From assembly GCA_012839475.1 (NCBI GenBank), contig DUNG01000041.1:1-46920 (forward strand): 46,920 bases of DNA, written 5' to 3'. The position numbers and the translations under genes are program-made. The notes under the pieces are model-generated. The model saw nothing but the letters and a program-made list of their open reading frames with translations, did no database searches and was not told the origin of the DNA. Shown in pieces: positions 1 to 46,920 of the stretch. Numbering within the stretch: the first letter of the stretch is position 1; every line of letters begins with the position of its first letter. The stretch comes from Petrimonas sp. (GTDB lineage: Bacteria > Bacteroidota > Bacteroidia > Bacteroidales > Dysgonomonadaceae).

Positions 1-5
1 CTTTA

Positions 6-41
6 AGCTAGAACTCCTCAGAAATTTCTACTTCGGTAGAT
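6..41 (+). repeat. Single CRISPR repeat in inverted orientation
   Basis: A full-length 36-bp copy of the array repeat lies 32 bp beyond the distal repeat (74-109) but on the opposite strand, so its handle reads on the plus strand and points into the array. The two copies form a perfect 36-bp inverted repeat around 42-73. If the array transcript runs through, it would fold into a long hairpin. If a plus-strand transcript exists, 42-73 would serve as its spacer. It may be the end of a second, convergent array cut by the window edge, a one-off inversion, or an assembly artefact at a contig end. Confidence 0.9.
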
Positions 42-73
42 TCAAAGGATAGTGTTGGTGTTGATATTGCTGG

Positions 74-1537
74 ATCTACCGAAGTAGAAATTTCTGAGGA
101 GTTCTAGCTAGAGATTGACCGCGGTCGAAGAATCCGCATCTACCGAAGTAGAAATTTCTGAGGAGTTCTAGCTCGCAACATGCCTAGACGGCATGTTAAA
201 ATCTACCGAAGTAGAAATTTCTGAGGAGTTCTAGCTCTCAGCGTTCGCCCGTGAACCTGAGCAATCTACCGAAGTAGAAATTTCTGAGGAGTTCTAGCTA
301 CGGACGAACAGCGGGTACAGCGCGAACTGATCTACCGAAGTAGAAATTTCTGAGGAGTTCTAGCTGTGATTAGGACGAACTATGGGCACGCTGATCTACC
401 GAAGTAGAAATTTCTGAGGAGTTCTAGCTAAATACGCGCTTAACCGCGAAATACATAATCTACCGAAGTAGAAATTTCTGAGGAGTTCTAGCTGCGAAAC
501 TGCGTCAGGCGGATTCAGCTTCATCTACCGAAGTAGAAATTTCTGAGGAGTTCTAGCTAGAGGCCGCACAGCTCACCATGACCGAGATCTACCGAAGTAG
601 AAATTTCTGAGGAGTTCTAGCTAGAAAGGAGAAACGATCATGGACAACATATCTACCGAAGTAGAAATTTCTGAGGAGTTCTAGCTAAGGAGGCGAGATA
701 ATGGACAAGCAAAGATCTACCGAAGTAGAAATTTCTGAGGAGTTCTAGCTAGGTTCGCAAGGGATGATTCGCGACTTCGAGCGGTGGTATCTACCGAAGT
801 AGAAATTTCTGAGGAGTTCTAGCTAAAAGCGTACAAAGAGTTGGCGCTCATTGATCTACCGAAGTAGAAATTTCTGAGGAGTTCTAGCTACGACAAAGCC
901 TATGCGATGGCTGTCTAATCTACCGAAGTAGAAATTTCTGAGGAGTTCTAGCTATCACGAAATGCTCGTCAATGAAATTGACGATCTACCGAAGTAGAAA
1001 TTTCTGAGGAGTTCTAGCTTGCCCTCGCTCGTTTTGTTGTACACCGTCATCTACCGAAGTAGAAATTTCTGAGGAGTTCTAGCTCGTATCAAGTGCATTG
1101 ACACCCGTTGCGTATCTACCGAAGTAGAAATTTCTGAGGAGTTCTAGCTGTCCGATCTGCTTGCGTTCCGCGATCTGCATCTACCGAAGTAGAAATTTCT
1201 GAGGAGTTCTAGCTACGTGTCGATGAACAACTTAATTTTTTCGATCTACCGAAGTAGAAATTTCTGAGGAGTTCTAGCTGCCCCATGTCTCGCCCACAGA
1301 CAGCCTAATCTACCGAAGTAGAAATTTCTGAGGAGTTCTAGCTGCATGACGCAGAGATTCGCGTCTTCGTACATCTACCGAAGTAGAAATTTCTGAGGAG
1401 TTCTAGCTGACCGAAGCCATTAAGAAGATGGCTGAAATCTACCGAAGTAGAAATTTCTGAGGAGTTCTAGCTACAGAAGAAACCTAGAGAGGAAGGTTGC
1501 GATCTACCGAAGTAGAAATTTCTGAGGAGTTCTAGCT
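74..1537 (-). CRISPR. Type V-A CRISPR array, 23 repeats / 22 spacers
   Basis: Twenty-three 36-bp repeats that look identical by eye alternate with 22 unique spacers. Read on the minus strand the repeat ends in AATTTCTACTTCGGTAGAT, the Cas12a crRNA handle: stem TCTAC/GTAGA with loop TTCG. On the plus strand repeats start at 74, 138, 201, 264, 330, 394, 458, 523, 587, 651, 715, 789, 854, 918, 984, 1049, 1114, 1179, 1244, 1308, 1373, 1437 and 1502. Spacers are 27-30 nt, except the one at 751-788, which is 38 nt. Handle orientation and cas gene direction both put the leader on the cas2 side, so the newest spacer is at 1473-1501 and the oldest at 110-137. Uniform repeats, even at the distal end, suggest a well-maintained array. 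Cas12a processes such transcripts itself, and no tracrRNA is needed. Confidence 0.98.
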
Positions 1538-1684
1538 CCTCATCTAACGCTCGCGCACAACATGAACACGTTAGGCGGGCAATATTCTGTGCAGAACATA
1601 TAAGTAGTGGCACTCATATTGAACTAAAACTCCTCGTTCTTACGTTGCTAGCTCTATTAAGACGGAGGTATGCAATTGACTTCC
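1538..1684 (-). other. CRISPR leader region
   Basis: These 147 bp lie between the cas2 stop codon and the leader-proximal repeat, and should contain the array promoter and the integration signals. I see no convincing -35/-10 pair. A 6-bp inverted repeat (CTAACG at 1544-1549, CGTTAG at 1569-1574) sits directly beside the first repeat, where leader-anchoring motifs or host-factor sites are often found. A short stretch at 1622-1636 (aactaaaactcctcg) resembles the 5' part of the repeat in plus orientation with two mismatches, and may be chance. Confidence 0.7.
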
Positions 1685-1957
1685 TCAGGTCACAACGATT
1701 ATATCATCATCTTCATGGGTAGCGTACCCGTAAGAAATGATTTTGTCCTCATTAACCTCGTAAATCATGATGCTGTCAGCGTCAGAAAATCGTTTGGCAA
1801 ATCGTGTCTCTATTTCTGCTTGGATAAGCCTGAGTACGCGCTCGCTGTTTCGGATTGCAAAGACGGAGTATTGAATTCTATAACCGTATTTCTTCAAATG
1901 CTTGGAAAACTGTGTGCGGAGCTTATCGTCGGAGATATCATAGCTGATCAGCATCAT
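1685..1957 (-). CDS. cas2: CRISPR-associated endoribonuclease/adaptation protein Cas2
   Basis: The 90-residue protein has the normal length for Cas2 and its N-terminal ferredoxin-like fold signature (MMLISYDISDDKLR), with the conserved aspartate of the first beta strand at D7. In adaptation, Cas2 forms the central dimer of the Cas1-Cas2 integrase that inserts prespacers at the leader end. The start is supported by an AGAGGTAAGG ribosome site just upstream. It is the last gene of the minus-strand cas operon, 58 bp after cas1 and 147 bp before the first repeat, as is usual in type V-A loci. Confidence 0.95.
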   Translation of the reverse strand: MMLISYDISDDKLRTQFSKHLKKYGYRIQYSVFAIRNSERVLRLIQAEIETRFAKRFSDADSIMIYEVNEDKIISYGYATHEDDDIIVVT

Positions 1958-2015
1958 GTTCCTTACCTCTATTCTTTGTATTTACTTGTCAAGTTCCAAT
2001 GTCGCATCCAGCGAA

Positions 2016-2984
2016 TTATGCAAAATTGAAATGCGGGTAGTCGGAGAGATCCTTGTTTCTCATAAAGGAGCGATAATATTGTTGTATGAACAGAAATATC
2101 TCGTCCTTATTCTTTATGAGAGGTTCCATCATCAAGGCTGTATATTTCGGTGAAGCTTTATACTTTATGCGGTAGCTATGGTTATCCACGAAGAAATCTT
2201 GCTCGTCGACTTGTCCAAGTCGGTACATCCTCCGTAGTTGATAATCAATAAGTGACCTGAAAGGTTCAACGAGATCACACACGAGAGATTTACGTTTGTA
2301 AAACTGTTGGTGGTATACACCTTTATAAAGGTCAAACCCGTAACAGTTAAGTAGTGCTTCAATAAAGCAGAATAGCAAGGTGTAGCCAAGATCGAGCAGA
2401 GAGTTTATCGTGTCTGCTTTGATGCGTGGTTGTCTGCCCTTCCAATTATATTCGCAAAAAATCTGTTGGAAGTATTCTTTGGACGCAACACCTTCAGTCC
2501 CTAGGATGGATTTTAGCGATGTCAGCTCGGGCAACTGAGATTGATAGGTCTTTAGCCGAGAGCAGACTTCTTTTGCGAGCGTCCCGCCTTGTCGTGCTTT
2601 GCGGATGGCGGCAATTTGGCTGTCAATTTTTTCTGAAACGATGTATTTTGCCAGATCGAACCCCTCATAAAAATATTGCTTTTCTCGCAACAGCGTATTG
2701 CCTTCTGCGCAATTCGCAAATACCTCATAAACGCGTAAACCACCTGTCATGAGGACGATTGAAAAGCCGAATCTCTTTGCTCTTTGGATAATGCCGGTTG
2801 TTAACGTAAACTGACCAACCAGAAAAACAGCAAAAAGCCTGAAACAAGTGGATTGGTGTTTTACTTTTCCCTCTTTGTCTTTCACGACGAGATTATCATT
2901 TAAGAAAGAGACTTTCTCACCTCGGTTCAGAAAAACGACAATTAACTTTTTGTACCGGAAATCAGGTGCAGAGAGCATGGTCAT
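2016..2984 (-). CDS. cas1: CRISPR integrase Cas1
   Basis: The 322-residue protein has the Cas1 organisation: a beta-rich N-terminal domain and an alpha-helical catalytic domain. The metal-binding residues are visible as E164 (GTEGVASKEYF), H225 (GVYHQQF) and D237 in CDLVEPFR, matching the E/H/D triad that catalyses spacer integration as a Cas1-Cas2 complex. Its ATG overlaps the cas4 stop by four bases (ATGA), so the two are translationally coupled. Cas4 and Cas1 work together in selecting PAM-bearing prespacers. No frameshift or loss of a key residue is seen, so adaptation is probably active. Confidence 0.97.
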   Translation of the reverse strand: MTMLSAPDFRYKKLIVVFLNRGEKVSFLNDNLVVKDKEGKVKHQSTCFRLFAVFLVGQFTLTTGIIQRAKRFGFSIVLMTGGLRVYEVFANCAEGNTLLREKQYFYEGFDLAKYIVSEKIDSQIAAIRKARQGGTLAKEVCSRLKTYQSQLPELTSLKSILGTEGVASKEYFQQIFCEYNWKGRQPRIKADTINSLLDLGYTLLFCFIEALLNCYGFDLYKGVYHQQFYKRKSLVCDLVEPFRSLIDYQLRRMYRLGQVDEQDFFVDNHSYRIKYKASPKYTALMMEPLIKNKDEIFLFIQQYYRSFMRNKDLSDYPHFNFA

Positions 2985-3535
2985 AGACTCCTATCACAGG
3001 CGTTTGTGTAGATACATCGCGCGCATTTGTCGGGGTTGGTCTGAACGAATCTAGACAGATCAAAAGACTCAAAATCCTGAATAGTATTCTCGAATTTTCC
3101 AAACATTTCTGGGTCGTCCTGAGGTAAAGGAACTGGATAGACCTTGTTATCTATTTGGCTGTATAAGCGCAGTGCATTGATCTCGTATCCTCGTTCGAGA
3201 AGACCATAGTACTGTCCATATAACTGATAGACGTATCCGTCAAAGACTTGCTTAATCTGACGTTTTCGTTCGGTTAATAAGCCCCTTTTTATATGGAAGA
3301 GGTCGATTTTTCCTAGCAGATTGTACTTGGAACTATAAACGTATATTCCTTGCAAAACATCAGAGCGTGTCGAGTAACTCTGATCGATAATTGTGCTATG
3401 GCTGGCCGTGCCGAGCGTTTGGTCGGTCGTCTGTATAGTGCGCGTGTCCGCGTCCCCGTACAGATCATGGAAGTATATGGAGGCAGGGCAGAAAATAAAA
3501 TCGTTTAACTGTGTGATTTTAATGTAACTTTCCAT
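2981..3535 (-). CDS. cas4: CRISPR adaptation exonuclease Cas4
   Basis: The 184-residue RecB-like nuclease has a [4Fe-4S] cluster. Four cysteines are in the expected places: C16 near the N-terminus (FIFCPASIYFHD) and C171, C174 and C180 at the C-terminus (CARCIYTNAC). The PD-(D/E)xK-like core is represented by D78 (GKIDLF) and E89 with K91 (TERKRQ), followed by the QLYGQYYGL helix. Cas4 trims prespacers and fixes their PAM orientation before Cas1-Cas2 integration. A GGAGG site precedes the start, and the gene follows cas12a after a 59-bp gap and overlaps cas1. Confidence 0.95.
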   Translation of the reverse strand: MESYIKITQLNDFIFCPASIYFHDLYGDADTRTIQTTDQTLGTASHSTIIDQSYSTRSDVLQGIYVYSSKYNLLGKIDLFHIKRGLLTERKRQIKQVFDGYVYQLYGQYYGLLERGYEINALRLYSQIDNKVYPVPLPQDDPEMFGKFENTIQDFESFDLSRFVQTNPDKCARCIYTNACDRSL

Positions 3536-3594
3536 GCCCTACCTCCAAATGATTCTGAATGAGGAATTCCATGATTAATTCATGAGGCGTGTAA

Positions 3595-6500
3595 TTACTC
3601 TTCTGCCATGAGATATTCGAACCATTCTCTATTTGAGAGCACGGCTCTTTTGTCGTTCTTGACTTTGTCGACGAGTAACAATCCTTTCCGAGCGATGTTA
3701 TAGGCGCCGTTGGCGTCAGCATTGATTGGGAGCGAGCTCTCATATGGCTGTTGTCCTGAGTCAAACGTATTATTCTCTTTATCGAGTGCGGGGGACACGA
3801 TGTCGTCTCGATCACTGTCAGAATTCCGAAGCTGTAAAACCAAACGGAAAGAACGATGTATTCTTGCCAGCAGATTTTCGTTTTCTAAGAGCAACGGGAG
3901 GAGATTCTGTTCGTTTTGATAAGCGATGCCATGTGCCTCGAGAGCTTTCTTGATCTCATCTGTTGTATCACGTTTCTCTATCATTCTCCGCTTAGGATTG
4001 AATGCCTTTCGTTCGCCGGAAACAAGGTTCCACGTACGCGACGGGACATTCTTTATCCTGCAGAAAACTCCGAAGTCGGCGTAGTTGAATCGGAAGATGA
4101 AACGATCAAACTCGTGGTCGTAGCGTATCTCTTGAAAATGCCCGTAGAAGCTGTTCAGATCCTTATTTCTAATGCGATTGAGGTAGAATAGGTTTGCAAA
4201 TCCCGTGACGGGATCGACGATGGAGGTATAGGACGCCGGAACATAGAAAACGATGCCGTTTTGGCTCCGCGTATCTTCGGGGCTGACAACACGACGTGCA
4301 AGTTGCCAAGGGCGCATAACGCCTCCAAGCTCGTTCGGTTCATACTCTTTGAAAGAAAGCGCGTTCAGTTTGTTAATCAAGGCAACTTCAAACTTTTGAT
4401 ACACTTGACGTTCTACTTTGAAGCGACCACGCTTAAAACCAACATTGAGATTTTCCATCACAACAATGGCATGGTATTTAATAATGAGACGCGACAGTTT
4501 GTAGATAACATGGCTCAGATAACCCTCTTTCAAGTCTTTGATACGGTCGATGCTTTGCCAATTTTGCCTTGCCTCTGCGCGTTCATCTTCGCGTTGTTTG
4601 AGCATTGATTGATAAGGGATCTGGCGCTCAACAGTTTCTCCTTTTAGCGTGGTTTGCTGAATAAGAGTATTTAATGATCCTTGTTTGACGATATCTCCTT
4701 GTAAATTAATGACGGAATAGTAAAGCAGGTTGCGTTCACCACGATCGATACCAATGATGTGTAAGTCGGAATCTTTTTTTATATATTCGTTCGCAAGGTT
4801 CTCAAAAGGTACGTTCGCGGAGGCTGTCCAGTTGAATTCCAATGGCACATGGAGGAAAAACTGATCTTCTGTGTACCGTTTGTCTTTGACAAGTTCGAAC
4901 GGTGCTTCACGGTAAACAAAACGTCCGTCAAGCAATCCTTGGGTGGCTTCTTCCGATAGCGTATACCCTTCGGGATGGCGTTCATTGATATGGTTATAGA
5001 TTTCGCAGTAGAGACCGGCGGGAATGACGTCACCATACTTGTCAAATCGATTGAGAAGGAAGGAGCCTTGCAGGTGAACGGTTGGTTGCTCTACTTGTTT
5101 CGGTCTGTAGAACAGTTCTGCTTGTCCATTCAATTTTATGGTGTTGTTTTGTAAGTTGTCATTGGAGAAAAGTGCCCGCCAGTACATCGTGTGCAAGTTC
5201 GGTTTTCCTGTTGAGTGTGGCGAAAAATCTTTGTTGTAGAGCTGGAACAAGTATAGATCGCCTCTGTCTACCATCGTGTGAATTAGATCGACCGAGACTT
5301 TCTCAAAGTAGATCGAGTAACTCGCGCGATCAACATCTGCATAGAACTGATTTACATCCTCATAATCCTCGGATTTGAGTAAATGGCTGTAATCGAAAGT
5401 GCTAGTTCCTTCGTAGCTTTCCAGATAAGATTTGCAGAAATCGATCCACGCAGTGACTGCTTGTCGGTAGCCTTCCTCATCTTCTGTCTGTTTCAGGTAA
5501 TCAGCCTGATAACGTTTCTTGTCATTGACAAGTTCCGTTTGCAATCTGTATATCTCGTATGGAATTGTAAAAGGCTTCACAAAGTTAGAGGCCCCAGGGT
5601 ATAGGGTATAACCAGTTGTTTCTCCTTGTTCGCCAAAATGCTTTTTCACATCTTTTCGTGCTGTCGAACACTTAGGGATCATTCGATATGCATCGGGAGA
5701 GAAGTGGTAGATCATGCGCTCGTAATACCCTTTGATATTCTTTGCTGTTTCATCGCAGTTTTCGTAGCTCAATACTCGATAGGCCTTCCTGTCCTTGAGA
5801 ATTCCTAGGTAGAACAGATCATCTTTTCTTAGAAGAACGCTGAAATTATCTGGCACCTTACTTTCAGACCAGCCATCGGCAAGTGTAGGTTTGTCGAAAT
5901 TCAGTCTGAATTTCTCTTTGGAGCTAGGTTTTCGACTTAAGTAGTTTCGCGCGAGGTTGTATAACAGAATAATGTTCGAAAGAGAGCCCATCACGCGATC
6001 ATATTCCGGATAGAATAGATCATCTTGGAGCTCTACCGCTTCGCAAGATAGTAAGTTCCAAATAGAATAGCGTGCCATGATCGCGTCAAGGTATTTTTTG
6101 ATTGTAGCGATTGCATCAGGATTTCCAATTAGTTTTGTTTCTGAAGATATAAGTTGTTCAATGCTACGGAACAGCACTGTAAGCTCACTCTTTAAATCCA
6201 TACCGGGGAATTCAAAAGGAAGAAAGATATCTTCAGTTGGTGTAGCTTCTTCCTCAAGATCGATTGATTGATCAAGGGCAAACTGCAATTCTTGGAGGCT
6301 AAAGTAAATGTCATTTTTTAATTTTGAGAGATCTCTCTCATCTTCGGATGCATCGATATAACGCTTAAATCGCTCATCTTCTCGATAGGGAGACTCGGTC
6401 GCCATTTGATAAAGCCCATCTCTCAAGCGGTTCCATGAAAGACTCGCTTCGTGCGACAATTCGTTAAGGTTTTTTGCATGGACTAAAATTGTTGAGGGGT

Positions 6501-7665
6501 CAACACCAGTCATTATGTTATACAACTGGTCGTTGATGTCTGCGATTGACAAGCCATCGATGTCCGGCTCAGAGAGAGTGTTGTTGAATTCTATTATGCG
6601 TGCTAAGAGATCCTCATCGCTTTCAATTTGCTCGAATAGAAAGGACGTTGATTCTGATATTGACAAGATATGTTTCTTAAGGCGAGTCATTTTGCCAACT
6701 GGTTTAATTTCGCTATTATCGGATACGTTTTTTAACGTCTGGTTTTTGAGATTGGCGAGTTCATTAAACCCTTGTACTTTTGTGTGATCGTCAGTGAAAA
6801 AACCTCCAATAACAGCATTGTGAAGGTCGACTCCTTTCTGTGTGAGAAGGCGGTTAATAGCAGGGATCGTAAACAGCGCATCCAGGCTCTCGTCATTAGC
6901 GATCAAGTTCTTTTTTTTCAACTCAGTTTCAAGCAGGTCCAAGGGTTCGGGGAAATCAAGTTTGTGTTGCTCATAGACCCAACGGTTGAAAAGAAAATCC
7001 GGAACAATCTCATGGACAATGCGGTAAGCAAAGCCTGTGGCAATATCTTCATCTGTAAAGATGTTTTTGCGGGCTTGCCAGAAATTTGTGAGACGTGAAG
7101 TAAACTTTTGATACGAATCGAGAGCATCCTTATACGCATCAAAAAGTTCATCAGAGATGCGACCATCCGGTTTATTTTTCAGGTGTTCAAGGTAGGCTGG
7201 AAGTGTTTCAGTAACAAAGCGCGCCTTGAAAAGATCATCATAGTATTTTTTGTTAACGGAAGCCGTGTTTTTAGGCAGAGGAGTTCCATTGCGATCGACT
7301 TGACCCGATAGTCGCTTCAGGAGTAGCGTGCGATATTTCTTCTGCTCATCTCTAACTAAGCTAGCTATTCTTTGGTTTTCTCTTGGATCAGTGTTGTTCC
7401 TAGCGAGCAGGAGAGCTTCTACTAAAGGTGACCAGTCAAACAGAAGATTCGATAGTTGATCCGTCATGAACTCCCGATAAAACCGATCCGCAAGTTCTTT
7501 TAGCAAGGGGTACATCTCGCTTCTTTTCCTGTCAGCCTCAATAATATTTCTGCATTTAACGAACTCAGTTGTTCTGCCGACGGGAATTAGTCTGAAACGA
7601 AGGGTCTTTTGAACAGGTGTTAAACACTCAAAGTTTGTAAAGGGCTTATGCTTTTTGATAGTCAT
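3595..7665 (-). CDS. cas12a: Type V-A CRISPR effector nuclease Cas12a (Cpf1)
   Basis: The 1356-residue protein is within the normal Cas12a range. The three RuvC motifs are intact: D974 in IGIDRGERNL, E1071 in VVMENLN and D1317 in NADANGAYN. R1210 (NVPSRTWN) fits the Nuc-domain arginine. K665 in MIPKCST aligns with the PAM-reading lysine of characterised Cas12a proteins, consistent with a TTTV PAM. The crRNA-processing region (KPNLHTMYW, then H864 in PTVHLQG and the KDKRYTED segment) is present. It should therefore process its own pre-crRNA and make staggered double-strand DNA breaks. The start codon is preceded by GAAAGGAATTAATC. It is the first gene of the cas operon, with a ~140-nt leader from the promoter at 7812-7840. 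The lower GC content suggests horizontal acquisition. Confidence 0.98.
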   Translation of the reverse strand: MTIKKHKPFTNFECLTPVQKTLRFRLIPVGRTTEFVKCRNIIEADRKRSEMYPLLKELADRFYREFMTDQLSNLLFDWSPLVEALLLARNNTDPRENQRIASLVRDEQKKYRTLLLKRLSGQVDRNGTPLPKNTASVNKKYYDDLFKARFVTETLPAYLEHLKNKPDGRISDELFDAYKDALDSYQKFTSRLTNFWQARKNIFTDEDIATGFAYRIVHEIVPDFLFNRWVYEQHKLDFPEPLDLLETELKKKNLIANDESLDALFTIPAINRLLTQKGVDLHNAVIGGFFTDDHTKVQGFNELANLKNQTLKNVSDNSEIKPVGKMTRLKKHILSISESTSFLFEQIESDEDLLARIIEFNNTLSEPDIDGLSIADINDQLYNIMTGVDPSTILVHAKNLNELSHEASLSWNRLRDGLYQMATESPYREDERFKRYIDASEDERDLSKLKNDIYFSLQELQFALDQSIDLEEEATPTEDIFLPFEFPGMDLKSELTVLFRSIEQLISSETKLIGNPDAIATIKKYLDAIMARYSIWNLLSCEAVELQDDLFYPEYDRVMGSLSNIILLYNLARNYLSRKPSSKEKFRLNFDKPTLADGWSESKVPDNFSVLLRKDDLFYLGILKDRKAYRVLSYENCDETAKNIKGYYERMIYHFSPDAYRMIPKCSTARKDVKKHFGEQGETTGYTLYPGASNFVKPFTIPYEIYRLQTELVNDKKRYQADYLKQTEDEEGYRQAVTAWIDFCKSYLESYEGTSTFDYSHLLKSEDYEDVNQFYADVDRASYSIYFEKVSVDLIHTMVDRGDLYLFQLYNKDFSPHSTGKPNLHTMYWRALFSNDNLQNNTIKLNGQAELFYRPKQVEQPTVHLQGSFLLNRFDKYGDVIPAGLYCEIYNHINERHPEGYTLSEEATQGLLDGRFVYREAPFELVKDKRYTEDQFFLHVPLEFNWTASANVPFENLANEYIKKDSDLHIIGIDRGERNLLYYSVINLQGDIVKQGSLNTLIQQTTLKGETVERQIPYQSMLKQREDERAEARQNWQSIDRIKDLKEGYLSHVIYKLSRLIIKYHAIVVMENLNVGFKRGRFKVERQVYQKFEVALINKLNALSFKEYEPNELGGVMRPWQLARRVVSPEDTRSQNGIVFYVPASYTSIVDPVTGFANLFYLNRIRNKDLNSFYGHFQEIRYDHEFDRFIFRFNYADFGVFCRIKNVPSRTWNLVSGERKAFNPKRRMIEKRDTTDEIKKALEAHGIAYQNEQNLLPLLLENENLLARIHRSFRLVLQLRNSDSDRDDIVSPALDKENNTFDSGQQPYESSLPINADANGAYNIARKGLLLVDKVKNDKRAVLSNREWFEYLMAEE

Positions 7666-7811
7666 GATTAATTCCTTTCTACTTTCATTTTTGGATAACG
7701 AGCTATTCTCGTAGGTGTATACAGTCTTTTAATGCGCTTTTCATTAATACGGCCGATCTTTTCTTGCTTATCCTTGGGAAAAGCCCAAGAAAGAGGATCT
7801 GTTTGGTCGTA

Positions 7812-7840
7812 ATCATAAAGTATAGTATTTGTTTTGTCAA
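7812..7840 (-). promoter_or_regulatory. cas12a operon promoter (TTGACA-17-TATGAT)
   Basis: On the minus strand a perfect -35 hexamer TTGACA (7840-7835) is separated by exactly 17 bp from TATGAT (7817-7812). This is the only strong sigma-A-type promoter seen upstream of cas12a and predicts transcription start near 7805. The crRNA-like seed target at 7844-7854 ends three bases upstream of the -35 hexamer, so a bound Cas12a would compete with RNA polymerase. Confidence 0.8.
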
Positions 7841-7843
7841 CTA

Positions 7844-7858
7844 ACCATTTTCTATAAA
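7844..7858 (-). promoter_or_regulatory. PAM plus seed target of the crRNA-like RNA (operator for Cas12a)
   Basis: On the minus strand TTTA (7858-7855), a canonical Cas12a PAM, is followed immediately by TAGAAAATGGT (7854-7844). The latter is identical to the first 11 guide bases of the crRNA-like gene at 7880-7929. Matching stops after base 11, which is long enough for Cas12a R-loop seeding and binding but shorter than the pairing normally needed for cleavage. The site abuts the cas12a -35 box. It is read here as a repression site; this is inference. Confidence 0.75.
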
Positions 7859-7879
7859 ATATTAGGTGGAAGGAGTAGC

Positions 7880-7929
7880 CGAAAAATTGGCCACACCATT
7901 TTCTAATCTACATGGGGAAAGTAGAAATT
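7880..7929 (-). ncRNA. crRNA-like regulatory RNA with diverged Cas12a handle (CreR-like)
   Basis: On the minus strand AATTTCTAC (7929-7921), a 9-nt loop TTTCCCCAT and GTAGAT (7911-7906) rebuild the Cas12a handle with the same 5-bp stem TCTAC/GTAGA as the array repeat but a longer loop. The guide-like segment starts at 7905 with TAGAAAATGGT, then GTGGCCAATTTTTCGGC. Its first 11 bases match the PAM-adjacent site at 7854-7844 in exact register. An extended -10 box lies so that transcription would begin at or next to 7929, the normal 5' end of a mature Cas12a crRNA. The 3' end is uncertain; AAAATGG and CCAATTTTT could form a weak hairpin with a T-run near 7883. Guides of this kind that repress cas genes are known from other CRISPR types; its role here is inferred. 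Confidence 0.78.
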
Positions 7930-7935
7930 TGATTT

Positions 7936-7944
7936 ATTTTATCA
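7936..7944 (-). promoter_or_regulatory. Extended -10 promoter of the crRNA-like RNA
   Basis: TGATAAAAT (7944-7936, minus strand) fits the extended -10 pattern TGnTATAAT with one mismatch in the hexamer. No good -35 is seen, which extended -10 promoters tolerate. The predicted start, about seven bases downstream, falls at 7929, the first base of the handle. Confidence 0.6.
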
Positions 7945-8065
7945 TGATAGGAGTGTGATTGATATAGGGACCGAATTTTTATGTGTAACAGAGAGATGTT
8001 ATGTTTTTTCGTGCATAGTTATTTTGAAGATGAAATCTGACGAAGATCGTCTTGTACAACTGCAA

Positions 8066-8088
8066 GGAGGCAACTTGTTGTTGCCTCC
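8066..8088 (-). terminator. Hairpin downstream of sodA
   Basis: GGAGGCAAC (8066-8074) and GTTGCCTCC (8080-8088) form a perfect 9-bp stem with a 5-nt loop, 27 bases beyond the superoxide dismutase stop codon. The following bases on the minus strand are only moderately T-rich. It probably ends sodA transcription and insulates the CRISPR locus. Confidence 0.6.
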
Positions 8089-8114
8089 CTCAGGAAGAAA
8101 TATCAATTCTAGTG

Positions 8115-8717
8115 TTATTTCGCCTTCGCGTAACGTGTTGCGACGACGTCCCAGTTGACGAGACCCCACCATTCTTTCAGATAGTCGGCGCGTCTGTTCT
8201 GGTATTTCAGGTAGTAGGCGTGCTCCCAGACATCGTTCACGAGAAGAGGCGTCATACCCTTGCTGACCGGTGAATCTTGATTCGAGGATTGGACGATTTT
8301 CAGTTCGCCCTTGTCCATGACGAGCCATGCCCAACCGCTGCCGAACTGACCGGCGCCCGCTTTCTCAAACGCTTCTTTAAACTTCTCAAAACTGCCGAAT
8401 ACGTCGTCCATGGCTTTCGCGAGTTCGCCTTGCGGTTCTTTTGCGCCGCCCGGCGTCATCGTTTCCCAGTAGACTAGGTGGTTGTAATGCCCGCCGCCAT
8501 GGTTGATGACGGCTTGGCGTCTTTCCTCGGGGACCTGGCCTAAATCTTTAAGCAGTTCCTCAATTGTCTGTTCTTTCAGATTGAGTCCCTCGATCGCCTT
8601 ATTGAGATTGTTGACGTAAGTCTGGTGGTGTTTGCCGTGGTGCACTTCGACTGTTTTTTGGTCGATGACCGGCTCCAACGCGTCGTACGGATATTGCAAA
8701 GCATCTAATTTATACAT
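8115..8717 (-). CDS. sodA: Superoxide dismutase, Fe/Mn family
   Basis: The 200-residue protein has the normal length for cytosolic Fe/Mn superoxide dismutase, which converts superoxide to hydrogen peroxide and oxygen. Metal ligands are visible: the N-terminal histidine in EVHHGKHHQTYVNNL, the histidine before YNHLVYW, and the C-terminal DVWEHAYYLKYQN with its aspartate and histidine. GSGWAWLV is the usual family segment. No signal peptide is present. An AAGGAGG site precedes the start. With rubrerythrin and a Fur/PerR-type regulator nearby, it forms part of an oxygen-defence neighbourhood. Fe versus Mn preference cannot be told from the sequence alone. Confidence 0.95.
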   Translation of the reverse strand: MYKLDALQYPYDALEPVIDQKTVEVHHGKHHQTYVNNLNKAIEGLNLKEQTIEELLKDLGQVPEERRQAVINHGGGHYNHLVYWETMTPGGAKEPQGELAKAMDDVFGSFEKFKEAFEKAGAGQFGSGWAWLVMDKGELKIVQSSNQDSPVSKGMTPLLVNDVWEHAYYLKYQNRRADYLKEWWGLVNWDVVATRYAKAK

Positions 8718-8804
8718 GTAACCCTCCTTAGGATGTGGCGCTCCGTTGCGCGCCTATTTTTTACGAATAAAGTCGATCCGGCAATTCGTTGCCTGTCGAA
8801 TACG

Positions 8805-8810
8805 ATTATA
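8805..8810 (-). promoter_or_regulatory. Candidate -10 box of sodA
   Basis: A perfect TATAAT (8810-8805, minus strand) lies about 90 bp upstream of the sodA start. The matching -35 is weak, so regulation by an activator or repressor is possible. No clear PerR box is visible. Confidence 0.4.
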
Positions 8811-8837
8811 AGTGAGATTATTTATCGCGATTGTATC

Positions 8838-9518
8838 TTATGTTCTGTCCCGTTCTTTTATGTGTTCGGGAATGACCATTGCGAAGTAAATTATTCCGCA
8901 TACGATCTGTATCGCCCCGGCGACAGTCATGGCATAACGGAACAGCATATGGCGCGTCAGCGCGCCGACAACTGCACCGACGACGTAGATCAAAATATGC
9001 AACATGAGATACGGTAATTTCCATCGCGTCGTTTGAGCGCCTCGGAGTCTCTTGCCCAATTCAATGCCGGCATCGGTGAGATAGCCCGTCATGTGTGTTG
9101 TCCGCGTCGTCACGCCGTGATAGTTCAGCAAGATGCCGTTCTGTATGCCGAGCGATAACGCGGCAAAAAAGCACGGAATGAGTAGTAATTCGCTCGGAAG
9201 GGTGAACGACATGAGGGCATACAGCGTTCCGCTCATGAGTAAGAAATAACCGTAGCGTTTCGAATGTCCGATTTCGCATTGATAGAAAAGCATTCCGGCT
9301 ATTGTAGACCCCAAGAAGAAGGCGACAATCATGCCGAGATAAGTGAGAGCGAGCGTCCATCGCCCGTTTTTGAGCGCAGAGGCCAAATGCGTGAGATTTC
9401 CTGTGTGGTGCGATGAGGTGAAAGCCGGTCCGAGCAGTGTTTCCGCGTTGATAAAGCCCGCGGAAAAAGTCATCAGCGATACCCAGAGACTTGCGTTTTT
9501 TCTCGACAGCTTTCTCAT
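8838..9518 (-). CDS. DUF1275 (YoaK-type) membrane protein
   Basis: The 226-residue protein is very hydrophobic, with about six predicted membrane segments. It starts with the family signature: a short basic N-terminus, then SLMTFSAGFINAETLL and HHTGNLTHLASAL. The later GIQNGILLNYHGVTTRTTHMTG segment is also typical of DUF1275. The family is widespread in bacteria and its substrate is unknown, so transport is only a guess. It lies between sodA and rubrerythrin on the same strand with 120-230 bp gaps, so it is probably transcribed separately. A GGGGAGC site precedes the start. Confidence 0.85.
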   Translation of the reverse strand: MRKLSRKNASLWVSLMTFSAGFINAETLLGPAFTSSHHTGNLTHLASALKNGRWTLALTYLGMIVAFFLGSTIAGMLFYQCEIGHSKRYGYFLLMSGTLYALMSFTLPSELLLIPCFFAALSLGIQNGILLNYHGVTTRTTHMTGYLTDAGIELGKRLRGAQTTRWKLPYLMLHILIYVVGAVVGALTRHMLFRYAMTVAGAIQIVCGIIYFAMVIPEHIKERDRT

Positions 9519-9596
9519 GCTCCCCGCGCCTTTCAGTTTGTCTAAATCATAGCATGATTATCGACGCTCTTAGATTTTCATTATGCGAAAAGAAAA

Positions 9597-9711
9597 GCGG
9601 ATAATCCGACGACCCCATCGGGGGAAGTCGAGCGGATTATCCGCGCATGGTTTGCTTCGCTCGACGATTTGCGGTACGAAATGCAGGGCGGTTTCTGATT
9701 ATCCGCGCATG
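9597..9711. repeat. Intergenic inverted and direct repeats (GCGGATAATCC family)
   Basis: GCGGATAATCC (9597-9607) and GGATTATCCGC form an 11-bp inverted repeat enclosing a smaller CCCC/GGGG hairpin. GATTATCCGCGCATG occurs twice in direct orientation (9635-9649 and 9697-9711). The tract lies directly downstream of the rubrerythrin gene, so it may act as a terminator or RNA-stability element. It also looks like a REP-type extragenic palindrome. Confidence 0.7.
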
Positions 9712-9745
9712 ACCGGCTTCGCATTTCGAAGTTACATGAATCGGC

Positions 9746-10288
9746 TTAATAGTTCGTAGCGACGAGTTGGAAATACTTTTGTTCGTATTTGCAAACGGGG
9801 CAAATGACGGGCGCTTTCTTGCCGACGTGGATGTGACCACATTTGGCGCAGATCCATGCAGTTTCCGCGTCCTCACGCTCAAAGACTGCGCCTTCCTCGA
9901 TGTTCGCCTTCAGGCGGTTGTAGCGCTCCTCATGATGTTTTTCGATGGCGGCGACCATACGGAAGAGTGTGGCGATACGCTTAAAACCTTCTTCTTCGGC
10001 TTCTTTTGCGAAAGTATCGTACATCTCAGTCCACTCGTAGCGCTCGCCTGCCGCCGCATCTGCTAGGTTCTCGAGCGTACCCGGAATCTCATCGTTGTTG
10101 AGCAGCTTGAACCAGAGCTTGGCGTGTTCCATTTCGTTTCTTGCCGTCTCCACGAAAAAGTCAGCAATCTGCTCATAGCCATCTTCGCGCGCTTTCGCGG
10201 CGTAGTATGTGTACTTGTTGCGTGCCATAGACTCGCCGGCAAATGCTTCCTGCAGGTTTGCTTCGGTTTTTGTTCCCTTAAGATCCAT
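9746..10288 (-). CDS. rbr: Rubrerythrin
   Basis: The 180-residue protein has the classic two-domain structure. A ferritin-like four-helix domain carries diiron ligands ([42 protein letters not shown]). A C-terminal rubredoxin-like domain has [10 protein letters not shown] and [12 protein letters not shown], four cysteines binding one iron. It reduces hydrogen peroxide to water using electrons from rubredoxin or a flavoprotein, in the cytosol of anaerobes. The start is supported by AAAGGAGAGAGAAT. The flavoprotein at 13914-15074 could be its electron donor. The Fur/PerR-like regulator lies 200 bp upstream on the same strand. Confidence 0.96.
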
Positions 10289-10488
10289 ATTCTCTCTCCT
10301 TTTTGTTTGTTGTTACGGTTTTTATCTATCTCCGGTGATTGCTCACCTTGTGATCATCCTTGTAGAATGCAATCGGCGTTTCACGCCGGGTATTTAATTA
10401 ATTTGACGTGTATGCGTCTTAGCCAAGTTCCGTCCTGTCTTGGTTCGGTCCCGATTCAGTTACATCGCCGTCTCAGTTCGGTTCCGCT

Positions 10489-10929
10489 TCAATTTTGTCC
10501 CGTTTCAGCTCGGTTTCGTCCCGCCTTTTTCGCGCGGCATTTTGAACAGATCCCTCTAAAAATAACGTCGTGTCCTGTCAGCCGGAAATCGCTGTCTGGG
10601 GGGAAATACTGATCAATCTGGGGAAGAACGGGCATATCCACATCGGAAAGCGCGCCGCATTCTTCGCAAAGCATATGGTAATGGGCGTCGAGCGTGGCAT
10701 CGTAGTGGAACGCCCCGTCGTCGCCGACGATACGAATGACCTCGCCGTCCTCGACCATGCGGTTCATGGTTCGATAGATGGTCGCTTTGTTGATCGTGGG
10801 CGCTGTCCGGATGACGCATGTCTGAATTTCATCGACGGTGGGGTGATTCAGCGTCTTGAGGCAATCGGAAATGACTTGGCGTTGATGTGTCATACGCCTA
10901 TGAGCATGATTTTTTGCCTGTTTCGCCAT
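10489..10929 (-). CDS. Fur/PerR family transcriptional regulator
   Basis: The 146-residue protein has an N-terminal winged helix (MTHQRQVISDCL through NKATIYRTMNRMVEDGEV) and a C-terminal dimerisation domain. Two CxxC pairs, CEECG and CSKCR, form the structural zinc site. HYHMLCEECG carries the regulatory-site histidines. Its place next to rubrerythrin and superoxide dismutase favours PerR-like peroxide sensing over iron control, but this is inference. The C-terminal tail (KKAGRNRAETGQN) is encoded in a degenerate repeat-rich stretch (10430-10520) and may be non-conserved. An AT-rich imperfect palindrome around 10961-10976 could be an autoregulatory operator. Confidence 0.9.
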   Translation of the reverse strand: MAKQAKNHAHRRMTHQRQVISDCLKTLNHPTVDEIQTCVIRTAPTINKATIYRTMNRMVEDGEVIRIVGDDGAFHYDATLDAHYHMLCEECGALSDVDMPVLPQIDQYFPPDSDFRLTGHDVIFRGICSKCRAKKAGRNRAETGQN

Positions 10930-11104
10930 GTTCGATTCCTCTCTTCGTTCATTTGCGAAATAATTATAATCTTAATGCGAATTGATTGCAATAGTGAAAT
11001 GCTTAAAGAAAAAACTGAACATTGAAACTGTCTCGATATTGTCTATCGTTGTCCGTAACGATCCGTCGGAGTTCCGCCGGATATTCTCACTCAGTGCAAA
11101 GGCG

Positions 11105-13102
11105 TTAAAAATTACTCAATTGTAGAGTGTCTTCCTCTATTCCGACTTCGATGACGACGCTCCCCCAGCGCGATAGGGAGCGGCTGAGCACGGACTCTGC
11201 CGCGGTTAGGTCGAGATTCCAGCACGCATGGCCCTCTAAGTCTTTTATGGTCGCGATCTCAAGCTCAATTCCCGTTGACAGCTCCTTTGCGAAGATCGGC
11301 TTGTTCTCTACATGGTAAAGTCGGAGCTTGTTGTTTGATGGCAAGCGTCGCAGATGGATGTAGACGCGGCGGCACTTTTCCGTCAAGTAAAAGTCATCCT
11401 GTTCGTAAGGGTAATCGGGGCATGCCGATGTTCCATAAAAAGCGTCACTGAACATCCGGAGGAATTCCCCCGTTTCATTGAGGACATCAATCGATGGCTC
11501 CGGGATGGCTCCGGTTCCATCCGGTCCGATATTGAGAAGCAGATTGCCGCCTCGGCTCCTGACCTTTGTCAATTGCCGTATGACATCTTGTGCGGTGCGC
11601 CAGTTTTGGTCGCTACGCTTATAACCCCATGAACTGTTCAGCGTGGCGGGGAGCTCCCACAGTTTCTTTTGGGAAGATCGCGGCAGCATGTTGTCACCCG
11701 TCGTGATGTAGTCCTCGAGATCGCATCCGATGCGTCCGGAAATCAGGCAGGACGGCTGCAGCGAACGTATGAGGTCTTTGACTTGTCGGCATTGAGCGGG
11801 AGTCATGGACATCGGCGTGTCAAGCCAGATCATGGCGAGTGGTCCGTACTGCGTCAGGAGCTCTCGCAGCTGTGGGATACATTTCTCTTCGAGGTATTGT
11901 GTGAACAAAGGAGCGGGCGGAGCCTCCTGATAGGCACGTAGCCCTCCCGGATGATCCCAGTCTTGCGCTTGTGAATAGTAGACACAAAAGAGCAAATCGT
12001 GCCTTGCGCACGCTTCCGACATTTCGCGGACGAAGTCGCGTCCGAGGGGACTCAGGGCGACGCTGTTGAAAGAGTCGGCCGACGAATCGAACAGCGCGAA
12101 TCCGTCGTGGTGTTTCGCCGTCAGGCAGATATACTTCATGCCCCAAGTGCGCGCGAAGTTGCAGATATGGTCGGCATTGAAGGCTGTCGGATTGAAAGAC
12201 GCGGCTAGCTGACGATATTCATTGTCGGGAATGTCGAAAGAGAGCCTGATCCACTCCGCCAAGAAAGGTGTCACCTTTCCCCTATACTCACCGCCGAGCA
12301 GCGAATAGAGACCGAAATGAATAAATAGCCCGAAACCGGCATCCTTGAAAACGCGGAGCGTTCGGTCGATCGTAACTTCTTGAGCGGAGGATTCATTTTC
12401 TATGTGGACTTCATCATGTAGGTTAAGGTTCTTGACGATCTTAACGAATTCTCTCAGGCTCTGTGCGTCGACGGGGTTGGTCGCTACGCCAAATCGTAAA
12501 GCAGTCCCGATATGGAGATCGATCTCTTTCGACGGCAACGATTGTTGAATATGCTCGACATTGCCGTGCGTAATACCGCTTCCGAGAATAAGCCTCGGTC
12601 GTGCATGTTCCAAGTACCACGGCAGGCAGTCGAGGTTCTCATCGACGCACCCTTGACCGAGCGATGTCAGGATATGTGTAATTCGCGGATATTTGTTGAT
12701 GCGCTCGAGTGAAGCCGCGACATCGGAGCTTTCATCGATGGCGCGGTGAAACGTCACATCAAAATCAGTTCCCTCGAGTACCCGCGAAAGTGTCGTGACA
12801 TCGGCGATCCCGTCTTCATCGAGTATGCCTGTTACAACGCGCCGGACACCCAATTCCTGAAACCGCAAGGCATCGCGCCTCATAACGGACAATTGGCTTT
12901 CCGAATAATGAAAGGAGTCTTGTTCTGGACGTAGCATGACGGCGACGGGAATACTGACAGCATCAAGGACAGCTCTCACAAGGCCGTCACTCGGCGTAAA
13001 ACCTCCATGTTCAAGACAGGAGACGAGCTCGACACGATCGCCGCCGCTCGACTCAATGGCGAGGGCGTCGGCTAGACTTGTGGCAATGCATTCGAGAATC
13101 AC
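11105..13102 (-). CDS. CutC-domain / GH29 alpha-L-fucosidase fusion protein
   Basis: The 665-residue protein joins two normally separate proteins. Residues 1 to about 230 are a CutC TIM barrel (start MILECIATSLADAL, then GGDRVELVSCLEHGGFTPS, VTFHRAID and a glycine-rich RLILGSGITHGN). Residues about 250-600 are a GH29 alpha-L-fucosidase domain (GFGLFIHFGLYSLLGGEY, YICLTAKHHDGFALFDS, GNLLLNIGPDGTG), with WLD near MIWLDTPMS as the likely nucleophile. No signal peptide is seen, so it would act on imported fucosylated sugars. It starts with GTG after GAAGGAG and follows the rhomboid gene after a 16-bp gap. CutC was once linked to copper handling; fusion to a fucosidase suggests a carbohydrate-linked role. 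Confidence 0.9.
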   Translation of the reverse strand: MILECIATSLADALAIESSGGDRVELVSCLEHGGFTPSDGLVRAVLDAVSIPVAVMLRPEQDSFHYSESQLSVMRRDALRFQELGVRRVVTGILDEDGIADVTTLSRVLEGTDFDVTFHRAIDESSDVAASLERINKYPRITHILTSLGQGCVDENLDCLPWYLEHARPRLILGSGITHGNVEHIQQSLPSKEIDLHIGTALRFGVATNPVDAQSLREFVKIVKNLNLHDEVHIENESSAQEVTIDRTLRVFKDAGFGLFIHFGLYSLLGGEYRGKVTPFLAEWIRLSFDIPDNEYRQLAASFNPTAFNADHICNFARTWGMKYICLTAKHHDGFALFDSSADSFNSVALSPLGRDFVREMSEACARHDLLFCVYYSQAQDWDHPGGLRAYQEAPPAPLFTQYLEEKCIPQLRELLTQYGPLAMIWLDTPMSMTPAQCRQVKDLIRSLQPSCLISGRIGCDLEDYITTGDNMLPRSSQKKLWELPATLNSSWGYKRSDQNWRTAQDVIRQLTKVRSRGGNLLLNIGPDGTGAIPEPSIDVLNETGEFLRMFSDAFYGTSACPDYPYEQDDFYLTEKCRRVYIHLRRLPSNNKLRLYHVENKPIFAKELSTGIELEIATIKDLEGHACWNLDLTAAESVLSRSLSRWGSVVIEVGIEEDTLQLSNF

Positions 13103-13118
13103 CGGTTATCTCCTTCGT

Positions 13119-13781
13119 TCAGTTTGAGGCCTGTTCCTGTCGCTTGCGGCGGTTTCTCCCGCCGATGCAGATGATAAGCCCGCCTAGGAAGCCGGCAACA
13201 TGAGCCCACCACGCGATACCGCTTGACCCGCGCGTAAAACCTGAAATGAGCTGAATGACGAACCAGATGACGAGATAAATCGGCGCCGGGATTGTGACAA
13301 AGTACGGAACAATTGGCACTAATGTCATCACTCTCGCATGCGGATACAAAATGAGATACGCTCCCATCACGCCGGCAATGGCACCCGAAGCCCCGAGCGT
13401 GGGGATGTCGGAATTGAAATCCGCAAGCGTGTGCGCTAGGATCGCGATGATCCCGGTTGCGAGGTAGAACAAAATGTATTTGGCCGGTCGCAGATAATCT
13501 TCCACGTTGTCGCCGAAAATCCAGAGCATCCACATGTTGCCGAGGAGATGGGCAATTCCTCCGTGCAAGAACATACTGGTGATCAGTGGGAAGTAGAATT
13601 TTCCCGCTCGTATTGCCGCGAGAAATTCCGCCGGTATGAACGCGTACCGATCTAAAAACTCATAATATGAAGGAAGGTCGAGCCTCTGCTGGTAGATAAA
13701 AACCACAACGTTGAAAATAATGAGAATAACGGTGATAAAGGGTATTCTGCGACTCGGTTGACTATCTCTAAGCGGTAGCAT
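13119..13781 (-). CDS. Rhomboid family intramembrane serine protease
   Basis: The 220-residue protein has six hydrophobic segments. The rhomboid catalytic dyad is visible as the serine in GASGAIAGVMGAY and the histidine in WWAHVAGFLGGL. The upstream HGGIAHLLGNMWMLWIFG segment carries the conserved HxxxN oxyanion residues. Rhomboids cleave substrate membrane helices in the cytoplasmic membrane; the substrate is unknown here. It is the first gene of a two-gene minus-strand unit with the CutC-fucosidase fusion, 16 bp apart, although a functional link is not evident. Confidence 0.95.
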   Translation of the reverse strand: MLPLRDSQPSRRIPFITVILIIFNVVVFIYQQRLDLPSYYEFLDRYAFIPAEFLAAIRAGKFYFPLITSMFLHGGIAHLLGNMWMLWIFGDNVEDYLRPAKYILFYLATGIIAILAHTLADFNSDIPTLGASGAIAGVMGAYLILYPHARVMTLVPIVPYFVTIPAPIYLVIWFVIQLISGFTRGSSGIAWWAHVAGFLGGLIICIGGRNRRKRQEQASN

Positions 13782-13869
13782 TTATCTTTTCCCTCGCTCT
13801 GTAAAAGGATCGTGCCAAAGCACATTCCCTCATCTTCTCGCTCCTGATGTAAGTAAAAGCGAACGTCAC

Positions 13870-13899
13870 AAAAAACCCGCTACCCCTCATCGGAACGGG
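13870..13899 (-). terminator. Probable intrinsic terminator after the FAD oxidoreductase
   Basis: On the minus strand a short imperfect stem built on CCCG (13899-13896) and CGGG (13879-13876) is followed by six T residues (13875-13870). It lies just after the stop codon of the flavoprotein gene and before the rhomboid gene. Confidence 0.5.
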
Positions 13900-13913
13900 C
13901 GGATGTCTGTATT

Positions 13914-15074
13914 CTAACTGTTCTGAAGCTCGCGGCTAAGCATGGAAAACGGTGTCGTATCTCCCAACAAAATATAACCCACGAGCTTGTCGCCGATAAA
14001 ATTGCGTCGGTCGTAGGTGAGCTGTGTTTCATCGAATGAAATCTGAGAAGTCACTTCCGGACCTTTCGGCGCAATGTCGCCGGCGGACGCGACCCGCGTT
14101 TCCATCGTGTTGACGAGATAGGGTTGCGGAGGGATGACACAAATTTCATCGCCCCCGGCGGCATTCACGCCCGCAACTCTTCCTTCTCGCGTCGATACGG
14201 ACCAAAGGCCGTACCAAATCCCGTCCATCAGGGCGCAATCGCCTGCCGCGTAAACATTCGGAATGTTCGTTTCCATGCGATTGTTTGTCACGAAACGGCG
14301 ATCAATCTCAATATCGACCCCGTCCATTACTTCAACACGTGCTCGCACGCCCGTCGAGACAAGAACGAGATCGGTCGCAAGGACAGTTCCGTCTGTCAGT
14401 TTCACGCCGGACACTTTTCCCGTCTCGGGATTGGCTAAAATCTCCGCGACAGACGCTTCTTTTCTTACATTGATATCGAGACGCTCGACCTGCTCTTGGA
14501 ACATGGCGCTCGCGCGGGGGTCAAGTTGCCTTGAGAGCAACGCCTGACCGCGTTCGAGAATCGTCGTGTCGAGACCGCGCTTTTTTAAGGCGTACGCTAT
14601 TTCAAGTCCGAGCAGACCGCCCCCGATGACGATTGCCATTTGACCGTCTTCGATAAAGTCGGAAATCTCGATCGCGTCGTCGAGTGTCCAGAGCGTAAAG
14701 ACGCCGAGCAGGTCGTTGCCTCGCATTGGCGGCATAAAGCTACGGCTTCCGGTCGCTAAAATCAGTTTGTCATAATCAATGGTTGAAAGATCGGACAGCG
14801 CGATACGCTGATTGTTTACGTCAACATATTCGACTTTCGTGCCTAAGCGAAGATCGAATTGACGGTCGTCATACCACGCCTGATCGTGCAGAAACACTTT
14901 ATCGATTGTGTCCGGCGCCATGACGACACCGGGAAGACGCGGCCTGTGATAAGGAAGGTTCGCATCCTCCGACAGAAGAATTATCCTTACATCGGGATCC
15001 TGCTTCCGCGCAGCCTCGGCTGCCGAAAGCCCGGCGATTCCGCTTCCGATAATCACAATGGTTTGCTCTGACAT
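13914..15074 (-). CDS. NAD(P)/FAD-dependent oxidoreductase (rubredoxin-reductase-like)
   Basis: The 386-residue protein has two nucleotide-binding folds: IVIIGSGIAGLSAAE at the N-terminus for FAD and MAIVIGGGLLGLEIAYAL near residue 147 for NAD(P)H. NVYAAGDCA is the usual second FAD motif. There is no redox-active CxxC and no extra iron-sulfur domain, which fits NADH:rubredoxin or nitrite-reductase-type single flavoproteins rather than thioredoxin reductase. With rubrerythrin nearby it could feed electrons to peroxide reduction. AGGAGGTCTTTC precedes the ATG. Exact electron acceptor unknown. Confidence 0.88.
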   Translation of the reverse strand: MSEQTIVIIGSGIAGLSAAEAARKQDPDVRIILLSEDANLPYHRPRLPGVVMAPDTIDKVFLHDQAWYDDRQFDLRLGTKVEYVDVNNQRIALSDLSTIDYDKLILATGSRSFMPPMRGNDLLGVFTLWTLDDAIEISDFIEDGQMAIVIGGGLLGLEIAYALKKRGLDTTILERGQALLSRQLDPRASAMFQEQVERLDINVRKEASVAEILANPETGKVSGVKLTDGTVLATDLVLVSTGVRARVEVMDGVDIEIDRRFVTNNRMETNIPNVYAAGDCALMDGIWYGLWSVSTREGRVAGVNAAGGDEICVIPPQPYLVNTMETRVASAGDIAPKGPEVTSQISFDETQLTYDRRNFIGDKLVGYILLGDTTPFSMLSRELQNS

Positions 15075-15209
15075 GAAAGACCTCCTTCACGAGGGGAATT
15101 GTATACACTTATTAGCCGTTTCCAAAGAACAGTTGAAACGTGAATTTATGATAGTCAGTCGACAATCAAGTGTCAACTTATTAACTAAAAGGAGGCCTGA
15201 CTCAATCAG

Positions 15210-15341
15210 GTGTGCAGTTTTTCAATTAAGGTTGAAAAACTGTGCTGCGGGGGTGAATAAGAAGGACGAGCTCCACAGATAGGTGTGCAATTTTTCAATT
15301 AAGATTGAAAAAGTTACACATAAAGTTGAAAAACTGCACAC
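15210..15341. repeat. 132-bp MITE-like element with perfect 16-bp terminal inverted repeats
   Basis: GTGTGCAGTTTTTCAA (15210-15225) is perfectly inverted at 15326-15341. Inside are two further inverted pairs (15215-15225 with 15232-15242, and around 15292-15314). Another related half-site, GTTGAAAAATTGTACACC, lies near 15397-15414. No coding capacity is seen. The rest of 15075-15596 holds only a promoter and a palindrome for the next gene. The TGTGCA... ends with internal repeats resemble insertion-sequence termini, so this may be a remnant or a non-autonomous element; the family is unproven. Confidence 0.7.
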
Positions 15342-15470
15342 AGGGGTGCGCGGATATGGGGGAAAAAACAAGCAGGTGACAAAAATTCATATATAGTTGA
15401 AAAATTGTACACCTTAGGATAAATGACTTTTACAGTACATTACTAATTTTTTTATATCGGCAACGCATTG

Positions 15471-15476
15471 TATAAT
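15471..15476 (+). promoter_or_regulatory. Candidate -10 box for the 15597 gene
   Basis: A perfect TATAAT lies about 120 bp upstream of the start codon in an AT-rich tract; the -35 region is a weak T-run. The predicted leader is long (about 110 nt). Confidence 0.4.
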
Positions 15477-15555
15477 TAGTAACTAACAACATCAATTATC
15501 GTTCCGGTCACTGGTTTGCGGATTATCGCAGGAAACAACGTGAGATAACCACTTC

Positions 15556-15569
15556 CGACCTAGAGGTCG
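15556..15569. promoter_or_regulatory. 14-bp palindrome CGACCTAGAGGTCG in the 5' leader
   Basis: A perfect palindrome (six-base arms, AG centre) lies 28 bp before the start codon of the TIM-barrel gene. It could be an operator or an RNA hairpin near the ribosome site AAAGGAG. No known regulator is recognised. Confidence 0.4.
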
Positions 15570-15596
15570 CTTTAATCATTAAAGAAAGGAGCCGTC

Positions 15597-16316
15597 ATGA
15601 CCATTCAATCTTCAAAAGGAAGAAAATACATCCCGGAGATTTCGTCGCCACTTCGCGGAGATATCATCGAGATGCCGCGTATCATCACCGAATGTTCCGG
15701 TATTCGGATTTTTGGGAAGCGCATTAAATCGATCATCTTTACGACAGATGCGGCGCAAGCGATCAATCACAACGCCGATGCGCTGATCGCTGTCTATCCG
15801 TTCACGCCACACCCCGCCATTACGAGCGCGATCATAGGGATTTCACCTGTGCCCGTTTTTGCCGGAGTCGGCGGCGGCACGACGGGCGGCAAACGATGCG
15901 CTCAGATCGCCATGTTCGCCGAATCGCAGGGCGCTATCGGTCTAGTTGTCAACTCGCCGACAACACTCGAGACCATACGCGACATTCGGGCGGTTGTCGA
16001 TACGCCCATCGTCTGCACAGTCGTTTCGGAGTATATGGATATAGATTCGCGAGTTGCGGCAGGCGTTCAAATCTTCAATGTGAGCGGAGCTGAACGCACG
16101 GTTGACATTGTCAAAAGCATCCGCAAACGTTATCCGACGATCCCCATCATCGCGACAGGCGGCTCAACGGATGAAACAATACTCAGGACGATTGAGTCGG
16201 GCGCGAATGCCATCACGTACACTCCTCCGACAAGCGCCCAACTTTTCAAAATCAAAATGGATAAATATCGAAAAATGGCGCAAGACGAATACGAGAACAG
16301 CAGGCAACTGAGCTGA
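15597..16316 (+). CDS. TIM-barrel protein of unknown function (HisA/ThiG-like fold)
   Basis: The 239-residue protein looks like a phosphate-binding TIM barrel. It has alternating hydrophobic strands (IKSIIFTTDAAQAINHNADALIAVYPF, PIVCTVVSEYMD, VQIFNVSGAE) and a C-terminal glycine-rich phosphate-grip motif, IPIIATGGSTDETILRTIESG. GVGGGTTGGKRCAQIAMFAE is a distinctive central segment. Relatives occur in Clostridia and are usually annotated only as hydrolase, which I would not rely on. It is monocistronic by appearance, with AAAGGAGCCGTC before the ATG, and tldD starts 116 bp later. No signal peptide or membrane segment is seen. Confidence 0.75.
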   Translation: MTIQSSKGRKYIPEISSPLRGDIIEMPRIITECSGIRIFGKRIKSIIFTTDAAQAINHNADALIAVYPFTPHPAITSAIIGISPVPVFAGVGGGTTGGKRCAQIAMFAESQGAIGLVVNSPTTLETIRDIRAVVDTPIVCTVVSEYMDIDSRVAAGVQIFNVSGAERTVDIVKSIRKRYPTIPIIATGGSTDETILRTIESGANAITYTPPTSAQLFKIKMDKYRKMAQDEYENSRQLS

Positions 16317-16432
16317 ACAATTATTTGCAGATTTTCTTTTGTGTTTCGGTGAGCGAAGGCATCACCGCTACGACGCTGCGGCTTAGATTCGTAGTATCAT
16401 AATTCCGTAGAATACTGAAGGAAAGGTCGTTT

Positions 16433-17821
16433 ATGCTTAGCGATACTCTATTTGAATACAAAAGATATTTCATCGACGGCGCGGAAAGCGAGTTGCGCGC
16501 ACAGCATAACTCCAGTCGGCGCGTTTCTTTTCTTGACGGTCAAATGATCGGCAACGCCCGCCAAGATTATAAAGGCGTGAGCGCGCGTGTGCGGCGCGGC
16601 GGTCTCTATGGCTTCTCTTCAAAGGGAAACTATACGCAAGAGTCGGTGGAAAGCGTGTTGAGGGAAGCATCGAGCAATGCGCTTTTTCTCGAAAAACACG
16701 CAAAACCGACGAAGAATCGACTTTCACCCGTACCGAGCGGCCGGATGGAATTAAAGGATTCCATTAGCGATGCGGAGCAGTCTTTTTACATTGAGCTCTG
16801 TCGCGCCGTGGATGCGTACATCCTCGCTCATTGCCCGAACATTATCAGTCGACGCGTCACCGCGTATAGCGACTCAGTCGAGAAAGTGATTACCGTTTCG
16901 AATGGATACGATGCACATGTCGTCACGCCCAGAAGTTATGTGTACGTCATATTGACGGCCAAGTCAGCCGTGGGCACTCCTGTTGACGTGATGACATCGA
17001 TTGGCGGTTTCGGCACGATCGATCGTAATTTTATCGATCTTAGCATTGTGAAAGAGAAAATTGACACGCTGTATGAACAGCTGCTGCAAAAATGCGAAGG
17101 CGTCTACGCGAAGGCGGGGGAGACTACGTGCATTTTATCTGGTCGTATGGCGGGTATGCTCGCCCACGAAGCCGTCGGTCATACGGTGGAAGCCGATCTC
17201 GTTCAGAGCGGATCGGTGTCGGCACATTTGCTCGGAAAACAGGTCGCCTCGGAGAAGGTTTCGATGGTCGATTACGCTTATACGGCTTTTGACAAACCGA
17301 CACCTCTTCCAGTCTATGTTGACGACGAAGGCGTAAAAGCCGAAGACGCCGTATTGATTCGAGACGGTATCCTGACGGAGTACTTGAACAGTCGCCAGTC
17401 GGCCGACCTTTTCGACATGACGCCTCGCGGCAATGCGCGCGCGTGGCTTTTCTCTGACGAGCCGCTGATCCGTATGCGCAACACGGTGATTGTGCCTGGA
17501 GACGACAAGTTTGAGGACATGATTGCCTCGGTGGATGACGGATATTATCTAGTTGCGTCGGGCAATGGACAGGCGGACATGACAGGTGAGTTCATGTTCG
17601 GTGTGACGATCGGTTATGAGATTAAGAATGGCAAGCTTGGACGCGCCATGCTTGATACGACGATCTCCGGTGTCGCCTTTGAGATGTTGAAGACGGTCGA
17701 TATGGTCTCCGATGAAGTGGAGTGGGAGAGTTCCGGTTTTTGTGGAAAGAAACAGCCAATGGCGGTAGGAATCGGTGGCCCGCATATTCGTTGCCGGTTG
17801 ACGATGGGAGGCAAAGCATGA
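16433..17821 (+). CDS. tldD: Metalloprotease TldD
   Basis: The 462-residue protein is of normal TldD length and carries the zinc motif HEAVGH at residues 245-250 in MLAHEAVGHTVEAD, with the downstream glycine-rich GDDKFEDMIASVDDGYYL and TGEFMFGV segments. TldD with TldE forms a cytosolic heterodimeric protease that degrades unfolded peptides and, in some systems, trims leader peptides of ribosomal natural products. The last four bases (ATGA) are shared with the tldE start, so both are co-translated. A GGAAAGG site precedes the start. Confidence 0.95.
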   Translation: MLSDTLFEYKRYFIDGAESELRAQHNSSRRVSFLDGQMIGNARQDYKGVSARVRRGGLYGFSSKGNYTQESVESVLREASSNALFLEKHAKPTKNRLSPVPSGRMELKDSISDAEQSFYIELCRAVDAYILAHCPNIISRRVTAYSDSVEKVITVSNGYDAHVVTPRSYVYVILTAKSAVGTPVDVMTSIGGFGTIDRNFIDLSIVKEKIDTLYEQLLQKCEGVYAKAGETTCILSGRMAGMLAHEAVGHTVEADLVQSGSVSAHLLGKQVASEKVSMVDYAYTAFDKPTPLPVYVDDEGVKAEDAVLIRDGILTEYLNSRQSADLFDMTPRGNARAWLFSDEPLIRMRNTVIVPGDDKFEDMIASVDDGYYLVASGNGQADMTGEFMFGVTIGYEIKNGKLGRAMLDTTISGVAFEMLKTVDMVSDEVEWESSGFCGKKQPMAVGIGGPHIRCRLTMGGKA

Positions 17822-19119
17822 GATCAATGGAAAAAATGGCGCAACTCGGACTGTCCGCATTACGTGAAGGCGGTGCCGACCGGGCCGTTTGCACTGTCTC
17901 TCGCACGGTGATGCGCGAATTGACGGCGGAGTGGGGAGAGTTTAGTTTATATCGAACGATCTTTGACGATTCCGTCGGATATATGGCGATTATAGGCGGA
18001 CGACGCGGTGTTCTGTCCCAAAATACTGTGAATAAAGATGCCATACGTGAAGGCGCCGCCAATTGTTTGAAATCGGCGCAAGCCGCGGATCCCGATGAGG
18101 CGTGGCAACTCGCTCCACCTTTACCGGAGCAGCTCTTCGAGACTGGCCCGCTCACATGTGCTGAAGAAAGATTATTCGAGCGTTGCGAGGAATTTTTGGC
18201 CGATATCCGCGCGCGTTTCCCTCTCATCAGTGTCTGGTCACTCGTTGCAACGCACACCTTGAGAAAGGGCGTAAGTCTCTATTCGACGGGAAGCCGGTTT
18301 TTCTCACGGCGCGGCGTGTACTCTGTCGACTTGTTGTTCAACGCGACGGAAGAAGAAGCGACGTCATCATTCTTCTCGACCTCCGCGGAGATGCTCGACC
18401 TCGACACGCCTTTCATTGAACTCGGAAGTTTTGAATCGGATCTCGCCGCCATTTCGCGGCAAGTGTTCACGAAGGCGATGGACGACAAGTTCACTGGTAC
18501 GGTCTTGTTGACTCCGGATTGTTTTGGTGACCTGCTCGCGGCGTGCATTGGAACCTACGCTTCCGATGGCGTGATTCTGGACGGTACGAGTCTCTGGCGT
18601 GAGAAGATCGGACAACAGGTGGCAAACGAGAAGTTGAGTCTGAAACTTGCTCCGCTCCACCCCGATATCGTTGCCGGTCAACGCTACACATCGGAAGGCT
18701 ATCTCGCAGAGGATTACTATTTAATTGAACGAGGCACTCTGAATCAGTTTCATCTCAGCGATTACGCCGCTCGCAAAACTGGTCACAGGAGAGCGCCCAC
18801 TTCATCGCTCGGCAGCTTCATCGTGGAACCCGGTGAGGAGTCGCTCGAGACCATGATTCGCGGTATTGCGCGAGGGCTCGTCGTCGCGCGTTTGTCTGCC
18901 GGAGCGCCAAGCGTGTCGGGCGATTTTTCCGGCGTCGCAAAAAACTGTTTTCTGATTGAAAAGGGTGAGATCAAAGAGGCGTTGAGCGAGACGATGGTCA
19001 ATGGCAATTTGGCTGAGTTTCTTATGAACATCAAAGCGCTTTCGAAAGAAGTCGTAAAAGACGGTAGTTCCGTGCTACCGTGGGTTGCCATTGAGGGCGT
19101 CGGTATCGCCGGAAAGTAA
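17818..19119 (+). CDS. tldE: TldE/PmbA subunit of the TldD/TldE protease
   Basis: The 433-residue protein starts at ATG AGATCAATG, overlapping the tldD stop by four bases; the longer upstream reading frame inside tldD is ignored. It matches the TldE/PmbA family: an N-terminal domain with regular beta strands, TSEGYLAEDYYLIERGTL, and a C-terminal SGAPSVSGDFSGVAKNCFLIEKGEI-type segment (split here by family variation). It lacks the HExxxH zinc motif, as expected of TldE. Together with TldD it would act in cytosolic peptide degradation or in maturation of a modified peptide. The SCIFF gene lies 760 bp downstream on the same strand. Confidence 0.93.
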   Translation: MRSMEKMAQLGLSALREGGADRAVCTVSRTVMRELTAEWGEFSLYRTIFDDSVGYMAIIGGRRGVLSQNTVNKDAIREGAANCLKSAQAADPDEAWQLAPPLPEQLFETGPLTCAEERLFERCEEFLADIRARFPLISVWSLVATHTLRKGVSLYSTGSRFFSRRGVYSVDLLFNATEEEATSSFFSTSAEMLDLDTPFIELGSFESDLAAISRQVFTKAMDDKFTGTVLLTPDCFGDLLAACIGTYASDGVILDGTSLWREKIGQQVANEKLSLKLAPLHPDIVAGQRYTSEGYLAEDYYLIERGTLNQFHLSDYAARKTGHRRAPTSSLGSFIVEPGEESLETMIRGIARGLVVARLSAGAPSVSGDFSGVAKNCFLIEKGEIKEALSETMVNGNLAEFLMNIKALSKEVVKDGSSVLPWVAIEGVGIAGK

Positions 19120-19129
19120 GGGTTTCAAA

Positions 19130-19726
19130 ATGGATGAAAACGTAAAAGATAAGGCGATAAAATCGCCGAAAAGAGTATTCTGGGAGTTGATGCTGATAGG
19201 TGTCGCCCTGTTTGCGGCGGGCATCTTCACGCTTGCGAATCCTCAGGGAACGCTTAAGTTTATTCTGATCGTGTTGGGGGTCGTTTCGATCGTCAGCAGT
19301 GTCGGTTTTTTCATGCGCTATTTGCGCATTCGCGAGGAGAAGGGGTGGTTGAGCTCCTTTGTGCTGGTGTTGGCGGGCCTGCTGTTCATATTCGGCATTA
19401 TTCTTATCGCCAAGCCCGATGAGACGTGGCTCTTCCTGATCTATGCGATCGGCTTGTGGTTCATCGCTTACGCCGTTTATTCGCTGGTCTCTTCCGTGAA
19501 GTATAGGTCTTTCAGTTCGAAACTGTTTATAGTAACGTTCGTTCTGGCAATCTTGCTTCTCATTGCGGGCATCGTGCTGATTTTATCGCCGACGGTTGGC
19601 ATGACGTTTATCGGTGTGGTGATCGGGATTGCGCTTATCGTCAACGGTCTGGAGTTCATTCTGCTCGCCATTGCGGAGAAACTGATCGATCGCCGACAGA
19701 AACAATCGACATCCGACGCGAACTAG
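19130..19726 (+). CDS. HdeD/DUF308-family membrane protein
   Basis: The start is taken at ATGGATGAAAACG, 10 bp after tldE, giving 198 residues; an upstream in-frame start would overlap tldE without a better ribosome site. The protein has six evenly spaced hydrophobic segments arranged as repeated two-helix units (for example LIGVALFAAGIFTLANP and IAGIVLILSPTVGMTFIG), the pattern of the HdeD/DUF308 family. The role in Gram-positive bacteria is unknown; in enterobacteria HdeD is tied to acid tolerance. It is probably co-transcribed with tldDE. Confidence 0.85.
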   Translation: MDENVKDKAIKSPKRVFWELMLIGVALFAAGIFTLANPQGTLKFILIVLGVVSIVSSVGFFMRYLRIREEKGWLSSFVLVLAGLLFIFGIILIAKPDETWLFLIYAIGLWFIAYAVYSLVSSVKYRSFSSKLFIVTFVLAILLLIAGIVLILSPTVGMTFIGVVIGIALIVNGLEFILLAIAEKLIDRRQKQSTSDAN

Positions 19727-19828
19727 GCGGTGTTGCGCATTTCACCCTTTTGACAAGCTTCTCGGCTTCGCTGGGAAGAGTGTGAGCGCAAAGGATCGAT
19801 TGACTAATGCGCATGCGCGTCGCCGGCG

Positions 19829-19837
19829 TGATATAGT
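19829..19837 (+). promoter_or_regulatory. Extended -10 promoter of the SCIFF operon
   Basis: TGATATAGT fits TGnTATAAT with one mismatch and lies about 40 bp before the SCIFF start codon, with AGAAGGAAGG as ribosome site in between. A TTGACT at 19800-19805 is too far away to be its -35. Confidence 0.55.
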
Positions 19838-19875
19838 GGTACAAGACAAGAGCCGATAGAAGGAAGGTTTTTACC

Positions 19876-20031
19876 ATGTCAGATAAAAAAAGAATCATTA
19901 CTTTACCGACACGTAAACTGATCGATGCGGACGGGCGTGACGGTTGCGGCGAGTGCCAGACATCTTGCCAGTCTGCCTGCAAAACATCTTGCGGTGTCGC
20001 GAATCAGCAGTGTGAGCAGGAGCGCGACTAA
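19876..20031 (+). CDS. scfA: SCIFF peptide precursor (six cysteines in forty-five residues)
   Basis: The 51-residue peptide is too short for most gene callers. It has the SCIFF hallmark: six cysteines (C24, C27, C31, C35, C39, C46) in the C-terminal half, in the conserved CQSACKTSC context ending NQQCE, after a basic N-terminal section (KKRIITLPTRKLID). SCIFF is a ribosomal peptide found almost throughout Clostridia whose partner radical-SAM enzyme forms a thioether cross-link between a cysteine and a nearby threonine; T37 in CKTSC is the likely acceptor. Its cellular function is not established. The maturase gene follows after 85 bp. Confidence 0.95.
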   Translation: MSDKKRIITLPTRKLIDADGRDGCGECQTSCQSACKTSCGVANQQCEQERD

Positions 20032-20116
20032 GCGTCGTTCTGAATATGGCGGTAGACCGCAAGGTTATCGCACCATGCCGAAAAGCCGGTGCGTCGGTTT
20101 CTGACGGAATAGGCAG

Positions 20117-21577
20117 ATGGTACATCAATATAAACTGAACGGCTACAACATCGTGTTGGATGTTGACAGCGGAAGTATTCATCTCGTAGACGATCTCGTC
20201 TACGAGATTGTTTCGTTGTACGAAAAATCGGATTGTGACGGCATCGTGCACGCGCTGTCGGATCGCTTCGACCATGATGACATCCGTTCGGCGCTCGACG
20301 ATGTGCAGGAATTGGTCGATCAACAGAAGCTGTTCTCCCATGGTGATTACCCGGCGCGACTGTTTGACGGATCGCACTCAGGAGCGAGTGTTGAATCGCA
20401 GTCTAAGGAGCAATATTCGCTGATTGAATATCCCTCTTGTCCGGATGGCGACGTGGCGACGAGTTATCGGAAAGATAACGATATCATCAAGGCGCTCTGC
20501 CTCAATGTCGCTCATACATGTAATCTCGACTGCTCCTACTGTTTTGCCGGACAGGGCAAGTACAAAGGAGAGCAGGCGCTTATGTCTCTTGAGACGGGGA
20601 AGAAGGCGATCGACTTCCTCATGGAGCGTTCGGGTTCAAGGCGAAATTTGGAAGTCGATTTTTTCGGCGGCGAACCGCTCCTCAACTGGCAAATGGTCAA
20701 AGACGTTGTCGCTTATGCTCGCTCGATCGAAAAAAAAGCAGGCAAGCACTTCCGGTTTACGCTGACGACGAACGGCATTCTCATCGATGACAATGTGATC
20801 GAGTTTACGAACAAAGAGATGCACAACGTCGTTCTCAGTCTCGACGGACGCCCTCACGTGCACGACCAATTTCGCGTCGATATTGGAGGCAAGGGCAGTT
20901 ATGTCCGTATCGTACCGAAGTTTCTTGAGCTCGTTAAGAGGCGAACCCGTGGCACGTACTACGTCAGAGGCACGTACACGCATCTCAATACCGATTTTCT
21001 AAACGATATTCTGCATATGCTCGATCTCGGGTTTCGCGAGATCAGCATGGAGCCGGTCGTCTGTCGACCTGAGGAACCGTATGCGCTGACCGACGAGGAT
21101 TTGCCGATTATTTTTGAGCAATACGAGAAACTTGCCGAGGAGATGTTGCGCCGCGAGCGCGAGGGCGATCCTTTCGAGTTCTACCACTTCATGATTGATC
21201 TCGAGCACGGACCCTGTATCTACAAGCGGATTACAGGTTGCGGGGCGGGGACGGAGTATCTCGCCGTGACGCCTTCGGGCGACCTTTACCCGTGCCACCA
21301 GCTCGTCGACGATCCGTCCTTCAAAATTGGAACTCTTGACGATGGCGTGACGGAATTAGATCTTCAGAACGAGTTTCGAAAATGCAATGTCTTCGCCCGC
21401 GACGCATGCCGCGATTGCTGGGCAAAACTGTATTGCGCAGGAGGTTGCGCAGCGAACGCTTTTCATATGTCGGGCAGTCTTCTCGGAACCGATAAATTCG
21501 GTTGCGAACTTTTCAAAAAGCGCATCGAATGTGCCATCATGATAAAAGTCGCCAAGGCTGTTGCCTCGACGACTTAA
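20117..21577 (+). CDS. scfB: SCIFF radical-SAM maturase (SPASM domain)
   Basis: The 486-residue enzyme has an N-terminal peptide-binding (RRE-like) region (residues 1-100) and the radical-SAM cluster motif at C135, C139 and C142 (CNLDCSYC). DFFGGEPLLNW is the usual GGE motif. A C-terminal SPASM/twitch domain is rich in cysteines (GCGAGTEYLAVTPSGDLYPC, then CRDCWAKLYCAGGC) and binds auxiliary [4Fe-4S] clusters. It forms the thioether in SCIFF. It starts 85 bp after the peptide gene, without a strong ribosome site. A perfect 12-bp hairpin sits in its early coding region (20181-20208). Confidence 0.95.
   Translation: MVHQYKLNGYNIVLDVDSGSIHLVDDLVYEIVSLYEKSDCDGIVHALSDRFDHDDIRSALDDVQELVDQQKLFSHGDYPARLFDGSHSGASVESQSKEQYSLIEYPSCPDGDVATSYRKDNDIIKALCLNVAHTCNLDCSYCFAGQGKYKGEQALMSLETGKKAIDFLMERSGSRRNLEVDFFGGEPLLNWQMVKDVVAYARSIEKKAGKHFRFTLTTNGILIDDNVIEFTNKEMHNVVLSLDGRPHVHDQFRVDIGGKGSYVRIVPKFLELVKRRTRGTYYVRGTYTHLNTDFLNDILHMLDLGFREISMEPVVCRPEEPYALTDEDLPIIFEQYEKLAEEMLRREREGDPFEFYHFMIDLEHGPCIYKRITGCGAGTEYLAVTPSGDLYPCHQLVDDPSFKIGTLDDGVTELDLQNEFRKCNVFARDACRDCWAKLYCAGGCAANAFHMSGSLLGTDKFGCELFKKRIECAIMIKVAKAVASTT
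20181..20208 (+). promoter_or_regulatory. Perfect 12-bp stem-loop inside the start of the maturase gene
   Basis: ATCTCGTAGACG (20181-20192), loop ATCT, CGTCTACGAGAT (20197-20208). The stem is perfect and lies over codons 22-31. It could reduce translation or stabilise the upstream SCIFF transcript, giving more precursor than enzyme. A second, weaker stem (CGCACC 20069-20074 / GGTGCG 20088-20093) lies in the intergenic gap. Confidence 0.55.
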
Positions 21578-21713
21578 CTCAAACAGTTTATCCAATTTAC
21601 CAATAACTCTTTTTGTCTAGTAATTTCTCCGTGTAACCAACGTGATTCGCTGTAAGCGTTCAAACGTCATGCGATTATCCGAAGCACCCATACTAATCTC
21701 TTCTATTTCTTTC

Positions 21714-22793
21714 CTAATATTCGTAGCGCGGTATTACAGCCGTCCAGCCGTGTCTGTCTTCGACGGTCTGGCGATGGAGAGCGGTGAGCGCGTCGTAGAA
21801 TAGCTGCGCCATGGGGCCGATTTCTCTGTTGTTGATGATGATCGATTTACCCATGTATTCGAGTTCACCGACGGGTGAAATGACAGCTGCCGTACCGGTA
21901 CCAAAGGCTTCGGTGAGATGACCTTTTGCGTGTGCCTCGTACAATTCGTCCACGCTGATGCGACGTTCTTCGACGACCATACCACGTTCTTTGGCTAGCG
22001 TGAGGACGGAGTCGCGCGTCACGCCCGGCAGGATGGTGTCGCCGAGTTCGGCCGTAACGATCTTTCCGTCGATGACGAACATCATGTTCATCGCGCCGAC
22101 CTCTTCCACGTATTTCTGCTCACGCCCGTCGAGCCAAAGAACCTGATTGAATCCTGCATCCATCGCTTCTTTCGTCGCTTTGAAGCTGGCGGCGTAGTTT
22201 CCGCCCGTCTTCGCGCGTCCCATGCCTCCTTTGACGGCACGGACATAACGCTGTTCGATGCGGATCCGGACCGGTTTCATGCCTTCCGGATAGTATGATC
22301 CCGACGGAGCGCAGATGACAAAGTAGATAAAACGATCCGCGGAGTGCGCGCCGAGGCTATTGCCGTCCGAAATCATCGTCGGTCGGATGTACAGCGATGT
22401 TCCCTTGCTACTCGGCACCCAATCGCGGTCGAGATCGACTAAACGCGTAATGGCTTCGATCTGAAAGTCTTCGTCCAGTTCCGGCATGCAGGTGCGATCG
22501 GCGCTGCGGTTCATGCGGCGCGCGTTGTCGTGGAGACGGAACGAGCCGACTTCCCCTTTCGCCAATCGATAGACTTTTGTTCCTTCAAATATTTCCTGGG
22601 CGTAATGAAAAATCGGCGATGCCGGATCGAGACAGAGCGGTCCGTACGGCACAATGCGCGCATCGTGCCACCCTATGCCTTTGTCGTATTCGACAATAAA
22701 CATGTGGTCGGTAAAGATGCGGGCAAAACCGAGATTGCTTTCGTCAGTCGGCTTGGCTTTCGGATTTTGCGTTCTGGTAATCGTAATTTCCAT
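21714..22793 (-). CDS. ilvE: Branched-chain amino-acid aminotransferase
   Basis: The 359-residue protein is a class-IV PLP aminotransferase of the longer eukaryote/Firmicute type. The PLP-lysine segment is KTGGNYAASFKA. YIRPTMISDGNSLGAH, VEEVGAMNMMFVIDGK and the C-terminal LTEAFGTGTAAVISPVGEL are family motifs. It interconverts valine, leucine and isoleucine with their 2-oxoacids. As the last gene of the VOR-ptb-buk unit it would start branched-chain amino-acid fermentation by deamination. AAAGGACAAACC precedes the ATG. A GC-rich hairpin around 22870-22915 separates it from the VOR gamma gene and may lower its expression. Confidence 0.95.
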   Translation of the reverse strand: MEITITRTQNPKAKPTDESNLGFARIFTDHMFIVEYDKGIGWHDARIVPYGPLCLDPASPIFHYAQEIFEGTKVYRLAKGEVGSFRLHDNARRMNRSADRTCMPELDEDFQIEAITRLVDLDRDWVPSSKGTSLYIRPTMISDGNSLGAHSADRFIYFVICAPSGSYYPEGMKPVRIRIEQRYVRAVKGGMGRAKTGGNYAASFKATKEAMDAGFNQVLWLDGREQKYVEEVGAMNMMFVIDGKIVTAELGDTILPGVTRDSVLTLAKERGMVVEERRISVDELYEAHAKGHLTEAFGTGTAAVISPVGELEYMGKSIIINNREIGPMAQLFYDALTALHRQTVEDRHGWTAVIPRYEY

Positions 22794-22935
22794 GGTTTGT
22801 CCTTTCTCAAATCAATCTTGTGCGGGTCGGATACGTCTTGCGTCTTTTCCTTTTGAGGCTGATCGGGGAAGTATCTGGCGGAGTGGGCGTGCGGCGCCCC
22901 TCTCGCCGCCCGCCCGAAAGATGTCTATATCACGC

Positions 22936-23478
22936 TCACCGGTTTACGCAATCGGCGCCTCGCTGGAGAGCGACCTCATTCAACTCGACGAGGTGAGCTT
23001 TTTTGCCTGTGAAAATGTTTCGCAACATATCTACGACTGTTTCAAATTTCAAGTATTTTGTCGCTTCGATGTAGGCGCCGAGCATCGTCATGTTGGCGAC
23101 GCGCATGTTGCCGAGTTCCGAAGCGATTTCGAGTGACGGGACGTAGATTGCCTGCACGTCGTCGCGTTGAACCTTGCGTTCGACAATCGATTGATTGACG
23201 AGAATCAAGCCTCCGGGTTTGACGGCAGGTTCGAACTTGTCGAGTGACGGTTGATTCATGGCGATGAGTTCACTCGGCTCAAGGACGATTGGTGAGATGA
23301 TTTCCGTGTCGGCGATCACGACGTTGCAGTTCGCCGTACCGCCACGCATCTCTGGTCCGTACGATGGCAGCCAGCTGACGTTCAAGCCCTGTGCCATGGC
23401 GGTTTCCGCCATGGTCGTGCCGATCGACATGACACCCTGTCCGCCGAAGCCCGCTACGATGATTTCATGATAAGCCAT
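22936..23478 (-). CDS. 2-oxoisovalerate:ferredoxin oxidoreductase, gamma subunit
   Basis: The 180-residue protein matches the gamma domain of 2-oxoacid:ferredoxin oxidoreductases: [22 protein letters not shown] at the N-terminus (split motif GFGGQGV), then [19 protein letters not shown] and a conserved [12 protein letters not shown]. This subunit contacts coenzyme A and the thiamine subunit. It follows the beta subunit with one base between, so the two are co-translated. With alpha, beta and delta it completes the four-subunit VOR/KOR-type enzyme that oxidises branched-chain 2-oxoacids to acyl-CoA, reducing ferredoxin. Confidence 0.93.
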
Positions 23479-23479
23479 C

Positions 23480-24229
23480 TTACGCCTCCTTTTTCGTGAT
23501 GTCTTTGTAAACGCCGAGCGGGAAGACGGGAATCATGTTCTCGTTCAGCCATTCAAGTGCTTTGACGGGAGTCAACCCCCAGTTTGTCGGACACGTCGAC
23601 AGGACTTCAATCATCGTGAAGCCGCGCCCTTCAAGCTGCAGTTCGAAAGCTTTCTTAATGGCGCGTTTTGCTTTCATGACGTTTGCCGGCGATGTGACGG
23701 TGACGCGTTCGATGTAGGCTGCGCCGTCAAGCGTTGCCAGCATCTCCGCGATGCGAATCGGTGAGCCGGCGTGGCTCTTGTCGCGCCCGAGCGGCGCCGT
23801 GGTGGCGCGCTGTCCGACGAGCGTCGTCGGTGCCATCTGACCGCCTGTCATGCCGTAGATGGCATTATTGACAAATATTGTCGTGATGTTCTCGCCGCGC
23901 ATCGCCGCGTGTGTAATTTCCCCCGTACCGATTGCGGCGAGGTCGCCATCTCCCTGATAAGTAAAGACGACTTTGTCCGGCAGTACGCGCTTGATACCTG
24001 TCGCGACAGCCGGGGCGCGACCGTGGGCCGCTTCCTGCATGTCACAATTAAAGTAATCGTAAGCGAAGACGGAGCACCCGACCGGCGCGACGCCGATCGT
24101 CTTTCCGAGGACGCCCAGCTCTTCGAGCGTTTCGGCGACGAGTCTGTGAATAATGCCGTGCGTGCAGCCCGGGCAATAGTGTGTTTCAACATCGGTGAGA
24201 CCTTTCGATCTCCGATAGACGATAGCCAT
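23480..24229 (-). CDS. 2-oxoisovalerate:ferredoxin oxidoreductase, beta (thiamine) subunit
   Basis: The 249-residue protein carries thiamine-diphosphate binding motifs: [13 protein letters not shown] near the N-terminus, [19 protein letters not shown] (the GDG motif), and [16 protein letters not shown]. These are typical of the beta subunit of 2-oxoacid:ferredoxin oxidoreductases. It carries out the decarboxylation step and passes electrons to iron-sulfur clusters. It lies four bases after the alpha gene and one base before gamma. The neighbouring ilvE, ptb and buk favour branched-chain substrates over pyruvate or 2-oxoglutarate, but the sequence alone does not prove it. Confidence 0.94.
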
Positions 24230-24233
24230 GTCT

Positions 24234-25301
24234 TTACCTCCCCAGAGCTTTCAATGCGGCATTTGCCACTTCGCGAGGCGTCGGAATAACACCGCCCGCC
24301 TGTCCGATAAAAGAGACGGGTTTAACGCCGTTGACGCCGATACGTACGTCATCGACCATCTGTCCTGTACTCATCTCAACGGTGACAATGGCCTTGACGC
24401 TGTCCTGTAGGGCTACCTCATGAAGCGCTTCATACGGGTACGGCCAAACGGTGACCGGGCGGAAGACGCCGGCTTTTATCCCCTCTTTTTCGAGAAGTCC
24501 GGCGGCAGCGCGCGCGAGGCGCGCCGGCGTGCCGTAGGCGACGAAAATAACTTCGGCGCCATCCGTGTCGTTCGTTTCGTATCGTTGCTCGTTTTCGATG
24601 ACGCGACGGTATTTTTCCTCAAGGCGCTTGTTATGAACGTTACACGCCTCCGGGTCGATAAAAAGTGAGTTGATGATGTTCGGGGCGCGCCCCTCTTTTG
24701 TACCGGTCGTTGCCCAAGGTTTTTCAGGCAAGTCGTCCGGGGATACGGGCGGCTTTTTCCATTCGATCGGCTCCATCATCTGACCGATCATGCCGTCAAG
24801 AAGCATCATGACAGGCATGCGGTATTGGTCGGCAAGCTCAAAGGCCTCCTGCATCAGGTCGACGACTTCTTGAATATTGGCGGGGGCGAAGACGATCAAC
24901 CTGTAGTCACCGTTGCCTCCGCCGCGCGTCGCTTGGAAATAGTCGCCTTGTGCAGGCTGGATCGTTCCGAGACCGGGACCGCCGCGCATGACGTTGACGA
25001 TGACTCCCGGTAGTTCCGCACCGCACATATAGGAGATACCTTCTTGTTTCAAGCTGACACCGGGCGAGGACGAGGACGTCATCACCCGCGCGCCCGCGCC
25101 CGACGCTCCGTAGACCATGTTGATGGCGGCGATTTCCGATTCAGATTGTAAAAAAACTCCGCCCGCCTTAGGCATGTGCAGAGACATATATTCGGGAATT
25201 TCGCTCTGTGGTGTGATCGGGTAGCCGAAATAGCATCGACATCCGGCGCGAATGGCCGCTTCCGCGATGGCTTCGTTGCCCTTCCAAAGTTCTTTTGCCA
25301 T
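24234..25301 (-). CDS. vorB: 2-oxoisovalerate:ferredoxin oxidoreductase, alpha subunit (VorB-type)
   Basis: The start is chosen at ATGGCAAAGGAG (25301), preceded by GAGGGGGTTTGT; the longer frame overlaps the ferredoxin gene and is unlikely. The 355-residue protein shows the pyrimidine-domain motifs of the alpha subunit: [48 protein letters not shown] and [14 protein letters not shown]. It binds the pyrimidine ring of thiamine diphosphate made productive by the beta subunit. It is 11 bp after the delta (ferredoxin-like) gene in the same operon. Confidence 0.94.
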
Positions 25302-25312
25302 ACAAACCCCCT

Positions 25313-25528
25313 CTATACGCGTTCCACGGTGATGATGGAATCGGGGCACATACGTGCGCAGTTGGCGCACCCGATACACTGATCCATGTCCTTGACCGTG
25401 GCGGGGTGATACCCCTTGCGGTTCGTTATACTTTCATCGAGAAAGATGATTTTTTTCGGACAGACCGCCACGCAAAGACCACAGCCTTTACACCAGTCCT
25501 GCCGAAACGTTACGTTTCCTGTTGCCAT
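25313..25528 (-). CDS. 2-oxoacid oxidoreductase delta subunit (2[4Fe-4S] ferredoxin)
   Basis: The 71-residue protein has two complete CxxCxxCxxxCP motifs, CKGCGLCVAVCP and CIGCANCARMCP, binding two [4Fe-4S] clusters. As the delta subunit it carries electrons from the thiamine site to free ferredoxin. Its start lies within the last codons of the upstream ATPase gene (19-bp overlap), which indicates coupled translation. The basic first segment and small size argue against a free-standing polyferredoxin. Confidence 0.95.
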   Translation of the reverse strand: MATGNVTFRQDWCKGCGLCVAVCPKKIIFLDESITNRKGYHPATVKDMDQCIGCANCARMCPDSIITVERV

Positions 25529-26226
25529 GCGAATTGTCCTCCTTCGTGGTCACTCAGCTCCCATGGTTTTGTCATATATCGATCGATTGCAAAAAAAGAG
25601 CCGTTCAGGCGGCCTTTCAGTTTTTCTTCAAAACGGTGTTCACCTACGGTGCAAATAATTGGCAGGTTAATGACTTCCGCGACCTTCCCCGCGAATTCAT
25701 CGCCCCGCAAAATGACTTCGGCCGTTGTCTCGTCACCGAGATGTGTGTTGTTGACGATCCCTGTGATGCGCTGTTTGCTCGCGGCTTCCGTAAGTCGCAA
25801 GTAGCGAACGACTCCTTCGATCGTTCTGTTTTCCACGCGTTTTTGGTTGATCACGAACCAGAAATCGAAATCAACTCGATCGAGTTGCGGTTGATAATAA
25901 CCGAGAACCCGCGCGCCGACGGGGTCGCCCCCGAGGTCGATGATGCTTTGTTGTTGCCGGTTTACGAAAATCGACATGATGTCGGGAGGTAGGGCGGGAA
26001 TGTCCGCTTTGCCGAAGTTCGACGTGACAAAAACGGCGATGCCCTCGCGTTCGAGTTCGCGTGTTCTCTCGTAAGACCGGAAATAGGGGTTGACGATGTC
26101 GAGGTCGGCGAGTGCCGTTTTTCGGCCGTCGCGCGCCATAGCGAAAGCGAGATTGACGGCGAACTCCGTTTTTCCCGTTCCGTAATGTCCGGAGATGATC
26201 GTGATTTGCTTTTCGGGCAACTTCAA
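25510..26226 (-). CDS. P-loop ATPase (ParA/MinD/CobQ-like), associated with the VOR operon
   Basis: The start is taken as TTG at 26226 (then AAGTTGCCC), placed after AAAGGAG and overlapping nothing; it gives 238 residues. The Walker A motif is GHYGTGKTEFA and a deviant P-loop ATPase pattern follows, with ALADLDIVNPYFRS as the metal-binding strand and FWFVINQKR later. Such ATPases often insert or regulate metallo-enzymes (CooC-like) or position proteins. Its location between buk and the VOR ferredoxin subunit suggests a role in cofactor loading or in controlling the oxidoreductase. Exact function unknown. Confidence 0.8.
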   Translation of the reverse strand: MKLPEKQITIISGHYGTGKTEFAVNLAFAMARDGRKTALADLDIVNPYFRSYERTRELEREGIAVFVTSNFGKADIPALPPDIMSIFVNRQQQSIIDLGGDPVGARVLGYYQPQLDRVDFDFWFVINQKRVENRTIEGVVRYLRLTEAASKQRITGIVNNTHLGDETTAEVILRGDEFAGKVAEVINLPIICTVGEHRFEEKLKGRLNGSFFAIDRYMTKPWELSDHEGGQFAWQQET

Positions 26227-26230
26227 GCCT

Positions 26231-27301
26231 TCACTCCTTTTCGTAGACGTGAATCGGTTCGCGTCCCGCCAACGCCTCACCGACAGCTTCCGCCAGCGCC
26301 GTCAGTTCATCTTCTCCCGGATACACGTGGACCGGCGCGATAAAGCCGATGCGATCGATGATCCAGTCCACAAAAATCTCACCGTAAGCCAAGCCTCCCG
26401 TGAGCAAGATGGCGTCGACATCGCCCTTGAGAACGGCCGCGGCGGCGCCGATCTCTTTGGCGACTTGGTACGCCATCGCCTCATAGATGAGGCGTGCTCT
26501 TTCGTCTCCTGCTTCCACTCTATGTTCGACTTCACGAGCGTCGCTCGTTCCGAAATAAGAAGCGAGACCGCCTCCCCCAACGAGCGCTTTTTTTAGTTCG
26601 CTCTCCGTGTATTGTCCTGAGTAGCAGAGCTCAATAAGCGAAAAGATTGGGAGTCCGCCGGAGCGTTCCGGGGAGAAAGGGCCGTCGCCCGACAGCGCGT
26701 TGTTGACGTCGATGACTTTTCCCTTTCGGTGCGCGCCGACGGAGATGCCGCCGCCCATGTGTGCGATGATCAGGTTGTAGTCCTGCGGCGACCCGCCTTT
26801 CTCGCGGCAAAAACGCCGTGCGACGGCTTTCTGATTCAACGGATGAAAGATGGAAATGCGTTCAATCGTATGCCAACCGGAAACGCGCGCCAAGGGTTGC
26901 AGTTCATCGACGATGACGGGATCGGCGATGTACGCTTTGAGATTATGCCGTGTTGCGATATTGTGAGCGAGGATGCCGCCCAAATTGCTCGAATGCCATC
27001 CGTATCGGCACGACGCCATATCGTCGATCATGGCATCGTTGACTTCGTAGACGCCTCCGTCGAGCGGGTGCAAAAGTCCGCCGCGTCCGATGATCGCATC
27101 CATTGAATCAAGATTGATGCCTTTTTCTTCCACGATATCGAGAATAAGCTTTTGCCTGACGGGGAGTTGGCTTTCGAGATCTTTCAGGTGCTCCATCTCC
27201 GCTCCGTGACGGATGGTCTCCGTGAAAATTAGTCCTCCGTTCTCATAAATGCCGATCTTTGTCGAGGTCGATCCCGGATTGATGATAAGTAATCGTGCCA
27301 T
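26231..27301 (-). CDS. buk: Butyrate kinase
   Basis: The start is taken at ATGGCACGATTAC (27301) with AGGAG upstream, giving 356 residues, the normal size. The acetate/butyrate kinase fold is shown by LLIINPGSTSTKIGIYE at the N-terminus, RGGLLHPLDGGVYEVND, AHMGGGISVGAHRKGKV and ILLTGGLAYGEIFVDWI. It transfers phosphate from butyryl- or branched acyl-phosphate to ADP, giving ATP and free acid. With ptb upstream and VOR downstream it makes substrate-level ATP from branched-chain acyl-CoA. Its stop is immediately followed by the TTG of the ATPase gene. Confidence 0.95.
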   Translation of the reverse strand: MARLLIINPGSTSTKIGIYENGGLIFTETIRHGAEMEHLKDLESQLPVRQKLILDIVEEKGINLDSMDAIIGRGGLLHPLDGGVYEVNDAMIDDMASCRYGWHSSNLGGILAHNIATRHNLKAYIADPVIVDELQPLARVSGWHTIERISIFHPLNQKAVARRFCREKGGSPQDYNLIIAHMGGGISVGAHRKGKVIDVNNALSGDGPFSPERSGGLPIFSLIELCYSGQYTESELKKALVGGGGLASYFGTSDAREVEHRVEAGDERARLIYEAMAYQVAKEIGAAAAVLKGDVDAILLTGGLAYGEIFVDWIIDRIGFIAPVHVYPGEDELTALAEAVGEALAGREPIHVYEKE

Positions 27302-27327
27302 CCCTGTTTCTCCTGTTCGCTCCGCTG

Positions 27328-28254
27328 TTACCATTTTACCTTGCGCCGTTCTTGCTCGGCGGCGAGATAAAGCGCCAACGAGATCGAGTTAAGTTTCGCT
27401 TCTTTCAAATCGCTTCTCGATGTCAAAATGACGGGCGCACTCGCTCCGAGAACGAGTCCGGCTCCGGGAGCATCGCACACGAAAGCGAGCGCCTTGTACA
27501 GAACATTCCCCGCTTCGATGTTCGGCATGAGCAAGATATCGGCATGCCCTGCGATCGGATCGGCGATGCCTTTGCGGCGTGCGGCATCCGTGAAGAGCGC
27601 ATTGTCGAGCGCGAAAGGACCGCCCACACGGCAACCCGTCAGTTTACCTTCTCGATTCATCCGCACGAGCTCCGCCGCATCGACGGTCGCCTGCATGGCG
27701 GGATTGACTTTCTCGAGGGCGCAGACGCACGCGACCTGCGGTTCATTGATGCCGAGCAAGTGCGCAACTTTGACGGCGTTCTCGATGATATGTTTTTTCT
27801 CCGTGACGTCGGGAGCGATGCACATCCCGGGGTCTGTAACGATCACGGGACGGTTTATCTTTGGAATAAAAAAGAGACCGATATGCGAAAGCAATTCTCC
27901 GTCTCTTATTCCCGTTTCGCGATTCAGAATCGCTTTGAGCACGTAGGCGGTGCCGACGAGCCCCTTCATAATGGCGTCGGCATGTTTTTGGCGTATCAAT
28001 CGAACAGCCAAGTTGCACGCCTCGATATCGTCCGGTTCTTCGATTATTTCGTATTGTTCAGCTTGAACTTCACAACGATCGCCGGCTTCAATGATTTTTT
28101 TGCGATGACCGATGAGTATCGGATCGACGATTCCTATGGTCGCCGCTTCGGCGACCGAGAGCAGTACATCCTCATCGTGGGCGGCTACGACTGCAATGCG
28201 CCGACGCCCCGAAGCAAATAGTTGTTCATTCATGAAATCGAAAGATAATATCAT
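27328..28254 (-). CDS. ptb: Phosphate butyryltransferase
   Basis: The start is taken at ATGATATTATC (28254), after GGAAGGTG, giving 308 residues, close to the usual size. The family is recognised by KGLVGTAYVLKAILNRE, ILLMPNIEAGNVLYKAL and GLVLGASAPVILTSR near the C-terminus. It converts butyryl- or branched-chain acyl-CoA plus phosphate to acyl-phosphate and CoA, the step between VOR and butyrate kinase. It is the first gene of the eight-gene minus-strand operon, and buk starts 26 bp downstream. Confidence 0.94.
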   Translation of the reverse strand: MILSFDFMNEQLFASGRRRIAVVAAHDEDVLLSVAEAATIGIVDPILIGHRKKIIEAGDRCEVQAEQYEIIEEPDDIEACNLAVRLIRQKHADAIMKGLVGTAYVLKAILNRETGIRDGELLSHIGLFFIPKINRPVIVTDPGMCIAPDVTEKKHIIENAVKVAHLLGINEPQVACVCALEKVNPAMQATVDAAELVRMNREGKLTGCRVGGPFALDNALFTDAARRKGIADPIAGHADILLMPNIEAGNVLYKALAFVCDAPGAGLVLGASAPVILTSRSDLKEAKLNSISLALYLAAEQERRKVKW

Positions 28255-28563
28255 AAACACCTTCCGTCGTGATTGCCCTGATGCCTGGGTGCTCTCATGG
28301 CACGTTTTCACCTCGTCGAAAATGACGTCACCGTTCAGGTGATTGCCGGTCACGGCATCCGTCAAACATCTCGACAACATCCCCTATGACTCTTGTATGT
28401 CAATTATTATGCAATCATTCATCGCAAAATGAATAGCAGTCGAGCTGTGAATTTAGTGTACTCTATTATACAACGAGTGGTCAAACTGAATTTGACGCCT
28501 TGAACTTTGTGCGGCGGCGGCTGATATAATTGTTGAAAAAGACAATCCCCAAGGAGTGACGAG
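28255..28563. promoter_or_regulatory. Divergent promoter region between ptb and the DUF364 gene
   Basis: This 309-bp gap holds a plus-strand extended -10, TGATATAAT (28522-28530), with TTGAAC at 28500-28505 as a distant -35 candidate, for the DUF364 gene. On the minus strand TATAAT (28470-28465) is a candidate -10 for the ptb operon, with no good -35. No palindromic operator of a known kind is recognised; branched-chain amino-acid control is possible but not shown. Confidence 0.5.
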
Positions 28564-29355
28564 ATGATCAATGACCCGTGGAGACTTTACGATACCCTGA
28601 TTGAAGGTGTCGATCCGTCGTGGAAGGTAGATTACTATTCACAAGGCGTGACATGGTGCGAAGTCTTTTCCGGTGACAATTCCGGTGTCGCCATGTGCAT
28701 ACACGAGCGCGGACCCGGTCCAGAGTTCCCCGATCCTGTTGAAGGCATGTCGTTGCGAGATATGGCGGCGATGGTCAAATCTTGGAATTACCTTGAGGCG
28801 TCGCTCGGGACGGCGGCATTGAATTGCTACTACAATACAGTCGAGAAAGTGAACGCTCTCGGCGGGTTTCGCGATCTGGAGATCAGCACGGGCGCCATCG
28901 ATATAGAAAAGCGTAAACAGCTAAACGCCTTTATCGCTTTTCAAGATGAAATCGCCGGCAAGAAAGTCGCCGTCGTCGGTCATTTTCCGCATATCGAGCG
29001 TAAGATCGGCGGTATCTCCGATCTGATTATCATTGAACGACGACCCAAGAAAGGCGATTACCCTGATCCATCCTCCGAATATATTCTCCGCGAACAAGAT
29101 TACGCTTTTATAACGGGCTCTACCTTGACAAACAAGACGCTTCCGCGATTGCTAGAAGTCGCGGGAGATCGATGCAAAGTGAGCCTCGTCGGTCCTTCCG
29201 CCTGTATGGCGCCAGTCCTTTTCGAGATGGGGCTTCATAATATTTCGGGCTATTGCGCCACCGATCAAAAGCTGCTCGATCAGGCTATCCGCCGCGGCGA
29301 CGTGATGGCGATTTATGATGCGGGGTATATGGTTAGCATCGATCGCCCGTTTTAG
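28564..29355 (+). CDS. DUF4213/DUF364 protein (putative metal-chelate related)
   Basis: The 263-residue protein has the DUF4213 N-terminal domain (WCEVFSGDNSGVAMCIHERG) and a DUF364 Rossmann-like domain: KVAVVGHFPHIERK, YAFITGSTLTNKTLPRLLE and VSLVGPSACMAPVLFE. Family members occur beside metal transport or nitrogenase-like genes and have been suggested to handle heavy-metal chelates. Nothing around it here supports a metal role. AAGGAG precedes the ATG. A strong bidirectional terminator follows (29391-29430), so it is monocistronic. Confidence 0.85.
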   Translation: MINDPWRLYDTLIEGVDPSWKVDYYSQGVTWCEVFSGDNSGVAMCIHERGPGPEFPDPVEGMSLRDMAAMVKSWNYLEASLGTAALNCYYNTVEKVNALGGFRDLEISTGAIDIEKRKQLNAFIAFQDEIAGKKVAVVGHFPHIERKIGGISDLIIIERRPKKGDYPDPSSEYILREQDYAFITGSTLTNKTLPRLLEVAGDRCKVSLVGPSACMAPVLFEMGLHNISGYCATDQKLLDQAIRRGDVMAIYDAGYMVSIDRPF

Positions 29356-29390
29356 CTGGGTCTTCGCGATTCGTATTTTAGGGTTCAATC

Positions 29391-29430
29391 AAAAACCTCA
29401 CGTCGGGAAAGCTCCGGACGTGAGGTTTTT
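29391..29430. terminator. Bidirectional intrinsic terminator
   Basis: AAAAACCTCACGTC (29391-29404) and GACGTGAGGTTTTT (29417-29430) form a perfect 14-bp stem around a 12-nt loop, with T-runs at both ends. It ends the DUF364 gene on the plus strand and the amidohydrolase gene on the minus strand. Confidence 0.93.
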
Positions 29431-29509
29431 CAATGTTTTGGTGTAAACGATCGATCGCTTGTTGAATTTCATTTCCAGGACGACCGCTCCGATATTATTC
29501 GGCAATCAA

Positions 29510-30745
29510 CTAGAATAGGTATTCCGTTTTGCGAATGTTTTTGACGACGACTTTTCCCTCGCGAATGACGTACGGTCTGTTCGGAGCGAGCGCGATCGCC
29601 TCACGAATCTTCTTCGCTTCGATCAGAACTAGGTTGGCGTTGCAACCTTCTTCGAGTCCGTAGGCGGGAAGGTTCATGACCTTGTTGGCGTCCGTCGTGA
29701 TCATGTCGAAGACTTTCTCCAGCTCGTGCGGCAGACTCATCTGGGCGGCGTGGACGGTGACATTGGCGACTTGGAGCATGTCGGCACATCCGAGCGGGTA
29801 GAACGTATCGTTGACGCAGTCTTGTCCGAAACTTACGTTGACACCGGCTTCAAGCAGTTCCTTGACGCGCGTGATGCCTCGGCGGATCGGCTGTTTGTCG
29901 AGGCGACCCTGAAGCATCAAGTTGGTGACGGGGTTTGTAATCATGTGGATGCCGGCGCGCGCGACCTTGTCGATGACATAGGCTGCATAGTGGTCATCGT
30001 ATGCCGCGAGAGCGCACGTGTGTCCCGCCGTCACGCGACCGTGCCAACCGCGTTTGATCGTCTCGTCCGCGACCATTTCAAGTGTCCGGTAAAAGGGATC
30101 ATCCGTCTCATCGACGTGCATGTCGATGTCGGCGTTGTACTTCTCGGCGAGATCGAAACAGAATTTGACATGTGCGCGACTGTCATCCGGGTTATTCTCG
30201 TTCGCTGGCATCCCGCCGACGATGTCGCATCCCATCTTCATCGCTTCTTCCATCAACACGTCACAGCCTGGATCCTTCAAGATACCCTCTTGTGGGAATG
30301 CGACAAGCTGCAACGTCATCCTGTCACGATAGCGTTCGCGGAGCGCCAACACGCCATTGAGCGGTTTAAGTCCGCCGATCGTATCGATGTCGACGTGCGT
30401 GCGCATCGCCAGCGTCCCGTTCATCAGCGCTAGATCGAGTACTGCCCCGGCGCGCTCGATGACATCTTCGTCCGTGTACGTTTTCTTTCGATCCCAGATG
30501 ATCTCGATCGCTTCCGTCAACGTGCCGCTCACGTTCTTGCGTACGGTGTCGAGGATGTTGACCTTATCAAGGTGAATATGGGGATCGATGAATGCGGGGA
30601 CAAGGAGATTTCCCTTAGCGTCGATCGTCGTGTCGGCTTTCCTGTCGAGTCCCTGTCCGATAGCGGCGATTGACTTGCCTTCACAGTAGACATCCCATAA
30701 ACCTTCGCGTCCCCTCAGGGTGCAGTTTTGAATGAGTAGTGACAT
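29510..30745 (-). CDS. Amidohydrolase, cytosine-deaminase (CodA)-like
   Basis: The start is taken at ATGTCACTACTC (30745) after AAAGGAG; the longer frame lacks a ribosome site. The 411-residue protein is an amidohydrolase of the CodA subgroup: FIDPHIHLDKV at the N-terminal metal site, MRTHVDIDTIGG, DIDMHVDETDDPFYRTL, RVTAGHTCAL and FGQDCVNDTFYPLG. These residues bind one metal ion, and the last aspartate is catalytic. Substrates of this group include cytosine, creatinine or isoguanine-like rings, so the exact one is uncertain. Adenine deaminase at the far end of the window suggests an interest in nucleobase salvage. Confidence 0.85.
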   Translation of the reverse strand: MSLLIQNCTLRGREGLWDVYCEGKSIAAIGQGLDRKADTTIDAKGNLLVPAFIDPHIHLDKVNILDTVRKNVSGTLTEAIEIIWDRKKTYTDEDVIERAGAVLDLALMNGTLAMRTHVDIDTIGGLKPLNGVLALRERYRDRMTLQLVAFPQEGILKDPGCDVLMEEAMKMGCDIVGGMPANENNPDDSRAHVKFCFDLAEKYNADIDMHVDETDDPFYRTLEMVADETIKRGWHGRVTAGHTCALAAYDDHYAAYVIDKVARAGIHMITNPVTNLMLQGRLDKQPIRRGITRVKELLEAGVNVSFGQDCVNDTFYPLGCADMLQVANVTVHAAQMSLPHELEKVFDMITTDANKVMNLPAYGLEEGCNANLVLIEAKKIREAIALAPNRPYVIREGKVVVKNIRKTEYLF

Positions 30746-30851
30746 AACGACTCCTTTCTTTTTCCTGAATCGGTGAAGAGTTTCACTTCCTTTATTGTAG
30801 TACAGAGTGACCTTTGTATGGAAAAAGAAAGAGTTTTGTGATACTATTCTA

Positions 30852-30886
30852 TTGAAAAAAAGTGCCACTAATGGCAAGAATTTTCA
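30852..30886. repeat. Hairpin repeat upstream of the AAA ATPase
   Basis: TTGAAAA...TTTTCA arms enclose a TGCCA/TGGCA stem. The element closely resembles the one at 32150-32185 on the other side of the ATPase gene (shared AAGTGCC core and GAATTTTCA end). It overlaps the leader of the ATPase. Confidence 0.65.
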
Positions 30887-30897
30887 TCGGAGTAGTT

Positions 30898-32139
30898 ATG
30901 AAAATTAATAGACCTCTTTACCTCAACAAACTAATCAACAAACAAGCAAACGGATTAGTCAAAGTTATTACCGGTATACGCAGATCCGGGAAATCATTTT
31001 TGCTGGATCCTCTATTTAAAAATTATTTGCTTTCCCAAGGAGTTCCTGAGGATCATATTATAAAAATAGAGTTTGACCGAGTGGAGAACTTGAAGTATCA
31101 CCATGATGTAGAGAAGTTGAACGCGTATATTCGATCTCTCATACAAGATGATTCACTGTATTATCTTCTGCTAGATGAAATACAGTTAGTTGATCAGTTT
31201 GAATATCTACTTACCGGGCTCTTATACGAAAAGAACGTTGACATCTATGTTACCGGCAGTAATTCCAAATTTCTTTCATCCGATATCATTACCGAATTTC
31301 GCGGTCGTGACGATCAGGTGCGCGTTTATCCTCTTTCTTTTTCCGAATTTATGTCCGTTTTTCCGGGGGATAAATTAGACGGGTGGGGTGAGTATGTGAC
31401 ATATGGGGGCATGCCACAGCTTTTCTCCATGAAAACAGACAGGGAAAAAGCTGATTATTTACGGGATTTATTTGATCATACCTATTTTAAGGACATCGTC
31501 GATCGATACAAAATAAAGCGCACGGACGTACTTGAATCTCTGGTGAACATTCTGGCCTCTTCTGTAGGTTCACTCACCAATCCTCGTAAGATTTATAGAA
31601 CTTTTCAGAGTCACGGTGAAAAGGAGTTGTCAATCAATACGATTTACTCTTATCTGTCTTTCTTGGAGGAGGCATTCGTTGTTGAGAAATCGGAACGCTA
31701 CGATGTGAAAGGCAGGAAGTATGTTCAAACACCTAACAAGTACTATTTCACCGATGTCGGTTTGCGAAATGCCTGTCTTAATTTTCGCCAGCAAGAGGAA
31801 TCACACCTCATGGAAAACATTATCTACAATGAGCTCGTTGTGCGCGGATACAATGTAGATGTCGGTTTAGTTGAAATCCGTGAGGATGATAAACGCAAAC
31901 AGACGGAAGTAGATTTCGTGTGCAATCAAGGTAATAAGCGATATTATATTCAGTCAGCTCTACATCTTGACACGAGAGATAAAACGATCCAAGAGAGCCG
32001 GTCTTTAGATCACATCAATGACAATTTCAAGAAGATCATCATCGTCAAGGACGTCCTGAAGCCTTGGCGAACGGAAACAGGTATTTTAGTTCTTGGTGTC
32101 TTTGATTTTCTTCTCAGTCAGAGTAGTCTTGATTTTTGA
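30898..32139 (+). CDS. AAA ATPase with DUF4143 domain
   Basis: The start is taken at ATGAAAATTAAT (30898) after CGGAG, giving 413 residues. Walker A is GIRRSGKS (residues 26-33) and Walker B is YYLLLDEIQLVDQF. Sensor-like VYVTGSNSKFLSS-type residues follow (here IYVTGSNSKFLSSDI), then RGRDDQVRVYPLSFSEF. The C-terminal DUF4143 part has TEVDFVCNQGNKRYYIQ, reminiscent of a PD-(D/E)xK nuclease strand. The family is common in gut Clostridia and Bacteroidetes and is often variable in copy number; its biological role is unknown. The gene is AT-rich, stands alone and is flanked by related hairpin repeats, which suggests recent movement. Confidence 0.9.
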   Translation: MKINRPLYLNKLINKQANGLVKVITGIRRSGKSFLLDPLFKNYLLSQGVPEDHIIKIEFDRVENLKYHHDVEKLNAYIRSLIQDDSLYYLLLDEIQLVDQFEYLLTGLLYEKNVDIYVTGSNSKFLSSDIITEFRGRDDQVRVYPLSFSEFMSVFPGDKLDGWGEYVTYGGMPQLFSMKTDREKADYLRDLFDHTYFKDIVDRYKIKRTDVLESLVNILASSVGSLTNPRKIYRTFQSHGEKELSINTIYSYLSFLEEAFVVEKSERYDVKGRKYVQTPNKYYFTDVGLRNACLNFRQQEESHLMENIIYNELVVRGYNVDVGLVEIREDDKRKQTEVDFVCNQGNKRYYIQSALHLDTRDKTIQESRSLDHINDNFKKIIIVKDVLKPWRTETGILVLGVFDFLLSQSSLDF

Positions 32140-32149
32140 ATAAGTTTTG

Positions 32150-32280
32150 TTGAAAATAAGTGCCGGAACCGGCGGAATTTTTCAATAGCAGCACGATCAA
32201 GGTTAGCGTCGAGATCCTATTGCTAAGTCCGAGTACATTTTTTCAATTTATTTCGATAAAGAGGACTTTTCGCACTCGAT
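32150..32280. repeat. Hairpin repeat and diverged copy of the TTTTTCAATT repeat family
   Basis: At 32150-32185 TTGAAAA and TTTTCAA arms surround GCCGG/CCGGC. From about 32170 to 32280 the sequence aligns with the tandem units near 46480-46680: GGAATTTTTCAAT, then GAGTACATTTTTTCAATTTA (compare GAGTGCAGTTTTTCAATTTA), then TTTCGA...GGAC and a closing CGCACTC. No open reading frame of interest occurs in 32140-32390. Confidence 0.6.
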
Positions 32281-32311
32281 TTCCCATAGAGGAAAGAGGC
32301 TATCTCCAATC

Positions 32312-32332
32312 CCGCTACTTTTTAGCGGTTTT
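32312..32332 (+). terminator. Intrinsic terminator downstream of the AAA ATPase
   Basis: CCGCTA (32312-32317), loop CTTTT, TAGCGG (32323-32328) and TTTT (32329-32332). It also could act weakly on pckG from the other side. Confidence 0.7.
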
Positions 32333-32390
32333 GAGACAACCCCTTTGGCTTATAAAAACGCGGGAGCTTCTGTTAATCCGAATATAAGGT

Positions 32391-34178
32391 CTAAAGTCTC
32401 TTCTCCACGGCGTCGAGTTGTTCGAACAGCTCCTTCGGCATTTTCGGTCCGTAACCCTCGAAGTGACTGCGGATCGCCTCAAGCTCCCGTTGCCATTCGT
32501 CGCGGTTCACTGTGGTGAGCGCTTCGAGGTCTTTCTCTGGGATATCTAAGCCGTCGAGATAGAGATCCTCTACAAGTGGCATGTATCCGATCGCCGTTTC
32601 ATTTGCGCCGACCGTGCCGTCGCAGCGTTCGACGACCCATTTCAGGACGCGGCTGTTCTCGCCGAATCCCGGCCACAGGAAGTGTCCGTCTTCGCCTCTC
32701 CGGAACCAGTTGACGGCAAAGATTTTCGGAAGCTTATCCGGGTCGCCTTTTCGACCGATCTCCAGCCAGTGGCTGAGATAGTCGCCGACGTGGTAGCCGA
32801 TGAAGGGCAGCATAGCGAATGGGTCGCGGCGTACCTGTCCGATTTTGTCGGAGATGACGGCAGCCGTGATCTCGGAACCCATGACGGCTCCGAGGAAAAC
32901 GCCGTGTTCCCAGTTAAGGCTCTGATAGACGAGCGGAATCGTCGACGGGCGCCGTCCCCCGACGAGAATCGCGTCGATTGGCACACCGGTAGGATCATCC
33001 CAGTTCGGCGCGATGGAAGGGCAATTCGTTGCCGGCGCGGTAAAGCGCGCGTTGGGGTGTGCAGCTTTCGCATCCGATGTGGGGCTCCAGTCGTTTCCGT
33101 GCCAGTCGATGAGATGTTCCGGCGCCGGATCGTCAATGCCTTCCCACCACACGTCGCCGTCGTCTTTTAGCGCGACATTCGTAAAGATCGTGTTGCGCTT
33201 AATTGAATCCATCGCGTTCGGATTTGATTGATAAGAAGTGCCCGGAGCCACGCCGAAGAAACCGGCTTCCGGGTTGATTGCGTACAGTCGACCGTCTTCA
33301 CCGAAACGCATCCATGCAATATCGTCGCCGACCGTTTCAACAGTCCAGCCGGGTACGGTCGGCTGCAACATGGCTAAGTTCGTCTTGCCGCAGGCGGAAG
33401 GGAAGGCGCCGCAGATATAGTAAACTTTTCCCTCCGGAGAAGTCAGCTTGAGGATCAGCATGTGTTCGGCGAGCCAGCCTTCATCTCGGGCGAGCACGGA
33501 CGCGATGCGGAGCGCGAAGCACTTCTTGCCGAGCAACGCGTTGCCCCCATAGCCTGAGCCGTATGACCATATCTCGCGTGTCTCGGGGAAATGGCTGATG
33601 TATTTCTTTTCCATGGGGGCGCATGGCCATGCGACATCTTCTTCACCCGGTTCGAGAGGGGCGCCGACAGAGTGGAGGCACGGAACGAATTCGCCGTCTT
33701 CGCCGAGCAGATCGAGTACCTCTTCGCCCATGCGCGTCATGATACGCATGTTCGCGACAACGTAGGAGCTGTCCGTCAGTTCGACGCCGATTTTCGCCGC
33801 CGGCGATCCGAGCGGTCCCATACTGAACGGGATCACATACATGGTGCGTCCTTTCATGGCGCCGCGGTAGAGTTCACGCATGGTTTCTTTCAGTTCTGCC
33901 GGATCGATCCAATTATTCGTCGGTCCCGCGTCATCTTCGCTTTCAGACGCGATAAAGGTGCGACCTTCAACGCGAGCGACGTCAGACGGGTCACTGCGGA
34001 ACAAGTAACATCCCGGGCGCTTCTCGCGATTTAACCGAACGGCGGCGCCCTTCGCGACATTCTCCTCCAAGAGCCGCTCATTCTCTTCTTCAGAACCGTC
34101 ACACCAATAGATCGTGTCAGGCTCAAGTAATGCCGCCATTTCCTCGACCCATTCCAACAACTTCTTGTGCTTTACCAT
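32391..34178 (-). CDS. pckG: Phosphoenolpyruvate carboxykinase (GTP)
   Basis: The 595-residue protein has the length of GTP-type PEP carboxykinases. The kinase P-loop with the reactive cysteine is [15 protein letters not shown], and [31 protein letters not shown] and [22 protein letters not shown]-type motifs (here [17 protein letters not shown]) follow. It interconverts oxaloacetate plus GTP with PEP plus CO2 in the cytosol. In fermentative anaerobes it can work in either direction. The start is supported by GAGAGGGGTAAGCA. It stands alone on the minus strand between the ATPase and the aminotransferase; the GTP form is less usual in Clostridia than the ATP form. Confidence 0.97.
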
Positions 34179-34389
34179 TGCTTACCCCTCTCGTGATTTT
34201 CTAAAAAATCTCTTCGATAAGATGTTTTGCCGAGCATATGATCGCGATCAGGCGCTTGCGGTCGGTCCTGCAAGCGTATCGCAAACTCAATCCTTTCATA
34301 TGCGTCGACCACGTCTCAGTGTAACATGACGCGCGCCGGTATGTGAGGCTAACGTGATGGATTTGCTTTCGCAGTTGTTTGCTCTCTCA

Positions 34390-34398
34390 TGATATGAT
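34390..34398 (+). promoter_or_regulatory. Extended -10 promoter of the aminotransferase-GH3 unit
   Basis: TGATATGAT fits TGnTATAAT with one mismatch, about 110 bp before the aspB-like start. The rest of 34179-34506 shows no gene; it holds an upstream region for divergent pckG and this unit. Confidence 0.5.
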
Positions 34399-34506
34399 GA
34401 CTTGGAGGTTAATGAGGCGAATCGAGGCATTATTAGAATTCGTTTTACCGGTTGTTTAGCTGCAAAAAACATGAAGCGCGGCACGCGTGAAATGAAAGGA
34501 AACGAC

Positions 34507-35691
34507 ATGATTTCAGATCGTATTAAGAGAGTGTCTCCGTCGCAGACGCTGGAACTCAACGCAAAGGTAGCCGAATTGCGCGCAGAGGGGAAAAGCATCA
34601 TTGCGCTCAATACCGGCGAGCCTGATTTCAACACGCCGCCACCTGTGATTGAGGCGGCGCATCGCGCGATGTTGGAGGGGAAGACAAAATACACGCAGAC
34701 TCCTGGCATTTTGCCCTTGCGCGAAGCGATTGCGCGCAAACTGTTAAGGGATAACGGCATTGAATACGATCCGAGCGAGATCATAGTGTCGACGGGCGCC
34801 AAGTTCGCTCTCTCGAACGCGTTCCAAGTCTTGTGCAACCCCGGCGACGAGGTGATCATTCCGACGCCGTGCTGGGTGAGTTACGTTGAGATGGTCAAGC
34901 TTGCAGGCGGTCTCCCCGTTCTTGTTCCCGTCGCATCCGACAACAGGCTTGACATCGATGCGCTTGAACGTGCCATCACCCCGAAGACGCGCATCATCCT
35001 GATCAATTCACCGAACAACCCGACGGGCGCTGTTTTCACGGAGATAAGCCTGCGACGCGTCGCGGAACTTGCCATTAAGCACGACTTGTTCATCATAACG
35101 GATGAAGTTTACGAGAAGCTTATTTATGGAACGACACCTCATGTCAGCATCGCATCCTTCTCGCCGGAGGTTTGGGCGCGCACGTTAACGGTGAACGCAT
35201 TTTCCAAGGCATACGCTATGACGGGTTGGCGCATTGGTTACGCCGCCGGTCCGAAAGAGATCATAAAGGGTATATCGGCAATTCAAGGGCACACGACCTC
35301 GAACAGCACGTCTTTTGTCCAGTGGGCCGCCATCACTGCACTTGAAGAATGTGACGAACACGTTGAATTCATGCGTAAAGTTTTTGAAGAGCGACGCAAC
35401 TACATGTTCGAGCGGGTGAGCAAGCTCGCCGGATTCAACTGTCCGTTCCCTGAAGGGGCGTTCTATTTGTTCCCCGATGTATCTGGGACTTTCGGGAAAC
35501 GCTCGGGCGATCGTGTCATCACGGATGCTCCTGCACTCGCCGACTATCTGCTCGACGAAGCGGGTGTCGCGCTCGTACCCGGCAATGCCTTTGAAGCTCC
35601 CACCGCTATTCGCCTTACGTATTCAAATTCGATGGAGAACTTGATTGCTGCGATGGATCGTATCGAAGCTGCAATCGCTAAATTGAGCTAA
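34507..35691 (+). CDS. Class I/II aminotransferase (aspartate-type, AspB-like)
   Basis: The start is taken at ATGATTTCAGATC (34507) after AAAGGAAACGAC; the longer frame upstream has no ribosome site. The 394-residue PLP enzyme begins like AspB (RIKRVSPSQTLELNAKVAEL, then ALNTGEPDFNTPP). NSPNNPTGAVF binds the cofactor phosphate region, and the catalytic lysine lies in NAFSKAYAMTGWRIGYAAG. It probably exchanges the amino groups of aspartate and glutamate, though other substrates are possible. Its stop codon TAA overlaps the ATG of the GH3 gene by one base, so both are co-translated, an unusual partnership. Confidence 0.92.
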   Translation: MISDRIKRVSPSQTLELNAKVAELRAEGKSIIALNTGEPDFNTPPPVIEAAHRAMLEGKTKYTQTPGILPLREAIARKLLRDNGIEYDPSEIIVSTGAKFALSNAFQVLCNPGDEVIIPTPCWVSYVEMVKLAGGLPVLVPVASDNRLDIDALERAITPKTRIILINSPNNPTGAVFTEISLRRVAELAIKHDLFIITDEVYEKLIYGTTPHVSIASFSPEVWARTLTVNAFSKAYAMTGWRIGYAAGPKEIIKGISAIQGHTTSNSTSFVQWAAITALEECDEHVEFMRKVFEERRNYMFERVSKLAGFNCPFPEGAFYLFPDVSGTFGKRSGDRVITDAPALADYLLDEAGVALVPGNAFEAPTAIRLTYSNSMENLIAAMDRIEAAIAKLS

Positions 35692-37964
35692 TGCGACGCA
35701 ATAAGAAAATCAGATATTTAGAGGGAGACGGATACTGGCTCCTCAAAGGTTCTCGACTTCGCCTGTCTGATGGACCTCATGGAATCCGAAAGGAGACGCC
35801 GCAAGGAACGTTGCAGGCGACGTGTTTTCCGACTGCTTCCGCTCTCGCTTGCAGCTGGGACGAAAAGCTCGTTGAGCTTGTCGGCGAGTCGCTCGCGACT
35901 GAATGCATCGCATCCGATGTCGACGTGTTGCTCGGACCTGGAGTTAATCTGCAGAGGCATCCGGCGTGCGGACGCAATTTCGAATATTTCGGCGAAGATC
36001 CTCTCTTGAGCGGAAAAATGGCAGCCGCCTACATACGCGGCGTTCAATCGAAAAACGTAGCGGCAACGCTCAAGCATTTTGCTCTCAATTCTCAAGAAAC
36101 CGACCGTTTTCTTTCTGAAAGCGTCGTCGATGAGAGAGCTTTGCGCGAACTGTATCTCATGCCTTTCGAAATCGCAGTCCGCGAGTCAAACCCGTGGGCA
36201 GTGATGACGTCATATAACCGTTTTGAAGGTCGAAATGCGGGGGAGAATAAACGGCTGCTCGATATTTTGCGATATGAATGGAAATACGACGGCTGTGTCG
36301 TGAGTGATTGGGGCAGTGTAGAGAACCGAGTTCTCGGGTTGGAAGCCGGCATGGATCTTGAGATGCCCGGAGGATCGAGTCCTTCAGCTGGTGAAATCAA
36401 AAAAGCATACAGGCGAGGACAGCTCGACGAGGAACTCATCGATCGCGCCTTGGCGAATATCAAGAAGCTCGAAGACCGCGCCGGCGGCGTGAAACGTTTG
36501 TCCCGTCTCGGTCATTACAGCGTTGCGGTAGACGTCGCCCGCGAGTGCATGGTATTGCTGAAAAACGACGACGATCTCCTTCCGCTATCATCGACGGAAA
36601 GCGTTTTTTTGGCAGGAGCGATCGACGAGGCGCAAATCCAAGGGCTTGGATCGTCTAAAGTAGAGCCCTTGGTGACGAACACGCCCTTGAGGCAATGGCG
36701 TGACAGCCAATACTCCCATTGTCTCGAACAGCCCGACCATGCAAGTGTCTGTCTGTACTTTGCCAACTTGCCTCCGGACGCCGAGGGGTATGATCGTCTC
36801 TCCCTTGAACTTTCACTCGAAGACAAGGTGGCGATCGATTGCCTGAAGAATGCCGGTCACGCGCTCGTTCTGATCGTGCAGACGGGCGCGCCGATCGCCT
36901 TGGGCGATGTACGGGCGGATGCCGTTCTTCTGATGAATTACGCAGGCGAGGGCGCCTATGAAGCGCTTCAGTCGATCATTTATGGCATACACAGTCCTTC
37001 GGGAAGACTCTGTGCGACTTGGACCGAAAGACGGACAGATGTCGCTTCCGACCCCTATTTCCCATCACAAGACCTGCAGGCTCAATATCGAGAAAGTATC
37101 TATGTAGGCTACCGTTACCATACGACATTCGGCAAATCTGTCGCGTTCCCGTTCGGATACGGACTCACCTATGGGGAATTTCGGTATGAAAAGATCGACG
37201 CCGAGTTGATGTCGGGGAACGTTTTTATGACAGTCCGCGTGACAAATACCGGACAAAGAAAAGCGAAAGAAGTGGTGCAAGCATACGTCTCTTTTCCCGA
37301 CAGCTCTCTGCTGCGTCCTTTTTGCGAATTGAAGGCGTGGGCGAAAGTCGAACTGGAACCGCAAGAGAGCCGCGATGTCGTGCTCAAGATACCGCGCGAT
37401 CGTCTCATGACGTATACGGCGCAAGGCGAAAAAAAATACGAGAGCGGTGTGTATTACTTCCTCGCTGGGTCTAACGCTCGCGACCTTCCGCTGATCGCTT
37501 CGGCGGAGCTTTCTGACAGAAGGGGCGGCGATCGCGTCATCGATGTGCCGGATGATCTTACCGTCGAGCGATTAAGAGAGCGTCATCTCTTGTTTGCGGG
37601 TCTGGAAGAATCTAAGAATATCCCCGACATTTACAAGACGATGGATCGTCCCGTCACTCAGGAGGAATTTGAACAACTGCTTGGGCGGAAAGTGCCGAAG
37701 CCGATTACTCCTCAGGGTGTACACGCGCCTCTTCACGCCATTCGCGGACCGCTCAGATCGTTGTTTTTGAAGATCGCGCTGAAAAGAGCCGATGCAATGC
37801 CCGGCGATCGTGACATGAACCGCCATACCGTCCTCAACATGCCTCTCCGAGCGCTTGCCCGTTTGAGTGACGGGATCCTCTCTCCGGGACTGTTGAAGCT
37901 GATTGTTTTCCTCAGTCTCCGCGGTCCGTATCGCGTAAAGAGAAAAAGAAAATTGGAGGGGTGA
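35691..37964 (+). CDS. Glycoside hydrolase family 3 (beta-glucosidase-like)
   Basis: The 757-residue protein has the three-part GH3 structure. The TIM-barrel domain (residues 1 to about 270) includes SDGPHGIRKE, DVLLGPGVNLQRHPACGRNFEYFGEDP, the KHFALNSQETDRF substrate segment and the nucleophile in CVVSDWGSVENR. The alpha/beta sandwich follows (about 280-480). A fibronectin-III-like C-terminal domain holds VFMTVRVTNTGQRKAKEVVQAYVSF. No signal peptide is present, so it acts on imported oligosaccharides; together with the GH29 fusion it indicates sugar scavenging. It overlaps the aminotransferase by one base and is followed closely by the glycerol genes. Confidence 0.94.
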   Translation: MRRNKKIRYLEGDGYWLLKGSRLRLSDGPHGIRKETPQGTLQATCFPTASALACSWDEKLVELVGESLATECIASDVDVLLGPGVNLQRHPACGRNFEYFGEDPLLSGKMAAAYIRGVQSKNVAATLKHFALNSQETDRFLSESVVDERALRELYLMPFEIAVRESNPWAVMTSYNRFEGRNAGENKRLLDILRYEWKYDGCVVSDWGSVENRVLGLEAGMDLEMPGGSSPSAGEIKKAYRRGQLDEELIDRALANIKKLEDRAGGVKRLSRLGHYSVAVDVARECMVLLKNDDDLLPLSSTESVFLAGAIDEAQIQGLGSSKVEPLVTNTPLRQWRDSQYSHCLEQPDHASVCLYFANLPPDAEGYDRLSLELSLEDKVAIDCLKNAGHALVLIVQTGAPIALGDVRADAVLLMNYAGEGAYEALQSIIYGIHSPSGRLCATWTERRTDVASDPYFPSQDLQAQYRESIYVGYRYHTTFGKSVAFPFGYGLTYGEFRYEKIDAELMSGNVFMTVRVTNTGQRKAKEVVQAYVSFPDSSLLRPFCELKAWAKVELEPQESRDVVLKIPRDRLMTYTAQGEKKYESGVYYFLAGSNARDLPLIASAELSDRRGGDRVIDVPDDLTVERLRERHLLFAGLEESKNIPDIYKTMDRPVTQEEFEQLLGRKVPKPITPQGVHAPLHAIRGPLRSLFLKIALKRADAMPGDRDMNRHTVLNMPLRALARLSDGILSPGLLKLIVFLSLRGPYRVKRKRKLEG

Positions 37965-37968
37965 AAGT

Positions 37969-39516
37969 GTGTTTGATGTAGCGATAATCGGGGCGGGCGT
38001 TGTCGGATGCGCCGTTGCCTATGAGCTCTCTCAGTATGAGCTTCGCGTCGCGCTGATCGAGAAGGAAAATGACGTCGCGATGGGGGCGTCGCGTGCGAAT
38101 ACGGCGATCATTCACGGCGGGTATGATCCAGAGCCTCATACATTGATGGGGAAATTGAACGTCGAGGGTATGCACCGCTGTTTCGAGCTTTGTGAAAAAC
38201 TCGATGTCGAACATAAAAAAACCGGCTCGTGGGTCGTCGCTTTCGACGAGGAGCAGCACGGTACGCTTCAGGTGCTTCTGGAGCAGGGAATCGCCAATGG
38301 GTGCGAAGGTCTCGAAATCCTTGAGGGGAATGTTGTCCGATTACGTGAACCGAACTTGTCGGACGACATCGTGTCGGCGCTTTGGGTACCTGAATCGGGC
38401 GTTCTCAATCCGTGGGAGTTTACATTGGCTATGGCGGAGGTCGCCGTTCGAAACGGCGTCACTTTTATGCCGATCACGGAAGTGACAGCTTTGTCTTGGC
38501 GGGAAGATCACTATGAGATTGGAATATGCATTGTCGGTGCATGGCATAGCGCGGCTGACGAAGACGTGGCTAAGAAAAACACGTGTTTATCTTCTCTGCC
38601 CAAAGAAAAAGTCGTGATGCCCGATTGCCGTGCAATGAAAATCAGCGCGCGCTATGTGATTAATGCCGCCGGCGTGGAGAGTGATCGAATCCACAACATG
38701 GTTGCTCCGCCTGCCTTTGAGATTGTACCGACACGCGGCGAGTACTACCTTCTCGACGGAACGGCGGCAGGACACGTCGTCGGTTCTGTCATTTTTCCCT
38801 GTCCTACACGTGCAGGCAAAGGTATCACCGTTTCTCCCACGATTCACGGAGATTATCTTGTCGGTCCGAATGCTGAAGTAATTGCAGATCGTAGCGATAC
38901 GTCGGTGACGCGAAGCGCTCTTTTGGATATTGCCGAAAAAGCACGACGCGTCGTTCCTAATCTCGATCTTCGCACGAGCATCAGGAATTTTGCGGGTGTT
39001 CGTTCAAACAGCACGTATGGGGATTTCTTTATCGAAAAATCAGCGACGAACTTCATCGACCTCGCCGCCATCAAGTCGCCGGGGCTGACGTGCGCACCGG
39101 CGATCGCGCGTGTCGCGCGGGAGATGTTGCGTGAAGAGGGACTTCCCATGGAGCGGCGTACTCTGTGGCGCGGCGGACGTCGCGTCATCCGTTTCAAGGA
39201 GATTCCGGAGGAGGAGCGCGCCGCTTTCGTTCGTGAGCATCCTCTTTACGGGAGAGTGATTTGTCGCTGCGAGACGATCACGGAAGGCGAGATTGTCGCC
39301 GCGATGAAGCGCGAGATTCCGCCCGTATCGATCGACGGTGTAAAGCGACGCGCTGGAACGGGGATGGGGCGATGCCAAGGCGGTTTTTGCGGTCCGCGCG
39401 TTTTAGAGATTATCGCACGTGAATCCGGGCGAGATCCCTTGTGTATTGAAGAAGACGGATGCGGGAGCGTCATATTAATCGGCGAGACGAAAGATCCGAG
39501 GTATCGGGAGGTCTGA
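37969..39516 (+). CDS. FAD-dependent glycerol-3-phosphate dehydrogenase-like protein (GlpA type)
   Basis: The 515-residue protein starts with GTG (37969) after GGAGGGG, four bases past the GH3 stop. The FAD-binding fold is seen in DVAIIGAGVVGCAVAYEL, with GASRANTAIIHGGYDPEP and GVRSNSTYGDFFIE later. A C-terminal BFD-type [2Fe-2S] domain holds VICRCETITEGEI and GMGRCQGGFCGP. It fits the anaerobic glycerol-3-phosphate dehydrogenase subunit A. It overlaps the next gene (ATGA) and belongs to the glycerol set GlpA-GlpB-DUF1667-GlpK. Confidence 0.9.
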   Translation: MFDVAIIGAGVVGCAVAYELSQYELRVALIEKENDVAMGASRANTAIIHGGYDPEPHTLMGKLNVEGMHRCFELCEKLDVEHKKTGSWVVAFDEEQHGTLQVLLEQGIANGCEGLEILEGNVVRLREPNLSDDIVSALWVPESGVLNPWEFTLAMAEVAVRNGVTFMPITEVTALSWREDHYEIGICIVGAWHSAADEDVAKKNTCLSSLPKEKVVMPDCRAMKISARYVINAAGVESDRIHNMVAPPAFEIVPTRGEYYLLDGTAAGHVVGSVIFPCPTRAGKGITVSPTIHGDYLVGPNAEVIADRSDTSVTRSALLDIAEKARRVVPNLDLRTSIRNFAGVRSNSTYGDFFIEKSATNFIDLAAIKSPGLTCAPAIARVAREMLREEGLPMERRTLWRGGRRVIRFKEIPEEERAAFVREHPLYGRVICRCETITEGEIVAAMKREIPPVSIDGVKRRAGTGMGRCQGGFCGPRVLEIIARESGRDPLCIEEDGCGSVILIGETKDPRYREV

Positions 39517-40874
39517 TGAGCGTGGGCGAAACGAACGGCAAACAGTCTGCTTGTAATGGAATGGCGGCGATTGAGATGCGTGATGACTACGAACTGATCG
39601 TCATAGGCGGAGGACCTGCCGGTCTCGGTGCTGCCATGAGCGCTCGTGAACACGGACTTAAGCATATTCTCATCGTTGAGCGCGATGTGGAGCTCGGCGG
39701 CATTCTGAATCAGTGTATTCACAACGGGTTTGGACTCCATTATTTCGGCGAAGAACTGACGGGTCCCGAATATGCCGCGAGACTTATTGGTCGACTCGAA
39801 GGTCAGTCGATCGATGTTCTCTGTGATTCGATGGTGCTTGAGATCATTCCCGACGAAGATTGTCATGTTCTGCGACTTATGAGCGCGGAAGCCGGGTATC
39901 GTACCGTCAGGAGCCAAGCGATTGTTCTCGCGATGGGATGTCGCGAGCGGACACGCGGCGCGATTCAGATACCGGGAACGCGCGCGGCGGGTATTTTTAC
40001 CGCCGGTACGGCGCAGCGCTACGTCAATATCGAAGGCTACATGGTCGGCAGGCGCGTCATCATTCTCGGGTCGGGCGATATTGGTCTTATTATGGCGCGG
40101 CGCATGGTTCTCGAGGGCGCAAAAGTGCTTGCCTGCGTAGAAATCATGCCCTATCCGGGAGGGCTGGCGAGAAATATCGTGCAGTGTCTTCAGGACTTCG
40201 ATATTCCGCTTTATCTCTCACATACCATCACAAGAATCGAAGGTAAAGAGCGCGTGGAGAAAGTCACGGTGCAGGAAGTGAACGATCGTTTCGAACCGAT
40301 CGACGGAACGGAGAAAGTGTTCGATGTCGATACGGTCCTGCTGTCGGTCGGTCTCATTCCCGAGAATGAATTGAGCCGTGTCGCCGGCGTTGAAATGGAT
40401 GCGAAGACATCGGGTCCGATCGTCTTTGAAAACGGTGAGACGAGTATCCCCGGTATCTTTGCCTGCGGCAATGTGCTTCATGTGCACGACCTTGTCGACT
40501 ATGTCACGACGGAGAGTGAAGGTGCCGGCAGAGCGGCTGCCGAATACGTACTCCGACAAGAGGATACGTCTCATGTGAGAGAATATGAGAATGAGCCTTA
40601 CATATCTCTTGTTAAAGATGAGACTGTCGCTTACACGGTGCCGCAAAGAATCAGGATTGGGCGCATTGATGACGGAGTCCGTGTGTTTTTCCGAGTGAAA
40701 GCTCCGTATAAAACGCCGAAGCGCATCGTGTTTCGTGACGGAGAGCGCGTCGTGGCGTCTTTCCGTCGACCGTACATGACGCCAGGCGAGATGGAACACG
40801 TCACGTTACAACGGGCTCAGCTCGAAGATGTACAAGGAGATGATTTGCTGATTTCGGTGGAAGAGATTAAATAA
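39516..40874 (+). CDS. NAD(P)/FAD-dependent oxidoreductase (GlpB-like partner)
   Basis: The start is chosen at ATGAGCGTGGGC (39516), overlapping the preceding stop and following CGGGAGG; it yields 452 residues. FAD binding is shown by YELIVIGGGPAGLGAAMSA, NAD(P) binding by RRVIILGSGDIGLIMARRM, and the second FAD site by GIFACGNVLHVHDLVDYV. AMGCRERTRGAIQIPGTRAAG is typical of this clostridial group, which lies beside GlpA-like proteins and DUF1667. It is likely to pass electrons from glycerol-3-phosphate oxidation onward. The exact acceptor is unknown. Confidence 0.9.
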   Translation: MSVGETNGKQSACNGMAAIEMRDDYELIVIGGGPAGLGAAMSAREHGLKHILIVERDVELGGILNQCIHNGFGLHYFGEELTGPEYAARLIGRLEGQSIDVLCDSMVLEIIPDEDCHVLRLMSAEAGYRTVRSQAIVLAMGCRERTRGAIQIPGTRAAGIFTAGTAQRYVNIEGYMVGRRVIILGSGDIGLIMARRMVLEGAKVLACVEIMPYPGGLARNIVQCLQDFDIPLYLSHTITRIEGKERVEKVTVQEVNDRFEPIDGTEKVFDVDTVLLSVGLIPENELSRVAGVEMDAKTSGPIVFENGETSIPGIFACGNVLHVHDLVDYVTTESEGAGRAAAEYVLRQEDTSHVREYENEPYISLVKDETVAYTVPQRIRIGRIDDGVRVFFRVKAPYKTPKRIVFRDGERVVASFRRPYMTPGEMEHVTLQRAQLEDVQGDDLLISVEEIK

Positions 40875-41034
40875 CTTGGATTCGAAAACCAACTTTTTAA
40901 TGGGCAGAGCTGTCCACAATCGTATGTCGCAATCCGATTCAGATCATTGAAGTTAGGTATGGTTACTAAGGAAATTCAACAGATCGTTAGAAAATATTTC
41001 GCACATCATTGAGGAGGCGGCTATAATTGCAAGA

Positions 41035-41901
41035 ATGAAAAAACTAACCACTTTTCAAAAAGCTATCAGCGCACTCTTGCTGATTGCGGTGATTTCTTGG
41101 ATCGTTTGGGGCAACACAGCTCTGCAACTGAATACATACACAATTTTGAGTGATCGATTGCCCAAAGCTTTTAACGGCTATCGCATTGCCCACATTTCCG
41201 ACCTGCATAATGCGGAAATGGGCAAGGATAACGGAAACCTTCTTGTTATGCTGAAAGAAGCGAAGCCTGACATCATCGCGATCACTGGTGACTTCATTGA
41301 TTCCCGCAACACCGACATTGAGATCGCTCTACAGTTCGCAGAAAAAGCTGCGCACATAGCACCCTGTTACTATGTGACCGGTAATCATGAGGCGATAGTG
41401 CCAGAGTATGATGAGTTTAGAAGCGGTTTAACGAAACTCGGTATAGTTGTTCTTGAAGATGAGCGAATTGACTTAAAGATGAACGATGAAACGATTACTC
41501 TGATTGGTGTCAATGACCCTAGTTTCAAATTTGATGATTTTTTTGACGATGCAGAGTTGGTTATGAAAAATCAACTACGCGAACTGGTGAAAAAAGACGA
41601 TGGCTTTACTTTATTGCTCTCCCACAGACCGGAACTATTCGATCTTTATGTGGACAGCGGTATTGATTTAGTTCTTAGCGGACACACGCACGGCGGTCAG
41701 TTTCGTCTGCCCTTTGTAGGCGCCTTGGTGGCTCCCAATCAGGGTTTATTCCCCAAGTACGATGCAGGACTATACTCAGCAGAAAGCACGAATATGATCG
41801 TAAGTAGAGGTATAGGAAACAGTATCATTCCGTTCCGTATTAACAACCGACCGGAAGTGATTTTGATAGAATTAAAGAGCGATGTGTCTAAAGGCGAATA
41901 A
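41035..41901 (+). CDS. Membrane-anchored metallophosphoesterase
   Basis: The 288-residue protein has one N-terminal membrane segment (ISALLLIAVISWIVWG) and a calcineurin-like phosphoesterase domain: AHISDLHNAEMG, ITGDFIDSRN, YVTGNHEAIV, LLLSHRPELFD and LSGHTHGGQFRLP, giving a two-metal site. It resembles YkuE-type phosphohydrolases that act at the outer membrane face or the cytosol side; substrate unknown. GAGGAGG lies about 20 bases before the ATG. The gene is clearly more AT-rich than its neighbours and splits the glycerol cluster, suggesting insertion. Flanking gaps of 160 and 222 bp contain no gene. Confidence 0.9.
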   Translation: MKKLTTFQKAISALLLIAVISWIVWGNTALQLNTYTILSDRLPKAFNGYRIAHISDLHNAEMGKDNGNLLVMLKEAKPDIIAITGDFIDSRNTDIEIALQFAEKAAHIAPCYYVTGNHEAIVPEYDEFRSGLTKLGIVVLEDERIDLKMNDETITLIGVNDPSFKFDDFFDDAELVMKNQLRELVKKDDGFTLLLSHRPELFDLYVDSGIDLVLSGHTHGGQFRLPFVGALVAPNQGLFPKYDAGLYSAESTNMIVSRGIGNSIIPFRINNRPEVILIELKSDVSKGE

Positions 41902-42123
41902 TTTTTTATCTGTTTTTTTAGGATGTATTCACCTTTGCTCTTGTTGTTTTAGTGCCGAAAAGACTGCAGCTTGCAACTGTAGATTATGAATGGAAGATAT
42001 GAACTGTTCACGAGTTACGAGCAATAGTTTTGAGGATTTTTATAATGAAGACATGCTTGTTGTTGCTGTTGGATAAGCTGACGAGTAATATCCTGAAGCA
42101 ATAATTGTGGATTGTGAGGCAGG

Positions 42124-42474
42124 ATGAAAGAGTATATTTGCATTATTTGTCCGAGGGGCTGTCACCTCACCGTCGATGAGGAGAACAATTATGCCGTGAC
42201 AGGTAACGGCTGTCTGCGGGGCGAGGCGTACGGGAGAGAAGAAGCCATGCACCCCACGCGCGTCGTGACGTCATCTGTCCGCGTCCGAAGTCGGAAGCAT
42301 CCGCGCTGTCCCGTCAAGACTGACATCGCCATTGCTAAATCGGACATTTGGAAAGCGATGCACTTGCTCGATGATGTCGAGCTCGTCCCGCCCGTGCATC
42401 GCGGCGATATCGTCATCGCCTCTTTGTTCGGCGGCGAGGCGAATTTCATCGCGACGCGCGATATCGACAAATGA
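42124..42474 (+). CDS. DUF1667 protein of the glycerol cluster
   Basis: The 116-residue protein begins MKEYICIICPRGCHLTVDEE and has a second GNGCLRGEAYGREE, giving a CxxC..C pattern that looks like a small metal or iron-sulfur site. DUF1667 proteins regularly stand between GlpA/GlpB-like flavoproteins and GlpK in Firmicutes, where they are thought to be the small electron-transfer subunit. VRVRSRKHPRCPVKTDIAI is the family core. GAGGCAGG precedes the ATG. glpK follows after 64 bp. Confidence 0.88.
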   Translation: MKEYICIICPRGCHLTVDEENNYAVTGNGCLRGEAYGREEAMHPTRVVTSSVRVRSRKHPRCPVKTDIAIAKSDIWKAMHLLDDVELVPPVHRGDIVIASLFGGEANFIATRDIDK

Positions 42475-42538
42475 GTTCCTGTGGCGGGAGACCCGGACGA
42501 TTTTGTATGGAGATGTCTGTTCATTGAGGAGGTGAACA

Positions 42539-44029
42539 ATGTCACGCTACGTGATGGCGTTTGACGCCGGAACGACGAGCAACCGATGCATTCTATTCGA
42601 TGAACAGGGTGTCGTACGTTCCGTCGCTCAGAAAGAATTTCGACAGATATTCCCGAAACCTGGATGGGTTGAACACGATGCGAACGAGATCTGGTCGACA
42701 CAGATGGGTGTCGCCGTCGAGGCGATGCAGAAGGCGAATGCGAAGGCGGAAGACATCGTGGCGATCGGGATTACGAATCAGCGCGAAACGACCATCTTGT
42801 GGGATCGAGAGACGGGTGAGCCGATCCATCACGCGATTGTCTGGCAATGCCGGCGGACGTCGGAGATCTGCGACCGACTGAAAGAAAAGGGGCTGACTTC
42901 GCTGATTCGGGAAAAGACGGGGCTCGTCATTGATGCGTATTTCAGCGCGACGAAGATCAAGTGGCTTCTCGATCACGTTCCGGGAGCGCGTGAAAAAGCT
43001 CGCCAGGGCGAAATTCTCTTCGGCACGGTAGAGACGTGGCTTATTTGGAAGCTCACGCGCGGAAAAGTTCACGTGACCGATTATTCCAATGCCTCGCGCA
43101 CGATGCTGTTCAACATCCGGACGCTCTCATGGGACGAGGAAATCCTGAGCATACTCGATATACCGCGCGAGATTCTGCCGACGCCTCTTCCGTCAAGTCA
43201 CTTCTTCGGGATGGCGGACGAGTCGTTCTTCGGCGCGCCTATCCCGATAGCCGGCGCCGCAGGAGATCAGCAGGCGGCACTGTTCGGTGAGGCGTGTTTT
43301 TCCGCCGGAGAGGCGAAGAATACGTATGGCACAGGTTGTTTTCTTTTGATGAACACGGGGGAATCTCCCGTTTTCAGCCAAAACGGGCTTGTGACAACGA
43401 TTGCTTGGGGCATCGATGATCGCGTGTATTACGCATTGGAGGGATCCATCTTTGTCGCGGGCGCCGCCGTCCAATGGCTCCGCGATGAACTGGGACTTAT
43501 TGATACGGCGGTGGAATCGGAGACCGTCGCGTTACAAGTGGACGATACGAACGGATGCTACATCGTTCCCGCTTTTACGGGACTCGGCGCGCCCTATTGG
43601 GATCAAGACGCTCGAGGCTGTATTGTCGGACTCACGCGCGGCGTCAACGACAAACACATCGTCCGTGCGGTTCTCGAGTCGATTGCATACCAGACGGCGG
43701 ATGTGTTGGCAGTCATGCAGGAGGATTCGGGGCTTACTCTAACGGCGTTGAAGGCTGACGGTGGAGCGGCGAAAAACAATTTTCTCATGCAGTTTCAGGC
43801 GGACATCATCGATGTCGCTGTGCACCGACCCGCATGTGTCGAGACGACGGCGCTCGGCGCCGCCTACCTTGCAGGCTTGACCGTCGGCTTCTGGGACAGT
43901 GTCGAAGAATTGCGAACGCATTGGAAGATTGACCGCGTTTTTGAACCGTCGATGACGGAAGAAATGCGCCGCGAGAAGATAAACACTTGGAAGAAGGCGG
44001 TCACGCGCGCCCTGGACTGGTCCTCTTAA
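42539..44029 (+). CDS. glpK: Glycerol kinase
   Basis: The 496-residue protein has the length of glycerol kinases. Diagnostic segments are [70 protein letters not shown] and [11 protein letters not shown]. It phosphorylates glycerol with ATP to sn-glycerol-3-phosphate, the substrate of the upstream flavoproteins. A very strong ribosome site (GAGGAGGTGAACA) precedes the ATG. No PTS-type histidine loop is judged here. The gene is followed by a repeat tract. Confidence 0.97.
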
Positions 44030-44053
44030 GAAAAACTGAAATGCGCCTTGCAC

Positions 44054-44436
44054 TTCGTTTCATGAAGGAGACCCCGCTACTTTTCCAGCGCCATGTCACT
44101 GTACTCTCGCCCTCGTTACATGGAGGAGACGCCGTTCCGAGATCCGCGCGTATGTTGCCTGAAGGGTGAGAAATTGAATACCGTCTGTATACGCCGTTCC
44201 GAGACCCGCGCGGATGTTGCGGTAGCCCTTACCCTCGTTACATAGAGGAGACCGCGGCTTTTCTAGGATGACGAAGCTCTTGTTGCATCCGCCCTCGTTT
44301 ACATGGAGGAGACACGATGCAGGCTAATAAATATGTGCTTAACGAGACTCGTCTCGTTTGTATAGAGGAGGAGACACGATGCAAGCTAACGTATATGTGC
44401 TTTACGAGACTCGCCTCGTTTGCATATAGGAGATAC
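44054..44436 (+). repeat. Tandem ~60-bp repeat tract (about seven units) with RBS-like boxes
   Basis: A box close to CTCGTTTACATGGAGGAGAC recurs with its last base at 44072, 44130, 44252, 44313, 44375 and 44436; a decayed unit fits near 44190. Spacing is 58-62 bp. Units 2 and 3 share GCCGTTCCGAGA-CCCGCGCG-type sequence (44131 and 44193). Units 5 and 6 share GATGCAGGCTAA...GTGCTT and an ACGAGACTCG palindrome (44317 and 44379). Each late unit offers GGAGGAG followed six bases later by ATG. A 71-codon frame (44317-44532) crosses the last two units. The 584-bp gap 44030-44613 holds no other gene. Confidence 0.8.
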
Positions 44437-44613
44437 AGGGTATCACATGAGCTGAGTCTCGAAGAGCATTCCGTCGATCTCCGGATTGACGACTCAAAGG
44501 AAAAATCAGTAGTTACATCTGTTTTGGCATAACTTATGGTTGAATAGTAGTAGGAAGAAATCGTTACTTTATGCCATAGAATCATGCGATTCAATCAGAA
44601 AGGGAAGTGTTTT

Positions 44614-46353
44614 ATGGATCATCAAGAACTTAAACATCTGATCAACGTCGCGGCGGGGCGCGAACCAGCCGACCTCGTTATTAAGAACGCGAAGATTGTG
44701 GACGTAGGTGCCGGTATTATCCGCGAAGGGGATATCGCGATCGTCGATGGACTGATCGCCGGTACGGGTGCCTATGAGGGGAAGGAAGAAATCGATGCGA
44801 CGGGACTCTACGCGCTTCCCGGTCTCATCGACAGCCATATCCATATCGAGTCCGCCTACGTGACGCCCGAAGAAATCAGCCGCCTGCTCGTGCCATACGG
44901 AACGTCAACGATTATCGCCGATCCGCACGAGATTGTGAACGTAGCAGGACTGAAAGGGCTCGAATACATGCTCGATGCGGCGGCGGAGGTAGCGCTCCGC
45001 GTCGAGTACATGTTACCGTCATGTGTGCCGTCGACGCCTTTTGAACATGCAGGAGCCGTCATCGAGGCGAAGGACATGGAAGAACCGTTAGCAGACGATC
45101 GCATATTAGGACTTGCTGAATTCATGAACTTTCCGGGCGTTGTCTACTGTGATGACGGCGCCATCGACAAGCTTATTGCCGGCAAGAAATCGGGGAAACC
45201 GATCGACGGTCACAGTCCGGGACTGACGGGACGGGATCTCTGTGCGTATGCGTCCGCGGGCATTCTTGCCGACCATGAGTGTTCTACGGCGGAGGAAATG
45301 AAAGAAAGGCTGTCGAACGGGATGTACATCCTGATGCGTCAGGGATCGGCGTGCCACAATCTGGAAGATTTGCTTCCCGTCGTGACACCGCTGAACAGCA
45401 GACGCTGCCTCCTTTGTTCCGATGATCGTCAACCTAAGACGATTCTGACGGAAGGGCATTTGGACGATCATCTGCGCCGTTGCGTACGTTTCGGCCTCGA
45501 CCCGATTACAGCTGTTCAGATGGCGACACTCAATGCGGCGGAGGCGTTCGGTCTCCACGATCGCGGAGCGATTTTTCCCGGTCGCCGAGCCGACATCAAT
45601 CTCGTGAACAATTTGGAGGACTTCCGCGCGAAACGTGTCTTCATCGATGGCGTGGAGGTAGCGCGTGACGGTGAATACTTGCTTGAGGTGAAGCGAGCCG
45701 ATTATTCAGCTGTCAAGAGCAGCATGCATGTAAAAGATTTTTCGATCGACAAACTGAAACTCAACCTGAAGAGCGATCGCGTCAACGTGATTGATATTCT
45801 TCCGGGCGGTGTCGTCACAGGGAAGGGCGTTGCCACTGTGACGCTCGACGAGGGCGGCGACTTCGTCTATGACCCGGAGCAGGACATCGTCAAAATCGCA
45901 GTGGTCGAGCGCCATCAGGAGACGGGTAACGTCGCCGTCGCGCTTCTCCGCGGCTACGGGATCAAGCAGGGAGCTGTCGCGCTTTCCATCGCGCATGATT
46001 CGCACAACATCATCGTCGCGGGGACGAATGACGCCGATATGGCGTTCGCCGTGGAGGAATTGATCGCCTTGGGCGGTGGCGTCGTACTCGTCAAAGACGC
46101 CAAGGTGTTGACGTTGCTCCCGTTACCTGTCGGCGGTATCATGAGCGATCAGTCGGGCGAATGGGTGATGCAGAAATTGATCGACATTCATGACATCGCG
46201 TGGAAAGAGCTCGGCGTCGAGGGTGATGTGGAACCGGTGATGACGCTTTGTTTCATGTCGCTACCTGTCATACCTGAACTGAAGTTAACAGATATGGGAC
46301 TCTTCGATGTCACGGTATTCGACTTTATCTCAGTAGAGGCGACCGAGGATTAA
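44614..46353 (+). CDS. ade: Adenine deaminase
   Basis: The start is chosen at ATGGATCATCAAG (44614), after AGAAAGGGAAG, giving 579 residues. Metal-binding motifs of the AdeC amidohydrolase family are visible: GLIDSHIHIESAYVTP near residue 75, DPHEIVNVAG, DGHSPGLTG, ADHECSTAEE and CSDDRQPKTI. The C-terminal domain holds SIAHDSHNIIVAGTND and LPLPVGGIMSDQ. It converts adenine to hypoxanthine and ammonia in the cytosol, a purine salvage or nitrogen step. Such genes in Firmicutes may be under purine control, but no riboswitch is recognised in the repeat tract upstream. Confidence 0.97.
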   Translation: MDHQELKHLINVAAGREPADLVIKNAKIVDVGAGIIREGDIAIVDGLIAGTGAYEGKEEIDATGLYALPGLIDSHIHIESAYVTPEEISRLLVPYGTSTIIADPHEIVNVAGLKGLEYMLDAAAEVALRVEYMLPSCVPSTPFEHAGAVIEAKDMEEPLADDRILGLAEFMNFPGVVYCDDGAIDKLIAGKKSGKPIDGHSPGLTGRDLCAYASAGILADHECSTAEEMKERLSNGMYILMRQGSACHNLEDLLPVVTPLNSRRCLLCSDDRQPKTILTEGHLDDHLRRCVRFGLDPITAVQMATLNAAEAFGLHDRGAIFPGRRADINLVNNLEDFRAKRVFIDGVEVARDGEYLLEVKRADYSAVKSSMHVKDFSIDKLKLNLKSDRVNVIDILPGGVVTGKGVATVTLDEGGDFVYDPEQDIVKIAVVERHQETGNVAVALLRGYGIKQGAVALSIAHDSHNIIVAGTNDADMAFAVEELIALGGGVVLVKDAKVLTLLPLPVGGIMSDQSGEWVMQKLIDIHDIAWKELGVEGDVEPVMTLCFMSLPVIPELKLTDMGLFDVTVFDFISVEATED

Positions 46354-46418
46354 GCACAAAGTTCGAGACGAGCGCGCCTATGTCGCGCCCGCTCTAAAGA
46401 TCAATATCTGAGAATAGG

Positions 46419-46447
46419 GGGAGGATGTGAAGTCCTCCCTCTTTTAT
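46419..46447 (+). terminator. Intrinsic terminator of ade
   Basis: GGGAGGA (46419-46425), a 7-nt loop, TCCTCCC (46433-46439) and the T-rich tail TCTTTTATTT. Confidence 0.88.
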
Positions 46448-46476
46448 TTCTGGCTTTCTATACGACCGCCCCACCC

Positions 46477-46686
46477 TGTGCAATTTTTCAGTTAATAATG
46501 AAATTCTGGACTTTACGCCTTTGCATCCGAGTGCAGTTTTTCAATTTATATCGAATTTTTGGACATTGCGCTCAAAACCGGGAATTTTTCAATTAATAGT
46601 GAAATTCTGGATTTTCCGCTTTGCACCCGAGTGCAGTTTTTCAATTTATATCGAATTTTTGGACATTGCGCTCAAAACCGGTGTGC
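46477..46686. repeat. ~99-bp tandem duplication of the TTTTTCAATT repeat family
   Basis: Two units of about 99 bp follow each other. The most conserved block, AGTGCAGTTTTTCAATTTAT followed by ATCGAATTTTTGGACATTGC, starts at 46531 and again at 46630. Each unit also has a second box, (T)GCAATTTTTCA or GGGAATTTTTCA, followed by a TGAAATTCTGGA element. The outer left end reads TGTGCAATTTTTCAG (46477). The pattern of several short repeats near a TGT end resembles the ends of some insertion sequences (for example the IS21 family). No transposase of that type is seen. Confidence 0.75.
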
Positions 46687-46840
46687 AGCATCCTGTAAAG
46701 TAGATGCAAGCAAAGTCGCTCAGGAGATGGTGAATCGAGCTAGGAAAAGGATGATACCTCTTCGTCTGAGTGAAATTGCTTTGAACCGAACACACATCTC
46801 AAAGAGGTATCACCTGTACCCCTGTAAAGGAGGGGCTTAT
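46687..46840 (+). other. Structured non-coding region upstream of the IS110-like transposase
   Basis: TGATACCTCTT (46752-46762) and AAGAGGTATCA (46802-46812) form a perfect 11-bp inverted repeat around 39 nt. IS110 elements carry a structured guide (bridge) RNA in the non-coding end flanking the recombinase gene, so this 150-bp tract is a candidate for that RNA. The element boundary and the loop identities cannot be defined because the right side is outside the window. Confidence 0.45.
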
Positions 46841-46920
46841 ATGAAGAATATCACAAAAAATCGAAGATTATCTGAGATCAGCAAAACGACGCTCATCGTC
46901 GCGATTGACATCGGCGGATA
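46841..46920 (+). mobile_element. IS110-family-like transposase, 5' end only
   Basis: The visible 26 codons begin MKNITKNRRLSEISK and continue into TTLIVAIDIGG, which fits the first strand of the DEDD (RuvC-like) domain of IS110 recombinases with its first catalytic aspartate. AAAGGAGGGGC gives a strong ribosome site. A ROK-type sugar kinase could share IDIGG but would normally continue with threonine and would not have this long polar N-terminus. The gene runs off the window. Confidence 0.6.

What the first reader, a model, noticed from the sequence alone, without database searches (positions are those of the whole stretch)
7844..7944. A crRNA-like gene that appears to direct Cas12a to its own promoter
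Seen directly: a second, diverged Cas12a handle (AATTTCTAC, 9-nt loop, GTAGAT; 7929-7906, minus strand) lies outside the array. An extended -10 box (7944-7936) is placed so that transcription starts at the handle's first base. The 11 bases directly after the handle, TAGAAAATGGT, recur at 7854-7844. There they are preceded immediately by TTTA, a Cas12a PAM, and followed after three bases by the TTGACA of a TTGACA-17-TATGAT promoter for cas12a. Register, PAM and promoter position all agree, which is hard to explain by chance. Established knowledge: crRNA-like guides with partial matches repress cas genes in several CRISPR types, and Cas12a binds without cutting when pairing is short. Inference: Cas12a limits its own synthesis through this guide and responds to crRNA shortage or inhibitors. 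The larger loop may make it a weaker ligand, so that it senses spare Cas12a.
Basis: partly seen in the sequence, partly recalled or inferred. Interest (0 to 1): 0.95.

Follow-up and report, generated by a model that had tools for sequence, protein, structure and literature searches.

The report
Cas12a guide aimed at its promoter
A bacterial CRISPR system carries a small extra guide-RNA gene that probably makes its cutting enzyme sit on, but not cut, the enzyme's own promoter, a self-limiting switch of a kind already described and here found in matching form in related systems.

Summary
A lone, diverged Cas12a repeat handle (7929-7906, minus strand) is followed by an 11-nt guide. The guide recurs once more in the 3.39-Mb assembly, at 7854-7844, behind TTTA and just before the TTGACA-17-TATGAT promoter of cas12a. 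Of 95 distinct Cas12a loci, 9 (window included) carry a lone handle upstream of cas12a. In 9 of 9 the guide matches a TTTA/TTTG-flanked site in exact register: 7-11 nt in eight, 9 of 10 in one. Two more loci have one beyond the cas genes. Best reading: a CreR, a crRNA-like RNA by which Cas12a represses its own promoter, binding without cutting. CreRs are already reported for type V-A (review passages), so this is a new member of a known kind. Possibly distinctive: a 9-nt handle loop and a stable 3' hairpin, both shared with that relative. No RNA or expression data exist here.

The parts
7936..7944 (-). extended -10 box TGATAAAAT, putative promoter of the crRNA-like gene (no -35 found)
   Evidence: sequence; L033 has TGATAGAAT at the same place; not listed by the promoter scan
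7906..7929 (-). diverged Cas12a repeat handle, 5-bp stem TCTAC/GTAGA, 9-nt loop TTTCCCCAT
   Evidence: a 9-nt loop also in L033
7895..7905 (-). 11-nt guide (seed) TAGAAAATGGT directly after the handle
7872..7897 (-). 3' hairpin of the crRNA-like RNA, GGTGTGGCC-AATTTTTC-GGCTACTCC, overlapping the last 3 nt of the seed
   Evidence: fold of the first 40 guide bases: p=0.010 here, p=0.003 in L033; one pair changed on both sides and kept
7855..7858 (-). TTTA, Cas12a-type PAM directly before the target
7844..7854 (-). target: second copy of TAGAAAATGGT
7812..7840 (-). cas12a promoter TTGACA-17-TATGAT
3595..7665 (-). cas12a (1356 aa; TIGR04330, 924.6 bits, cut-off 300)
2981..3535 (-). cas4 (type V)
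2016..2984 (-). cas1 (type V)
1685..1957 (-). cas2
74..1537 (-). CRISPR array, 23 repeats of 36 nt with loop TTCG

Best explanation
The element is a CreR-type gene: a short RNA starting near 7929 with a Cas12a handle, an 11-nt guide and a 3' hairpin. Cas12a loaded with it pairs with the template strand at 7854-7844 beside the TTTA PAM and covers the -35 box that starts 14 nt after the first target base. This lowers transcription of cas12a, and presumably of cas4-cas1-cas2 behind it, without cutting, because pairing stops at 11 nt. Array crRNAs, or inhibitors that bind Cas12a, would draw Cas12a away and relieve the repression. Shown here: anatomy, register, rarity of the match, recurrence and co-variation of guide and target. 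Inferred: transcription, loading, repression, the sensing role, and that the hairpin defines or protects the 3' end.
For: Lone handle and exact register. The seed occurs twice in 3.39 Mb, as guide and as target. Shuffle p=0.0005. Lone handles upstream of cas12a in 9 of 95 distinct loci, 9 of 9 with an in-register match beside TTTA/TTTG; with the guide start moved by +1 to +15 bases 0-2 of 9 pass, by -2 to -8 also 0-2. Over 919 handles in all loci, 7 give matches of 9 nt or more at the true register, against 1 of 3676 at four shifted registers (two duplicate loci not removed there). Window and L033 seeds differ at three positions, identically in guide and target, and both keep TTGACA-17-TATGAT. 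In window, L033, L063, L072 and L034 the -35 starts 14, 16, 14, 14 and 19 nt after the seed start. The longest exact match in the 11 loci is 12 nt, short of what cutting needs (recalled). Review passages say that CreRs act in type V-A through partial promoter complementarity.
Against: No RNA or expression data. The handle promoter has no -35. Only 11 of 94 distinct loci with at least 120 nt upstream show such an element. In L072 the exact match is 4 nt (9 of 10 with one mismatch), shuffle p=0.18; in L071 it is 7 nt, p=0.012; in L102 the target lies about 975 nt upstream of cas12a, before another gene. L064's three handles, left out of the nine as array repeats, have no such match. At a shift of -1 five of nine loci also pass, through the 9-of-10 rule. 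In L071, L092, L083 and L102 the promoter at the target is weak by the sigma-70 consensus. The 3' hairpin and 9-nt loop rest on two loci only; the 11 guides as a group are not more structured than array spacers.
Confidence: 0.87

Rival explanations
1. A stray repeat, left from a lost array or an off-target integration, whose flanking bases happen to resemble the promoter; no function.
For: Only 11 of 94 loci have such an element, and the handle is diverged from the array repeat (loop 9 nt against 4 nt).
Against: Exact register in 9 of 9 loci, co-variation of guide and target with L033, shuffle p=0.0005.
Confidence: 0.05
2. The guide serves Cas12a in another way, for example as a low-affinity holding RNA that keeps free Cas12a stable or silent, or as an activator of transcription, and promoter repression is secondary.
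For: Enlarged loop and 3' hairpin shared by window and L033 could serve RNA stability or affinity; nothing here measures the sign of the effect.
Against: The target lies within about 30 nt of a TTGACA/TTGACG promoter in 7 of 11 loci, and the match is kept by co-variation in the one close pair, which points to DNA targeting.
Confidence: 0.06
3. A CreA-like antitoxin guide that silences a toxin placed between the promoter and cas12a.
For: About 150 nt lie between the promoter and the cas12a start. A 79-codon stop-to-stop frame (7668-7907) spans guide and promoter, and a 45-codon one (7703-7840) holds a 13-codon mini-frame starting with ATG.
Against: The 79-codon frame has no usual start codon before its last six codons, and the L033 leader has a stop in the corresponding frame (read by hand). 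Neither frame was compared with protein families (one search failed). Mini-frames and RNA toxins are not excluded.
Confidence: 0.02

Closest known systems
CreR, Cas-regulating RNAs (Liu et al. 2023, Cell Host Microbe, pmid 37659410; paper not held; known here only through passages of PMC13131331, PMC12737573 and PMC12948488)
   Same: crRNA-like RNA that guides the effector to the promoter of its own cas operon by partial matching; reported for type I-B, I-E and V-A systems
   Different: 9-nt handle loop and a 3' hairpin at the end of the matched stretch; whether published V-A examples have either could not be checked
scaRNA and long-form tracrRNA of Cas9 systems (recalled)
   Same: natural RNA that makes a cutting effector repress genes by partial pairing
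   Different: Cas9 and tracrRNA-based; here Cas12a with a single crRNA-like handle
CreTA / CreA (passages)
   Same: crRNA-like RNA guiding the effector to a promoter by partial pairing
   Different: CreA silences a toxin gene; here the target promoter precedes cas12a and no convincing toxin gene was seen

Membership tests
CreR (Cas-regulating RNA) | crRNA-like: repeat-derived handle followed by a guide | tested here: met
   (at sequence level)
CreR (Cas-regulating RNA) | coded within the CRISPR-cas locus | tested here: met
   handle 241-264 nt upstream of the cas12a start codon
CreR (Cas-regulating RNA) | partial match to the promoter of its own cas operon | tested here: met
   11 nt; the -35 starts 14 nt after the first matched base
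CreR (Cas-regulating RNA) | PAM of the effector next to the match | tested here: met
   TTTA at 7858-7855; that this Cas12a reads TTTV is recalled for the family, not measured
CreR (Cas-regulating RNA) | guide-target match kept in relatives | tested here: met
   L033 co-variation; 9 of 9 in register
CreR (Cas-regulating RNA) | RNA is made and represses the cas promoter; relieved by crRNA competition or inhibitors | not testable with these tools
   no transcriptome or assay
CreTA | toxin gene under the targeted promoter | tested here: inconclusive
   only frames without a usable start or of about 13 codons between promoter and cas12a; mini-frames and RNA toxins not excluded
ordinary CRISPR mini-array | at least two repeats flanking a spacer | tested here: not met
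   single handle at 7906-7927; no other exact handle outside 1-1537 in the window

The most novel reading that the evidence does not exclude
In this Cas12a branch the regulator is a purpose-built guide: a wide-loop handle that loads less well than array crRNAs, and a 3' hairpin that stops pairing at 11 nt. Cas12a would thus be held on its own promoter in a form that cannot cut, and would leave whenever array crRNAs compete for it. More widely, type V-A loci would place such guides in at least three positions: upstream of cas12a, as the last array unit, or beyond the array.
Probability: 0.3. Interest if true: 0.65.

Novelty: new member of a known kind. Interest (0 to 1): 0.55.

Why it matters
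It gives 11 Cas12a loci with guide, PAM and promoter target in register, one pair of them co-varying, on which one can test directly how a cutting effector is held as a repressor. If the hairpin and wide loop matter, they offer a natural design for repression by Cas12a without a dead enzyme. Whether these loci are among those of Liu et al. 2023 could not be checked, since that paper is not held.

Tried and rejected
A single-protein scan of genome contigs gave no relative; an alignment query then gave 80 loci, the best of 408. Cas12a in plasmids: 1 record, 23% identity; in phages: none. Viral contigs: no exact match of the wide-loop handle, and 101 pattern stretches but no Cas12a relative. Rfam: nothing at gathering score in the window. 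The handle-like hit on contig C55 was judged chance, as the control pattern gives 4 hits in the same genome. A general 3' structure in these guides was tested and not supported: 11 guides against 812 array spacers, p=0.28 at 24 nt and 0.47 at 27 nt. A T-run of 5 or more in the first 27 nt is in 6 of 11 guides (five of them starting at guide position 18-20), against 61 of 812 array spacers, 567 of 3987 neighbouring stretches and 2.2 expected from shuffles; suggestive only. A looser stem scan within 700 nt upstream gave two weak hits (L051 8 nt, L032 7 nt), not counted. L064's three handles just upstream of cas12a are array repeats and were left out of the nine. Matches of 7-8 nt from handles beyond cas12a in L048, L087 and L106 were not counted, as that length also occurs at shifted registers. 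A further genome of the L033 order with Cas12a, L116, has about 570 nt upstream and no exact handle; it is not among the 95. Dropped before the count: L021, L024, L028, L030, L031 (fragments), L009 and L022 (the window itself), and three duplicates, L012, L013, L016; L115 and L117 repeat L034 and L033. Searches ran before the duplicates were fully recognised; none of the 11 elements is in a duplicate.

Full report
Observation. Every coordinate in the finding is right. On the minus strand a lone handle AATTTCTAC-TTTCCCCAT-GTAGAT (7929-7906) is followed by TAGAAAATGGT. The same 11 bases stand at 7854-7844, directly after TTTA and three bases before TTGACA-17-TATGAT. The handle lies outside the array (23 repeats at 74-1537 minus, one inverted copy at 6-41). 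The 11-mer occurs twice in the 3.39-Mb assembly, as guide and as target; read backwards it occurs 4 times, so the count alone is unremarkable and the placement is what tells. None of 2000 shuffles of the upstream region reached the match. The guide's own DNA copy is preceded by AGAT, not by TTTN, so the gene should not target itself (read).

Surroundings. The locus is a complete type V-A set: cas12a (TIGR04330), cas4, cas1, cas2, then the array. The Cas12a aligns over nearly its whole length with solved Cas12a proteins (8kgf, 8sfi). The guide gene stands between a superoxide dismutase-like gene on the same strand (8115-8717; NCBIfam matches below their cut-offs) and cas12a.

Relatives. Of 101 genomes of the assembly's family, 1, the window's own, has this Cas12a. 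In the order 17 of 393 and in the phylum 2 of 395 genomes match the Cas12a family, the window's own included in each. An alignment query in genome contigs kept the best 80 of 408 loci. These 80, 17 loci and the window make 98 loci, 95 distinct, 94 of them with at least 120 nt upstream. A scan of up to 1200 nt upstream found handles in 10 loci. One, L064, has array repeats running up to cas12a, without a match, and was set aside. The other nine are window, L033, L034, L063, L071, L072, L075, L092 and L102. In 9 of 9 the bases after the handle match a site behind TTTA (8) or TTTG (L102): in that order 11, 11, 9, 8, 7, 4 (9 of 10 with one mismatch), 11, 11 and 8 nt. The shuffle p is 0.0005 to 0.012, but 0.18 for L072. 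With the guide start moved by +1 to +15 bases, or by -2 to -8, 0-2 of 9 pass; at -1 five pass through the 9-of-10 rule.

A wider scan of 919 handles in all loci, with targets limited to 450 nt upstream, added two. In L051 the last array unit carries a 12-nt match that runs from between the boxes into the -10 of TTGACA-18-TATTAT. In L083 a handle with a loop unlike its array stands about 490 nt beyond it, with 9 nt behind TTTG. At true register 7 of 919 handles match by 9 nt or more, at four shifted registers 1 of 3676.

Co-variation. L033, a Clostridiaceae MAG with a 56% identical Cas12a, has the same arrangement: extended -10, wide-loop handle, guide TAAAAGAAGGT, hairpin, TTTA, target, TTGACA-17-TATGAT. 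Guide and target differ from those of the window at the same three positions. The leader between promoter and cas12a is much less alike. This is what selection on pairing would leave. The -35 starts 14, 16, 14, 14 and 19 nt after the seed start in window, L033, L063, L072 and L034; in L075 and L051 the target lies within the promoter; in L071, L092, L083 and L102 the promoter call is weak.

Structure. The predicted RNA has two hairpins with most of the seed between them. The 3' hairpin overlaps the end of the seed and is unusually stable in window (p=0.010) and L033 (p=0.003); one pair changed on both sides and two on one side. It is not general: of the other seven upstream guides six show no such signal and L092 is marginal at 0.047.

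Mechanism. Cas12a with this RNA would bind the promoter without cutting, since pairing is 11 nt (threshold recalled), and so limit its own synthesis; competing crRNAs or inhibitors would relieve this. Shown: anatomy, register, recurrence, co-variation. Inferred: transcription, loading, repression, sensing.

Known. Review passages say that CreRs mediate autorepression in I-B, I-E and V-A systems through partial promoter complementarity (PMC13131331), and describe CreR with Cas12a in V-A (PMC12737573); PMC12948488 mentions CreR in passing. The original paper is not held. The listings showed no research paper on a Cas12a CreR; apart from those three reviews none of the listed papers was opened. 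So the kind is known; whether this locus and the wide-loop, hairpin form are described could not be checked.

Origin of the contig. The assembly's order appears to be Bacteroidales: three 'same order' loci share identical cas12a stretches with records named Bacteroidetes GWF2_33_38, a Bacteroidia MAG and Barnesiella sp. An22 (that Barnesiella is of Bacteroidales is recalled). Yet the contig carries a SCIFF maturase over cut-off, as 1 of 39 genomes of the genus does, the window's own (34 others have weaker matches only), and its nearest Cas12a relatives are from Clostridiaceae MAGs. It is probably a clostridial contig binned wrongly, which would also fit the promoter type (inference).

Noticed in passing
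window 6-41 (+): One array repeat stands inverted at the contig edge, facing the array across 32 nt; an assembly-graph artefact or a real inverted end.
   Followed up: partly
window 1-46920: The contig looks clostridial (SCIFF maturase over cut-off in 1 of 39 genomes of the genus; nearest Cas12a from Clostridiaceae MAGs) inside an assembly that appears to be of Bacteroidales; probably binned wrongly.
   Followed up: partly
window 1-8000: The cas and array region has 40-44% GC against 45-56% in the rest of the contig, as after horizontal gain.
   Followed up: no
window 7668-7907 (-): A 79-codon stop-to-stop frame runs through guide, target and promoter without a usual start codon until its last six codons; the corresponding L033 frame has a stop (read).
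   Followed up: partly
L051 from 12651: The last array unit of a Lentisphaeraceae V-A locus carries a 12-nt match to a TTTA-flanked site running into the -10 of a promoter upstream of cas12a.
   Followed up: partly
guides of window, L033, L063, L072, L083: A run of 5-7 T starts at guide position 18-20 in five of 11 guides, perhaps a transcript end at crRNA length.
   Followed up: partly
L102 4959-5986: Lone handle and TTTG-flanked 8-nt target lie before a 211-aa open reading frame of unknown role that precedes cas12a.
   Followed up: partly
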